Positions 1 through 64,000 of a DNA stretch of 64,000 nucleotides are shown piece after piece. Location: NCBI RefSeq assembly GCF_004664715.2, contig NC_051068.1:55934953-55998952 (forward strand). The letters run 5' to 3'. Position 1 is the first letter of the stretch; every line of letters starts with the position of its first letter. The stretch is from Peromyscus leucopus (lineage: Eukaryota; Chordata; Mammalia; Rodentia; Cricetidae). The position numbers were made by a program, and so were the translations under genes. Under the pieces are notes generated by a model. It was not told the origin of the DNA, made no database searches, and saw only the letters and a program-made list of their open reading frames with translations.

Positions 1-125
1 CTAGATTCTTGGACTCTCCATTCACAGGCAGCCACTGTTGGATTAGCTAGGGCACAGCTTGAGAGCCATTCTAATAGTTATGTAGAGGATCATTCTGTAA
101 GTTCTGTTCCTCTAGAGAACCCTGA
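1..125 (+). mobile_element. 3' end of an ERVL-type LTR (RMER15-like)
   Basis: The segment matches the end of the LTR at 28318-28797: both have 'ctggattcttggact'-like sequence, 'agccactgttgga', a CT-rich stretch and the closing 'ctctagagaaccct'. The element is cut by the window edge. The family name is from memory. Confidence 0.6.
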
Positions 126-1506
126 CTTCTGCAGCTGTGTGGTGAGGCTTGTGGAGAAGCTCCTGAAAGGAGGTTATAGTAAAAACTGGGATCTACCACT
201 AGGTGGAGACAACCCTGGCTCCTCCCTTCAGAGTTGATTCATTTCAACAGGACCTGAACAACTGGGTAGCTGGAGTCCTTAACTACAGAGCCAACCTCTG
301 CGTCCATAGTTCTTGTGTTTATTTCTTTACTGCTTAGCCTCAGAGCACTATCTGAGAATGACAGGCGCCCTCTCCAACTCTGCAAGGGCAACGGATGCTT
401 GCCAGCTGTCATTGACCTCACCACAGTTTGTCCTCCGGCTTTCTCTGTATGTCTGGTGCCTTGTTAATGAAGACCTAAGCCCAGGTGGTGATTGCTTTCC
501 ATCGTCCAGATAAGAACCCTTGTTCTACTCGATTGACTTACAGAGTACATGGTGCATGCCCAAGTACAGCAGCCCAGGGGCATATCGCGATCATAAATAA
601 TGATCAGTTCTTCAATCCTTGTTTTAGTTTCCTCCCCAGTGATCAAAAGTTCAGACCAAACGTGAGCTCGAAATCCCTTTACATGCGTTCGGTACATAAC
701 AGTCTGTCTGAGCGGATCACCGTCTGAAGACAGTTCTTTATACACTAATAGTTCCTAAGGAATTGTTTCCAGCCAACCACATTAGCTCTAGAAAATAGTT
801 ACAAGTCTGCAGAAGGCGTACAAGTCCAACCACCCTGAAATAGCAGCCCAAACAGCACAAAGTCTCCTGGTTTACCCCGGCCACAGCCAATGAGAGAGGG
901 GTGGGGCAGTACGGAGGTCCGACTTGGAAGTCAGACAAAATCTGAAGAGGGACGTTATTCTAAGTCTCGACCCAGTAGTCAAAGACACAAATGGTCATGG
1001 GCTATCATGCCACCCAGGGATGGCTTCATGGGTCATCACGTGAGGCTTGTGCCTCTGAAGCTCAATTCTTAAATGGTTCCATTCCAAACTTTTGAATAAT
1101 GTTTTGATAAGGGGGCCACATCTTTCTGCACTGGGCAGCACAAATTACACAGTCTATCCCACTATCATATGGTTCTCTTTGTAAACATTGCGCAACTAAC
1201 AATCAAGAAATGAAGAGTAAGCTGATGTAACTGAGGATCAGTGGTGGGCCCAGGCCCGCTAGGATTCTTCCTCCCCGCTCAGGCACTTTGCTGGCCAGAG
1301 CCATACATCATCACATTTGAAAAGTGTGCCCTCTGACCTTTCAGTGAGCATCTGTGGTGATTTTAAATATGAAGTGGAACAGTACTAAAAGAAATACTCG
1401 GGCCTGTCCTCATGTCTCCTCAAAGATGTCTTTTATATAACGGAACTACAAGAAGGAATATATACAGTGTGGGGTCCTTGAAGGGGACTGGTAAGGAACA
1501 GTGGGT
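126..1506. other. Anonymous non-coding sequence
   Basis: I recognise no repeat family, RNA gene or exon. Short open frames on both strands overlap one another and show no domain. Ordinary mixed-composition intergenic DNA is the simplest reading. Confidence 0.5.
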
Positions 1507-1518
1507 GGTTCCATGGAG

Positions 1519-1522
<4 letters not shown>

Positions 1523-1575
<53 letters not shown>

Positions 1576-1702
1576 AAAGAAGGAAAGGAAGGAAGGGAGG
1601 GAGGGGGAGAGAGAGAGAGAGAAGGAAAGAAGGAAAAGAAGGAAGGAAGGGAGGGAGGGAGGGAGAGAGAGAGGGAGGGGGAGAGAGAGAGAAGGAAGAA
1701 AG

Positions 1703-1784
<82 letters not shown>

Positions 1785-1786
1785 GA
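1523..1786 (+). repeat. Compound purine microsatellite (GA)n-(GGAA)n-(GAAA)n
   Basis: About 260 bp of nearly pure purine. Long GA runs come first, then mixed GGAA/GGGA motifs, a second GA block, and (GAAA)n from about 1707. The long open frames here on both strands are only Glu/Arg/Lys or Ser/Leu/Phe repeats and are not genes. Confidence 0.95.
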
Positions 1787-2129
1787 CTGCAACACTCAGG
1801 AAGAACAAAGATGACCTCCGCAGAAAACAATCTCTTCCCCACCTTGGCAGACCCAGCCCAGAGTTCCATGACACAGCGATGAACTAGGGAGCTGAACTGA
1901 AAGGTCCACTAGTGTGTCTCTGAGGACGGCCATGACAACAGCCTTAACGAGCATGAGGCTTGCCTTGCGTCCCCAGAGGAGATCGCCACTGAGCGAAGCA
2001 GGCCTGGCTCTTCCTGACTGAGCACTGGGTGCAGGTAGTGGTGGGCCTAGGGGAGAATGGGGAGCGCTCTGACTCCTGAGGAAGAAGCCCAGTGTGGAGT
2101 GAGTGATTCCACACTGGAATCCCATGTGC

Positions 2130-2265
2130 CCTGGGGTATAAACCTGAGGCAAGCCACTTAGTCCCTGTGCCTCCAGAACACCACAAAGGCAGAGCGTTAC
2201 TACATCTGCAGAGGCCGTGAATGGGCTCCACAGTCTCAGGTGACTCAGGAGTGCTCATGACCTCC
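2130..2265 (+). mobile_element. MIR-like SINE relic
   Basis: 'gcaagccacttagtccctgtgcctc' resembles the conserved MIR core that reads like '(g)caagtcacttaacctctctgtgcctc'. Divergence is high and the boundaries are approximate. Confidence 0.5.
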
Positions 2266-2639
2266 ATTTGCAAACTACATTCAAGTTTGATATATGCTAC
2301 GTGGTATTTTCTCTTAATTAACCTTCTTAATTAAACTTTATGGCAAAACACTTGTCTTTTATCTCAGCTGTCCCCAGGGGCACTGAAAAAAAAAAGAGAG
2401 AGAGAGAAAGCACCACCAGGAATTATTCCATAAAAGCAATTGCCTGGAGGGATTCGTGAAATAAATGTCCTGATTCAAGTGTGGGGCATCCTATTTTAAT
2501 CGCATTTGAAAAATTCCGGTGCAAACAGAGTTATTTTATCCTCTGAGGTCAGCCACAGCTCTGAAGAAGTCATTTCAATGCCAAAGTAATGACTGCCAGG
2601 CTGCCATGTTGGAAAGTGGGACGTTAATCCCTGCTGCTA

Positions 2640-2866
2640 AACCTCAATATAGGACATTGGCCAGTCACTCCTTAACAGCCCAAAAGTGTGGTGGCCACCC
2701 CCACAACATTGGCATTCCTTGGGGACTTACTAGCAATGCAAATTCTCAAATTCCACTCCAGACTGACCACATCATAAACTACAGGTACCACCCAGCAACT
2801 TGTGATGTAACAAGCCCTCAGTATGGTTCGAATACATGCTGAACTTTGAGAAACACTGAATGGGTT
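2640..2866 (+). mobile_element. MER5-like (hAT-Charlie) DNA transposon relic
   Basis: The stretch carries the typical MER5 landmarks: 'agcaatgcaaattctca', then a 'ccactccagac' block, and the closing 'actttgagaaacactg'. It is an old non-autonomous DNA transposon copy with no coding capacity. Confidence 0.7.
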
Positions 2867-2875
2867 CTCTCTCTC

Positions 2876-3104
2876 TTTTTTTAAGCTTATTTATTTTTAT
2901 TTTATGTATATGAGTGTATTACTTGTTGGTATGTATGTACACTGAGTGCATGCCTAGTGCCCACAGAGGCCAGAAGGAACCGGACCCTCTGGAACTGGGG
3001 TTAAAGATGTTTGGAAGCTGCCATGTGGGTGCAGGGAATCAAAATGAGTCCTTCTACGAAAGCAGCAGGTGCCATCAACCACGGAGCCATCTCTCCAGCC
3101 CCTC
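2876..3104 (-). mobile_element. B3/B2-family SINE, antisense
   Basis: It opens with T-rich sequence (the antisense tail). It ends with 'ccacggagccatctctcc', the reverse complement of the tRNA-like B2/B3 head (ggagagatggct...). The body has the usual 'tgtgggtgcagggaatcaaa' segment. Confidence 0.85.
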
Positions 3105-3194
3105 TCCAGCTTTCTTGATAATTCTATAACAGCCTCATCATTATCACCATCATCATGATCAGTAACGTATCTCAAGAGCCTAATCTGGGCCAAC

Positions 3195-3366
3195 ATGCTC
3201 AGGAGGTACGGGCAGTTGCTGCTAAGCCTGACAACCTGAGTTTAATCCCCAGAACCTACATGGTGGCAAGAGGGAAACAAAAAAAGGAACTATTCCTGCA
3301 AGTTGTCCTCTGACCTCCACACGTGCACCATGGCACATTAGTCGCATGTATGTGAACAAAAAGAAA
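3195..3366 (+). mobile_element. B3-like SINE
   Basis: The segment has the B3 features 'cctgagtttaatccccagaa' (B-box region) and 'gtcctctgacctccacac'. The head is degenerate. It lies directly before a B1-like copy. Confidence 0.7.
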
Positions 3367-3371
3367 AATTC

Positions 3372-3512
3372 AAGAGCTTGATCTAGCCAGACATAGGTAT
3401 ATACACCTGTAATCCCAGTCCTCAGAAGACTAAGACTGAGTTCCAAAGCAGCCTGGGCTACCTACCAAGTTCCAGGCCAGCCTGAGACACATAATATATC
3501 TTCAAAAAAAGC
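3372..3512 (+). mobile_element. Diverged B1 SINE
   Basis: It reads 'cacctgtaatcccagtcctc' and then 'cagcctgggctac', the 7SL-derived B1 body, ending in an A-rich tail near 3503. Divergence suggests an older subfamily. Confidence 0.75.
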
Positions 3513-3519
3513 AGGGGGG

Positions 3520-3660
3520 GGGGAGGTATTCCAGATACTTATAAGTAATAATCTGTAATCCATTTAATCATCACAACATCCTAGAAAGTAAATTCTTTTT
3601 ACTGGAAGAAGAGGAAAATGAGTCCTGAAAAGGTCAGATCGCTATGATGGAAATGTCCTT
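3520..3660 (+). mobile_element. MIR-like relic
   Basis: 'ccatttaatcatcacaacatcc' followed by 'gaggaaaatgagtcctga' follows the MIR core order. A possible second half lies at 4130-4200 ('ggtggaaccaggactc'), beyond the B3 insertion. Confidence 0.5.
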
Positions 3661-3734
3661 TAAGATCCCTCTCCAAAAACAGACTTATTCTGACAACTCT
3701 TGGCTCCCTTGAGGTCTTCTTTGGCCTCACAGCA

Positions 3735-3965
3735 AGTCAGGACAAGCAGATGGCTCAGAGGTTAAAGGCACTTGCCTTGCAAGCCTGGTAACCTGAGCTC
3801 GATCCCCAGAATAGATGTAACCGTGGAAGGAGAGAAGGACTCCACAAAGCTGTCCTCTGGTCTCCATATGTGTGCCCTGGCATGCATGCCCTACCCCCAC
3901 TCCCACCCCCCACTCCACCCCACCTTCTCTCCCATCCTTACCGCCACACACCAAGTGTATAAAGG
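3735..3965 (+). mobile_element. B3 SINE
   Basis: A clear tRNA-like head 'agatggctcagaggttaaag' is followed by the B box 'cctgagctcgatccccaga' and the B3 segment 'tgtcctctggtctccat'. The pol III promoter boxes are recognisable. The tail is C-rich and eroded. Confidence 0.85.
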
Positions 3966-4304
3966 CATCCACTCCATAGCTCCCTAGAGACTGGCCAAGA
4001 CTGTCAGGCCCACACCACAGTTTAATTCTCTGTTTGCCCATGCATGCTTCACCTTCCTTTATATTGATTTCCAAATGTTGTATGTGTCAAGTTTACTCTC
4101 ATTGTCTGCTTCCAGAAAACCCACTTTATAGCGGCAGCTACTAAAGCCAGAGGCCAGTCACTGGTGGAACCAGGACTCAGCGCAGATAGACTTCAAAGGC
4201 TTTCTTGACTATGGCGCTGTGTTCCTTCTATAATTTGCCCCCCCCTAAGAACCTGCAAAATCATGGTACAAGCATTGGAGAGAGGGACATTAGAAACAAG
4301 TTAC

Positions 4305-4440
4305 CTGCTGGGCAGTGGTGGCACTCACCTTTATTCCCAGCATTCGAGAGGCAGAGGCAGGCAGATCTCTGAGTTCAAGGCCAGCCTGGACTACATAGTA
4401 AATTCCTGGACAGCCAGGGATGCAAGGGGTTGGGGGGGGG
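4305..4440 (+). mobile_element. B1 SINE
   Basis: The 7SL-derived body runs from 'ctgggcagtggtggcactca' through 'gagttcaaggccagcctgga' to 'ctggacagccagggatgca'. The expected A-rich tail has become the (GAAA)n microsatellite that follows. Confidence 0.9.
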
Positions 4441-4457
4441 GAGCAGGGGAGAAAGAG

Positions 4458-4548
<91 letters not shown>

Positions 4549-4550
4549 AG
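4441..4550 (+). repeat. (GAAA)n microsatellite grown from a B1 tail
   Basis: A G-run at 4432-4441 leads into about 24 GAAA units ending near 4550. Its position right after the B1 body indicates expansion of the SINE tail. Confidence 0.95.
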
Positions 4551-4555
4551 TTATT

Positions 4556-5524
4556 TCTGGAAGGGAAGATACAAGTTGGAGGAGACGGCCAGCGACCCCT
4601 GGTTAGGAACAGCCCTGACTGATTAGAACCCTGACCCCCGGTGCCCTGCTAGGTCATGAAACCACAAAAATTAAAGAAGCGCATTCATATATCATTATCC
4701 CTGGGAATGAGGTCTTGAGGTTAATCATGGTGTTATTAGAGATCATGTGGCACAAAGCCCAGTTTCATATAATCTATTTCTAAATCCAAACAAACCAACA
4801 ACTGGTAGCAGCAGCTTAGCAAAGAGTCTGTAGAAAAAAGGAAAGCAAAAATTGTCACGATAAATGTTTTAAAAAGCACTTCCAAAACAATGTCTAGTCC
4901 TTCCCTTAAAGCCAATATTAGGAAGGCTCCAAAGCCAGAATTTCCTGAGAGGTGCTGAATCTCAACGCTCCACTCAGTGTGGATAGGATCTCCCCAGGCC
5001 TCCCAGGAAACCTGCAGGCCAGCTGAGTGTGTGTGCTTACAGTTAGGATTGTTAGTGTGCATGGTCACTTACCCCTAGTGTGGAAGGGAATGTTATGAGG
5101 ATCAGTGCCTCTTCTGGTTGGTAAAGGTGGCCGGGTGACCTTCTGTCCGGAGGACTCAGTGGACCTTCATTTTCAGCACTGAGGCTCCAGAGAGATTTTG
5201 TTGACACAAGTCATGAGAATGCCAGAGCAGTGGGCCACAGACGACGAAACTCAACCACTCAGAGAGCGCACTTGGCAGCCAATCTCTCCAGGGCAATGAA
5301 TGACTTTTCCAGGTGAGGAATTAGACAATGAGTTCATGCACAAGATGCATCTGAGCCCCAGAACAACTCTAGAGCCTTTCCTCTCCTCGGGAAAGATCTG
5401 ATTCCAGCACAAGACCAAGATCGAGGCTAAAAATGGCATGATGCCTCATGTTCTTCATAGGAGGAAAACAGTGTAAAACCAAAGAAATGGCCCTCAGCTC
5501 CACAGGTTGCTCTTCCTCTTTTTA
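4556..5524. other. Anonymous non-coding sequence
   Basis: I see no confident repeat, RNA gene or coding region. Composition is ordinary and open frames are short and overlap on both strands. Confidence 0.5.
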
Positions 5525-5527
5525 GTT

Positions 5528-5756
5528 TATTTGTGTGTGGTGTGGTATGTGTGTGTAGTATGTGTGTGTACATGTGGTGTGATGTGTGTACTGTGTGCGT
5601 GTGTGTTGTGTGTGCGTATGTGTGTGTGGTGTGTGTGTGTATATACATGTGGTGTGATATGTGTGTGTGTGTGTACATGTGGTGTGATGTGTGTGTGTAC
5701 ATGTGGTGTGATGTGTGTACTGTGTGCGTGTGTGTTGTGTGTGTGTGTGTGTGTGT
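5528..5756 (+). repeat. Complex TG-rich minisatellite
   Basis: TG runs are interspersed with the phrase 'tacatgtggtgtgatgtgtg', which recurs at about 5569, 5645, 5674 and 5698. A higher-order repeat has therefore arisen inside a TG microsatellite. Cys/Val-rich frames here are artefacts. Confidence 0.9.
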
Positions 5757-5866
5757 GAAGGTCAAAGGACAGCTTGCAGGAGTCAGTTCTTCCCACCACG
5801 TGGGCTCCAGGGATTGAATTCAAGTCCTCAAGCTTAGTGGAAAGTCTCGCCAGCCCTCCCTCTTCT
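5757..5866 (-). mobile_element. B3 SINE fragment, antisense
   Basis: 'gtcaaaggacagcttgcagg', 'ccaccacgtgggctccaggg' and 'ttgaattcaagtcctcaag' are the reverse complement of the B3 body. Only the 5' half remains next to the TG tract. Confidence 0.8.
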
Positions 5867-5974
5867 CCTCTCTCCTTCTCTTCTTTCTTGCTATGGTGGG
5901 TAATAAAACAGAGGGAGTGGTTTTTTGTGAAAAAGATAGCCAATGACATTATCTCTAGAATTCTAACAACATAA

Positions 5975-6180
5975 TATGAGCTATCACTTTAGGGTCCTTA
6001 CTCCTTGCCACACTTGGGACAAGTGTGTTACAGTCCTGTCATTTAATTTACATAACGATCCTATGAGAAGAGCTTTGTTGTCCTCTTAGAGAAAAAAAAA
6101 AAAAAGATTAAACAATGAACACCATTCACGCAGTAAATGCCAGAACTAAGACTCCAGTCTCTCACAATAAATGTTTGCTT
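5975..6180 (+). mobile_element. MIR SINE
   Basis: 'tttaatttacataacgatcc', 'tatgagaagagctttgttgt' and a later 'ccagaactaagactccagt' reproduce the MIR order (core, then 'cagagccaggactc...'). An A-run at 6090-6105 interrupts it. Confidence 0.65.
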
Positions 6181-7070
6181 CCATGTTCCTTCTGTCTTGT
6201 CTTACTCAGGACAGAGAGAGTCCCTCTTTCACTTAGGCTGAAAGTGAGGCATTGGGATGTCCCTTGTCACTCCCTGCCAGGTAATGCAGCACAGGAGCAT
6301 GAGAAAAATCTACAGTCCCCCTGCTGATGTTGGCAGTCAAAAGATGACTCTTGCCAAGCCATGGCCTCCGGGTTCCTAGTGGGCTGCTCTGGAAGCCTCA
6401 GCTATTTCAGCATGATCCTGAATTCCAGCTAACAGGAACTGACTCAGGGTAACTAAGAAGGAAAACAATGACAACAAAACAAAACAAAAGAGAATAAGCA
6501 AGGGGGCTGAGAACTAGTCTGCAGTTTGGTGAGAATCACGGCTCCCCACGAACTGAGACAGCGAGCACAATGCCCTTGCCATCTCAGCCTGCAAAGGCAC
6601 CAGCAGGAACCAGTGAACTTTTATCTCCTGTCTAAGACGAGGTTCAGGAACATCTCATGTCCCCAGCTGTGGTCATATTCCAGCCACTTGATTATAGGGC
6701 AACAGAGACATAGGAGATAAACTCATCACGTTATAAGGGGCAAAAGGAATGTTTTAGAATGCTGTCGCTTATTCCCTGAAGAAATATGGGTACTCTGAGG
6801 AAATTAGAAACCACCCAAAAATGGGGGGGAAATACCTAAAAGACAAGACACTACACAGTGGAGCTGAGCCTTCTGGAGACTGAATAAAATCCATGAGGGA
6901 AACAAAATATAACATAACTCTGGTTATGGAATGTTCTGGCAATGGTGGTATTGGATAAGTATCAAATCATAAAGACTATGGCCATTTAGGGAATTGAGTG
7001 AAATCATGGTTTCTAAAAGACAGAAAGGAGATGGTAATCCCAGCAAAGAATATGATTCACATGCTTCAGG
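6181..7070. other. Anonymous non-coding sequence
   Basis: I recognise nothing here. Scattered short A-rich runs (for example 6477-6492) look like simple low-complexity sequence. Confidence 0.5.
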
Positions 7071-7075
7071 AAAAC

Positions 7076-7152
7076 CTCTCTCTCTCTCCCTCTCCCTCTC
7101 CCTCTCCCTCTCCCTCTCCCTCTCCCTCTCCCTCTCCCTCTCTCTCTCTCAG
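7076..7152 (+). repeat. (CTCTCC)n / (CT)n microsatellite
   Basis: About ten CTCTCC-type units are flanked by pure CT on both sides. It is pyrimidine-only on this strand. Confidence 0.95.
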
Positions 7153-7627
7153 CTTTGCTCTCCAGAGAGGAGTCATAAGAGGGTGAGCAGGCAGGAGCTG
7201 GAGCTGTAAAAGAGTAGTTTCACACTCTGTCCAGGAGTAGAGGCTAAAAACAAACACCAATGCTTAGAAAGAAAAGAAACACAACCTCGCAGGGCAGCCA
7301 GTCTCCCAAAAGGAGCGACCTTGCTGGTAAGGGAAAGAGAAGAGTAACACAAACATTGAAAGAAAAATGTCAAGAAGAGTCAGGGCAAACACTCTGAATC
7401 AAAGGACTCTCTTCAAAGCAGGACATTTCTGAAGAATGTCCTCATGGGTCAGCCTTGTAAAAGCTTTCTACAGTATGACCCTAAGACAAAAGGTTAAGTG
7501 ATTCTCACTTAATGGATCTAGGGACAGTCGAAGCGTGGAGATTGTTTTTAAGCCCCCAGGTGAGTAACATTCAGCAAAGACCAATATGTCAGAGAGGACT
7601 TTATTTTCATCAAATAGTACATCAGTC

Positions 7628-7628
<1 letters not shown>

Positions 7629-7683
<55 letters not shown>
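7629..7683 (+). repeat. (GA)n microsatellite
   Basis: A perfect GA run of about 27 units in otherwise anonymous sequence. The Ser/Leu frame on the other strand is an artefact of it. Confidence 0.97.
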
Positions 7684-7685
<2 letters not shown>

Positions 7686-8065
7686 CAAGAATCAATCCTC
7701 AGCACACTAGTTCTCAGAGAGCACATGAAGGCAATACAATTGGAAAACAGTCCATTTCATAAGGTGAATTAGTTAGTAAATTTAATGCCATACAAGGGAT
7801 TTGTCTAGATAATGGTGAATTTTTAAGTGCATTTCTGTTATAAAGTAATGGAGAAGAGACACAAGTCGGTGCTGCAGAACTATTTCTCTTCTGTTCCCTG
7901 AGCGTCTATAGGATTGCTCTGGTACCCATGAGGACTGCAAAGAATAAATTAACAGCTCTGCACACAACAGACTTTCTGAAGTGAACAAGGAAGAACACAA
8001 TGCCACCACAGAGGAGAAATGGTGACCCTGAAGCAATCTCTTCAGAGTCAGTCCCAACTAGAAGC
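7684..8065. other. Anonymous non-coding sequence
   Basis: I recognise no feature. Composition is moderately AT-rich. Confidence 0.5.
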
Positions 8066-8152
8066 CAAGTGCGATGGCACACACCTGTAAGGCCAGCACT
8101 AGAGAGCCTGAGGCAGGAGAATAGTGAGTTCAAAGCCAGCATGGGTCACACC
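8066..8152 (+). mobile_element. B1 SINE 5' fragment
   Basis: 'gccaagtgcgatggcacaca', 'gaggcaggagaatagtgagt' and 'caaagccagcatgggtcac' are the left part of a diverged B1. The right part and tail are absent. Confidence 0.75.
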
Positions 8153-8547
8153 AGTTACGTTCAGCTTCATGTCTATAAGATACAGACAGTTGACCCTTGC
8201 TTCTCTGGACTTTCCATGTCACCCAAAAAGGACATGGACTTGGACCAGTACTCTCAAGTATGTGCCCAAGATAAGGACAAAGAGCTTCACTCAAGAAGTA
8301 TTTGCAGAGTATCAGCTGTGAACCTGGTACTAGAGGGTCCTCGGGGCAGGGGATAAGAGCACAAAACACTGACCTTAAGGACGTTGACAGTCTCACGGAG
8401 AACTTAAGACAAAGGTACGGACAACTATGGCACCAGTTAGGACAGAGAACTATGGAGAAAATTCAAGGAGAATTCAGATTAAAGAAACTACTTCTAGCTA
8501 TACAGATACATGCAGGATGGTTAAGAGAGAAGAGAAAACAGAATAAA

Positions 8548-8561
8548 ATACACACACACAC

Positions 8562-8600
<39 letters not shown>

Positions 8601-8730
8601 TAAAGGATTAATTCAAAAAGTAAGAAGAGGAAAGGGGAGGGGAGTAGAGGGAAGGGAAAAGGAGGGGAGGGGAAGGGAGGGGAAAGGAAAGGAGGGGAGG
8701 GGAGGGGAAGGGACGGGAGGGCAAGAGTCA
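8548..8730 (+). repeat. (AC)n-(AT)n microsatellite and GGGGA-rich purine tract
   Basis: A short AC run and an AT run of about 16 units end near 8598. From about 8620 to 8730 follow irregular GGGGA/GGGAA units, a G-rich purine strand. Confidence 0.92.
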
Positions 8731-9325
8731 AAGAAATGGAGATGGCGTGGGGATACCTGGTAACCCCTGACCTAGGGAATCAACAAGAAAGGGAACCCGT
8801 TTTATAATGATGTAGCACAATACATGAAAGAGAATTGCTTCTGCTCTGCTGGACTAGGGCAAGAGAAAACAAATCAGGCAAAGCTTCAGGGCTGGCCAGG
8901 AAGAGCTGCATGTGTCTGGCTAATGAACCTGAGCTCAGGGTACTGCCCACCTCTCCTGCAGGGAATTGGCATGGGCAGAGCTCTGCTTTGGGTTCACAGT
9001 GACAAGGGAGTCTGAGCAGGAGGTTCCTCAGAGGTAACAAAGGTCTCAATTGTGATCAAGAGCATGCACTTGAGAGGACATGCGATCGCCCACCAGATCC
9101 TTGTCCTCCGCACATGCAGACTCAAACAATCTCTGATAGAAAATTGAAGGCTAATGATTGCCTCTCTACTGAATATGTACAGCCTTTTTATTATCATAAT
9201 GCTCTAAGCAATTCTCTGAGCCTGATGACTATGGACATGGAATAAGAGTGTACTAAGTGTGATGAGCCATCTGGAGTCTGCTTGAAATACATAAGAGCAC
9301 TATGTGGACCTGCGCAGATACTTCA
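8731..9325. other. Anonymous non-coding sequence
   Basis: I see no recognisable repeat, RNA gene or exon. Confidence 0.45.
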
Positions 9326-9330
9326 TCATC

Positions 9331-9700
9331 ATGTTAGTGCTTTTCGTCACTGTGTCAAAATCCCTGATGGAAGAACAGCTCAAAATGAGGACAGGCTCAT
9401 TCCAGCTCGTGGCTTCTGATATTCCGGTCTGCTGTCATGGCTCCACCTCTGAGGGGCTGTGGAGATACAGAGCGTCATGGTGGCAGAAGCGTTTTCCTAT
9501 CATAGTGGTCAGGAAACAGAGAGGCATAGGTGACCCAGGAAAAACACAGCCCCTAATTACATACCCCTTGAGACCTCCTTCCTCCAACTAGACACCACTT
9601 GCTGATGTTTCTGGAGCCTCCAAGGTAGCACCACAAACTGGGACCCAAGCCTTGAACTCATGAACCTTTTGGAGGGAAGCCATATCCAAACCATAAGTCA
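9331..9700 (-). mobile_element. Old MaLR-type LTR, antisense
   Basis: The order 'cactgtgtcaaaatccctga', 'gtggcagaagcg', 'cctaattacatacccc' and 'ggagggaagccatatccaaa' follows an antisense MaLR LTR ending in 'catatcaaaccata'. The subfamily is unresolved and the copy is strongly diverged. Confidence 0.6.
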
Positions 9701-10800
9701 TTTTGTATAAAAGGTGTCAGTGCCAACATATATTTTTGCATCTGCAGAACATTTTGGAATCAGCTCTGTCAGGACACCAAGCACCATTCAAGAAACCAGC
9801 CTGTTCAGGGCCATTGGAAATGAGGCAAGACAGAGAAGCAAGGTCAGAATCCATACAACTGGAGCAGCCAGAGAAGAGGTTTCAAGGCTCCCCGCTACTC
9901 ATCTCTGTGGTTAGGAAATCCACAGGGCCTCTCTGGATCTTGAACTCCTGGCCTATTGAAAGAAGTGAAATGGTTGGGATGTTTCCCCAGGCTGCCACTG
10001 TGCAGTCATGTAATTTAACAAGACTGCCCTAGTAGGAGCCGCGCTATGTTCTTCAATAGGGAAAACAACGAAACGAAAGATTACAAGGCAAGCCAAAAAG
10101 CCAATTTCTATTATAGTGTTGTTAACTCTGCACAGAGCGTCTGTCCTGATGTAGTTCAGATTCTTTAGGAAGCTTTTGATGCACGCCGGCCATACAACAT
10201 GCACTGTTGAGCGAAGATGAGCCTGATGCCTCCCTTCCAGAAAACATGATGCTATAATTACAAAATGATTTCTGACCAGAGTTCCAAAAGAGGTACTTGG
10301 AGTGGTGAGCTGTAGGACCGCCCTCAGACACTGGTCAAGTCTTACAGGCTCAGCTACTCATCCAGCATATGAGTGAGCATTGCAGTGTACTAGGCAGAGT
10401 GTGAGGTAAGAACGCCTCTTGTGAACCAAGCTGAAACTCCATCTTGGAATTTTCAATCTAGTGAGAGGAACAGGTAAGAACACATATTCAAATTGCCAGT
10501 GGCACCCTGAAGAAAATTTCCCAAAGATGCTAAGCAATTTCTGCCTGAGTACCTGACTCAGACCAGAGTAGCAAGAAGTGAAAGTCTTCTGTGAGAACTG
10601 TTTTCATGGAGACCTGTTGGATGAGGGGCTAGCTAAGTCTAATGTGAGGAAAATACCAGGGAAGGGGCTGAGGGCATCCTTTTCTGTATCTTTATGTTTA
10701 GAGCTCAGTGATGTCTAAGAGTAAGTTTGTCACTGCCTGGATGACCAGAACCTGAAGGCTGGGAAATCCAGAGACTTAGGATAGAGAAAAAAAATCAATG
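9701..10800. other. Anonymous non-coding sequence
   Basis: I recognise no family with confidence. The short frames near 9703-10032 overlap in two phases and lack domains. Confidence 0.45.
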
Positions 10801-10988
10801 AAATAATTCCTACTGATATTCTGTTATATTCATAAACCAGTGCCTGACCCAATCATCATCAGAGAGGCTTCCCCCAGGCAACTGATGGCAGCAGATGCAG
10901 AGACCAACAGCCAAACATTAGGTGGAGAGAGAACCCAAATTGGAGATCTCCATCGGGTCCCTGCCCCTTGGAACCAGGGGAACCCCAT
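10800..10988 (+). mobile_element. L1 (Lx-type) 3' UTR, left part
   Basis: 'catcatcagagaggcttccc', 'cagatgcagagaccaacagc' and 'aaacattaggtggagag' are landmarks of the rodent Lx L1 3' UTR. The element resumes at about 12407. A minus-strand ERV piece separates the two halves. Confidence 0.8.
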
Positions 10989-11332
10989 TGTTGCTGGAGG
11001 GCTTCTCTCCAGGCTCCACCAAGCCCCACAGTCCCACAATCCACATATAAAATAATCACTCAGAAATTTATATTACTTATAAACTATATGGCCGTGGCAG
11101 GCTTCTTGCTAACTGTTCTTATATCTTAAATTAACCCATTTCTATAAATCTACACCTTGCCACGTGGCTGGTGGCTTACCGGCGTCTTCACATGCTGCTT
11201 GTCCTGGCGGTGGCTGCAGTGTCTCTCCCTCCTTCTTCCTGTTTCCCCAATTTTCCTCTCTCCTTGTCCCACCTATACTTCCTGCCTGGTCACTGGCCAT
11301 CAGTGTTTTATTTATATAGAGTGATATCCACA
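10989..11332 (-). mobile_element. 3' LTR of a minus-strand ERV
   Basis: On the minus strand the LTR starts TGTGGATATCAC at 11332 and ends in CA at 10989, about 344 bp. A polypurine tract precedes its first base, so this is the 3' LTR. Its 'cacgtggctggtggcttac' and 'acttcctgcctggtcactgg' parts recur in diverged form at 35847-36229. Confidence 0.75.
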
Positions 11333-11364
11333 GCACTTCCCCTTTTCTTCTTTTTTTAAAAAGG
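11333..11364 (-). other. ERV polypurine tract
   Basis: Read on the minus strand, an A-rich then G-ending purine run (AAGAAGAAAAGGGGAAG) directly precedes the LTR start. This is the usual position of the plus-strand primer in LTR retroelements and fixes the element's orientation. Confidence 0.75.
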
Positions 11365-12186
11365 AAAGTTTTAACTTTAACATAGTAAAATTACATATAA
11401 CAAAACAATTATCAAGCAAGAATTACAGTTACAATATTAAAGAAGATGTCCTATCTATCTTATATTTGTGAGTTTAAGGTTTTATATCTAACTTATCTTT
11501 TATCATAAAGGAAATTACAACTATCTAGTCTTTAACCACATCAAAGACCTGAGAAGGAACATAATGGTACCTGAGAAATGGTAGATGGATGCAAGCAACT
11601 TTCAAGAATCTTGCAAGAGTAGACCAAGACAGCTGGCAGCCTGGACAGTCACCTAATGTTTTTCAGCATTGTTGGTGTATTCAAATTGGCTACAGGCCTA
11701 GAGTATCTGACAGACCATTTTCAGAAGCAGGAATTCTGAAAGACCATCTTACCCTGTCTTGGCAGAGTACAGTGGTCGCTTTCCTTGTGTCCCACTTGTC
11801 CAGGAAGGACCGCATTGCATTCGTACTGTCAGCCGTCAAGGAAAGGGCAGTTCTTTGCCCAGTAGGCCATTTTGTGCCAAGAAGACAAACTTCCAAATGG
11901 AAATGTCTTAGAAGCCCAACATTCTCTCAGGATCAAATTGGTGCAGCCAGGAGCAATTGTGTCTCATGTCAACAGAATTCTAAGTTATTTAAATGCCATA
12001 TTCTCTAGGTCTATGAAGTGTTTGAAGATTACCTATCTATCTGAAATATATCTATGTATACCTAGAAGACTTAACTAACATGGCTACAAATATGATTATC
12101 ATAAATGACTAATTATTAATCTATTTTTAATTATCCATTACAATTTTAAATGAGTCACATAAACATAATACCTCAAACAAGAATAG

Positions 12187-12224
<38 letters not shown>

Positions 12225-12406
12225 TATAACAAAATTAACTTCAAGTTTGTATCAATAAACTAAAATTTATACCAATGTAAAACATTTTAAACATAAACTA
12301 AGATCTATACCAATGTAAAACATTTTAAACAAGTTGTTCATTAAAAGTGGGTTGATTAATCTATCCTTTTGTCTTATCATCTCTATATCCTCCTATATAT
12401 CTACAT
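11365..12406 (-). mobile_element. Non-coding ERV internal region, 5'-truncated
   Basis: AT-rich sequence contiguous with the polypurine tract, with no retroviral reading frame left. Two direct copies of a ~40 bp unit ('taccaatgtaaaacatttta') lie at about 12270-12330, and an (AT)n run at 12189-12221. There is no 5' LTR. L1 sequence resumes at the right edge and I find no target duplication. Confidence 0.55.
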
Positions 12407-12592
12407 CATAATGGAAGAGGGGGAGAAAGAATTGTAGGAACAGAGGGGTCAAGGACACCAGGAGAACATGGCCCACAGAATCAACTGAGCAGTGCTCATA
12501 CAGGCTCACGGAGACTGAAGCAACAATCACAAAGCCTGCATGGGTCTGAGATAGACCCTCTGCATGTATGTTATGGTTGTGTAGCTTGGTTT

Positions 12593-12631
<39 letters not shown>

Positions 12632-12930
12632 CTCCTAACAGTGGGAGTGGGGGTGTCTCCAACTCTTTTGCCTGTTCTTGGGACCCTTTTTCTCCTTCTG
12701 GGTTGCCTCTTCTAGCCTTGATATGAGGGTTTGTGCCTAGTCTTATTGTATCTTGTTATGCTGTGTTCGGTTGATATCCCTGGGAGGCCTGCTCTTTTCT
12801 GAAGGGAAAGGAGGAGGAGTGGATCTGGGGGAAAAGAGGTGAGAAGTGTGAGAACTGGTATAGGGAGGGTAAACTGCAGATGGGATGGACTGAACACAAA
12901 AGTACTTTAAATTTTTTTTTTAATTAAGAA
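12407..12930 (+). mobile_element. L1 (Lx-type) 3' UTR, right part, with internal (TG)n
   Basis: It continues the element from 10800-10988: 'ggtcaaggacaccagg', 'aatcaactgagcag', 'actcctaacagtgggag', 'gttgatatccctgggaggcc', then a T/A-rich 3' end at about 12910. A (TG)n run at 12597-12630 replaces the short 'cttgtggg' found at the same place in the 40.4 kb copy. Confidence 0.85.
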
Positions 12931-13164
12931 AAAAGGCAGTCTACAAGGCAAAGGGTAACTCAGGCAGGGAGTGCATTAGATGGCTAAGCTGTGGTCAGTG
13001 TCCACTCTCTTAGTCACCAGCTGTCCTTACAGAAGCATGGTGCCAAGGTACAGGGCTCCTGGCTGAGCATCACGCACTCCTCTGCCCTGCCCTCCAACAC
13101 CAGGAGCGAAGGCACACGGTCCTTGGAATATTGTTGTTATTCACTTACTCTCAAAACATCATTT

Positions 13165-13370
13165 TGAGAGTCAAGAGAGAACGCTCGTCGGGTAAAAGCA
13201 CTCGTTGCATAAGCCTGCTGACCTGAGTTTAACCCCTGAAAACTGTATAAAGATGGCAAAAGAGAACTAACATCACACTGCAGAGTCACACACATCATGT
13301 GTCTGGACATCAACCTCACCATCATCACCACCATTACCACCACCACCATCTGTAAAAATAAATACATACA
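13165..13370 (+). mobile_element. Degenerate B3 SINE
   Basis: 'gctgacctgagtttaacccc' is the B-box region and the head is eroded. The 3' end has become a CAC/CAT-rich simple run near 13318-13352. Confidence 0.6.
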
Positions 13371-13380
13371 TTCATAACTA

Positions 13381-13600
13381 CAGGGCTGGAGAGGAAGCTC
13401 ATCGGTTAAGAGGATTTGCTCTGGCAGAGGAACCAGGTTTGGTTCTTACAACCCAGTGATGGCTCACAAACATCTGTAAGTTCAATCCCAATGGATCTGA
13501 CGCCCTCTTCTGTCATTTGGGGGAACAGGCATTCACATGGTGCGCAAACATACAGGAAGGTGAACAGTCCATATAAAATAAAATAAGCAAATTTTTTAAA
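13381..13600 (+). mobile_element. B2 SINE
   Basis: The head 'cagggctggagaggaagctc' is followed by 'acgccctcttctgtcatttg', diagnostic of B2, and an A-rich tail near 13577. Divergence is moderate. Confidence 0.85.
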
Positions 13601-13764
13601 AAAAAAGTCTTTTTAAGTAAGTAAAAAATGAAAATATTCTAAAAATGATTTTAATGGCCAAAAAGAAAAATCACCTCAATGTATTTAGATCAGCTGCTTA
13701 ACTATTATGCAATGGAAACACCAGAAGCCCCCCCCCTTCTACAGCCCCCTTCCTGGCACTCGGT

Positions 13765-14173
13765 CCTTGACTTAGCTGGGCTTTGCTGCAATGAAACACC
13801 AGGGTCAAAAGAGCAAGTTGAGGAGGAAAGGGTTCGTTTGGCGTACACTTCCGTATCCCTTCTTATCATCAAAGGAAGTCGGGACAGGAACTCAAACAGG
13901 GCAGGAACCTGGAGGTAGGAGCTGAGGCAGAGGCCATGGAGAGGTGCTCCTTACTGTCTTCCTCCTCCGGGCCTGCTCAGCCTGCTTTCTTACAGAACCC
14001 AGGACCATGAGCCCAGGGATGACATCACCCACAGTGGGCTGGGCCCTCCCCCACTGATCACTAATGAAGAAAACGCCTTACAGCTGGAACTTATGGAGGC
14101 ATTTTCTCAACTGAAGTTCCCTCCTTCCAGAAAACTCCAGCTTGTATCAAGTTGGCATAAAACTAGCCAGGCA
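13765..14173 (-). mobile_element. MT-like MaLR LTR, antisense
   Basis: It shares the layout of the window's other antisense copies (22.76 and 38.08 kb): 'gaggaggaaagggttcgttt', 'caggaacctggaggtaggag', 'cagtgggctgggccctccc', and an end near 'aagttggcataaaactagcc'. I read it as a solo LTR with no internal sequence. Confidence 0.85.
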
Positions 14174-14214
14174 GCTCCTATTTCCACAAACTCCTGGCTC
14201 CTCTTAGCGCGCTG

Positions 14215-15421
14215 AGCATTTTTCTCTCAACTTCTTGTTTGTTCAAATTTTATTTTTTTTTTATATTTAACATAATTTCTTTATGGAATCTTTGGGGATT
14301 TCACATCATGCACACCAATTCCGCTCACCTCCCAGCCCTTCCATTTCCTCCCCTCCTCCCTGAAGCAGTTCCCCCAAACAAAAATTTTTTAAAAACCAAA
14401 CCGAACTGAACCAAAGCAAAACAAATAAACAAAAACAAAAAGAACAAAAAACAAAACAATAACAACAGCAAAACCTCTTGGCTCCTCCATCTTTCCTGCC
14501 TCTCCAACATCTCTTCATTCCTCCTGGTGGCATTGGGGGTCTCGGTGTGTCACACAGTGTACCCTTATGTCCAGTCAGCTTTATTTACAAAAGTTCATTG
14601 CAATGAGTCATTGGTCTGGTTCAAAGCCTCTGGTTTCTGGCATACCGTCATCCCTGAATCCTCACCGAAACTTCTCTCAGATATCCTATGGCTGCCCTGA
14701 AACATGGAGATGCTGTGGTTATCCTTCTGAAACAGGACCAGTCTCCTTTAAGAGCTCCAGCAGGTCCTAGATGGGGTAAATGTTAGGGTGGACCTGGGTG
14801 GTAGCTGAGCTGGTCAGTCCAGGCCATCGGGGCCGCCCTCCTCAGGCAAGGGGCAGAACCAGCTCCCCTACACCCATGCCACCAAGGTCAGCTCTCCCGG
14901 CTGCCTATGGTGAGGGGTGGGGCCATCTCTCCCAAGTGCGAGTCGGGACAGCTCTCCCCTGAGGGTCAGGGCCAGCTCTCTTGCTGCAGCATCCAGCAAT
15001 GGACAGGGACAGCTATCCCAGGACAAGCAAAGGACAGGACTGGCTCAGATCGGCCTTCTGATTCCATCACACACGGTTCCCATGATCCCCTGAGGCAACG
15101 CGGGCCACAGGCATCAACATAGACCCCAGCTGCAATAGGACCATGGACCCAGACATGACTCTCGGCAGCAGCTTGGGCCCAGGTGACATCCTGGCTCTGG
15201 GTGGAAGCACAGGCCACTTAGATCAGGAAGGCTCTGGCAGTGACATGGCCCCTGGACACCAACAAGGCCACAGGTTGCAGCCCTGACCCCAGGTTTCTGT
15301 ACAACCTTTGGTGGTAACACAGACCTTGGCTTTGGTGGGACCACAGACACATGGTCCTCGGCAGCAGCCAGGTCTGAATGTCACCATGGCCCCAGGTGGC
15401 CATGCAGGTCACTCAGATTGG
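14215..15421 (+). repeat. GC-rich composite interspersed repeat, left part
   Basis: A T/A-rich lead-in with AAAC-type runs (14390-14470) precedes a GC-rich body. The part at 14560-14780 ('attggtctggttcaaagcct', 'ctctcagatatccta') has a reverse-complement match at 63.6-63.9 kb. From about 15100 it enters a tandem array. I recall similar sequence in house mouse (MurSatRep-like), but the name is unsure. Confidence 0.65.
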
Positions 15422-15910
15422 TGTGGTGGTATGGTGTTCCCCACAATATTGTGTACCTTAAGAAACTTATCTGGGGTCAGAGAACAGAAAAGCCACTAGA
15501 TACTTAGGATAGGCAGTGGTAGCACATGCCTTTAATCCTAGCACTCCAGAGGCAGAAATCCATGTGTTCAAGGATACAGCCAAGCATGGTGACTCACGCC
15601 TTTAATCCCAGAAAGCAAGCCTTTAATCCCAGGGAGTGGTGGTAGAAAGCAGAAAGGTATAGAAGGCGTGAGGACCAGAAACTAGAAGCTTTTAGCTGGT
15701 TAAGCTTCAGGCTTTCGAGCAGCAGTTCAGCCGAGAGCCATTGGGATGAGGACACAGAAGCTTCCAGTCTGAGGAAACAATACCAGCTGAGAAGTTGGCC
15801 AGGTGAGGTTAACTGTGGCTTGTTCTGCCTCTCTGACCTTCCAGCATTCACCCCAATAACTGGCCACAGGTTTGATTTTATTAATAAGACTCATTAAGAT
15901 TCCTGCTACA
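15422..15910 (+). mobile_element. Solo LTR with 6-bp TSD (GATTGG), cricetid ERVK-like family
   Basis: TGTGG...CTACA with GATTGG at 15416-15421 and 15911-15916. A 6-bp duplication and TG/CA ends point to integrase-mediated insertion of class II type. It interrupts the tandem array. The body has three 'cctttaatccta/cag' motifs as in SINEs. Sister copies lie at 19092, 53914 and 57683. Confidence 0.88.
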
Positions 15911-16745
15911 GATTGGCATGGCCCCAGCAGCAGCATGGGCATCAGACACTAGCATGGCCCAGATCTCAGGAGTCCATGTTGCCTTCTATGGTAACAGGAA
16001 CCTCAGACATCAACACAGACCTTGGCTGCAGTAGGGCCATGGACCCAGACATGGCCCTCAGCTGCAACTCTGGCCCAAACGTCACCATGGCCTTAAGCAG
16101 CAGTCCGGGCCACTCAGATCTACACAGCCCCAACTGCAGCATGTCCCTGGGCCACCAACATGGACTCAGGTGGCCGACCTGACCCCGGGGATCTACATGG
16201 CTCTTGGTGGCAACATGGACCATGAACTTCACCACAGACCCAGCTGCAGTAGGACCCAGACACGGTGTTCGGTAGCAGCCCAGGTCTAGACATTGCCATG
16301 GCCCCAGGTGGTAGCACAGGCTACCCATACCTAGATGGCTCCAGTGGCAGCAGGGCGCTCAGACACCAACATAGCCCCAGGTGGCAGCCCAAGCCCCAGA
16401 AATCGCCATGGCCCTCATGGCAACAGGAGTCACGGACATCAACAAAGACCCTGGCTGCAGTAGGGCCATGGTCCCAGACATGGCCCCTCGCTGTAGCCCC
16501 GGCCTGGATGTCACCAAGGCACCAGATAGCAGTATGTGCCACTTACATCTGTATGGCCCCAAATGCAGCATGGCCCCTGGGCACCAACATGGCCCCAGGT
16601 GGCCAATCAGATCTCCGGGAACCACACAGCCTTTGGTTGCGACAGGAGTCACAGACATCAACTCAGACCCTGGCTGCTGTAGGGCCACAGACCCTGACAT
16701 GGCCCTCGGCAGCAACTCAAGCCTTAGCCCCGCAAACATGTTTTT
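15911..16745 (+). repeat. Tandem array of ~205-230 bp units
   Basis: The phrase 'gacatcaacacagaccttgg' followed by 'ctgcagtagggccatgg' recurs at about 15112, 15293 (weaker), 15998, 16230 (partial), 16435 and 16656. Removing the inserted LTR, spacing is about 180-230 bp. Open frames through it are Pro/Thr/Met-rich on both strands and are not taken as genes. Confidence 0.75.
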
Positions 16746-17212
16746 TTAAATAAACGACTTTTCACATCATTTTTCAGGTGTCAAAATTCCCCCACAAGTA
16801 TGTTCCCAGGATGAATAAATAATATCACTTATTTCCAGGAAGAAATGAAAGCTACCATAGCACAATTCAATAAAAAAAAAAAAAAAAAAATGGTTCTGTT
16901 ATCAGTCAGGTCTTCTCTTCTCAGGGGGGGTGGGGGGGACCTTCAAATGAAAAAAAGCATTTGACAAGCTCAGAACTGACAGAAGAAGACTTTCTCAGAC
17001 TGACAGCCAAGATTACTGCAAGCCACGGGGGAAGCCAGCAGCCAGACACTTGCAGCAGACCATTTCTTCAGCAATGAATTGGTGCACAGATATAATATTC
17101 ATACCACACATGATAGTCAAGATGCTCAAGTTCATGTTTCAAAACGCAACAACTGATACCGTAGGCTTCGTTGGCAATGAGAGAACAGTTAAGAATACCT
17201 TGGGCCTGAGAA
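16746..17212. other. Anonymous sequence with a poly(A) tract
   Basis: An A-run lies at 16872-16890 and a G-rich run at 16925-16938. I recognise no coding sequence, RNA gene or repeat family. Confidence 0.5.
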
Positions 17213-17400
17213 TAGGCTCAGTGGACAAAGGCACCTGCCACCAAGATGGGTGGCCCGAGTTTCTCCTCGGGCCCCACCGGGACAGAGAAGTGACCCCTGC
17301 AGGTTGTCCTCTGACCTCCACAGGCCAGTCATGGCACACGTGGCACTCGTGGCTATGGACATGCACACACAAAATACAGACGTGTAATGAAATGTGTTGA
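17213..17400 (+). mobile_element. B3 SINE
   Basis: 'ggctcagtggacaaaggcac' and 'gcaggttgtcctctgacctc' are B3 hallmarks. 'gacatgcacacacaaaatac' marks the 3' end. Confidence 0.8.
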
Positions 17401-17702
17401 AAGGGTATTTTAGTGGAATGAGTACAGACTCATGTCACCCTTGATTCTAGAAGCACACCACCTGGGAAGGAGGGTACACAATTCTGTGAGAAACTTACAG
17501 TTTTACATAAGCACTGGAGATAGACAGGTGGCCAGCACGCTCAAGGGTGAGTTTGCCCAAAGACTTGTAAGAAAAAAATGAAACATTTAGGGAAACGGTT
17601 TAGCCTGTAAAATGACAAAGGATGAAGATTTGCCATCTGCTATGACTGAGGAAAAACTGTGGCTGACGAACTGGCCTAAATGTCATCAGAAAATATTAGG
17701 TT

Positions 17703-17836
17703 AAGCCAGGCATGGAGGGGTCTACCTATAATCCCAGTGCTCAGGATGCTGAAGCAAGAGCATCACAAGCTCCAGGCCAGCAAAGCCAAAATAGACAGGC
17801 CCACCAAATAAATATAATAATAATAATAATAATAAT
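17703..17836 (+). mobile_element. Old B1-like SINE with (TAA)n tail
   Basis: 'aagccaggcatggaggggtc' through 'tataatcccagtgctcagga' and 'agctccaggccagcaaagcc' form a diverged B1. The tail has become an ATA repeat at about 17812-17836. Confidence 0.75.
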
Positions 17837-17988
17837 CAGTTACATATTCAAGCATCTCAAGCTAATAAGTTGGTTATTGACAAATTAACTTCACTGCAGA
17901 TAAGCATCTGAGCACAAAATGTCTTACATGCTCCTTCAAATATTTCTCCAAATTACCCTCCTTTTAAATTCCTGTTGTCCAAAATAAA

Positions 17989-18270
17989 AGCGAATTTGTC
18001 CTGCAGCCTCCTCAACCCTACAGCCTCACTGGCTGTTATAGTAACAAAGCAATGCTACTTTTACAGTGTTCAGTGGTGGGAAGGATAGTTCTTGCATATA
18101 GCTGTTGTTTCACTTTGGGAATAGGAGGTCTTTCAGTGGACTTCACAAAAAGCACATGAACAGAACAGAAAGTCCATAGAACTATCAACAAATGAAATAA
18201 TCTGCAGTTGCAACATGTTACCACCAGAGGGAGACTATGAGCCATGAGCAAGGAGCGATAGGACAAAAAG
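17989..18270 (+). repeat. Left arm of an inverted duplication
   Basis: The segment reappears reverse-complemented at 19741-19876 with about 95% identity in the shared parts. The right copy lacks about 145 bp corresponding to 18041-18184. I recognise no transposon in it. It contains CCACCAGAGGGAG (18221-18233), a CTCF-like core. Confidence 0.8.
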
Positions 18271-18419
18271 TTTCTAAACAGAATGGAAAGAAAAATGCTT
18301 ATTAGCATATTTTTGAAACATAAATAATTTATTTATAATTTAATACTTAATATATACAAATAAGATACAAAGAGCAAAAGGAAACATTTATGTCCCTACA
18401 CCTGTTAAAAAATAGGACA

Positions 18420-18546
18420 TGTGAACCAGGCATGTTGGCTGAGGTCTGTCATCCCAGTACATACATAGAAGGCTGAAGCAGGGGACTGCATGTTTCAAAA
18501 TAATCCGAGATACAAACTGAAATTTTGTCTGGAACAGAAAAAAAAA
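18420..18546 (+). mobile_element. Very degenerate B1/B4-like fragment
   Basis: 'accaggcatgttggctgagg' and 'tgtcatcccagtacatacat' resemble a B1 head. The rest is decayed and ends in an A-run at 18538-18547. Confidence 0.5.
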
Positions 18547-18589
18547 AGCATCAATTTGGTTTGGATAAGAATAATATCCCCCATAGGAT

Positions 18590-19091
18590 GAGAACATAAG
18601 GGAATGGGATGGTCGGGCTGGAACAGGGACAGAATGGGAGAGCAATGAAAGAGATATCACAATAGAGGGAGACATCATGGGGATAGGGAGAAACCGGGTG
18701 CTAGGGAAGTTAAAAGGAATCCACAAGGATGACCCCAACTTAGACTACGAGCAATAGTGGAAAGGGTGCCTGAACTGGTCTACTCCGGTAATCAGATCAG
18801 TGAGTACCCTAACTGTCATCATAGAGCCTCCATCCAGTGACTGATAGGAGCAGATGCAGAGATCTATAACCAAGCACCAGGCTGAGCTCCAGGAGTCCAG
18901 TCGAAAAGAAGGAAGAGAGAGTCTATGAGCAAGGGCATCAAAATCATGATGGGGAAACCTACAGAGACAACCAAACCAAGCTAGTGGGAATTCACGAACT
19001 ATAGCAACAGCCGTGGAGCCTCCATGGGACCAGACGAGGCCCTCTGCATATGGGAGACAGTTGTGCAGCTTGGTCTGTTTGAGGGCCCTGG
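18590..19091 (+). mobile_element. L1 3' UTR, part 1
   Basis: Shares landmarks with the L1 at 36371-36939 ('cagatgcagagatcta', 'gcccctctgcatatggga' type, 'cagcttggtctgtttgagg'). It is 5'-truncated and has no ORF. It is broken at 19091 by an LTR with a CCCTGG duplication and resumes at 19561. Confidence 0.8.
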
Positions 19092-19554
19092 TGTTGCACG
19101 AATCTTAACAGGTCTTATTAATAAAATCAAACCTGAGGCCAGTTATTGGGGTGAATGCTGGAAGATCAGAGAAGCAGAACAAGCCACAGCTAACCTCACC
19201 TTGCCTGTTCCTCAGCTGATCCTGTTTCCTCAGACTGGGAGCCTCTGAGTCCTCATCCAAATGGGTCTCAGCTGAACTGCTTAACCAGGCTATAGTTCCT
19301 CACACCTTAAATACCTTTCTGCCTCCTGCCATTACTTCCTGGGATTAAAGGCGTGAGTCACCACGCTTGGCTGTTTCCAGTGTGGCCTTGAACTCACAGA
19401 GATCTGGGTGGATCTCTGCCTCTGGAATGCTAGGATTAAAGGCGTGTGCTACCACTGCCTGACCTCTATGTTTAATATTGTGGCTGTTCTGTTCTCTGAC
19501 CCCAGATAAGTTTATTAGAGTGCACAATATTTTGGGGAACACAATACCACCATA
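19092..19554 (-). mobile_element. Solo LTR with 6-bp TSD (CCCTGG), cricetid ERVK-like family
   Basis: CCCTGG at 19086-19091 and 19555-19560 flanks TGTTGCACG...ACCACCATA. It is the same family as 15422-15910, on the other strand. It carries one 'gggattaaaggcgtg' unit near 19340 where the 57.7 kb copy has two in tandem. It lies inside an L1. Confidence 0.88.
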
Positions 19555-19560
19555 CCCTGG

Positions 19561-19740
19561 CAGATGGGGGCAGCATCTCTCCCTGGTGCATGAGCTGGCC
19601 TTTTAGAGCCCATTACCTATGGGCACAGTCTTGATGCAAGGGGGAGAGGCTTGGTCCTGCCTCAACTGAATGTATCAGGTTTTGCTGACTCCCCAGGGGA
19701 GGACTTACCTTTTCCGTTTTCGGAGGAGGGTGTTTTAGTT
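19561..19740 (+). mobile_element. L1 3' UTR, part 2
   Basis: Continuation of the L1 after the LTR: 'cagtcttgatgcaaggggga', 'cctcaactgaatgtatcagg', 'gactccccaggggaggact'. No poly(A) tail is visible. The element stops at the inverted arm beginning at 19741. Confidence 0.75.
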
Positions 19741-19876
19741 TTCGTCCTAGCTCTCCTTGCTCATGGCTCATAGTCTCCCTCTGGTGGTAACTTGTTGCAA
19801 CTGCAGATTATTTCATTTGTTGACACAACCAGTGAGGCTGTAGGTAGGGTTGAGGAGGCTGCAGGACAAATTCGCT
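19741..19876 (-). repeat. Right arm of the inverted duplication
   Basis: Its reverse complement matches 17989-18040 and about 18184-18270, including 'agcgaatttgtcctgcagcc' and 'atgagccatgagcaaggag'. The CTCF-like core is at 19775-19787 on the minus strand. The arms sit on either side of the split L1. Confidence 0.8.
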
Positions 19877-19935
19877 GTGGTTGGTATGTAAAATGAAAAA
19901 ATTTTTTCTTAATACAGGGGGAAAAAATCCCCCAT

Positions 19936-20253
19936 AGTCTCAGGCACTATAGTTGATGGCATTCTGAGGAGGTTTACAAGGAGGTGTGACTTGCTTGGAG
20001 GAAATGCATCACTGGAGGCGGGCTTTGAAAGCTAAAGTACCCAGACCATTCCCAATGCACTCTCTCTGCTTCATGCATATGGTTCAAAATGTAATCCCTT
20101 GCTTCTGCTCCAGCCACATCTGCTGCTTGCTGCCACGCCTGCCCGCCATGATGGACTCTTACCCCTCTGGAACCATAAGACAAATAAACCCTTCATTCTT
20201 TAAATTGCCCCCGTGTTGCCTCTTTATCATGGCAACCAAGGCGTAACTAACAT
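19936..20253 (+). mobile_element. ORR1-like MaLR LTR, diverged
   Basis: 'caaggaggtgtgacttgctt', 'catcactggaggcgggcttt' and 'ccgccatgatggactcttac' follow the ORR1 order. It ends 'aaccaaggcgtaactaacat' like other MaLR 3' ends. Confidence 0.75.
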
Positions 20254-20257
20254 AACT

Positions 20258-20545
20258 GGGGAGGTAGCTCAGTGGATAAAGCCCCTGCTCTGCAAAGGTG
20301 AGTTCAAGTCCTAGCACCCATGGAAAAAACCCAGTGCCAGTACCACAAATCAGTCATCTGCAATCCCAGTGTTCCTAGGGTGATGGGGAAGCCCACTGCT
20401 CCTGTAGTAACATGCCAAGACTGGAGAGTGCCTCAGACGGTCTCAGGCCAGCTAGCCTGGCATCTCCAGTACAGCAGCAAACAACAAAGGAAGCCTGTCT
20501 CAAACTAAGTGGAAGGCAAGGACCAGCACTCAGGGCAGACTTATG
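20258..20545 (+). mobile_element. B4-type SINE (ID-like head plus B1-like body)
   Basis: The head has a pol III A box (GTAGCTCAGTGG) and B box (GAGTTCAAGTCC). 'tgcaatcccagtgttcctag' and 'caggccagctagcctggcat' are a B1-like second part. That combination is typical of B4. Confidence 0.75.
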
Positions 20546-20555
20546 ACCTTCAGAG

Positions 20556-20565
20556 TGCGCGCGCG

Positions 20566-20618
<53 letters not shown>
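20556..20618 (+). repeat. (GC)n-(AC)n alternating microsatellite
   Basis: GCGCGC/ACGCGC followed by about 22 AC units, all alternating purine-pyrimidine and so Z-DNA-prone. Confidence 0.95.
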
Positions 20619-20619
<1 letters not shown>

Positions 20620-20642
20620 ACATACACAAAAGTAGGAAAACA

Positions 20643-20806
20643 AGCCGGGCGGTGGTGGCGCACGCCTTTAATCCCAGCACTCGGGAGGCAGAGCCAGGCG
20701 GATCTCTGTGAGTTCGAGGCCAGCCTGGGCTACCAAGTGAGTTCCAGGAAAAGGCACAAAGCTACACAGAGAAACCCTGTCTCGAAAAACCAAAAAAAAA
20801 AAAAAA
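20643..20806 (+). mobile_element. Young full-length B1 with intact TSD
   Basis: A complete B1 from 'gccgggcggtggtggcgcac' to a poly(A) tail. The 15-bp duplication AAAAGTAGGAAAACA is at 20628-20642 and 20807-20821. Nearly identical copies lie at 56446 and 62828, so this subfamily amplified recently. Confidence 0.95.
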
Positions 20807-20826
20807 AAAAGTAGGAAAACAGAAAC

Positions 20827-20880
20827 CAAAGGTTAGAAATGTAGCTCATTTGGTAAAGCACTTCCCTCTGCTCAAGCATC
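20827..20880 (+). mobile_element. ID-like SINE fragment
   Basis: 'aatgtagctcatttggtaaa' is an ID-type A-box head followed by a partial B-box region. The copy is short and diverged. Confidence 0.5.
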
Positions 20881-21062
20881 ACCATCTGCTATCTTGATGC
20901 TCTCAGGCGGAGGATTTCTATTGTTTCTAGATTGCTGAGATTTTGCACCGTCACTGGATGATGCATTTTTCTTAGATGTTTTTTATGAGCATGATCCTGA
21001 GAATTTTTCTCTTTTTACTGTACTAATGTAGCAAATTGACACATTTAAAATTTTGGTAAATA
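20881..21062 (-). mobile_element. Old L1 fragment, antisense
   Basis: T-rich sequence ('ttcttagatgttttttatga', 'gcaaattgacacatttaaaa') resembles antisense old L1 ORF2. It lies upstream of clearer antisense L1 at 21460 and 22200. Assignment is tentative. Confidence 0.45.
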
Positions 21063-21063
21063 C

Positions 21064-21453
21064 TGTGGTTTGAATAAGAATGAGCCCACCCATAAACTCA
21101 TGTATTTGAATGCTTATTCTCCAGTGAATGGCACTAGTTGAGAAGGATTAGGAGGTCTGGCCTTGTTGGAATAGATGTGGTCTTGTGGGAGGAAGTGTGT
21201 CACTGAGGGTAGGCTTTGAAGTTTCAAAAGCCCAAGCCAGGCCCAGTGTCTCTTTCTTCCTGCTGCCTTCAGATCCAGATGTAGAACTTTCAGCTGTTCT
21301 CCAGCACCATGTCTGCCTGCATGCTTCCATGCCCTGCCATTATAATGGACTAAACCTCTGAAACTGTAAGCAAGCCCCAATTAAATGCTTTCTTTTGTAA
21401 GAGTTGCTCTGGTCATGCTATTTCTACACAGCAATGGAACCGTGACTAAAACA
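21064..21453 (+). mobile_element. ORR1-like MaLR LTR
   Basis: Starts 'tgtggtttgaataagaatga', has 'ttgagaaggattaggaggtc' and 'gtcactgagggtaggctttg', and ends 'gactaaaaca'. The AATTAAA region near 21376 serves as the poly(A) signal area. It is a solo LTR. Confidence 0.9.
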
Positions 21454-21459
21454 CCCCCT

Positions 21460-21645
21460 TCTTACTCTCTACTGAGTTAACTTTCCTTAGATTCCCACCC
21501 ATATCATGCTGGATTTGTTTTTCTGTATATGGCTTATCTAATTTGTTATAACTTCTTCCAGATTCACTTATATCACTGAGATTGTGGAATATGTTCCTTT
21601 AACAACTGGATTGTATTCCACCATTTTTATACATATTTTCTCCTC
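21460..21645 (-). mobile_element. Old L1 ORF2/3' fragment, antisense
   Basis: 'tggattgtattccaccattt' and 'tatacatattttctcctcca' are the antisense of a conserved L1 ORF2 C-terminal region. Strongly diverged. Confidence 0.6.
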
Positions 21646-22150
21646 CACTTGCTGATCTTAAGCGTCCTCCTGAGATTAGTCCTAGGAAGCCTCCACTAAG
21701 AAGTGGTAGAGCCCTTAAGAAGTGAGGTACAGGGCTGGGGAGATAGATGGCTCAGAGGTTAAGAGCACTGGCTGTTCTTCCAGAGGTCCTGCATTCAATT
21801 CCCAGCAACCATATGATGACTCACAACCATCTGTAATGAGATCTGGTGCCCTCTTCTGGCCTACAGGCATACATGCAGTCAGAACACTGTATACGTAATA
21901 ACTTAAAAAAAAAAAAGTGGGGTACAGTGGGAAGCCTTTTGGTCACTAGGAGTGTGCCCTTGAGGGGATAGTCAGACGCTAGCCTCCTCTCTTGTTCTCT
22001 TTTGCTCCCCAGCCATGAAGCGGGCAGTTCGGCTACCTAGTCTCCACGCATTGCGATCTTTCTCCTCCTCCAGAAACTCCAAAGCACCGAGTCTTCCCAG
22101 TCATGAAGCTCCAGCGCCAAGGTCAGAAGTAAACTCCTTGTCTTCACATG
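21646..22150 (+). mobile_element. Old MLT1/MaLR-like LTR interrupted by a B2
   Basis: 'ggagtgtgcccttgagggga', 'ctcttttgctccccagccat' and 'gaagcgggcagttcggctac' are typical of old MaLR LTRs. A B2 at 21732-21916 splits it. The 145-codon frame at 22015-22452 starts here and runs into antisense L1, so it is not a gene. Confidence 0.65.
21732..21916 (+). mobile_element. B2 SINE with TSD
   Basis: 'agatggctcagaggttaaga', 'tgccctcttctggcctacag', then an A tail. The duplication AAGTGAGGTACAG / AAGTGGGGTACAG (one change) flanks it. Pol III A and B boxes are recognisable. Confidence 0.92.
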
Positions 22151-22199
22151 TTGCTTACCTCAGGCATGTCTACAGTGGTGGGAGGCTCGCAGCCCTTCA

Positions 22200-22740
22200 T
22201 CCTTTGGCAGACACTTGCCTTGACTCCCTAGCTCAGTCTGATTCTGAAGACTCTCTTCAGCATATTGATTTCAAGTCCTTTGGTTTTGCCCCCATACGTG
22301 GGTTTCCTGAATCATGTGGTGGTTTTGTTTTTACCTTTTTGAGGAAATTCCACACTGTTTTTCAAATGATTCAACTAATTTACATTCTCACCAACAGCTG
22401 TCACAGGTTTCTTTTTTCTTCTTCGCATTCTTACCATCTTTTAAAAAAATAAACTCCTGCTCTACCAGGTATCAGATGATATTGAGGTTTATTACATACT
22501 TCCCTAACAATTAGTGGCATTAAGTGTGTTTTTTAGAAGTTTGGGTTCTTTATATATTTTGAATACTACCCCCTTATGAAATGTATGGTTTACAAATACT
22601 TTCTCACACTCTGTGATTGTCTCTTTACTTTATGATTTATTTGCTATATCAAGCTTTTCAGGTTGATGCAATCCCAATGGTCTGCTTTTGCTTCTATTGT
22701 CTTTGCTTTTAGGTTGATATACCCCAAAGCACTGCCCAGA
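22200..22740 (-). mobile_element. Old L1 ORF2 fragment, antisense
   Basis: 'gaatcatgtggtggttttgt', 'ttttgaggaaattccacact' and 'ctaatttacattctcaccaa' are the antisense of a well-known old L1 segment. It continues after the MaLR insertion at 22762-23158. Confidence 0.8.
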
Positions 22741-22761
22741 ACAATGGTATAGTTTTACTCT

Positions 22762-23158
22762 GCCTTAGTTAGGGCTTCTATTGCTTTGGTAAAACACCGA
22801 GACCAAAAACAACTTGAGGAGGAAATGGTTCATTTTATCTTACAGCCTATAGTTCATCATCCAGGAAAGTCGGGCCAGGAACCTGGAGGCAGGAACTGGT
22901 GCAGAGGCTTTGGGGGAATGCTGCTCAGTGGCTTGCTCCCCATGGCTTGCCAAAGTCTTTTTTATAGCACCCAGGACCGCCATCCCAGAGGTAGCACCAC
23001 CCACCATCTACCCAATACAAACTCCCGTATCAGTCACTGATTTTAAGATGCCCTACAGGATTGCCTACAGCCCAGTCTTATGGAGGCGTTCTCTCGTGAT
23101 GTTCTCTCCTCTAAGATAACCCTAGTTTGTATCAAGTTGACATAAAAACCAGCTAGCA
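22762..23158 (-). mobile_element. MT-like MaLR LTR, antisense
   Basis: 'tagttagggcttctattgct', 'caggaacctggaggcaggaa' and the end 'atcaagttgacataaaaacc'. Same family as 13765 and 38080. It is inserted in old L1 sequence. Confidence 0.88.
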
Positions 23159-23770
23159 AACACCTCATGTGTTCTTCTAGTTTTGTGGTTTCAAATCTAT
23201 ACTGACATTTTAATCAGTCTGAGTTCATTTTTCTTCCTTTCTTCTCTTGTTTAATTGTTCTGCTTAGAACTTCCAGCACTATTTTGAAAAGAAGGGTGAG
23301 ACATCTTCCCATTGTCCCTTTCCTTATTTCATATTAGATTGTTGCTGAGCTGTCGACGTTCTTTATATATGCTTGGCTTTCAATCCCAGTCAGAATTGTG
23401 TTTGCAAATACTGTCTTCCCTTCCAAGCCTGCCTGGCCACCACAATGCTTTCCGGTGTGCACACATTTTCAATTTTTGGGTACAATTGACCTTATTTTTT
23501 CTTTTGTAACCTCTAATTCCACTGTCATATTCTAGAAATCACTGCTAAAGCCAACATCCAGAAGTGAGTGTGCTGGTGGTGAGCACAGCGGCCACCCGGT
23601 GGCAAAAGGCTTTACCCCTGCTTTCTTCGGTTTCATCATTTACATTTTTGTCTTTAATTCATTGTGAGTTCATTTTTGTATGTGATATAAAGTAAGGGTT
23701 CAGTTTCATGCTTGGATCTGGAGTTAGTCTCTCCACTTCCCTTATTGAAAAGATGGATTCTTACACACTC
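23159..23770 (-). mobile_element. Old L1 fragment, antisense, continued
   Basis: 'actattttgaaaagaagggt', 'ttcattgtgagttcattttt' and 'taagggttcagtttcatgct' are antisense L1 ORF2 landmarks. There are internal losses between them. Confidence 0.65.
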
Positions 23771-23944
23771 GCTAAAACTCTGACCTGCCTTCTTGAGGCA
23801 TCAGTACTGTCTTTCCACCATGACAAACTGCAAGCAGGCTCTCCTGCCCTTGCTTTTACGCTTGGAGTCTGAAAGTTCATGTAGTGAACAAGGAAGCTAT
23901 TTTGAATCTCAAATGTCTCAACTTTTGAATGTGTATAGGTTATT

Positions 23945-24060
23945 CAGCTTTCCTAGGCTTCAGTTTTTTCACCCTTTAAATGGGTAAGTAACACCCGTCA
24001 CGTATTCAGAGAAACAATGAGAGAGCACAGAGAGTCTAGTCCAGTGCCTGACATTATCAG
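23945..24060 (-). mobile_element. MIR SINE, antisense
   Basis: 'ttcagttttttcacccttta', 'aatgggtaagtaacaccc' and 'gtccagtgcctgacattatc' follow the antisense MIR core order. Confidence 0.65.
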
Positions 24061-25254
24061 CCCCCCGTGTGCTCAAGATGTAGTGAACTCCAGCACTCTC
24101 CTGCAGAGCTATACAAGACAAGCACACACTGTAGACTCTGTCTCTTGACTATAGGGAAACTCAAAAGTAAAGACCAGGAATGAGTTGTCATCCTTCTGCG
24201 AAACGATATGTTTCTGCAACCTTGCCCCTGACTCATCAAATAGAAATGCAGTATAACACACCCTCTCCCTGTCCCTTCAGCTCCTAAGTGACCCTACATC
24301 CATCCCAGAAGGTATGAGGGTTTGGGGGAATGGGTTGTTGTTTGTTTTCTTGTTTTGTTTTGTTGTTGTTTTGACCCCGCACCATCAAACAGCTTCCTGT
24401 CAGTTGGGCCTTATGCAGAGTTCGCTGTTTAAGGAATGCTGAACTGCAGAAGTCAGCATCCTCTTGTGCTTCTCAAGAACAGTCCTGGAAACACGGCCAT
24501 AGAGATGTGAGAAAACTCCAGCATCCAGAGAGTCAATCATATTTAAAGCAATTCAGACCACGTTGTTGAGGTAGGGCAATGTCTTCTATTGAACACTAGA
24601 GGGTGCTCTGTGCATTTCTATCTGAAGTGCTTAGCCATTGACCGTGGTTTTTCTCACTTGACATCACAGGGAAACAAGACACACCACAAACATCCATGTC
24701 AAAGCTACATCACTTACATAACACACAACTCTACACCATTGACGTATCTGTATACATGCACACAAAACAAACAATACCCACTTATACTAGCAAACACAGG
24801 GATGTGCAGACATGCACACAGTCAAGACACAAAACTAGACGCATGCTGTAGACACTTTCACACTCACAGCCTCATCCTGGGATGCTGCTGTTGTTTAAAA
24901 CAAGAGACTGAGAGTCAGAGAGCTTGTATATTATGCATCACAACAGATAGTAAAGTCAAGCCTCAAGTCAGACTCCAGGAAGAAGCATTAGTTCAGAAGA
25001 GCAAAATGACTATTTATAGTTACTCTAGCCATTTGAAGAGAACGACCAGCAACCACAAATAACGCCAACATTAACAGACCAATAAATGTATTCATTGGTC
25101 TGTTAATTGATTATTGATTTTGAAAATGCAGTGTGATGAAATATATAGTCTCAAATGAATCACCAGTTTACACTTGAGCCCACTGAAAACCAAATTTGAT
25201 TTTCTCAACCAGTGTTGTATAGCAGTATCCTCTGAGATAAAACCCTGCATCTTG
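24061..25254. other. Anonymous non-coding sequence
   Basis: I recognise no repeat or gene. A 157-codon frame at 24589-25062 crosses CA-rich low-complexity sequence and has no recognisable domain, so I do not call it. Confidence 0.5.
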
Positions 25255-25745
25255 GCAGAAAGCTTGTTAAGATATGGGATGTTTTAAAGGGAGCTGAAAC
25301 ATTCTATCCTGCAGGGAAGCCCCTTGTTCCGGGAAGTAAGGAACTCAAAGACTTCAGGAAATTCCTGAAACTGAGCAGATCCACTGGCCTGTCTTTCCCA
25401 AAGCATTCATATGCATGCAGTAAGGACTGCTGAGAGGTGCTCTCAGAGAACCTCGAGCTATGGAAAGAGGTTCAGACCAGCTGAGCTGCCTGAAAGAGGC
25501 ACTCTCCAAACTGTTGAGCTGCCTGGAAGTTGTTCAGTGTCCTCCAGGTGTCCAGCTTTTGTGAGCTGTCACCCATGGGGTGGGCTTTTGATGAGCTGTC
25601 TTTGAGTCATTTCTGCTCCTATAAGTAACCCCTCACCCATATTGCTATAACTAACCCCAATAAAACCCACTGGCTCGCCAAGTTGGACTTTGCTAGTATC
25701 TGTCCTTGGGTATATCATCTGTTCCTGATCTGGGTAAGTAGTCAT
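25255..25745 (+). mobile_element. ERV LTR with TATA-like and AATAAAA region
   Basis: U3-like tandem phrases ('gctgagctgcctgaaagagg', 'ttgagctgcctggaagttg') precede 'tataagtaacccctcaccca' and the poly(A) signal AATAAAA near 25659. A U5-like T/G-rich end follows. Orientation is plus; no internal region was found. Confidence 0.65.
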
Positions 25746-26311
25746 TAGTTCGTGTCTCCCGAGAATGGTGTTGTACAACAATCAAAGAATAATTCACGAG
25801 AGCTTGAATGCAGATGGGGGAAGAAGAGAGAACATTTTGCCTGTCCAGAGAAGTGCCCACAGCACTTCTTTTGAGAACCCATCCCCTTGTGATCCTCCTG
25901 CCTCTGCCTCTTCAGCACATCCTATCAGTGTATAACCACAACCAGCAGAAACAAACGCCTCACACAAGAGATCCGTGGGATATTTCTGAAGAGTAGGCAG
26001 AGAGACTGTGAGATCGGGGAGCTTTCTGCGCGGCTGTATCTCCTAGGAATGTCAGAAGCTACACCCATAAAGTCTCACCCATACGGCTGTCTGAGCATGA
26101 GGTGAACAGGGACAAAAATGACAAAGTGGAGGAGGAAAGCAAACAAGACCTCAACGCAACATAAAGAACCACAGGCAACTAAGGGATGCTGAGTGGGAGA
26201 AACAGTCTTCCCCAGGGAAGAGCCTGCCGATGGGTTATCCAAGACCAAATGGTCAGCCCTGAAAACATACACACGCTATACTCGGTGAGTAGGTTGTATT
26301 TCTGGTTTTAG

Positions 26312-26349
<38 letters not shown>

Positions 26350-26784
26350 ACAATTAATGAAAAAGAGAGGGCATGATAGGAACATCTGTGAGATGGCATT
26401 GCAAGTCTTACTCTCCCCATCTCCCCATAGTGGTTGGTGTGTAAACCAACCTGACATTCCCCATACTTAGTAGTAAGCAGATGTCCCCTGCTCCCACCCA
26501 AGGAAACATTTGCTAATCCAAGACACCTATGAGCATGGTCTGCTACACGGCAGAGGGGAAATGGGAAGCGGAGTTAATATAACTGGTTGACAGCCTTACA
26601 GAAAGAAGGTGGCAGACGCCCTTGGGGTGTCAAGACAGGTTTAAGGTAACCACAGAATGACAGATTTCAGACCTACAAGGAACAGAATGGAAGATTCGAT
26701 CTAGGTAAGGACTGAGAGCTTCGATACTTCACCCCTCTGTATTGGAATGGCTCGGATTGATATGGGTTCTCATTCAGACCTCAG
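25746..26784. other. Anonymous sequence with (TG)n at 26313-26347
   Basis: The only clear element is a TG run of about 17 units. The remainder holds nothing I recognise. Confidence 0.55.
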
Positions 26785-26852
26785 AGTGAGTGGCTAAGGA
26801 GTGCCCCACACTCACGAGACCCTGCATTTGATTCCCAGCACAGGAAAAGAAA
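26785..26852 (+). mobile_element. ID-like SINE
   Basis: 'agtggctaaggagtgcccca' and the B-box-like 'gcatttgattcccagcacag' followed by an A-rich end fit an ID element. Confidence 0.65.
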
Positions 26853-27304
26853 CAGTTCTTAGACCCCTTATGATCTTGAACGGGAAAGGAAGGAGCCTGG
26901 AGTCAATGTTCAGAGAGCACACGGGGTGTGCCACACACTGCTGCAGCCCTTCACTGCTACTTCTTGGTGGGAAAAGCAGCTTGTGTTTCTCTGAAAACCA
27001 AAACCTGTCCAAGATTTATCCCTTTGCCTCATTCCTCCTGTGCTCACATATGCAGTCTTGCTATTTTTCTGAATATGTGGAAGGAAGCCAAAGAATATCA
27101 AAAAGGATTCCACAGAGAGGAAATGCAAATGACTTAGACTTAGGAAAAAACTCCTTGTGTGACACAACTTTCCAAGGTGATCCCAGATTTCCTACCTCCA
27201 TTTCTTGGTGCATACCCCCTGAGTATTGCCTCCCTAGAGTATGAGAACCAGGATTTGATGAGCCAGCCACACCCTTAATTGGGCTACATTTGAACACAGA
27301 GATG
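26853..27304. other. Anonymous sequence with a 147-codon frame on the plus strand
   Basis: An ATG frame starts inside the ID-like copy (26801) and stays open to 27244, but overlapping frames on both strands are also open. No domain, signal peptide or splice context is apparent. I treat it as chance. Confidence 0.4.
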
Positions 27305-27428
27305 GTAAGATAGCCAGGCACTGTATTCTCAGCGCTGGAGAGGTTGAGATGGAAGATCTAAAGATTGAGAACTCAAAAACAGCCTGGGCTACATAGTCAG
27401 ATCTTGTCTCAGGAAAAAAAAAAGTCTA
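27305..27428 (+). mobile_element. B1 SINE
   Basis: 'tagccaggcactgtattctc', 'cagcctgggctacatagtca' and an A-run tail at about 27414-27423. Confidence 0.85.
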
Positions 27429-27429
27429 G

Positions 27430-28317
27430 GAGTTTTGCCAGTGGTAGAGGTTTGCTAATATGGCCAAAGACCCAGGTTCTAAACCAGATGAAAGAACATT
27501 TGCTCTGTTGATCGCTTTATGTCATTCAGGATTGTATTTTATCAGACTAAGATGAGCATCTCCCACATTAGAGCACATACTATATGCGATGGGATACATG
27601 TTGGTAAATGGTTGCACCATCCATAAGCTGAGACGACCAGAAGGGAAATTGTAACTTCAGTCAAGCAACTGCATGAAGGTGAATTCTGTCAACTCTTGAA
27701 ATGGGCCAGAAAATAAACACATCACAGCTGAACCTCATATAGATAACCCAAAGGGAGATGCCTCCCCCCAAACCCCCATCCACCCCTAGCTGAGAACACA
27801 GCTAGCCTGCCTGGGTTTGTGATCCCTAGAAACAGAAGTATGTGTGTATTATTAAAAGTGCGACATTAAGCAGGCATGCTGAGGCAGGATGGCAAAATCC
27901 TGTCTCTAGAAAAACAACAACAAACCAACAGCCTGCTTCACGTGTGGCAATTTGTTATGCAACAAGAGAAAGCTTTACATTGTTCAGGAATGTAAACTAG
28001 AGGCCAAGGGGGAAACCGTGTGTACCTTGTCTGCCAGGGAAAAAAATTGAAAATAAGCTGTGTGAGCAAGATTATGGAAAACAGGCATTCTCATACATTA
28101 CAAAAGGCAATTCAGTCAGTATAAGTTCTATGAGGGCTGATTTTTTTAAAAGTATCTATCAAGATGTAAAATCACATCCCTGTCAGTTATCAAATCTACT
28201 TGCAATTTATCTGGAGAGACATTCGCTAGCAAGAATAGGCTAAGGCACAAACATAGAAGCATGCTTTGTAACCACAACAGAATAATTATAATCACTCCAC
28301 CAGCTGGTAAGGTGAGT
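27430..28317. other. Anonymous sequence, possible ID fragment at its start
   Basis: 'gccagtggtagaggtttgct' and 'gacccaggttctaaaccaga' at 27437-27488 look like a decayed ID element. The rest is unassigned. Confidence 0.45.
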
Positions 28318-28698
28318 GTCATGGCCGTTCTTGGTCGTCAAGTTGATTACATCCGGAATTAACTGAAAACCAAGTGGCTGCATACACCTCTGAGGGATTT
28401 TTCTTAATTAAATCATTTGAGATGGGAAGACCTACCTTTAATGTGGGCCAACCCTTCTGCTGGCAGCCTATATAAAGGACACAGAAGGAAGCTTTTGTTC
28501 TTTGCCTGCTTGCTCTAGCTGCCAAGTCCATTCCTTCACTGGCATTAGAGTCTACTTCTTCGGGATTCTTGTGTAGACTGAAGACCAGCTGAGACATCCA
28601 GCCTCGTGGGCTGAACAACTACTGGATTCTTGGACTTTCTACTGGGAGATAGCCACTATTGGACTAACTGAACCACAGCCTATAAGTCATCCAAATAA

Positions 28699-28747
<49 letters not shown>

Positions 28748-28797
28748 TGTTCTTTTTCATTCTATCAGTTCTGCTTCTCTAGAGAACCCTAAGTTAC
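28318..28797 (+). mobile_element. ERVL-type LTR (RMER15-like) with (TG)n
   Basis: 'caagttgattacatccggaa', 'gcctatataaaggacacag' (TATA region), 'aatgtgggccaacccttctg' and 'ccaaataaattgtgtg' (poly(A) signal) give a full LTR layout. A TG run of about 22 units sits just after the poly(A) signal. The end matches window position 1-125. Confidence 0.8.
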
Positions 28798-28912
28798 AGT
28801 AAGTTATAGTCTTTCATAAGGTATAAGCTTTTGAGCCATCGAACATGGAAAAAAGCTAAGTACTGTCTTAAAGATATTCAAGATATATTTTTAAAGACAA
28901 TGAAAACCATGG

Positions 28913-29284
28913 GTCATACATATTTTTTATCAGCTTGATACAAACCTAGACATACCAAGGAAGAGGTCACTAAAATTGAGGACATGCCTCCATCTAACCA
29001 ACCTGTGGAATTTCTGGGGGCATTTTCTTGACTGCTAATTGGTGTAGGAGGGCCCAGGCCACTGCCGCCCTTAGGCAGGAAGGTCTGAGATATGTAAGGA
29101 AGGTGGCTGAGCAAGCCAGTAAACAGCACGTTACCCATGATCTCTGCTTCAGGTTCCTGCCTCCAGGTTCCTACCTGGCTTCTTTTAATGATGGACTGTA
29201 ATCTATTATGAAAAATAAGCCTGTTCCTCCCCAAGTTGCTTTTGGTCACAGCATGTATCACAGCAACAGAGACATGAACTAGGA
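28913..29284 (+). mobile_element. MT-like MaLR LTR, diverged
   Basis: 'cagcttgatacaaacctaga', 'gcattttcttgactgctaat', 'ggtgtaggagggcccaggcc' and 'ctccccaagttgcttttggt' follow the MT-like sense order. Confidence 0.8.
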
Positions 29285-30242
29285 CCCCATGTGCGGCATG
29301 GATAGGGGCAGAAGCTGAAATATTATCTCCAAGGAAGGGATATGGGTGTCACTGAAGATACTAATGAGAATATCTGACTTGGAGAATACATTGCTGAGAC
29401 AGCGGCAGTGGAGCAGCATTGTGTGACATGTCCCTAGTGAAGACAGCGGAGCAAAGAGCACTCAAGTATTCGCCATGAAGTGACCAGCTGGAGTGGAGAA
29501 CCACAACCCTGGGTCATGGGAACAGCTGGTGGCGAGAGTCCCAGGAGATGTCATGAGGCCTCTGCGCACCCCCGGAAAGGGTCCGTGAGAAAAAAGAATC
29601 AGTTTTCCAGTGAGCCCACATCAGAGGACACCAGGGGGAGTTTGGATCTTTCCTCTCCCCATCGCCTGACCACATCCCTTTTGTCTAGCTGGAAAAGCCT
29701 TATAAAAGCAGATCTGGATTGGAGCTTCTGCTACTTATGAGACTGAGCATTCGAACAAATGACCAGAAAAATGTGTTGCCTGTGTGTGAGCAAGTGAGTT
29801 AGGACTCTGTCCTAAATTTTGTCTAGTCACAAAACAGCTTCCACTGAGAAAATTCCACCTGTGGGGAACAAAGCTAAGTTTGCTCTCTGGGGAAATCTCC
29901 AAGGAAATTGTAGGAAGGAAAAAAAAATGGAGCATTTTGAACAGGAGCAAGCAACAAATAAGGGACTCTATCTACATAATAAATGCTGCAGTGTCCATTA
30001 GTAACTCACTCGGGAACACAAAACACTGATTGGTTCACACTTGGCAAGTGCCAAGAACAAAACAGTGAGAAAACAATGTCCTAGAGCACTGTAAGAGTAG
30101 AGAGAGAGGCCTACGATGACGCAGTCAGTCCCTTTCCGGCACGGTGTTGTGTTTTATGTTGTCATAAACACTTGTTTTGCTGTAGCTGACCTCACACATG
30201 CGTACTCCATCAAAGACCTGCACCCTAATGCCTGTCACCATG
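29285..30242. other. Anonymous non-coding sequence
   Basis: I recognise no repeat family or coding sequence. Confidence 0.5.
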
Positions 30243-30367
30243 TTTTGGTTTGGTTCGGTTTGGATTCAGGATTTCACCATGTAGCCCAGGCTGCTCCTGG
30301 AACTTACTATTCTCCTGCCTCAGCTTCCAAGTGCTGGACCTACATGCATGTGTCACCCCACTCAGCA
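30243..30367 (-). mobile_element. B1 SINE, antisense
   Basis: 'atttcaccatgtagcccagg', 'ctcctgcctcagcttccaag' and 'tgctggacctacatgcatgt' are the reverse complement of B1. The leading TTTGG run is the antisense tail. Confidence 0.88.
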
Positions 30368-30685
30368 GCTCCCCAGTACCACACAGTTCCCATCTCCTGT
30401 TCCCGCCCCTCCTGTGGCCCAGGAAGGGCTTGAGAAGTGAGGTGCAGAAAGATCTCGTGACATTGAACTTCCAATATATGCTTAGGTCAAGCCTGGAAAA
30501 CCCTCTTGAGCACTCTGGTCACTTGTGAGGAGGGCAGCCGAGACTTTCAGGAACGACAGCCAACACACAAATAAAAAGCAAGGTCACAGCTAAGAACGCT
30601 GGGTAGGAATCACTTTCCATACAGCACTCAGCCGAGGGCCCAGCACAGCATCAAGCCAAGAACAGGGTTTCCTCACCAGAGAAGA

Positions 30686-30752
30686 TGAGCTGAAGGACAG
30701 CCATAGCAACAAAATGGGGTGAGCTGAAGGATGACCATGGTGACAAAATGGG
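30686..30752 (+). repeat. Short tandem duplication, unit ~35 bp
   Basis: 'gagctgaaggacagccatag' and 'gagctgaaggatgaccatgg' head two adjacent units, each ending 'acaaaatggg'. About 85% identical. Confidence 0.75.
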
Positions 30753-30769
30753 TTCCTTCTTCCGTTTTG

Positions 30770-31007
30770 TATTTCTTATGAAGTTTTTTCCCAAGTTATA
30801 TTTTAATTAGCATAAAAAGTGATGGGTTTTGTTGTGACATTTTTATCCAATCTCTGTATTTAGTGACATGCCTCTTCTTCTCACCTGTCCATACCATCAC
30901 TCTCCTGCTGGCATCCCCACCCCCAAGTAGTTCCCTTTCTCTGTAAATGTCGCGTAACAACCTCCATCCTTTAAATTTCATCTTTCATGGTCCTTTTTCT
31001 GGTTTCA

Positions 31008-31054
<47 letters not shown>

Positions 31055-31265
31055 AAAACAAGTGGTGTTTGTCTTTCTGAATCTGGTTACTTCATTTGAT
31101 ATAATAACTTATACAGCTCCACCCATTTTCCTTTATGTGTGTCATGACTTCACTTTTCATTAGAGCTCAATAAAATTATATTGTATATAGGCACTGTTTT
31201 CTATTTTCATTCATCTGTTGATGAACATCTAAGCTCATTCCATTTTTCAGCTATTAAGAATAGCA
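30770..31265 (-). mobile_element. L1 3' fragment, antisense, with (AC)n
   Basis: 'gatataataacttatacagc', 'ctccacccattttcctttat' and 'attcatctgttgatgaacat' are antisense L1 ORF2/3' landmarks. An AC run (31009-31051) divides the segment. Confidence 0.7.
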
Positions 31266-31452
31266 ATAATAGCAATACATAATAATAGCAATAAATAATA
31301 AATAATAGCAATAAATGTGGTTGGAAATGTCTGTCCTTGGTAGGGTTTAGTAGAGTCGTTTGAACATACACATGAGACTGTGTCATGGAACTCTGGGCTA
31401 TTTGAGGCAACTGTTTTTTCTGACACTAGTCAATAATCTATCTAGTCATATA

Positions 31453-31876
31453 TGCTGGCTACTTTTGTGTCAACTTGATACAAGCTATAGTGATCTGAGA
31501 GGAGAAAACCTTGGTTTTCTTGGTTGAGAAAATGCCTCCATAATAGTGGGCTGTAACCAGCCTGTAGAGCATTTTCTTAATTAGTGATTGATGGGGGAGG
31601 GCCCAGCCCACTGCGGGTGTTGCCATCCCTGGGCTGGTGGTCCTAGGTTCTATAAGAAAGCAAGCGGAGCAAGCCATGAGGAGCAAGCTGGTAAGCAGCA
31701 CCCTTCCATGGCCTCTGCATCAGCTCCTGCCTTGATGTTCCTGCTCTCTTTTGTTCCTGACCTGACTTTCTTCCAATACAAACAGTGATGTGGAAGTGTA
31801 GGCCAAAAAAACCCCTTCATCTGCAAGCCATTTTGGGTCATGTTATTTCATCCCAGCAATGATAACCCTAAGACAA
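31453..31876 (+). mobile_element. MT-like MaLR LTR, nearly full length
   Basis: Begins 'tgctggctacttttgtgtca', contains 'agtgattgatgggggagggc', 'gttctataagaaagcaagcg' and 'ttccatggcctctgcatcag', and ends 'aaccctaagaca'. TATA-like 'tataag' is at 31649. Confidence 0.9.
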
Positions 31877-32294
31877 AGTAACCCAGTTCTTACTCATATC
31901 TAATGCTCCAGAAAGGACATTGTCCTTTCAAGGATCAACTGTGGCTCAGGGCTCTAAAACAAAAAGATTCTGAAATAATAGACGGCTATTGCATAAGGGA
32001 GAAAATGCCAGAAACAATTCAGTAAAGCAAATTATGTTGGTGTTCAACAAGTTGTCTCAGTGGTTATATTATTTGTTCTCAGCATACTTATTGACAGTCT
32101 GCGATGAGCACAGAATTACACATCACAGGTACTGTGAAGAAGACACAGTCTCCATTGGCCATGAAGACATCATGTGTCACATGTAATAAAAATTAGAATA
32201 CACAGCTCCCAGCGTTTGTTTTGCAGTGGAAGGAGCAGCTGAAGTTGGTCCAGCCATTGTGTAAACAGAGTTCTAGAATTTATCAAATAAGGCA
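31877..32294. other. Anonymous AT-rich sequence
   Basis: No recognisable element or gene. Confidence 0.45.
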
Positions 32295-32480
32295 TGGATC
32301 CAAGAAGATGGCTCAGCAGGTAAAGGTGCTTGCCACCACATGTAATAAATTGAGTTGAATCCCTAGTACTCACAGAGCAGAAAGAGAAAACCAATGCATC
32401 GTCCTCAGACTGCTGCATACATTCCATGGTGCATGTATGTCCACATCCACCCATAAATTAATGAATACATAAATAAGAGG
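32295..32480 (+). mobile_element. B3 SINE
   Basis: 'aagatggctcagcaggtaaa', 'ttgagttgaatccctagtac' and an A/T-rich tail near 32456-32477. The 3' part has the usual 'catgtatgtccacatccacc'. Confidence 0.85.
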
Positions 32481-32594
32481 TGTTGTGTGGACTAGTCTGA
32501 CAGTCTCCAAATATCTTTATAACATCTCCACATCAATTAGATGGTTATAATTATATGCATGTGTGTGTGTGTTGTGATCCTATAGCTTAATAAT

Positions 32595-32722
32595 AAACTT
32601 TGAAGGCTTTCTTCGTGAGGCTGATACTCTTTCCACCATGTGGGTTCTAGGGCCTGAACTCAGGTCAACGGGCTGTGTGACAATGTCTTTGCCCTCTGAG
32701 TCATCTTGCCTGCTCTGTATCC
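32595..32722 (-). mobile_element. B3 SINE fragment, antisense
   Basis: 'ccaccatgtgggttctaggg', 'cctgaactcaggtcaacggg' and 'ccctctgagtcatcttgcct' are the reverse complement of a B3 body and head. Confidence 0.8.
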
Positions 32723-32754
32723 ATTGTTCTTACTTGAGGGATCAGATGCTCTAC

Positions 32755-33320
32755 CTTTTTTTTATCCTTATTGATCAAGTACTATTTTTATTTTTTTAAG
32801 ATTTTTTTGTAGTTTTTATTTTTTTCTTTTTTTCTTTATTTTTCTATTATCAGCTTGATACAGCATAACTTCTTATCCTAATAGTGAAATGTTTCATTGA
32901 GGTTTGCCCAGTAATTGAGTAAAACCAAAACTTATTATAAGCCATAGTCATCCTAGGGTCCCCCCTGCTACATAGCCTCCCCGGTTCTGTGGGTTGCAGT
33001 CTGATTATTCTTTGCTTTATATCTAGAATCCACTTATGAGTGAGTACATACCATGTTTGTCCTTCTGGGTTTGGGTTACCTCACTCAGGATGATATTTTC
33101 TGGTTCCATCCATTTGCCTGCAAATTTCATGCTGTCATTGTTTTTCTCTGCTGAGTAGTACTCCATTGTGTATATGTACCACATTTTTTTCATCCATTCT
33201 TCAGTTGACAGGCATCTAGGTTGTTTCCAGGTTCTGACTATTACAAATAGTGCTGCTATGAACATAGTTGAGCATGTATCTTTGTGGTATGATTGAGCAT
33301 TCCTTGGGTATATGCCAGAT
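32755..33320 (-). mobile_element. 5'-truncated L1: ORF2 C-terminus and 3' UTR
   Basis: On the minus strand an 80-codon frame (33265-33023) resembles the end of L1 ORF2, with a WYIYTMEYYSA-type motif at its middle. The 3' side is T-rich on the plus strand (32755-32840), the expected antisense A-rich end. Truncation near 33320 is typical of L1. Confidence 0.88.
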
Positions 33321-33614
33321 GCTTTACTTTTTCTTTGAATCTAAAAGCATAGAGATGAGTTATTGTCCCAAATATATTGCAAGAGAGAAATTATGATATA
33401 ATAAAACACATAAAATCATACTTAAACCTTAAGACTCCTTTGTATATCTTTACATAAGTTCACTGGTGTTAAAATGACCCCTGCCCCTGCCCAGATCCAG
33501 ATATTTAGAGTTGTATTTTACTTATATTTGGTCAAGAAAAGAATCTTCAAAACCCCCGATTTTCAAACAAAAACATTTTTAAAATATGTTTGTGGGTAAT
33601 TTGTTTTCTTGATG
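33321..33614. other. Anonymous AT-rich sequence between two L1s
   Basis: No family recognised. It may be target DNA between the antisense L1 and the inverted L1 that follows. Confidence 0.4.
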
Positions 33615-33900
33615 TTCAGAAAAAAAATAGTTCTTTATATAATCTAGATACTAACCGTCTATCAAATATACAATGGGAAAAATATTTTCCCGCTCTGTAG
33701 GCTGATGCTTTGCTCAAATGATGGTGTCCTTTGCTGTACAAAGCTTTCCAGCTTCACAAGGTCCCATTTATTAATTCATTCTTAATCTCTGTTCTCTCAG
33801 TGTTCTGTTCAGAAAGTCCTTTCCTATATCAGTGAGTTCAGGCCTGTTTCCCACCTTTTCTTCACCACATTCTGGATATCTAGGCTTATGTTGATAGAGA
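33615..33900 (-). mobile_element. Inverted 5' segment of an L1 (twin priming)
   Basis: This is antisense L1 ORF2. Its reverse complement contains 'aatgggaccttgtgaagctg' and 'gcaaaggacaccatcatttg'. It is the region just upstream, in normal L1 order, of the sense segment that starts at 33901. That head-to-head order is the hallmark of a twin-primed 5' inversion. Confidence 0.82.
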
Positions 33901-34470
33901 GTTTTCAAAAGATGAAACACAAATGACCGACAAACTTAAAGAAATGTTCTACATCCTAAGCCATCAGGAAAATACAAATGAAAATTACTTGATATTTTAT
34001 CTTACCCCAGTCAGAATGGCCAAAAGCAATAAAATAATTGATATCTCATGCTGGCAAGGATGTTGGTAAAGGAGAACGCTTATTCATTGCTGGGAGGACT
34101 GCAAACTTACACATCCAGCATGGAAATCAGTGTGGAGGTTCTTCAGGAAACTGAGAATTGATCTTCCTCAAGATCCAGCTATCCCATCTTGAGCATATAC
34201 CCAAAGGGCTCTCCATCCTACTACAGAGACACTTGCTCATCTATGTTCATTTCTGCTCTTTTCATAAGAGGCAGAAATTGGAAAGAGACTAGATGTCTAT
34301 CAGCTGAAGAAGGGATAATGAAATTGTGGTACATTTACATAATAGGATATTATTCTACTGTTAAAAAAAGCAAAATTTATGAAAATTTCAGGTAAGTGGA
34401 TGGGGCTAGAAAAAAAATCATCCTGAGTGGGACAAACGAACCCCCCCCAAAATAAATAAATAAATAACAA
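33901..34470 (+). mobile_element. L1 ORF2 C-terminal segment, sense
   Basis: 'gaaatgttctacatcctaag', 'ccagtcagaatggccaaaag' and a 68-codon frame at 34189-34395 (CSSMFISALF...) match the end of L1 ORF2. Frameshifts and a poly-C/A stretch near 34441 break it, and it is non-functional. Confidence 0.88.
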
Positions 34471-35775
34471 ATAAAATTCCAGTGCCAGAAATGGGTTGTA
34501 TCTTATTGAGTAGCTGGCCAAAGGGGTCCCATGGAATACCCCAAGTATCACAGGCTAATGTCAGGACTTGTGACTGCTCTCTACAACCTGATGGTAAAGC
34601 CCTGTTGCTGAGGACAGTGATTACATCATTGAACATGGAGAAGTCAAGCTGGTGCCCAATTAGAAGTTGAATTCTCACTGACTAGTGTTTGTGGTGCTGA
34701 AAGGTACCCTGCACACTAATGGAGGAAGAAAGGTAATCATCAACTTCATGCAGTCACAAACACTATAACGTACAATCATGACCTGCATGCAAAACATACT
34801 AGTGTAATAGTGGCACCAAAGTTATGAAAATAGCCAACCAGTTTTGCCTTGTTTGGTTTTGAATTGGATTTAAGTCCCACTCCTTGAGATGGAACCCACA
34901 CCTGAAACTGCAAAACTGGCAAAGAACCCGAGACTCGATAGATCGTGGGCCCAGGGTTAAAACCTAATACTATTATTCTGCTAAGAGAACTATCTCAGGA
35001 TTTTATTGCTGTGGTAAGACACTGTGACCACGGCAACTCTTACACAGGAAAACATTTAACTGGGACTGGCTTACAGTTCAGAGTTTTCATGGCAGGAAAT
35101 GTGGCAGCATGCAGGCAGACATGGTGTTGGAGAGGTAGCTGAGAGTCCTACGTCTGGATCCCAAGGCAGCAGGAAAAGGCAGTGAGCCACTAGGCCTGGC
35201 TTGAGCTTCTGAAACCTCAAAGTCCACTCCCCAGTGCCACACTTCCTCCAACAAAAGGCCACCCCCTCCCAATGGTGCTACTCCCCATGGGCTTATGGGG
35301 ACCATTTTTATTCAAACCACCACAGGAACAAAGTAATACAGTGACTCCTAATGACATACTGCTTTCCCCACAGAACAGAGCATCGCCCAACCCTCATCAG
35401 AGAAGATTCTTCTACAGTCGACAGGAATTAACACGGAGATCACAAATGGGCAATGTGCAGAGAATGAGAGACTTTAGGGCACTCAGTTATTAATGGGATG
35501 TCTTCATCCAAACCCTTTTCTCAAGGCTCAGGGATCTATGTAGAAGAGGAGGCACAAAGTTTGTAAGAGCCAGAGGTGTTAGATGACTCCAGGGAAATAG
35601 CATCTTCTGGACACAAAGGGAGAGATGTACATATGAACTCAGAGAGACTGGCAGCACCCACAAAACCTGCATTGGTTTAAGCCATACACAATCCTAGCAC
35701 TGAGAAGGGGGAGTGGACACAAAGTCCTACCCCTAACCAAGAATTGCAATTACTACCTACTAGAAATAAGACAAC
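34471..35775 (+). mobile_element. L1 (Lx-type) 3' UTR, split by an ORR1-like LTR
   Basis: 'taatggaggaagaaaggtaa', 'gactcgatagatcgtgggcc' and, after the LTR at 34990-35324, 'aaggctcagggatctatgta', 'ttctggacacaaagggagag' are successive Lx 3' UTR landmarks. It ends before the T-run at 35778. Confidence 0.78.
34990..35324 (-). mobile_element. ORR1-like MaLR LTR, antisense
   Basis: 'ttttattgctgtggtaagac', 'gcaggcagacatggtgttgg' and the closing 'ttcaaaccaccaca'. Inserted in the L1 3' UTR and therefore younger than it. Confidence 0.92.
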
Positions 35776-35777
35776 AG

Positions 35778-35799
35778 TTTTTTTTTTTTTTTTTTTTTC
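35778..35799 (+). repeat. Poly(T) tract
   Basis: A run of about 22 T separates the L1 3' UTR from the nested ORR1 complex. Confidence 0.95.
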
Positions 35800-35816
35800 C
35801 AAAGGAGTGTCACTGA

Positions 35817-35846
35817 GTGTGGTGGTTTGAATAAGAATGGCCCCTG
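35817..35846 (+). mobile_element. ORR1-like LTR, piece 1 of 3
   Basis: 'tgtggtggtttgaataagaa' plus 'tggcccc' is the start of an ORR1 LTR. It resumes as 'ccataggctcata' at about 36235 and as 'gagaaggattaggaggtgtg' at about 37730, so one LTR has been split twice. Confidence 0.82.
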
Positions 35847-36229
35847 TAAACAGAATTTCTGTCCTGCCAGCAACTCCCAAATACCCAGCAGCCGCTTCCC
35901 AGATAATTGACTCGGAAGCTTAATATTACTTATAAATGCTCAACTGGTAGCTCAGGCTTATTACTAACTACCTCTTCCACTTAAATTAACCCATAATTCT
36001 TACCTATGTTTAGCCACATGGCTTGGTACCTTTTCTCAGTCCAATATTCTCATCTTGCTTCCTCTGCCTCTGGCTGGTGACTCCTGACTCTGCCCTTCCT
36101 CTTCCCAGAATTCTCCTAGTCTGGTCGCCCCACTTACACTTCCTGCCTGGCTACTGGCCAATCAGCATTTTATTAAACCAATTTGAGTGACAAATCTTTA
36201 CCATGTACAAGAGCATTATCCCACAGCAG
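35847..36229 (-). mobile_element. ERV LTR nested in ORR1
   Basis: TG...CA ends (minus strand starts TGTGGGATAATG). An AATAAA on the minus strand lies near 36170. A probable 6-bp duplication GGCCCC / GGCCAC flanks it. Related in layout to the LTR at 10989-11332. Confidence 0.72.
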
Positions 36230-36247
36230 GCCACCATAGGCTCATAC

Positions 36248-36370
36248 TGTTAGCATTTAGACATTTGTACTGGCCTGTCCTTAGGATCCTGACAGGATAT
36301 ACCTCAGCTACAGCCACTAAGAGCACCCCCTGTGTGCATTTGCTACATTTCCTTATAAAAAGTGGGCCTT
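36248..36370 (+). mobile_element. 5' LTR of a tRNA-Glu-primed ERV, part 1 (U3)
   Basis: The segment starts TGTTAG and carries a TATA box (TATAAAA, 36354-36360). An L1 insertion splits it just after the TATA box. The 14-bp AAAAAGTGGGCCTT flanks the L1 on both sides (36357-36370 and 36940-36953), so the two LTR parts are one. Joined length is about 217 bp. Confidence 0.72.
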
Positions 36371-36939
36371 AAACACCCTAATAATTGTGCCAGAAACCCC
36401 ATCCAAGGACTGAGGAATCTAGATGCAGAGATCCATGGCTAGGCCCCGGGTGGAGCGCTGGGAGTCTAATTAGCGAGAAAGAGGAGGGTTTATATGAGCG
36501 AGAATTGTTGAGACCAAAATTGGATAAAGCACAGGGACAAACAGACAAATGAATGGAAACACATGAACTATGAACCAAAGGCTGAGGGGCCCCCAACTTG
36601 ATCAGGCCCTCTGAATAGGTGAGACAGTTGATTGGCTTGATCTGTTTGGGAGGCATTTAGGCAGTGGTACCAGGTCCTGGGCTCGTTGCATGAGTTAGCT
36701 GTTTGAAACCTGGGACTTATGCAGGGATGCTTGGCTCAATCTGGGAGGAGGGGACTGGACCTGCCTGGACTGAGTCTACCAGGCTGATCTTGGTCCTCGG
36801 GGGTGGCCTTGATCTGGAGGTGGTGGGAAGGGGGGTGGGCTGGGGGGAAGGGGAGGGGCCAGGAAGGGGGAGAACAAGGGAATCTGTGGCTGTTATGTAG
36901 AACTGAATAGTATTGTAAAATAAAATAAATTAATTAAAA
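36371..36939 (+). mobile_element. 5'-truncated L1 3' UTR with 14-bp TSD
   Basis: 'gcagagatccatggctaggc', 'tgatctgtttgggaggcatt', a G-rich polypurine stretch at about 36790-36880, then 'aataaaataaattaatt' and an A tail. The exact 14-bp duplication shows target-primed insertion into the ERV LTR, 10 bp past its TATA box. Confidence 0.92.
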
Positions 36940-36953
36940 AAAAAGTGGGCCTT

Positions 36954-37047
36954 GCCCACCTCCTGTCTCTCCCCTCCCCTCAATAAACCTCCTATATAGG
37001 CCCTGTTGTAAAGTGTGACTTCTTCCTGCCGTCTTTAAAATACAGCA
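36954..37047 (+). mobile_element. 5' LTR of the tRNA-Glu-primed ERV, part 2 (R-U5)
   Basis: Contains the poly(A) signal AATAAA (36982-36987) and a T/G-rich U5 ending in 'aaaatacagca'. The CA end is followed by one base and then the primer binding site. Confidence 0.82.
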
Positions 37048-37048
37048 T

Positions 37049-37066
37049 TGGTTCCCTGACCGGGAA
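37049..37066 (+). other. Primer binding site for tRNA-Glu
   Basis: TGGTTCCCTGACCGGGAA is an 18-nt perfect complement of the 3' end of mammalian tRNA-Glu including CCA. It starts two bases after the LTR end. This identifies the cognate primer of the element and matches the tRNA copy found 580 bp downstream. Confidence 0.92.
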
Positions 37067-37644
37067 GGCTCTCCCAGCAGTCTGAGATGAACGGAGACCC
37101 TGGAACCCGGTCTGCCTGCAACAGCCCTACTTTCCCACCTGAGGGATCCCTGGGACTCTCCACTCAACACCACCGCTGATCAGTAAGCCCCCAGCTTCTG
37201 GCCATTTCCCACGAATGAGGCTTCATTACTTGAGCACAGTCCTTGCCTTTTGGCTTTTCTCGAAGTCCTGGTACTAGGTGAGTGTGTCTCCTTCAGGCTC
37301 CTAGCCCATCAGCCCCTGCTTTTTCGCATGATGGTCCACTGAGCAGCATGTGCCTCCACATCAGTCCTCGCTGAATCTCTGAGATGAGAGAGCCCTTGGA
37401 CCATCTCTACCTCACTCATGGAAAATGTGCCTACCTCCATATCTAGCACCTGATTTAAGGGCTTATTAACTTCTCCGCCTTTGCAGTCAGACTTGGTCCC
37501 ATACTCCTTAGATACCAATCAAAATGAAGGTACCCACTTCACGCTAGGACCCTACCTGCAACGGATTTGCTCTCTGCCACCTGCAACAAATCTGCTTTCT
37601 CATTCACCGACAGCTTTGCCTTCCATTCAGCACCAACAATTGGG
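37067..37644. mobile_element. ERV internal/leader remnant
   Basis: 'ctaggtgagtgtgtctcctt' at about 37274 looks like a leader splice donor on the plus strand. The minus strand has a 70-codon open frame (37518-37309) of unknown identity, so part of this piece may be inverted. No gag, pol or env domain is identifiable. Confidence 0.45.
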
Positions 37645-37715
37645 TCCCTGGTGGTCTAGTGGTTAGGATTCTGCACTTTCACCAACACGCGGCCTGGGTT
37701 CCGGTCAGGGAACCA
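37645..37715 (+). pseudogene. Reverse-transcribed tRNA-Glu(UUC) copy with CCA end
   Basis: It starts TCCCTGGTGGTCTAGTGG, has a UUC anticodon (37678-37680) and ends GGTCAGGGAA plus CCA (37713-37715). Genes do not encode CCA, so the source was a mature tRNA. A six-base deletion removes the T-loop including position 58, and the anticodon stem is mismatched, so it cannot be functional. It runs straight into an 11/12 match to the inverted ERV U5 end. Confidence 0.9.
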
Positions 37716-37729
37716 AATGTTGTATTTTT
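37716..37729 (-). mobile_element. Inverted U5 terminus of the ERV fused to the tRNA copy
   Basis: 'atgttgtatttt' (37717-37728) is the reverse complement of the LTR end 'aaaatacagcat' (37037-37048) with one change. The order tRNA-CCA-U5 is that of a minus-strand cDNA still attached to its primer. The right boundary blends into ORR1 sequence through shared T/A bases. Confidence 0.7.
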
Positions 37730-37977
37730 GAGAAGGATTAGGAGGTGTGACCTGATTGAATAAAATATGTCACTGGGGGGGGGGCAGGAGGCTTTGAGGT
37801 TTCAAAGTCCACACAAGGCCTGGTGTCTCTCTGGCAGCCAGGGGAGCAGGATGCAATTCTCAGCTACTTCTCTAGCACCGTCCATGCCACCATGCTCCCC
37901 TCCATGTTGATAATGGACTAAACTTCTGAAACTGTAAATAAGCCCCCCAATTAAATACTTCTTTTTATGAGTTGTAT
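37730..37977 (+). mobile_element. ORR1-like LTR, piece 3 of 3
   Basis: 'gagaaggattaggaggtgtg', 'aaagtccacacaaggcctgg' and 'gaaactgtaaataagccccc' complete the ORR1 begun at 35817. About 40-45 bp of expected ORR1 sequence is missing at the junction with the tRNA/U5 piece. Confidence 0.85.
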
Positions 37978-38551
37978 GCTGGCTCATATGTTTGTATGTC
38001 AACTAGACACAAACTAGAGTTAACTGAAAGGAGGGATCCTCAGTTGAGAAAATGCCTCCATAAGATCTGGCTGTAGGGTTGTCTTCATTGGGGTTTCTAT
38101 TGCTGTACCAAAACACAAGTTAGGAAGGAAAGGATTTATTTGACTTTCACTTCCATAATGTTGTTCATCACTAAAGAAAATCAGACCAGGAGCTCAAACA
38201 GGACATGATCCTGGAGGCAGGAGCTGATGTAGAGGCCACAGAGGAGAGCTTGCTCACCTTGCTTTCTTACAGAACCCAGGACCACCAGCCCAGGAGTGGC
38301 ACCACTCACCATGGGCTGGGCCCTCCCTCATTGATCACTAAGTGAGAGAATGCTTTACAGTTACAGTTTGATCTCATGGAGGCATTTCCTCAACTGACAG
38401 TCCTTCCTCTCTGATGACTCTATCTCAAGTTCACACACAAAACCAGCCAGCACAAAGGTATTTTCTTAATTAATGATTGATGTAGGAAAGCCGAGCCCAT
38501 TTTGGATGGTGACATCCACAGCTGGTGGTTCTGGGTTCTATAAGAAAGCAA
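37978..38551 (+). mobile_element. MT-like MaLR LTR split by an antisense LTR
   Basis: 'tgctggctcatatgtttgta' to 'gatctggctgtaggg' (38078), resuming at 38455 with 'ttttcttaattaatgattga' and 'gttctataagaaagcaa'. The insert is the LTR at 38080-38454. The 3' third is missing. Confidence 0.85.
38080..38454 (-). mobile_element. MT-like MaLR LTR, antisense, nested
   Basis: TGTCTTCATTGG...CCAGCACA, flanked by AGGGT / AAGGT, a probable 5-bp duplication as expected for ERVL-MaLR elements. It is in opposite orientation to its host LTR of the same family. Confidence 0.87.
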
Positions 38552-38553
38552 AT

Positions 38554-38670
38554 TGTCCTGGCTAGTTTCATGTCAACTTAACAAAAGTTAGAGCCATCGG
38601 AGACGAATGAGCCTCAATTGAGAAAGTGCCTCCATGAGATCCAGCTGTAAGGCATTTTCTCAATTAGTGG
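38554..38670 (+). mobile_element. MT-like MaLR LTR 5' fragment
   Basis: 'tgtcctggctagtttcatgt' through 'gcattttctcaattagtggc'. It breaks off at about 38670 and unfamiliar sequence follows. Confidence 0.82.
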
Positions 38671-39739
38671 CAAAGAATACATATTACCTTTCTAAAAAGG
38701 GGCTGGGGCATAAGGTGGAAATACTGAACCAAAGCATAGGAAGGCAAACTCTAAGTGCTGCATCTCCAAATCTGATGTCAAAGCATTCTTCAGATTTCCC
38801 ACTCCCTCCAGTTTTGTTGACTACAACATACTTCTCTCTCTGTGTCCTGTCAGTGGCTCTCTCTCGCACGTATCCCATGACTTGGGCATCTTCAATACGT
38901 TGGGGATGCAATCCAGGCTTTACCTTCACAACTTCACACAATGGCTTCCCCCAATGCTCTATGCAGGGACTCCCCTGCCACACACCTAGCTTCAGTGGCT
39001 TTCCTTATCCACAGAGGAAGGTTCCAAAAACCCATTTACTTCTGTATCCTTCTTGACTTCAAAGCCACAACCATGTGGCCAAGTTTGTCAAGGTCTTCCG
39101 CTTGCTGGTGCTGGAACATTGCCCACTCCTAGACTTACATTTGTGTAAGTTTTCTGTTGTTGATGGTTTCCTTTGCTGCTTAAGCTTACGCTTCCCTTAG
39201 TTCCTTCTCACAGACTGGAAGCTTCTCTCGGTGGTATCTTCCACTGCGGGCACCACCCCCTTTATTCCATTTTGAATCAGGCTTATCTTTAAACCTTACA
39301 TCTCCTTGGCCACAGGACTTGACTCCAACATTACATTTCCTGATGCTGTTTTTGTTTGTTTTGTTTGTTTGTTTGTTTGTTTTTATATCTCCTTGTTCCA
39401 TTTGCTCCTTTTCATTGTAGATTTGCAGAAGAGTGATCACTGATAACTGTGTGACACAATCAGCACCAGGCTGTCTTGAAATCTCCTCTGCCAATGCCAT
39501 TAATCCAAAACTCTTCAATTTAGCCACTGTCAGATTTTTAGGACAAGAGCAAAAAGCAGCCACATTCTTTAGCAAAATATTATAAGAAAATGGTCTTTGG
39601 GGCCACTTAATAATATTCTTCCCCTCTGAAAGCACCTGAGCCAGTTCTGTGTAGTCCAAATCACCCTCAACACTATCTATCCACAAATTCAGCCCTACAG
39701 AAGGGACTAGAAGGAAAAGATCCACTTAAGGAGGTTAAC
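38671..39739 (-). mobile_element. Unidentified repeat-like segment with a 179-codon frame
   Basis: The minus strand carries an open frame from 39725 to 39186 with a TTTG-run-derived Lys/Thr/Asn insert (39350-39390). The rest has normal protein-like composition (WPQRPFSYN, KLKSFGLMALAEE). I recall similar non-coding repeats in house mouse but cannot name the family. An ERV or L1 internal region is likelier than a host gene because it abuts an LTR fragment and an L1. Confidence 0.45.
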
Positions 39740-39794
39740 TATACCCATGAAAATCTCACACCAGCAAAAGCAAAAGCAGGGAAGCATGAGCATG

Positions 39795-39840
<46 letters not shown>

Positions 39841-40428
39841 ACCCCCACCCCCACCAACAACAAAATAACAGGAATTAACAATCATTGCTCATTGTTATCT
39901 CTCAATATCTCTCAATGAAAAGACACAGACTAACAGAAGGAATGGGAAAACAAGATCTATCCTTCTGCCACATACAAGAAACATACCTCAACATCAAAGA
40001 TAGATATTACCTCAGAATAAAGGGTTGTGGAAAGATTTTCCAAGAAAATGGAGCTAAGAAACAAGCTGGTGTAGCCATTCTAATATCTAACAAAATAGAC
40101 TTCAAACCAAAATTAATCAAAAGAGACAAGTAAGGATACTTCATAACTCAAAGGAAAAATCCACCAAGATGATATCTCAATTCTCAGCACCTATGCCCCA
40201 AATACAAGGATACCCATGTTTGTAAGGGTCATGCTATTAAAGCTTAAATCAATCCTCACACATTGATAGTGGGAGACTTCAATACCCCACTTCCAACAAT
40301 GAACAGGTCATCCAGACAAAAGGTAAACAGAGAAATAATGGAGACAACACATGTTATAAACGAAAGGGACTTAGCAGATATTTACAGAACATTTCACACA
40401 AACACAAAAGAATATACCTTCTTCTCAG
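39740..40428 (+). mobile_element. L1 inter-ORF region and ORF2 endonuclease domain, broken
   Basis: 'atgaaaatctcacaccagca' and an (AC)n run (39799-39839) precede ORF2. The frame at 39885-40133 has the QET motif with the catalytic Glu. After a frame break, 40263 onward has GDFNTPL with the Asp/Asn pair. The coding stops at about 40428, where the sequence jumps to the 3' UTR. Inactive. Confidence 0.9.
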
Positions 40429-40760
40429 CTTGGTGTTCTTGTGGGACTCCTAACAGTGAGAATGGAGTGGGGCTGTCTCTGATTCTTTTGCCTGCTCTCG
40501 GGACCCTTTTCCTTCTTCCCCCTACTGGGTTGCCAGCTTTGATATGAGGATTTGTGCCTAGCCTTATCATAACTTGTTATGTGTGTTCTGTTGATATCCC
40601 TGGAAGGACTGCTTTTTTTTTTTTTTTTTTTTTTTTTTTTTGAAGAGAAGTGGAGGAGAAGTGGATTTAGAGAAGGGAGGTGGGAGGGGGAACTGGGAGA
40701 AATGGGGGGAGGGGAAACTTCAGTCAGGATGCAATACATGAGAAAATAATTAAAAAGAAA
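40429..40760 (+). mobile_element. L1 3' UTR fused to the endonuclease segment
   Basis: 'ttgtgggactcctaacagtg', 'tttgatatgaggatttgtgc' and 'gttgatatccctggaagg' parallel the 3' UTR at 12.4-12.9 kb. A T-run (40611-40641) sits inside. Reverse transcriptase and the ORF2 C-terminus are missing, a deletion of several kb across an AGC overlap. Confidence 0.88.
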
Positions 40761-41680
40761 AGAGAAAAGGGAGAAGAGAAGGGAAAATCATTTATTTTGG
40801 GGAAATACAACTTAGAATTGCATTGTCTCTTTGTCTCTTTACATAGCCTCACATTATATATTTACTATATAATCCTGAGATATAGGCATAACAACTTGAT
40901 GCTAAGAAAAACATGTATTAAGTCATGTTTTCAAGTACTAAATATGATTACTTAAGGTGATAGTCCCAATTTTTAAAAATTTACCTTACCAAATTTTTTT
41001 CTAACCAAAAATTGTGTTTTGCTTGAGATACTGTTTTTGTTCATTATATAATAGCTGATATTGTTAATATTTGAAACAAATATACAAAGTTCATCATACT
41101 TGGAAGCAAGAAATATAACCTAGGCACTTGTTCAGATTCAGTCCTTGGATGCTGACTTTAACTGACTTCTTTTACACAGCGTCCAGGTGCTTGTTGCTTC
41201 TGCAGGAGTCTGATATAAACACACAGCTGATTACAGTCGCCTTATCCTTCTGCAGAACACATGGCCCAGCCAGCTGTCAATTGTCCTTAACCTTATGCTA
41301 ACTTTATATTTAACGTCATGTTGATCTTGATGTAAAAGTTTTCTTTGTGTAACTTTATCTCTTAATGTTCCACACAAAGCTGGACAGTTACAACTTCCTC
41401 ACGTGTTCTGGATTTTTGCCAACTGTTCGGTTTTATCGTGGCCTCTGGGGTGGACCCTCTCTCCAAATCCTGCTCCCCTCAGGACCCCTCAGTCAGCCAT
41501 GCAGCAGTTAGAGAGGTTAATGCCCCCAAACCCTTGAAAGCAGTTCAGGTGACCTCTAAAAGGACACTAATAGGCCATGGGCCATTTAGTTCATCTCTCT
41601 TTTCATGACTTTGGACATTGCTTTGGGGACTCAAAACTAAAACAGCAGGACTGAAGTCTTCTGTGTATCAATTCACCTCT
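40761..41680. other. Anonymous AT-rich sequence, possible ERV relic at its end
   Basis: I recognise no element from 40761 to about 41400. From 41400 the sequence may belong to the env relic that follows, but I cannot align it. Confidence 0.4.
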
Positions 41681-41682
41681 GT

Positions 41683-41811
41683 CTCACCAGCTCAGATCAG
41701 CTTAACATCCTTCAGGACCAGCCGGACTCTACTGCTGTAGTACAAAAAGGACTAGATATAACTACTGCTAGAGATGGGATGTGTACCCCTCTCCTCCAAA
41801 AATGATGTTGC

Positions 41812-41858
<47 letters not shown>

Positions 41859-42030
41859 ACAATTTGTTTGAAATGGGGACAAAAATTCCTTCTGGATCCT
41901 TCCCACCCTGGCTCCTCCCGTGGATCATGCCTTCCTCCTTATTATCCTCAAACCTGTTTTCCCCCGTCTTTCAAATGTTTTACTTACCGAACATCACGCT
42001 GTACCCAAACAAAATGTCCCACACAGACTC
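41683..42030 (+). pseudogene. Degenerate class I ERV env (transmembrane subunit) fragment
   Basis: The frame from 41710 to 41803 resembles the heptad region just before the cysteine cluster of gammaretrovirus-type TM proteins. A stop codon (41803) and then an (AC)n run (41814-41857) break it. The next frame has a hydrophobic, Pro/Leu-rich stretch where the membrane anchor would be. It cannot encode a working protein. Assigned by pattern only. Confidence 0.45.
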
Positions 42031-42780
42031 TCCCCATAGCTCTCACAACAGCTCCGTGGGTTCAATTTGTCCCTGTTAAACCTGCAAACAGACCTTTCCT
42101 ACGCTTTACCTTCATCCCTTTCTCCCCAGGCCAGATAACATTCTTTACATTAGTCTTCCATTTCCTCCTCCTCCTCCTCCTCCTTTCCTCTGATGCTCTG
42201 TACCTCCCTACCACTTCTGGTAGCCCATTTGGTACAGCAAACCTGACGATGGGACCGTCATCAAGTCTACGCTCATTTCCCCTCACTGGTTCACTGTCTC
42301 TCCCACCTCCGCTCCTCCCTGTCTCTCAACTTTCCTTCCCGAAAAATCTCTCAGTTTGACTCTGTAACCAAATCATCTGCTTTCAACCCTGTTACAACTC
42401 TTTTCCGAGTCTCCTCAGGACGGCAGGAGGATTCAGCTCAGCTGGTCAAGTTAAGACTCTCCCCCCACTACATAACTAGAGGAGCCCTCCCTCAGTGGAC
42501 CCAGAACTACCCCCTCGTCAAAGGCCTTCCTCGGCAGAAAACAACTATAAAACCCCTGCCCTGCATTTTTTTTAATATCCTCTCTGAGTTAGGAATGGTA
42601 GTTTCCTGCTGAAAGACTACACTTCCCAGCTTCCCTTTCGGAATACGGAAGTCATTTCTACCCCTATAAGTGACGTTATCCCATCTTCTTAGGCATTTTA
42701 ACCATCTGCATACATAGGTGACAAAATGCTCCCTTGCTGTGAATAAACATGGTCCCACCTAAAGTCAGACCAAGCCTCTC
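42031..42780. other. Anonymous sequence with a possible old repeat at 42595-42720
   Basis: A (CTC)n run lies at 42162-42185. 'aagactacacttcccagctt' near 42616 resembles the start of an old mammalian LTR or DNA transposon family I cannot name. The 192-codon frame ending at 42359 runs through the AC repeat and is rejected. Confidence 0.45.
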
Positions 42781-44210
42781 TTTCCACTTTAAATAATCTA
42801 ACAATGACAAATAGGGGGTTTTCTTTAAAATTCACTAAGAGGACAGCTTGCTGTTACATTTCTGAAGCAGCTTTAAAGGAACAAGAGGCAGAAGAGAGAC
42901 AGGCGCCTGACCTTCAGCAGCCCAGTCAGCCAGAGGAAAAAGATGACTGTGAACCTTCGTAGGAGGTGGGTGAGGGTCTTAGGAATGTGGAAACAACGGT
43001 GGCAGCACCTAGACCCCCGTGTCTCTCCTGCAGCCTCTCTTTGGTTTACTAAAGGCTAGACAGGCTGGGCCAACAGGCATTCCTTTCTTGATCTTCGAGG
43101 CACTGTCAACACCTGCATCCCAAACTAGTTCAGTCTGAATCGGTAACTCCCACACCCTTGAACCCAGATGGAATGAGAGCGCAGTGGAGTAGAAATGCCA
43201 ATGCCTGCTGGTTATTTGGGGCAGGAGAAACTTATTCCTCTGTCCCGAATAGAGTGTGTGTGCAACTTGTTGCAATGGAGGTGCTGGGTGCACTGTTAAG
43301 AGAAGTGTGTGCGTGCGTGTGCGTGCGCAGGCGCGCGCACTCAAGGTAATACCAGTGTGGGTGTAGTCTGCAGTGGGCAGATGAAAAAGAGGGAAATATA
43401 TGAAGCCTAAACCAGACGGAGGGAGTCCCAGGTTGCTAAGCTATTCTATGCTTGCCTGCCTCACCTTTATGCCCCCTCACCTTTTCGGCATCCCTTTCAT
43501 CCAGTGCTCCCCACGGATCTCTCCAGCAATGTCTTTTTTAAGGACTTATAGGACTCCTTCCCTCAACCTTGACATTTTCCACTTGCAGTCTTTGCTCTGG
43601 TACCCACTCCCTCAGATTTCCTGTCCCCACGGCTGGATGTAATTCTTGGCATTTGTTCTGCTCAGCAGACTCGGGAACCTTGCATGCTAAGGACACAGCA
43701 GCCCCGCGGAGGAAACGGGGTGTGGGTCATCGGTCCTCAGAGGGGAGAAGAAATAATACAAAGACTTGTTCACGAAACTCCAATGTGAATTCCCTCCTCC
43801 GAAACAAGGAAAGCAGCCAGACTGACCTGGGTGGAGTCACCGGAAAATGGAACGGCTATTTTTAGCACAAATGCCTGACATTTAAAGGAACTGCAAGAAG
43901 AGGAGACCGAAGTTGGGGGGGGATGGGAGGCAACTGTGGGTACAACTGTCTCCAATTAGATAGGTATGCGCTGAGGCGAAACTACTCAGAAATAGCTTCC
44001 CACAGCCTAATCAACTTCGGTTGCCATAGGAATGTTTGCAGCTACGGCGGGCACCGAGATCCTAACCCAGTTGTTTTGTGATTAGTCGGGATGGAAACGG
44101 AGCCGCGTTTCAATCTCGAACTCTCCGTTTTCATCCCTGATGCTGGGACGGGTTTTTGGCTTCCTCCACAAAGCAGATTAAGCAGTTTCAGGCCTAGACG
44201 CTGTGTCCCT
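42781..44210. promoter_or_regulatory. TE-poor, CpG-containing block; candidate regulatory region
   Basis: I see no recognisable SINE, LTR or L1 for about 1.4 kb, the cleanest stretch in the window. CpGs are commoner than elsewhere, especially 43300-43345 and 43680-44130. A perfect MEF2-type site CTATTTTTAG lies at 43856-43865. Homeobox-like TAAT/ATTA sites occur at about 43955 and 44080. Regulatory function is inference. Confidence 0.35.
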
Positions 44211-44216
44211 TCCCAG

Positions 44217-44600
44217 TTGTGCTAGCTTCCTATGTGTTCCTGCGACCAAGATACCTGAGACAGTTAACGACTCGTATGGGAAACCATATTTGGGCTCTCT
44301 TGATTTAAAGGGCTAGTCCACCGTAGCAGAAAAGGCACTGTAGACAGGGTGCAGAAAACATAAAGAAAAGGGATAAAGACACATCCCAGCAAACTCCCTC
44401 CTCAAATCAGGCCTACCCCCTGCCTTTTCCTGTCCAATTCTGCCATCATATTATGAGTACATCAAAGGATCAATTCACTAATTAGTGCAGAGAACCCTTA
44501 CGATCTAATTATCTCTGGGAAGGCCATTCCAGACATACCCGGGGGTGTGCCTCACTAACCTAGGCACATCTCAACTAGTTGATTTGGCAGCTGATTACCA
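44217..44600 (-). mobile_element. Old MaLR LTR, antisense
   Basis: 'tgctagcttcctatgtgttc', 'aatcaggcctaccccctgcc' and 'ctgggaaggccattccagac' follow an antisense MaLR (MT/ORR1-related) order. Confidence 0.6.
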
Positions 44601-45009
44601 CACAACCCGACCAAATAAAGTGAGAGAAAGCCAAGGCACATCAACAAAACCACCAGGAATTCTACGTATTCCCAACTTGTATCACCCTCACCTTAAACGC
44701 AAGCAAAAATGTTCTTTACGGTTTTCAGTCTGTGATTCCCTGACTATAAAAAAGTTCCCAGAAACACAAGCGGCTTGACGGCCTACTTCACAGTTTTTAC
44801 TGACCTGCCAATCTATCCTTCCTCACATGATTGTCATCATTGCTTGGGCTAGACGGGCCTCAGTGGCTAGGTGTGGTAAAGAGTGGGATTAGGTGGCACC
44901 TGATGAAAATTTAAAAGAAAAAGAACCACCGGTATATCTCTAGGGATCAATAATCCCAGAGCAGAGAGAGACTCCAACTCCACGCAGGGCACTGGTTGTG
45001 CGGCATTGT
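44601..45009. other. Anonymous sequence with a C-rich run
   Basis: Nothing recognised apart from a CCCCCACC-type run starting near 45015. Confidence 0.4.
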
Positions 45010-45470
45010 GAGATCCCCCCCACCCCACCCCCACCCCCTGCCCCGAGCAAGACCACCACAGAGCCAATACCTGGTGCAAAACACACAGGGCTTTATTGAT
45101 AACAAGCAAGCCCAGGCTTGGTCCATGTCCAACACTCCGACACAGAGGGTGGAGGAGGACAGCCCTGAGCTCTCAGGGTGCGGGGGGTTTTTAAAGGGAA
45201 AAACCGCAAGCAGGGTGGTACTAGTCTTTGCATCATATGATTGGATGAGGGTGTGTAACCTTTGAATTTACTGGTTGGGGGCTACAGTTATCACTTTGGG
45301 TCAGGCCTGGACAAGTACGAGGCTCTGTCTTTGAGCTGCCATGGAGGCTGTCTGCCCTACACATACTGACTGTGGGGGCTGACTCAGTGGCCCAGGTTCT
45401 GTCCTTGACTCATGTGCATAGCTCTAAGTTGGTGAGGGGTCCCAGACAGTAAACAACTGGCTGAACCTTG
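45010..45470 (-). mobile_element. Probable ERV LTR, antisense
   Basis: 'cacacagggctttattgata' is an antisense poly(A) signal (AATAAAGCCC). 'gcggggggtttttaaaggg' lies where an antisense TATA region could be. The layout resembles antisense rodent class II LTRs. Boundaries and family are uncertain. Confidence 0.5.
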
Positions 45471-46074
45471 AGTGGTCAGAGTACGTGCAGAAAGGAAGCT
45501 ACTGCAAGGACTATGTCTTTTGTTGCTGGCCCTCCCAGAAACTGCTTGCTCCAAGTCTCAGGAAACTGAAATTGAGGCCTGATCTCTGACAGAAGACTGA
45601 GCAGCCTGTTATGGTGTCTGCTTGGTCCTTTCATACTGAACACATCCCATTTGCCAGGGACTCTGCAGACTGGAACAACAGGGCTGGGGCCTCGAAGGCT
45701 TATTATCATCCATTTCTGTTGCTGTCCTAACACCCACAGACCACAACTCATCCAGGAAAGGGCCTAGAATTTCAGGTCTGAGAAAGAACTCACCCCTCTT
45801 AGGCCAGAGTAAGGAAAGGTAAGTTTGTTTAGTACACAGCTGCTATGGCAAAGAACCGCCCACATTAGATGATGGGATGCATTCAATTTCAAATCATGCA
45901 AATCGCAAATCCCTGCCATGCAGACTTCAGGCTATGTTTATGCAATAGTACCTCTGTGGAACAGGTCAGAGTTCATTTTAATTGGCTATGCTTGTTCACA
46001 GCATTCCACTGTTTGGTCACAGCAAAACTAAAGGTTTCCCTCTCCGTCACAGCATTGATTTGGTTCACGGTCCT
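45471..46074. other. Anonymous non-coding sequence
   Basis: No element or gene recognised. Confidence 0.45.
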
Positions 46075-46428
46075 TGTGCTGGCTGGTTTTATGTCAACTT
46101 GACCCAAGCTAGAACCCTGGAGAGGAGGGAGCCTCAAGTGAGAAAAATACCTCAGTAATACCGGGCTAGAGGCAGGCCTGTAGGGTGTTTTCTTAATTAG
46201 TGATTGATGTGGGAGGGCCCAGCCTACTGTGGTGGGGCCACCTCTGGGCAGATGGTCCTGAGTTCTATAAGCCAATAAGCAGTGTTCCTCCTTGGCCTCT
46301 GTATCAGCGGCTGCCTCCAGTTGCCTGCCCTGCTTGATTCTGTCCTGATATTCTTTGATGGTGATGTGATGTGGAAGTGTAACCGAAATCAACCCTTTCC
46401 TCCGCAACTTGCTTTTTGGGAGGAAAAT
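46075..46428 (+). mobile_element. MT-like MaLR LTR
   Basis: 'tgtgctggctggttttatgt', 'gtgattgatgtgggagggcc', 'gttctataagccaataagca' and 'cgcaacttgctttttggg'. The last tens of bases are lost. Confidence 0.88.
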
Positions 46429-47141
46429 GGAGTCAAACCCACTGTCCTTGTCAGAAACTCACACTTGAGTAACAGCCCCCTCTGTGATGATGGTGTCAAC
46501 CCATTCATGAAGGCTATCTGCCCAGTCATCTCTTCAAAGCCTCACCTCTTAATCCTATGGCAATGACAGTCAAAGTCTCCTGACCTCCGGGAGCCACAGC
46601 AACACTTAAGCATCTAAGGGGTTTAAAGATATAGCTACAAATATAGATCAGTCAATTCTTGATTAAATAATGGTTGATCATTGTATACTTCGTAGGTGTG
46701 GTTCAATAGGTGTCTGTGAATCCCTGCAATCTACATTCCTTAAATGACAGACAGCTGAGTATATGTTGCATACACATTTGGGAACAACTACCCTACATAT
46801 GTAAGAATTCAAACCAAGTGTCCAGGGGGTGACAGCAGCACCTCCAATCAGTTAAAGCTGCATGTTAGTGAGGGTGTATGAGCTGAGATATGAAAGTGTT
46901 TTAAAGAGCACAGGTACAGACAAGGCACTTCCAGGCAATGCTATTTATTTGTTAATATTTCTATTCCAAAAACAATCAGTGTCCTACAGTGAAAACAGAC
47001 ATTAATAAAACAAAAATTATAGGTAAGGGAGAAAGTTAAAAGGAAAAAGTGAATATACCAGAATGTACTAGATTTAACTATTCACCATGCTTCCTGTGAG
47101 TGATTTAAGTCTGACTGTGACAACTGCTTCCCTAGAGACAA
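46429..47141. other. Anonymous non-coding sequence
   Basis: AT-rich, with no recognisable repeat or gene. Confidence 0.45.
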
Positions 47142-47275
47142 TGTCCTGGTTGGATTCCTATAGTTGTGATAAACACCATGACCAAAACCAACTCAGGGAG
47201 GAAAAAGTTTATTTGGCTTCCCTCAATGGTGGGTTGTAACATATAAGCCAAATAAACCCTTTCTCCCATATATTT
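47142..47275. mobile_element. Two short MT-like LTR pieces, tail to tail
   Basis: 47142-47222 is antisense ('gtgataaacaccatgaccaa', 'aggaaaaagtttatttggct'). 47240-47275 is sense ('aagccaaataaaccctttct'). The two come from the same end of the LTR in opposite orientation. Confidence 0.7.
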
Positions 47276-47276
47276 G

Positions 47277-47745
47277 TAGACAAATTTCTAAATGGTCTTA
47301 TTAAATAAAAAACATGGAGCCAAATACAGGGGTGAAAGCCTTAGAGAGATCAGGGAAACAGGGAAAGTCACCAGCCAACCTTACCTCACCAACTCTGCAG
47401 CTTCCAAATGCAAGCTACTTCCTGTCTTACCCACGCCTTTATTGCCTTGCTGTTCTGCCCTCTCATTGGCTCTCTTAGTCCAGCTACTTCATTTCTTTGT
47501 CACTGTCTGTCTGTACAGACCTCTAGGTCTCTATGGTTGGTACTGGGATTAAAGGCATGTGTCACCGAACTTGGCTGTGTTCCCTAGTATGGCCTTCAAC
47601 ACACAGAGACCCTGCCTGATAAGTGATCGAATTAAGGGCATGTGCTGGAGGACTTTTTGTTTACTTAAAATGGCTGACCTTTTCCCCCCATCTCCAGGCA
47701 AGCTTTATTAAAGCACAAATAAAATATCACTACATTTCAGCAAAA
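47277..47745 (-). mobile_element. Diverged member of the cricetid ERVK-like LTR family
   Basis: 'aaatggtcttattaaataaa', 'gggattaaaggcatgtgtca' and 'agctttattaaagcacaaat' track the family seen at 19092 and 57683. No clear 6-bp duplication was found. Likely an older relative. Confidence 0.65.
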
Positions 47746-47840
47746 ATAAAATATCATCACATGTGTTGGCCATGGCATTTGACCCAGAAACAGGAAGGAA
47801 ACTAGAACACTATGGCTCTATAGTATATTCTGAAATCAAG

Positions 47841-48207
47841 TGCCTTAGTCAGGATTTCTATTGCTGTGAAGAGACACCATGACCACAGCGACTCTAATAA
47901 CGAAAAACATTTAATAGGGCTGGTTTACACTTTCAGAGGTTTAGTCCTCTATCATCATAGCAGGACATGGCAGCACACAGGCAGACACTGTGCTCGAGGA
48001 GGAGCTGAGAGTCTTACATCTTGATATGCAGACAACAGAAAGTGAACTGTGTCACTGGGCATAGCTTGGGCATAAGTGATCTCAGAGGCCACCCCCAGAG
48101 TAACACACTTCCTCCAACAAGGCCATACCTACTCCAACAAAACCACACTTCCTGACAGTGCCACTCTCTATGAGCTTATGGGGGCCAATTACATTCAAAC
48201 TACCACA
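47841..48207 (-). mobile_element. ORR1-like MaLR LTR, antisense
   Basis: 'gccttagtcaggatttctat', 'gaaaaacatttaatagggct', 'cggcagaca'-type middle and the closing 'ttcaaactaccaca'. Confidence 0.92.
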
Positions 48208-48351
48208 TCAGATATGATGGTATCTCTAGCATTGTTCTTTTTGGTCAGGATTGTTTTGGCTATCAGGGGTCTTTTGTGCTACCATATGAATTTTAAGATT
48301 TTTCTCCCCTGTGGAAAAATGGGATTAGAATTTTGATGAAACTTACATGGA

Positions 48352-48415
<64 letters not shown>

Positions 48416-49010
48416 CTTTTGGTATGTTATCCACAATATTCATTCTTCCTATCCATGAACATGGGAGATCTTTACATTTTCTAGTGTTTCTCTTTCTTTC
48501 TTCAGTGTTTTAAACCTTTCACTGTGGGGGTCTGTCACTTCCTTGATTAGGTTTATTTGAGATATTTCTTTTTTGCCAAGAGGCCATGACAAATGGGACT
48601 GTTTAAGGGATTTCATTCTTGGCATGTTGGTTACTAATGTAGAGGAAAGCTACTGACTTTAGTCTGTTAATTCTGCCACTTTTGATGGATTGAAGTGTTT
48701 ACCAGCTGTATTATTCCTAGTGGAATCTCTAGGGACTCCTATGAACAGAATTATATATTCTGTAATAAGGATATTTGACTTCTTTCCTCTTTCTGTTCCT
48801 TTATTTGTTCTCTTCTTGTGTTGCTCTGGATGAGATTATAGTAGTTGTTTTGAATAGCGGTGAAGAAAATGGACACCCTTGTCTTTTTCTTGATTCTTCA
48901 CTTTATTACTCTTGTTCGTTACACTTCATTAATTCCTACCTTGATCTTAATTATTCTTTCTTTCTATTGATTTCGGTTTGGCTTGCTCTTGTTTTTACAA
49001 AGCCCTGAGT
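48208..49010 (-). mobile_element. Old L1 ORF2 fragment, antisense, with (TG)n(TA)n
   Basis: 'cattgttctttttggtcagg', 'attgttttggctatcagggg', 'tgctaccatatgaattttaa' and 'gtgaagaaaatggacaccct' are antisense L1 landmarks. A TG/TA microsatellite (48352-48410) is embedded. A gap near 48905 joins to a more distal ORF2 part. Confidence 0.82.
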
Positions 49011-49433
49011 CTCTGTTCCCTTACGGGCTGTGGTCCTGACCAGTTTCTCCTCGCTGACTGCTGCCCTTTGGATTCAGAGTTTCTTCCCACAGTCTAGCAG
49101 CAGCATGCTTTTCCAGCTTCAACACACAGTCCCAATACTTGCTCTAAGTCCAGTTCAGAGGGTCTCAGGCCCCCAACGCTGAGGTTATAGTCAGAGCTGT
49201 TGCAAAGTGGTGTCTTAAAGCTCTGCTCCTGTTGAGTGCTAAGAACAGGCTTTTCCCAAGTTCCTTTCTCAGCCCTTCTTCGTCTGGCCCTCTTTATTTG
49301 GTTTTGAAAATGTCCATTTCTGAAGCCACAAGGTAGGTGTTCAGAGGCTCTGTCTTGAGCCATAGCTCCTGTTATCTCCAGTTGGTGGGTCTTCTCACTC
49401 TTCTCAAACTTCCAATTTTCCTGATATTCACAG
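49011..49433. other. Anonymous non-coding sequence
   Basis: No element recognised. The 187-codon minus-strand frame over 49094-49657 depends on the microsatellite that follows. Confidence 0.45.
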
Positions 49434-49567
<134 letters not shown>

Positions 49568-49621
49568 GAAGGGGGTAGACAAACAGACAGAGAAAGAAAG
49601 ACAATTTCTTTGCTTACTGTC

Positions 49622-49956
49622 TTCCTTAGGGCTTCTATTGCTGTGAAGGAACACCAACTCTTATAAAGGAAGCATTTAATTGGGGCTGGCTTACAGTTTC
49701 TGTTTAGTCCATTATTGCCAGGGTGAGAAGCATGGCAGCGTGCAGGCAGACATTGTACTGGAGAAGGAGCTGAGAGTTCTACATCTTGGTTCTCAGGCAG
49801 CAGAAGGAGACTGCCACACTAGGCATAGCTTTAGCCTATGAGACCTCAAAGCCCACCCCCACTGTGACACACTTCTCCAACAATGTCGCACCTCCTAATA
49901 ATGCCGCTCCCTGTTGGCCAAGCATTCAAACATATGAGTCTATTCAAACCACCACA
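49622..49956 (-). mobile_element. ORR1-like MaLR LTR, antisense
   Basis: 'ccttagggcttctattgctg', 'gaagcatttaattggggctg' and the end 'ttcaaaccaccaca'. Confidence 0.92.
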
Positions 49957-50177
49957 TTTATTCTTAAGAAATAATTTAATAAAAATTACAGAATCAGTTA
50001 TAACCCTATACATTTCCTCTTATCAAATGCTCTGTGTTACCTACACCTATAGACGTATTTCTTTTGCAACGTTTTTTAGGTCATCCAAGAAGCTTGTCAG
50101 AGAATGAAGAGGGACCGAATCAAAACACAGCCCTTTAAGAACTTATAATATCACGAATTTAGTTTTTCTCTCTATAT

Positions 50178-50258
50178 TAGTGTTAGGGTTCTCTAGAGTA
50201 ACAGAACTTATAAAATGAGTGTGTGTACATGTGCGTATGTGTGTGCGTGCGTGCTTGA

Positions 50259-50309
<51 letters not shown>

Positions 50310-50850
50310 TATAAGGGACTTATTGGAATGACTTACAGGTTGCAGTCCAGCTGATTCAACAATGGTTGGCTGTGAACAGAAAGTCTAAGAATCCAGTAGA
50401 TGCTCGGTCCACAAAGCTGATATCTCAGCTGGTCTTCAGAATATACTGAGTTCTAAAGAAGTAGACTCCAATGCACTCCCTCCTTCTGAAGACTGGCTTC
50501 GAAATTCACGATGTGTCTCCTGAGGCACATTCTCCGACCCAGTCTTTCATATGTCATTAGCCTTTGGGGTTTCCTCCTGGCCTTGCTCTTATCAAGTGCT
50601 ATCAAGGTGAGGGCAAGCAGACAAAGAGCAAAAGCTTCCTTCCTCTATGTCTTTATATAGACTTCCAGCAGAAGGTACGGCCCAGATTGAAGGCATGTCT
50701 TCCCGCCTCAAGATCTGGATCAAAGCCATGTGTCTTCTAACCTCAAAGGTCTGGACCAGAAGTGGATTTACCTACCTCAAACCAAGAAAAACAATCTTTC
50801 ACAGGTGTGTCCTACATTTGTGTACTTAGTTTATTCCCAAGTTGGCAACC
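50178..50850 (-). mobile_element. ERVL-type LTR, antisense, with a templated insert
   Basis: 'tgttagggttctctagagta' (LTR end), 'caggttgcagtccagctgat', 'tatatagacttccagcagaa' (antisense TATA region) and 'tcccaagttggcaaccaaga'. A TG tract occupies 50217-50309. Bases 50473-50588 do not belong to the LTR and are copied from 51771-51884. Confidence 0.8.
50473..50588 (+). repeat. Copy of downstream L2 segment inserted in the LTR
   Basis: 116 bp matching 51771-51884 in direct orientation, with about four substitutions and one 2-bp indel (roughly 95% identity). It replaces about 20 bp expected in the LTR. There is no poly(A) tail and no target duplication. Confidence 0.85.
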
Positions 50851-50914
50851 AAGAATACCCATCATACTCTCCTAACTGGATCATTCCATTCAGAGTTAAA
50901 CGTATCCAACAAAC

Positions 50915-51138
50915 TCTCAGCTGGAAATATGGCTAAGCAGTTAAGAGAATTAGCTGGCTGCCCTTCCAAAGGACCTGAGTTCAATCCCCAGCACCCAAAC
51001 GGTGGCTCACAACTGTCTGTAACTCCAGTTCCAGGGGATCCGACATCCTTACCCTTATCTGGAGTAGACACAGACACTGCACACTCATGGTGCACAGACA
51101 GGAAAAAACACTCACACAAAACATTTAAAAGTTACATG
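50915..51138 (+). mobile_element. B2-family SINE
   Basis: 'aatatggctaagcagttaag', 'cctgagttcaatccccagca' and 'ggtggctcacaactgtctgt' with an A-rich tail. Adjacent to a second copy. Confidence 0.87.
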
Positions 51139-51370
51139 TAGAGGCTATAGAGATGGCTCAGCAGCTAAGAGCACTGGCTGCTCTCCCAGGGAACCTGAGT
51201 TCAATTCCCAGCACCCACATGGTGGCTCAAACCATCTGTAACTCCAGTTCTGGAGAATATGACACCATCTGCAGGCAGAGGGTACACATGTGTAAACATG
51301 TGTTGCACAGACACACACTTAAGCAAAACACCCATATAAATAAAGATGAGCTGTCCTTTAAAAAAAATTA
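51139..51370 (+). mobile_element. B2-family SINE
   Basis: 'agagatggctcagcagctaa', 'gagttcaattcccagcaccc' and 'catggtggctcaaaccatct', ending in A-rich sequence near 51360. Head-to-tail with the previous copy. Confidence 0.9.
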
Positions 51371-51419
51371 AACTTACATTTAAAATAATAATAATAATAA
51401 TGTATTTAACAAACTCTTT

Positions 51420-51512
51420 TGAAATCCCACCACTGAGGAAATGGAGGCAAAAGGATCATGAATCAGAGGCCAGCACAGGCTACAGACTGAGTTTCAGACA
51501 ACAGTCAAAACG
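51420..51512 (+). mobile_element. B1 remnant
   Basis: 'atcccaccactgaggaaatg' and 'aggccagcacaggctacaga' retain the middle of a B1-like SINE. The head and tail are gone. Confidence 0.55.
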
Positions 51513-51544
51513 CATAAACCACCGAGTTCCCCAGATCCCTCTCC

Positions 51545-52480
51545 TGGCTTATATCTTGTCTTTTCCTCCTTCAGGGATCTACCTACACACATCTATATTT
51601 AATGATCTCCCTTTTATTCTTTCTCATTTTTTAGCTATCTCTTACCTGTCTTCCACCCATCATTCTACTTAAATAGACCTCACTGATGTCACATGAGCCT
51701 CCACTTTCCTGACTCCTTTGCCCCTCCTCCACCTCTTAGCAGTACATCTAGTCACCTGTCCCCACGAGGAGCACTCCCTCCTTCTGAAGACTGGCTTCGA
51801 AATTCATGATGTGTCTCCTGAGGCACATTCTCCAACCCAGTCTTTCATGTCATTAGCCTTTGGGGTTCCCTCCTGGCCTTGCTCCTTCATACAATATACT
51901 CTTGCCTTAAGAAATATCACCCATGCCCTTGGTTTAATTATAACATAAAACCAAAAGTTAAACATCAAATTCAAGTCTACTTCAGGGTGAAAATACATAT
52001 ATTCAACTACTATTTAACACCCATTTTACCTCTTGGACCTGTTCCTCTTGCAACAGCCCCTGTCTGGTTAATTGGTACCACTGTCCACCCATGCATCCAG
52101 GCCCAGGAGCTTAACAGTTGTCCATAACCTCTCCCACACCCTTGGTTTTAATCTACCACTGCTCCTCTCAAATACCTGAGTCCTTCCCCAGAGCCACAGT
52201 GATCTCTTCAAGACATGTATGATCATATCTGCTTAAATCACTTCTGATGACTTGCCTTTACTGTTAGAATAAACTTTACCATGGCTTGTAAGTCTAATAG
52301 TCTGTGCCAGCTTCTAAAATTTCACTTTCCTCTTTCTGTAGAACCATCCTGATGCATAGTTCTTTGAGTTTTCTGTCTCTCTGGTTACAGCCTTTTTGCA
52401 ATGGGTCAATCTCTGCTTGGCAGAATGAAATCTTCACTAAACTGGGGCCTTACCCATCATGATCTACCATGCTGTTGGTG
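51545..52480 (+). mobile_element. L2 LINE relic
   Basis: 'cctcttagcagtacatctag', 'actccctccttctgaagact', 'ccagagccacagtgatctct' and 'gacttgcctttactgttaga' occur in the order of the L2 ORF2 3' half. It is old and fragmented. Part of it (51771-51884) is the source of the copy at 50473. Confidence 0.7.
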
Positions 52481-52955
52481 TTAAGAGAGGTGTCTAATAT
52501 TTCACAGATGCCTTAAAATCTTCCAAATGAGTAAGTGTGTTTGCTCTCATGTCTAAACACATTGCAGTGTGTATGGAGGAAGTCTGAAATGCAAGAGAGA
52601 GAAGTCAAGACCAAGCGTTAGATGTGGGGATCTTCCTCAGAGATCTTACTATGAAGGAAAGAGAAATGAATGGCATTCACTAGGGAAAGTGTGAAATAAG
52701 AGCAGAAAGGATTCCAGAACTGAACCAGAGAAACACTTTCATTGAAAGGCTAATAAAGGCACAAAGCTATCTCATAAAACAGTTACATAGACATAGAGAA
52801 AGAGGGAAAATTGTCTGAAAGGAGAAGTCAGAGACTATGAGGACACAAAAAGTACGAGCTCCGAGACACTGAATTTGAGTTAGAAGATTAATCTTATTAA
52901 TAGGGGTAGCCCCAAGTAAATGACGCCAGTGAAAAGAATCCCATAGTTAAAGACA
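52481..52955. other. Anonymous non-coding sequence
   Basis: Purine-rich but without a recognisable element. Confidence 0.45.
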
Positions 52956-52956
52956 A

Positions 52957-53112
52957 TGGAAGCCAGAATGGTGGTACACACCTGTAACCTCAGCAATCGG
53001 AAGGCAGAAGCAGGTGGGTCTCTTCAAGTCCAAAGCCAGCCTGGTCTACACAGTAAGTTCCAGGCTAGCCATGGCTACAGAGCAAGATTCTGTTTTAAAA
53101 AATCAAACAAAA
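52957..53112 (+). mobile_element. B1 SINE
   Basis: 'gaatggtggtacacacctgt', 'caaagccagcctggtctaca' and 'ggctacagagcaagattctg', then an A-rich tail. Older than the copies at 20643 and 56446. Confidence 0.87.
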
Positions 53113-53907
53113 GAAAGACTGTCCAAAGCCATATACTATGCTAACCCTTTGCTACATAGCTAAACTTGACTTTCCCTCTCTTCAGTAGAACATGAATGAA
53201 AGTTCTAGTATGAGAGGCATGAACTACATCTTTTAAGGTGAAGGCCAAGCTGTTAGAACAAAGAATCCAATTGTGAACTGAAGTTTCCAGAATAAACCAC
53301 ACCTATAATAAAGATTCTACAAGGTTCATTGACTAATTAAAAGTTGGTGATTATGGAGAGTTGGAATACTGCAGATCCAGAGCCAAGTTACCTTGGTCTC
53401 TCTTTAATCACCTTCATAGCCATTCATTGGCCTCCCTTGTGTCTGACATACCACCCTTGCCATGATCAGGTAAAACCTTTGCAATGTTTGTCTGACCCGA
53501 CGTTCTTTCCATCCGCAAGCCTTTGGAATGTGTTAACAAACCAGTAGCTTCCACCAACCCAAGAGCTTAAATGCCATCAGAAAACATCCGAAACCTACAT
53601 CAGAGCTACCCTTACTCTGTTGTAATCCACTTACCTGGTGTTCTTGTGAATGCACTTGAAAAATGCCTAGACTTATTACTTCCTTTTGTCCTGGGCCTAC
53701 AAAAGTTCACACAACCACTTCCATACAGGAATATGGTTTTTGGATCAATCTAAACCCATGTTTCTGGGCCTTGGTCACTCATATTTGTCTCAAGATAAAT
53801 GATCCCTTATTTCCTTTGAGGTGAGAACTATATTTTGTGTCAACAGTTTGGGGCCCAAGAATGACTCACTGTCACAGGATGAGTCACTGGTTGGTGTCAT
53901 GTGACAG
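53113..53907. other. Anonymous non-coding sequence
   Basis: No repeat or gene recognised. Short frames near 53344-53753 show no domain. Confidence 0.45.
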
Positions 53908-53913
53908 TATGGG

Positions 53914-54358
53914 AGTGGTGGCATTGTGTTCCCCAAAATATTGTGTACCCTAATAAACTTATCTGGGGTCAGAGAACAGAAAAGCCACTAGATACTTAGG
54001 ATAGGCAGTGGTAGTACACGCCTTTAATCCTAGCCTTCCAGAGGCAGAAATCCATCTGTTCAAGGATACAGCTAAGCATGGTGACTCATGCTTTAATCCC
54101 AGGGAGTGATGGCAGAAAGGAAAGATATATAAGACGTGAAGACCAGAAACTAGAAACTTTTAGCTGGTTAAGCTTTTAGACTTTGAGCAGCACAGTTTAG
54201 CTGAGAAGCATCCAGTCTGAGGAAACAGGATCACCTGAGGAATTGGCCAGGTGAGGAAGCTGTGGCTTGTTCTGTCTCTCTGATCTTCCAGCATTTCACC
54301 CCAATAACTGGCCTCAGGTTTGATTTTATTACTAAGAACTTTTAAGATTCCTGCTACA
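53914..54358 (+). mobile_element. Solo LTR with 6-bp TSD (TATGGG), cricetid ERVK-like family
   Basis: TATGGG at 53908-53913 and 54359-54364 flanks the element, which starts AGTGGTGGCATTG (first base mutated from T) and ends CTGCTACA. It is closely similar to 15422-15910 but has one TTTAATCCCAG unit where that copy has two in tandem. Confidence 0.9.
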
Positions 54359-54364
54359 TATGGG

Positions 54365-55371
54365 CGGGCCCTTTGTCTAAAAGGGTCAGTCATCTATGTT
54401 GTCTCCTCTGGTTGGCAGGTTCTTTCTGGGGTTGGGCCTCGCTTTGGTCTGGTCAATGGTCTAGTTACGTTGCTGTAAGCTGTCTATTGGATATCTTCTC
54501 ATCTACTCCAGAACATTGAAACAGAGCATTATTCTTGGATTCAGAGCATTTGGTCAATGCAAACACTTATTTGATAGCATGTAACTTTTTTCTGCCATTA
54601 TTTCCCCAATATCTAATTATGAATTTCTTTCTGTAATCTCTAATGTTTATTGTAACCCTGGCCCCTTTAATTTAGAAATTCTGTGAGCATCAGATCATTA
54701 AGGAGCTAAAGAGGTGCTTTTTCCTCCAGTACAGCAAGGTGGAAGTGTTGGGAGACACCCCCCCACACACCCAGGATGTGCAACGGCGCACTCCCATCTC
54801 TATTTGTTGAATAGAGAAGCCAATTTCTGTACTCTTCAGGCCTGTAGCAAGTTTCTCTCCAGATGGTGTACTTCAGGGTTCCTCCCTGTTTAGTTGGGAG
54901 ACTCTTTTGAGCTGTTTGGGTTCTGTTGAACCATTTACACCATTACACATTTATATGACAGGCCATATCCATGCGGAAGATCTTTTGACCAATTTGAGCA
55001 TTTTGTTGAACCATTTTGGTGCTTGCTATATGACATGGGAGACTGAAATATGTTGGTCATTCAGGGCTCTCCTGAGCCATGGGGTTCTAGTGGACCATTT
55101 GGGATATGGATGGGGAAAGGCATTAACATCTCGACTATAAATTGTTTAGCCAAGAAGAATGCTGTGTGTGACATTTTGCTGTCCCCTAGAGAAAATTCTG
55201 ACTGACTCGTCTTTTACAAATTTACTGTGACTTATCTAAGTGTATTCTGAATTAATGTAATTGTTTTTGTATCATTTTGCATCTGGGGAGCATTAGGCAA
55301 AAGTTAATCTGCCCCTAGGGTTTATTACTGAATAGCAAACCTCTTGCCATTTCATTGGCATACATAACTTA

Positions 55372-55373
<2 letters not shown>
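54365..55373. other. Anonymous non-coding sequence
   Basis: T-rich with several 'ttgaacca(t)tt' phrases at 54925-55105, which might be a decayed ERV leader. I cannot assign it. Confidence 0.4.

Positions 55374-55411
<38 letters not shown>
55374..55411 (+). repeat. (TG)n microsatellite
   Basis: About 18 TG units. Confidence 0.96.
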
Positions 55412-55413
<2 letters not shown>

Positions 55414-56173
55414 TTATGATTGTGAGTGCTGGGAGATGGCTTTTGGACTACATGAATATATATGAGCTATTGCCTGTCTCTTCTCTCTTCCTTTGAGATG
55501 ATGGTTAACTAAAATTCAAGCACTGACTGTAAATTTGGGTCTGAAGAAAAATTGCTTATGCAAGAACTTTATCTCAATCACGCCTAATTAGAATGTAAAT
55601 ATACAGAAATGCTAATTTAGAGCTTCCTGGTAGAACGGTTTAGGGATGGCGTTTATGAATGGCAACTGGTGGGATGGTTTGGCTCTGACGCTTCCAAATG
55701 TTAATTCTAGAAACTGAGGCTGAGGGGAAAAACCTTGCTACAGGATTTATAAGATATAAAATGATTTGCAAGAAAAATCTAAAAGCAGATCATCTTAATT
55801 TGGCATATATATAAAATGTAGCTTTAACTATGTGTTAAAAGACCTGATAAATCTATGCTGTCTTATAAACTTAGGTATTCGTTTCTTGCAAAACTTATTA
55901 AAAATCACATTTTCACTGCGTTAAATATGATTCATAAAATATTAAAACATTTTAAATACAGAATTAAATGATAGCTCCACTCCTAAAGCAAATACTTTAG
56001 AGACCATAAACATATAAACTGCTTTACTAAAAGCACAGTTAATTTCTGTAAAACAACATTCACTGAATTCATAAGATAAAATTGTTGAGCTACAAAATTT
56101 TATATTGGCTAATTAAAATGTTTAATCATATGGGTGTATAGTATGTGTATATGGTGTGTGGGCAAGTACGCGC

Positions 56174-56175
<2 letters not shown>
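55412..56175. other. Anonymous AT-rich sequence
   Basis: Strongly AT-rich with no identifiable element. Confidence 0.45.
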
Positions 56176-56178
<3 letters not shown>

Positions 56179-56221
<43 letters not shown>

Positions 56222-56222
56222 A
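56179..56222 (+). repeat. (TG)n microsatellite
   Basis: About 21 TG units after a short 'gcatata' interruption. Confidence 0.96.
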
Positions 56223-56445
56223 CACCTGAACATGTGCACCTGGAGGTCAGATACAGATATTGGTCCTCTACTGCTCCAGCCAGCAGGGCTTCAACGGGAA
56301 CTCGACCACCCTAAGGACGGAATGATAGGGACAGGAGACACAAAGGAATACACCAAGACAAGATTCTGATCAAGGTGCAACTTTATTTTTCTCCAGGAGG
56401 GTTTATATAGTTTCTGCAGGGTGGGGGAAGCAAGAAGCTGTTATC

Positions 56446-56612
56446 AGCCGGGCGGGCGGTGGTGGCGCACGCCTTTAATCCCAGCACTCGGGAGGCAGAG
56501 CCAGGCGGATCTCTGTGAGTTCGAGGCCAGCCTGGGCTACCAAGTGAGTCCCAGGAAAGGCGCAAAGCTACACAGAGAAACCCTGTCTCAAAAAACCAAA
56601 AAAAAAAAAAAA
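56446..56612 (+). mobile_element. Young full-length B1 with intact TSD
   Basis: 'gccgggcgggcggtggtggc' to a poly(A) tail. AAGCTGTTATC is duplicated at 56435-56445 and 56613-56623. A few positions differ from the 20643 and 62828 copies. Confidence 0.95.
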
Positions 56613-56821
56613 AAGCTGTTATCTGCATAGGGTGGGGCAAGCTAACAGGATGTTTGTATAGGATGTTTACGGGGTGAAAAGGTCAAGGGCTCTGACTCAA
56701 GTCCTGTTGCTAGGCAACCTGACCGTAAGATGATCTAGTTCCCTGTCTTATTGGGGGTCTGTATTTTTCCACTAACTAGAGATTCTGTCCTTGTCCCTGA
56801 CACTCTACTATCACTCTCAAC

Positions 56822-57045
56822 TTCATTTCTTTTTTGACACAGGGTCTCTCATTGAGCCTGGACTTTCACCATTTGGGATAAGCTCACAGGCCAAGGAGAT
56901 CACTAGGACCTGTCTGTTTCCTCCTCTCCCTACCTCTGAACTACAGACACATATCACCCTGCCTAGCATGTATGTGGATGCTGGGGATTAAAACCCACAT
57001 TCTCAGGCTCATGCAGCAAGTACTTTACCCATGATCTCAGCCAGG
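56822..57045 (-). mobile_element. B4-like SINE, antisense
   Basis: 'ttgacacagggtctctcatt', 'gagcctggactttcacca' and 'tgctggggattaaaacccac' are the reverse complement of a B1-like plus tRNA-like (B4) element. Confidence 0.68.
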
Positions 57046-57076
57046 ATTCCTCAATCTATGAGCCCAAATAAACCCT

Positions 57077-57097
57077 TCCTTCCTTCCTTCCTTCCTT
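57077..57097 (+). repeat. (CTTC)n short microsatellite
   Basis: Five CTTC units following an 'aataaaccc' phrase. Confidence 0.9.
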
Positions 57098-57215
57098 AAG
57101 ATGCTCCCATCAGGTTGTTTGGTAAAGCAGCAAGACAAGCAACTAGTGCAGATCTTCATTGTCAGCTTAACTTTATTGAAAATACACTTCTGCATGTTTC
57201 CATGAAGTGCCCTTA

Positions 57216-57579
57216 TATCTTGGTCAGTGTTCTATTGCTATGAAGAGATACCATGGTCACTTCAACTCTTATAAAGGAAAGCACTTAATTGGGGCTTGTT
57301 TACAGTTTCGGAGCTTTAGTCCTTTATCATCATGGCAGGAAGCATGGTGGCACACAGGCAGACATGGTGCTGGAGAAGCAGCTGAGAGTTCTACATCTGG
57401 ATCCTAAGACACCAGGAAGAGAGAGATTCTGGGACTGTACTAAGCTTTTGAAACCACAGAGCCCACCAACGTAGGTGACACACTTCTTCCAACAAGGCCA
57501 CACCTACTCCAAGGATGTCACTCCCTAAGCATTCAAAAATAAGAGCCTATGGAGAGCCATTCTTATTTAAACCACCACA
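57216..57579 (-). mobile_element. ORR1-like MaLR LTR, antisense
   Basis: 'cttggtcagtgttctattgc', 'gaaagcacttaattggggct', 'gcacacaggcagacatggtg' and the end 'tttaaaccaccaca'. Confidence 0.92.
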
Positions 57580-57682
57580 TGGCTTCTCTCAGGTTATAGC
57601 AGCTGCAGGGTCATTGTTAAATTTGTACAGGATACTGGGAACAAGATCTTATAGGCCAGTTAGGACTCCACCATACTTTATT

Positions 57683-58183
57683 GTAGCAGGAATCTTAAAT
57701 GGTCTTATTAATAAAAACAAACCCAAAGCCAAGTATTGGGGTGAACGCTGAATGATCAGAGAAACAGAACAAACCAAGCTTCCTCACCTCGCCAGTTCCC
57801 CAGCTGATCTGTTTCCTCAGACTGGAAACCTCTGTGTTCTCAACTGGAATGAATCTCAGCTGAACTGCTTCTCGCAAGCCTGAAAGCTTAACCAGCCTAG
57901 TTCCCGGTCCTCACGCCTTACATACCTTTCTGCTTTCTGCCCTCACTTCCTGGGATTAAAGGCTCACTTTCTGGGATTAAAGGCGTGTGTCACCATGCCT
58001 GGCTGTTTCCAATGTGGCTTTAAATTCACAGAAATCTGGATGATTCTCTGCCTCCAGAAGGCTAGGATTAAAGGCGTGAGTGCCACAATTTTCTGGCCTC
58101 TATATCTAGTGGCTGTTCTGTTCTCTGATCCCAGACAAGTTTATTAGGGTGCACAATATTTTGGGGAACACAATATCACCACA
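57683..58183 (-). mobile_element. Solo LTR with 6-bp TSD (CTTTAT), cricetid ERVK-like family
   Basis: CTTTAT at 57677-57682 and 58184-58189 flanks TGTAGCAGG...CACCACA, 501 bp. It is the longest copy here, with tandem 'gggattaaaggc' units at 57952-57985 and another near 58064. Confidence 0.92.
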
Positions 58184-58189
58184 CTTTAT

Positions 58190-59220
58190 TCTGGTAAAAC
58201 AGCAGAAATATAGCAGATAACTGGTAGTTTCTGGACAGCTTCACATTCATATGCCTTTTCTGTCCCTAAGGAAAATGCAACCTCCCTTCAAAGAAGGAAC
58301 TGAAAAGTCCACACAACAACTAAATGCAACCCAAATCTCAGAAGTTATAAATAATGTTTTGGGGGGACATTTGTAATTCAGGTGCTTCATAAACTAAAAG
58401 TTATTTAAAACTGTCCAGTTGTCCTGCTTTTACTTCACACCAGCACCCATGTGTAACAATGGAGCAGAGATAAGATGTGCACCGTGAGACTCCCTTTCAG
58501 AAAAGGTAGAAAACACAGAGATTGCAGGGGGATTTCCAGTTCTCCTGGGCAGGACATTGTATAAATATTCTGTCGATAAAGAAACTTATCTGCCTGGCCC
58601 AGTTTGCTCTGTGGAAATAGCTCTTGTATTCCCCACAGATCCAGATGTGCACAGTAGAAGGTACAGTACATGTCTATTGCCAACCAGGGCCACATCTACG
58701 GTAAGCATTAGAACTTTGGTACTTGCTCAGGGTTGAATAACGAGCTGTTGCAAGCTAGGGAAGGAAACAAAAAAAAAATTCTCTCAAAAATATAAAGGAT
58801 TCTTGAGTTGGAGACAATCCAGTGCAGAATTCCTTACCTTCTCTCTCTTTACCAGAAAGCAGTTGAGAAATCCAGTCAAAAACAGAAACAAGACAAAACA
58901 AAACAGTACTCCCCCCCACCACCACCATATCTCTTTTCCTGCTTGAAAATTGTGTGTGAATTGTTCACAATGCTGCATATCAGCTCTAAGGACACAGCCA
59001 GAGAAGAACCAACCAGCAGAATCTCTGTCCATAAATACCCCTTCCCAGGGCTGATCCTTTTTTCCTTCATCTGGTCATTTCCCTATAATTTAGTTTCCTT
59101 CTTTGGTATGTTCCTATGTCATTAAAGATGGCTCTACTGCCAGATGTGCTGTGAACACATATGGCCGCTTCTTTATCTCTTATCCATCGTCTTTTATTAT
59201 AAAAGTCGATGCTAAAATTT
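58190..59220. other. Anonymous non-coding sequence
   Basis: No repeat family or exon recognised. Frames near 58784-59125 are open on both strands and have no domain. Confidence 0.45.
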
Positions 59221-59221
59221 G

Positions 59222-59668
59222 GAACTTAAGTGCCCCCTAAAAACCCATCTGCTAAAGAACTGGACCCCAGTGTGGCACTGCTGGTAGGTGATGGAACCTT
59301 TAGGAAGTGAAACTGTGTGAGATCCAGAGGTCGCTGGGGGCAGAGGTCACTGGGGGCATGCACTAGAAGAGGAGTGTGGGACCTTGGCCCACTCATCTTC
59401 TCCGTTTTCAACTTCGGAAGATAAGGTAAATGGCTGTGCTCTGCTACCTGAAGCCACCTTGGTGTGCTTGCCGCCACGCTGCAAGCCCAGAGGAAAGGAC
59501 CTACCAACCATGGACTGGAACTGATAAAAACCATGAATAGTATTGTAAAATAAATAATAATAATAATAATAATAATAGTAATAATAACCATGACCAAATC
59601 AAACTTTTCTCTTTAATTGTTGGTTTATCACAGGAATTTGCTGGGGTAATGGAAAGCTACCTAACACA
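59222..59668 (+). mobile_element. Old MaLR (MST/MLT-like) LTR
   Basis: 'aactggaccccagtgtggca', 'ttaggaagtgaaactgtgtg' and 'ctgctacctgaagccacctt' follow an old MaLR order. A later ATA-repeat (59550-59585) lies near its A-rich part. Confidence 0.6.
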
Positions 59669-59937
59669 GTGTGTCTCAGATAGAAAATTATGAGGGCTGA
59701 GGGAGAAAAATACATTTCTCTTCTTCTCAGTGTGGCATTTGTCAACACAAAGTTCTCAAAGTCTTTGTAGGTTCTGGCGTCCTGTCTGTCTGCTCCAGTA
59801 TCCATGCTCAGCTCCTCTTCCCCAGTCAGGTTTCTTTAATCTGGTTGGTTTACTTTCAGCCTCGGAGTCTAACCTTGGCCTCTCTCCTTCATTTTATTTA
59901 GTTACCCCGTGTAAACACTCAGACACAAGCAATTTAG

Positions 59938-60245
59938 AGAAGAAAGCTTGCTTTTAGTGCACAGTTCAGAGTACATTCCACCGTGGTGGAGAAGTCTGTG
60001 CAAGAGCTTGAAGCGGATGGTCACACACATCAGCAGTCAGCCGGAGAGAACAGTGAATGCTTGGAGCTCAGCTCCCTCCCTTCTCAGTCAGTGTCGGGCA
60101 GCCTATGAACTGCGCCACCCACATTTGAGGGTGGGTCTTTCCACCTCAACCCAATTAAAATCCCTCACAGACATGCCCACGGGCCAGTCTAGTCTAGACA
60201 GTCCCTCACTGAAACTCTTTCCCCAGGTAATTCAGATCCTGCCAA
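59938..60245 (-). mobile_element. Old MaLR LTR, antisense
   Basis: 'gtggtggagaagtctgtgca', 'cacatttgagggtgggtctt' and 'cctcacagacatgcccacgg' are the antisense MT/ORR1-related order. Confidence 0.68.
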
Positions 60246-60871
60246 ACTGGCGATTACAATGAACCATCACACCCTGAGTCGATCTGAAGTAAGAAATCTG
60301 AGTGGGAGATCCACACCCTTATTCTGGTCTTTGCCCGAGGCCCTAAAATTTTTTTGAAGTCAGAATAGACCTTTAAGAAAAATTTTTAGAAGTTCAGAAA
60401 TAGTTGGCCTTCCTGCCTCTTGGAGCTCCGAATCCCTGGGCTCACTTCAGTTTCTTTGTTTATAAATGGTTGCTTCCTTCCAGAGCTAGCCTCTACTAGT
60501 ACAATCTCCAAAAAGAAGAAAAGGTGAACTCATATTCTCACATTCTGATTTTGCCTCTTCCCTTGGAACAGCTAGCTGACAGTCCAAATCCAGTCTTAAC
60601 AAGTATACTGCGTGCAAACGTCACTGGTCTCCAGCCTGAACTTTTTAGACTGTCGCTGTTACACTGTTGCCAAAGGTAGCAGAGAGAATGCCACCCTTTA
60701 TTTAAAGCTGAAAACCCAAACTTGAAAAGAAGCAGATACAAAATAAGCACTCTGCCCTCTGTCCTTTGCCTAAAACTAGGGCATAGATATTATCAAGGTG
60801 TTCACCCCACCCCATCCTTACCCCCCACCCCAGCTCTGGTTTGTTTTCCCTGTGGCTATGATAAACATCAT
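60246..60871. other. Anonymous non-coding sequence
   Basis: No recognisable element. The C-rich stretch at 60805-60832 is low complexity. Confidence 0.45.
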
Positions 60872-61340
60872 TGTAGTAGAATAAATATTATTTTAAGGTG
60901 TGTTACTTTTGTTTATGTTGCTTTTGTTTAACTCTGTGAAGCTGTGTGACTGTGCCTGTCTAAAACACCTGATGGTCTAATAAAGAACTGGCCAACAGTA
61001 AGGCAGGAGAAAGGATAGGTGGGACTGGCAGGCAGAGAATATATAAAGGGAGAAATCTGGGAAGAAGAAGTCGAGCAGCCAGAGAAGGAGGAGGACCCAG
61101 GGGCCAGTCACCCAGCTACACTGCAAGCCATGGAGTAAGAGTAAGATTCACAGAAGTAAGAGAATGAGAAAAGCCCAGAGGCAAAAGGTAGATGGGATAA
61201 TTTAAGAAAAAGCTGGCTAAAAACTAAGCCAAGCTAAGGCCGGGCATTCATAAGTAATAATAAGCCTCCGTGTGAGATTTATTTGGGTGCAGGGTGGCAG
61301 GCCCCCCCCCAAAAAAAAGAGTAAAAAAACAAAAACAACA
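60872..61340 (+). mobile_element. ERVK-like LTR
   Basis: 'gtgtgttacttttgtttatg', 'cacctgatggtctaataaag', 'agaatatataaagggagaaa' (TATA) and 'taagcctccgtgtgagattt' give a complete LTR layout. A C-run/A-run boundary lies at 61303-61318. Confidence 0.72.
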
Positions 61341-61344
61341 CACC

Positions 61345-61660
61345 ATGACCAAAACAACATGGAGATGAAAGGAACTTTCTCCATCATTGGGAGAAATCAA
61401 TACAAGAGCTCAGGCAGAAACCGTGGAAGAACGCTGCTTACCCACTGCTTCCAGGCATATGCTCAGCTACCTTTTTATACAGTCCAGGTCCACCTGCCTA
61501 GGGATGGTACCACCCACAGTGGACTGGGCTGCTCCATCAATTAGCCATCAAGAAAACGCCTCCTAAAAATGTCCATAGCCGAATCTAATGGAGTCAATTC
61601 CCTACCTAAGGTGTCCTCTTCCCAAGTGTGTTGAGTTGACAAACGAGATTAGCTTTTACA
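61345..61660 (-). mobile_element. MT-like MaLR LTR, antisense, diverged
   Basis: 'accatgaccaaaacaacatg', 'cacccacagtggactgggct' and 'gttgagttgacaaacgagat' retain the antisense MT-like order. Confidence 0.72.
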
Positions 61661-62613
61661 CCTCCCTATGAAGAACAGAAGTTAATGACCACAGACAACT
61701 CCAAATCATTATAATCTCAGAGTGTGGGTGATCTGTGATCTGTATGGCAAGTCTCTTGGGACTATACTCTATCTTCAGTTAGCTCCTGGGTGTATTTACC
61801 TTCCCACAGCTACTGTCCTGAAGACTCAGTCCTTCCCCTTGGTCTAGTTATTCCTCTCTCTAAAAGAACCATATGAATATACATAATCATATACCAATTA
61901 AATTCTTTGCCTCAACAGAAAGCTATATAAGCCCAAATTCTAAGCACTCCATTGAGTCACTGAGTACCACATATCAGCCTGGTTGGTGTACGTGTTAGGA
62001 GCTTCTGCGTGTTTATCTTTTGTTAATCTCTGTTGTCAGTCTAATTTACAGGGCCTCAAACACAGAACCTAAGAATGTAGAGGAAGCTTTTTCTTCTATT
62101 ACTTCAAATAATCTATAATTAAGTGACTCTAGACCCTAAAGAAGAGGGCTGAAGAATAATGAAGGCTATTTCCATCACAAGGCAATCACCATTGCCTGGG
62201 AATTCTGCTCTACCTAGCTATTCATGAAGCTGGATTCCACAGTATTCTGATATCAGAACTGAGTTGTTACCTGCTTAATAAAGCTGAATCATGGCTATAA
62301 GTTGGTTCCAGCATTGTCTAAGGAGGGGAAAGAGGTAGCCTGGTACTCTAAGACCCAAACCTCTCCCATTCACAAAGCCTTAGTTACAATGAAGGAGTTC
62401 TGCCCAAGTTGATGGAATGAGAGGCTGTCTACAAGTGGAAAATGTTCAGTTCCAAGTGTTTTCCCCTGAGGGGTAGACCAGACTTTCTACGTGTACAGAA
62501 AGGTTACCCACACCCATTCCTTACCAGACCTTTCACGGAGGGCAGAGCTCTGCTGATTCCCGCTGTAGCACTTGGTGAAAGAAACCAATTGCCATCAAGA
62601 AACTTGAACCCAT
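61661..62613. other. Anonymous non-coding sequence
   Basis: No element or gene recognised. Confidence 0.45.
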
Positions 62614-62817
62614 GGGGCTGGAGAGATGGCTCCGAGGTTAAGAGCACTGGCTGCTCTTCCCGAGGTCATGAGTTCGATTCCCAGCAACCACATGGTGGCT
62701 TATAATCATTTGTAGTGGAATCTAGTGCCCGCTTCTGCTGTAAAGGTGGACATGCAGATAGAGCACTCTGTATACATAAAATAAGTAAACTGATTTATTT
62801 AATTTTTTTTAAAAAAA
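62614..62817 (+). mobile_element. B2 SINE with TSD
   Basis: 'ggggctggagagatggctcc', 'gagttcgattcccagcaacc' and 'cccgcttctgctgtaaaggt', A-rich tail. AAGAAACTTGAA upstream and AAGAAGCTTGAA downstream form the duplication. Confidence 0.92.
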
Positions 62818-62827
62818 GAAGCTTGAA

Positions 62828-62998
62828 GCCGGGCGTTGGTGGCGCACGCCTTTAATCCCAGCACTCGGGAGGCAGAGCCAGGCGGATCTCTGTGAGTTCG
62901 AGGCCAGCCTGGGCTACCAAGTGAGCTCCAGGAAAGGCGCAAAGCTACACAGAGAAACCCTGTCTCGAAAAACCAAAAAAAAAAAAAAAAAAAAAAAG
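62828..62998 (+). mobile_element. Young full-length B1 inserted at the B2 target copy
   Basis: 'gccgggcgttggtggcgcac' to a long A tail. AGAAGCTTGAA precedes and follows it, so it landed in the right-hand target duplication of the B2 and copied it again. Confidence 0.94.
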
Positions 62999-63051
62999 AA
63001 GCTTGAACCCTGCCTCACTAAACATTTCAGCAACAAGCACATTATGTTGTA

Positions 63052-63429
63052 GAAGGTGGCATGGACTTGCTGAGTGGCCTGAGTGGCCTATGCTGCAACC
63101 TGGGGCCATGGTTTGGGCCCAAGCAGCAGCAGAGGGCCATGTCTGGGTCTGTGGCCCTACTGTAGCCACCTGACTACCACCTAGGACCATGTTACAGTCT
63201 GGGGACCACGTTGCTGCTGTGCCACCCAGGGCCTTGGTGACGTTGGGGCCCAAGCTGATGGTGATGGCCATGTCTGGGTCTGTGGTCCTTCTGGGTCTGT
63301 GTTGATGTATGTTGCTCATGTGTTTAACCATGTATTGAAGTATGAGGGCCATGCTGAATTAACCTGACCCCTCCATGACTCCTGAAAGGGAAAGCTGGTC
63401 CTGCCTCTCATAGGAGAGCTTCCATCCCA

Positions 63430-63464
<35 letters not shown>

Positions 63465-63890
63465 CTCTATACCACCTCCCTGCTCCAGCACCTGGGAAAG
63501 GTGGTCCCAACCCTCACCATAGGCATGGGAGAGCTGGCCCTGCCCTTCACTGAGAGGGGTGGTCCCAGCAGGCTGGACTGACACCCCCAGCTACCACTCA
63601 GGCACAAATACAGGGCTTTGAGTTGGCTCATCCCTATATCTACCTCAATGATGACCTGAAAGAGCATGTGAAGGGGCAGGTCCTGCCGAAATATAGCTGC
63701 AGGATCTCCATGGCTGGGGTGAGTGGGGAGGGTGGCCTTGGGATATCTGAGAGGAGTTTCAGAGAGGGTCCAGTATGGATGGTGTACCAGAAGCCAGAGG
63801 CCTTGAGCCAGACCAACAACTCATTACACAGTGAACATTTGCAAGTAAAACTCTTTGGACAAAAGGGAATACAGCATGACTGTGGTTGGA
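63052..63890 (-). repeat. Second, inverted copy of the GC-rich composite repeat
   Basis: Its reverse complement contains 'cagacccagacatggccctc', as in the array at 16 kb. From 63602 on it matches the 14560-14780 part, including 'ttggtctggctcaaggcctc'. A CA run (63433-63461) is specific to this copy. Only one or two array units are present. Confidence 0.68.
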
Positions 63891-63891
63891 A

Positions 63892-64000
63892 GTTTTCCTG
63901 TGTCCTGGCTGGCCAGCGGTCAGGACAAATCTCTCCCACTCATGTCCCCCAAGTAAATATATAGAAGCTTATATTAATTATAACTGCTTGGCTATTAGCT
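63892..64000 (-). mobile_element. Possible LTR fragment at the window edge
   Basis: 'cttatattaattataactgc' with 'ttggctattagct' resembles the antisense R/U5 part of rodent class II LTRs. Truncated by the window end, so assignment is weak. Confidence 0.4.

What the first reader, a model, noticed from the sequence alone, without database searches (positions are those of the whole stretch)
37049..37729. Fossil of a retroviral tRNA primer: full tRNA-Glu copy, CCA end and U5 terminus in one piece
Seen: an ERV with a perfect 18-nt tRNA-Glu primer binding site (37049-37066), one base after the LTR end. About 580 bp on lies a near full-length tRNA-Glu(UUC) copy (37645-37712) with CCA (37713-37715), joined to an 11/12 match to the inverted LTR end. 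tRNA-CCA-U5 complement is the order of minus-strand cDNA still attached to its primer. Known: copying of primer tRNA normally stops at 1-methyladenosine 58, giving the 18-nt PBS. Here copying continued through the whole tRNA, and the only large defect is a six-base deletion that removes A58. Inferred: reverse transcriptase read through or jumped the modified base, and the product was joined to the genome by non-canonical repair, losing about 40 bp of the host ORR1.
Basis: partly seen in the sequence, partly recalled or inferred. Interest (0 to 1): 0.88.

Follow-up and report, generated by a model that had tools for sequence, protein, structure and literature searches.

The report
Fossil copies of retroviral tRNA primers
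A broken endogenous retrovirus in this genome carries a DNA copy of the cellular tRNA that primed its reverse transcription, and the same genome holds many similar scars beside other LTRs, most of them altered at the one tRNA base that is normally methylated.

Summary
An LTR, a tRNA-Glu primer-binding site and 578 bp of leader are followed by a near-complete tRNA-Glu copy, CCA, one extra A and 12 nt of complementary U5. Against family U5 variants the U5 match is 12/12. Family copies put the LTR start at 36248, so about 34 bp of ORR1 are missing. The leader-tRNA joint lies in a 9/10-nt homology.

It is not alone. One more tRNA-Glu-CCA-U5' case of this family was found. For tRNA-Lys, 175 places (≤1 mismatch) hold tRNA bases 51-76 plus complementary U5. 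In 90 sampled rows (89 places) base 58, m1A in mature tRNA, reads T 74, G 8, A 8, C 0; other positions differ in about 3% of cells. Joints at the tRNA end are nearly all different. Of 16 loci with both outer ends readable (small proviruses or inverted LTR pairs), 13 have exact 6-bp target duplications.

Best reading: plus-strand strong-stop DNA read through the methylated primer, could not transfer normally, switched template, and integrase inserted the product. The window looks like the inverted type with its right LTR lost. Isolated precedents exist (MMLV, HIV); I found no report of a recurrent germline record.

The parts
36228..36247 (+). ORR1 (MaLR) host piece left of the insertion
   Evidence: similar to other ORR1-like copies of the window up to here; the following 26 bases (36250-36275) align to three such copies no better than shuffles, P 0.21-0.45
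36248..37047 (+). LTR of the tRNA-Glu-primed ERV (about 217 bp without the later insertion)
   Evidence: hits to family copies begin at 36248 in 13 of 19 loci; ends one base before the PBS
36371..36939 (+). later LINE-like insertion inside the LTR, flanked by a 14-bp duplication at 36357-36370 and 36940-36953
   Evidence: repeat search and self-comparison; LTR hits in family copies break here; LINE identity is inferred
37049..37066 (+). primer-binding site, 18/18 complement of tRNA-Glu 3' end
37067..37644 (+). ERV leader
   Evidence: aligned in pieces to family copies
37645..37654 (+). joint: tRNA 5' end TCCCTGGTGG; family leader reads TCTCTGGTGG here (9/10)
   Evidence: hits to all 19 family loci end at 37654; the window's form after this leader occurs once in the genome, exact search
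37645..37712 (+). copy of tRNA-Glu(UUC); 6-nt deletion near 37700-37702 takes out base 58
   Evidence: alignment
37713..37715 (+). CCA of the mature tRNA
37716..37716 (+). extra A between CCA and U5 complement
   Evidence: this form of the U5/PBS joint occurs nowhere else at up to one mismatch
37717..37728 (-). 12 nt of U5 end, inverted, 12/12 to U5 of L002, L004, L018
37728..37974 (+). ORR1 resumes (overlaps the U5 piece by one T)
   Evidence: match to ORR1-like copy at 21138-21406 and others

Best explanation
During reverse transcription of a tRNA-Glu-primed ERV the plus-strand strong-stop DNA did not stop at methylated A58 of the primer but copied the tRNA to its 5' end. The extended end could not pair at the PBS. 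It annealed through the 10-nt homology to the leader of a plus-sense viral template and was extended back through leader, PBS, U5, R and U3. That gives an inverted-LTR molecule, LTR-PBS-leader-tRNA-CCA-LTR', with a U3 terminus at each end, which integrase inserted into an ORR1. The right LTR except 12 nt of U5 was lost with about 34 bp of ORR1, at insertion or later. Shown: order of parts, exact U5 variant, homology at the joint, LTR terminus on the left, and full-form relatives for tRNA-Lys with target duplications. Inferred: strand order in time, integrase for this copy, and how the right LTR was lost.
For: U5 12/12 with family variants and unique in the window. LTR start at 36248. Family leader continues differently after the 9/10 homology, and the joint keeps the tRNA's base. 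Second case L135 with tRNA-Glu-CCA, 22 nt U5', then R' and U3'. tRNA-Lys class: 175 places with tRNA 51-76 plus U5', control 0; base 58 changed in 82 of 90 rows against 100 of 3658 cells at positions 1-50 without 29 and 41; inverted LTR pairs, 6 of 7 with exact 6-bp duplications, and direct ones, 7 of 9; 0 of 240 swapped pairs. L049, L059 and L074 show LTR-PBS-leader-tRNA-CCA-LTR'.
Against: The right LTR of this copy is missing, so the inverted pair and a target duplication are not seen here. Exact tRNA-Glu read-through patterns gave 0 and only two Glu cases are known. L135 keeps A58 and no left LTR was found in what I fetched. The donor-to-acceptor direction rests on one base. The small deletion at base 58 sits between short TTC repeats and could be later slippage. 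PMC1785368 (passages) found no extra tRNA sequence in HIV-1 proviruses made with an A58U tRNA, so m1A58 is not the only stop.
Confidence: 0.72

Rival explanations
1. One reading: a nascent minus strand (tRNA plus about 13 nt) was copied and joined to a broken provirus and to ORR1 by end joining; no inverted LTR was ever made.
For: Only 12 nt of U5' remain, ORR1 has lost about 34 bp and there is a one-base overlap at the ORR1 joint.
Against: The left end is an exact LTR terminus; the full inverted form exists for tRNA-Lys with target duplications; L135 keeps the U5'-R'-U3' order to the LTR end.
Confidence: 0.2
2. LINE-1 machinery made a tRNA/ERV chimera by template switching.
For: L1-tRNA chimeras exist in mammals (PMC13174262, passages read).
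Against: U3 is present, no poly(A) or long target duplication was seen here; the sister class has LTR termini and 6-bp duplications. Chimeras in that paper are mostly half-length tRNAs joined to L1.
Confidence: 0.04
3. An amplified ERV subfamily carries the tRNA unit as an inherited part.
For: L053 and L117 nearly share a joint and L054/L055 are a tandem duplicate, so some Lys elements were copied onward.
Against: 88 of 90 rows have different 16-base joints; two tRNA-Lys isodecoders and several start points; the window's leader-tRNA joint is unique.
Confidence: 0.03
4. An unrelated tRNA-Glu pseudogene lies beside the ERV by chance.
For: tRNA-Glu copies with CCA exist elsewhere in the genome.
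Against: Same isoacceptor as the PBS, CCA, 12/12 U5 and homology at the joint together.
Confidence: 0.01

Closest known systems
[quoted passage not shown] seen only as described in PMC12220202)
   Same: DNA copy of a whole or nearly whole tRNA left at the U5 end after reverse transcription
   Different: not the cognate primer, episomal circle, four bases missing at the 5' end; here the cognate primer, in the germline, joined to leader
tRNA-Gly copy beside the 3' LTR of an HIV provirus in a Jurkat subclone (PMC12220202; abstract and sections 13-15 read)
   Same: tRNA-CCA next to the U5 end, provirus damaged, host bases replaced
   Different: not the primer tRNA, single cell clone; its authors prefer an independent insertion
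PBS or tRNA primer sequence in HIV-1 2-LTR circle junctions (PMC5618025, passages read)
   Same: primer-derived bases at a U5 end
   Different: unintegrated circles; the junctions described in the passages carry PBS sequence, no whole tRNA
Strong-stop origin proposed for tRNA-derived SINEs (Ohshima et al. 1993; title seen in the reference list of PMC9223172, content recalled)
   Same: tRNA joined to U5 complement
   Different: a hypothesis for SINE families; the window's unit is not amplified
Helenus, TRIM elements with tRNA sequence in their LTRs (PMC10886601, passages read)
   Same: tRNA sequence in an LTR element
   Different: tRNA inside the LTR, amplified families; here outside the LTR at the primer position
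Nonautonomous mysTR-related ERVKs of the deer mouse (PMC10089650, passages read)
   Same: ERVK elements with replaced interiors, a possible end product of such jumps
   Different: that paper suggests recombination; whether this genome and these Lys LTRs are those was not tested

Membership tests
Read-through copy of a retroviral primer tRNA | tRNA matches the element's own PBS | tested here: met
   PBS and tRNA copy are both Glu
Read-through copy of a retroviral primer tRNA | mature CCA joined to U5 complement | tested here: met
   CCA, one extra A, then 12/12 U5'
Read-through copy of a retroviral primer tRNA | trace of m1A58 | tested here: inconclusive
   window: deletion over base 58; L135: A58; Lys class: 82 of 90 rows changed
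Inverted-LTR (LTR-leader-tRNA-LTR') insertion | LTR terminus at the left host joint | tested here: met
Inverted-LTR (LTR-leader-tRNA-LTR') insertion | complete inverted LTR on the right and target duplication | tested here: not met
   only 12 nt of U5' remain; so filed as works like, and probably a remnant of, this form
tRNA-derived SINE | amplified tRNA plus tail unit | tested here: not met
   17 tRNA-Glu places, one with this junction
LINE-1 tRNA retropseudogene or chimera | poly(A) or 7-20 bp target duplication at the tRNA unit | tested here: not met
   none seen in the sequence around 37645-37730 or in the repeat search of 35000-39500
ERV with tRNA-Glu PBS | gag, pol and class assignment | not tested
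   the fragment ends in the leader; no protein was searched

The most novel reading that the evidence does not exclude
Failure of the m1A58 stop is a standing route of retrovirus decay and renewal in this lineage. Reverse transcriptase copies the methylated primer, leaving a base-58 signature in the germline, and then jumps to other templates: viral leader, other tRNAs at their CCA ends, poly(A) ends, or distant viral sites. This makes inverted-LTR pairs and small proviruses that integrase still inserts, a possible source of nonautonomous ERVs with replaced interiors.
Probability: 0.6. Interest if true: 0.9.

Novelty: new variant of a known kind. Interest (0 to 1): 0.84.

Why it matters
The plus-strand stop at m1A58 is known from work in vitro and in cell culture. 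Here a genome records many natural failures: the modified base shows up as a mutation hotspot, and the fate of each failed molecule can be read at its joint. The rate, fidelity and outcome of bypassing a tRNA modification become testable by comparing genomes. It also offers a concrete origin for ERVs with replaced interiors, and a real counterpart of the strong-stop intermediate once proposed for tRNA SINEs.

Tried and rejected
Chance or ORR1 origin of the U5-like bases: rejected. LTR start at 36276 with almost no host loss: considered, rejected by family copies. Plain tRNA pseudogene and LINE-1 chimera: see rivals. Four pattern scans of viral contigs gave 0. Exact tRNA-Glu read-through patterns gave 0. 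The form with the extra base as a family trait: only this locus at up to one mismatch (L020 has an extra T in a more diverged joint). No second genome could be searched, so no empty site. No left LTR of L135 was found in its own 1.5 kb or in a further 2.6-kb piece upstream.

Limits of the counts. The 30 loci L045-L074 were found with a query that carries T58 (44 matches, 40 spanning tRNA and U5', out of 1632 candidates of which 40 were scored). The other 60 come, whose pattern has N at 58: 51 exact and 9 of the 10 listed one-mismatch rows. L054 and L055 are tandem copies and my script read the same one twice, so 90 rows are 89 places; the other copy also reads T. Of the 90 exact rows (my count: T 78, G 9, A 3, C 0) eleven were not fetched; of 85 one-mismatch places only 10 were listed (T 5, A 5), so A58 may be commoner among diverged copies. 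Bases 51-76 other than 58 were fixed by the pattern, so positions 1-50 serve as comparison. The native leader beside the Lys PBS also gives T at the place of base 58 where I saw it (L043, L049), so T alone is ambiguous; G58 and T58 in non-primer copies (tRNA-Glu of L023 and L028; the tRNA-Arg-like end of L068, identity recalled) are not explained by that. tRNA-Glu of L022 and L024 keeps A58, L031 has C58.

Full report
The sequence. Inside an ORR1 element sits an ERV fragment: LTR 36248-37047, with a later LINE-like insertion at 36371-36939 flanked by a 14-bp duplication; one base; a perfect tRNA-Glu PBS at 37049-37066; 578 bp of leader. Then follow a tRNA-Glu(UUC) copy at 37645-37712, CCA, one A, and ATGTTGTATTTT, after which ORR1 resumes at 37728.

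The U5 match. In the window, both strands, only this place and the LTR itself reach 11/12. Shuffles give P 0.0002 for U5 and 0.05 to 0.96 for six ORR1 copies. The form with the extra base is found nowhere else at up to one mismatch.

Borders. Thirteen of 19 family loci have an LTR hit that begins exactly at 36248; the best of five TG candidates for a terminal inverted repeat is also 36248, with 7 of 12. Against the ORR1 copy at 21138 about 34 bp are missing. The family leader does not run into tRNA: hits to all 19 family loci end at 37654, and the 11 loci printed in leader orientation continue with other sequence; the leader there reads TCTCTGGTGG with small variants. The tRNA begins TCCCTGGTGG, so the joint lies in a 9/10 homology, and the leader followed by the tRNA's form occurs once in the genome, exact search. 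In a template switch the donor's base is kept, which favours tRNA as donor and leader as acceptor, on the strength of one base.

Is it alone? A search with tRNA plus junction gave 17 places including the window, all 17 candidates scored. None of the 16 others has this family's U5' after the tRNA; L022, L024, L025, L028 and L030 have CCA, L023 has CC. Exact read-through patterns for Glu gave 0. A pattern with up to two mismatches gave 3 places; one, L135 (C1:28812595), is a second case: full-length tRNA-Glu with A58, CCA, 22 nt of U5' identical to L002, then SINE-like copies, then R' and U3' to the LTR end.

The tRNA-Lys class. L022 holds tRNA-Glu-CCA and tRNA-Lys-CCA between two inverted LTRs that are identical over 320 of 320 bases, with TACCCC on both outer sides. 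A search with its tRNA-Lys-CCA-U5' gave 44 matches, 40 spanning both parts (1632 candidates, 40 scored). A pattern of tRNA-Lys 51-76 plus 8 nt of U5', any base at 58, up to one mismatch, gave 175 places, control 0. The pattern limited to PBS length plus U5' gave 377, control 0; the mismatch budgets differ, so the ratio is only a rough guide.

Base 58. In 90 rows (89 places, L045-L134) it reads T 74, G 8, A 8, C 0. At positions 1-50, without 29 and 41, which separate two isodecoders, 100 of 3658 cells differ; the highest single position is 49 with 15 of 88. Two tRNA-Lys gene candidates without U5' (L140, L143) have A58, as have six tRNA-Glu copies of a C14 cluster (L026, L027, L032-L035). m1A causes arrest and misincorporation in reverse transcription (PMC4787781, passages read). 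It is described as the main stop of plus-strand strong-stop synthesis in HIV-1 (PMC13191261, passages read) but only a partial one, and an A58U primer did not yield longer tRNA sequence in proviruses (PMC1785368, passages read). The window's 6-nt deletion covers the same base; L135 keeps it.

What the tRNA is joined to. 88 of 90 rows have different 16-base joints; one identical pair is the copy read twice, one is poly(A). L053 and L117 nearly agree, so some elements were copied onward. In the 39 of 90 rows whose copy starts at tRNA base 1, the neighbour ends in CCA in 10 (P 4e-10 against 1/64) and in A in 28, as if RT jumped end to end onto RNA 3' ends. Runs of A stand there in L047, L067 and L069 and L146.

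Architecture. Of the 30 rows L045-L074, with up to 1.5 kb in view beyond the tRNA, 10 have a second LTR in direct orientation (one the repeated row), 7 an inverted one beginning at LTR base 1, 3 only LTR pieces and 10 none. Sixteen, L041 included, could be tested for duplications: 7 of 9 direct and 6 of 7 inverted are exact over 6 bp; 0 of 240 swapped pairs reach 5 of 6. L055 and L058 were left out because the left LTR was cut by the end of the stretch; L054 is in a tandem duplicate and failed, as did L053 and L074. L049, L059 and L074 have LTR, PBS, about 240 bp, tRNA-Lys, CCA, LTR', the window's order. tRNA-Lys-CCA also stands beside two other recurrent sequences that look like U5 ends of further LTRs; that was not tested.

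Mechanism. Read-through makes a plus-strand end that cannot prime at the PBS. A switch to the minus strand farther on gives LTR-tRNA'-X-LTR proviruses; a switch to a plus-sense template gives inverted pairs. Both have two LTR ends for integrase. The window fits the second path, with the right LTR lost. The order of steps is inference from the products.

Known work. PMC12220202 (abstract and sections 13-15 read) reports a tRNA-Gly copy beside an HIV provirus and recounts the MMLV circle of Colicelli and Goff. PMC5618025 (passages) reports primer-derived bases in 2-LTR junctions. PMC10986323 (abstract) shows tRNA-primed strand transfer in vitro. PMC13174262 (passages) lists L1-tRNA chimeras, mostly half-length. 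PMC10089650 (passages) suggests recombination for the replaced interiors of deer mouse ERVKs. The listings of searches showed me no account of a recurrent germline class with a base-58 signature; that library lacks most subscription journals, and I opened only some of the papers listed.

Noticed in passing
L042 / L022 (C11:41128000-41132500): tRNA-Glu-CCA and tRNA-Lys-CCA in tandem between two identical inverted LTRs with TACCCC duplications; L040 and L041 also hold the Glu-Lys pair but with other surroundings.
   Followed up: yes
L041 (C1:193597000-193600999): Small provirus-like unit in which the complements of whole tRNA-Lys and tRNA-Glu follow the first LTR, about 1 kb before a second LTR, duplication GTCTGC on both sides.
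   Followed up: partly
L043 (C11:10547000-10552000): tRNA-Glu copy with CCA about 190 bp inside an element with a tRNA-Lys PBS.
   Followed up: no
L044 (C5:32180500-32184500): LTR bases 1-132 joined to sense tRNA-Glu that differs from the gene only at base 58 (A to T) and ends in CC.
   Followed up: partly
L137 (C17:71394786): tRNA-Glu 3' part with CCA that looks flanked by inverted pieces of the Lys-primed LTR; seen by eye only.
   Followed up: no
L068 (C14:27423852): tRNA-Lys copy joined to the CCA end of what looks like tRNA-Arg, again with T at base 58.
   Followed up: no
L138, L146, L147, L151, L152 and L139, L141, L145, L148, L150, L153, L154: tRNA-Lys-CCA beside two other recurrent sequences, probably U5 ends of further LTR families.
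   Followed up: no
window 35850-36224: Another repeat inserted in the 5' part of the same ORR1 (35857-36174 matches window 11003-11312 at 68%).
   Followed up: no
window 16253-16753 and 62945-63358: Open frames with a similar repeated peptide pattern, probably a dispersed tandem repeat.
   Followed up: no
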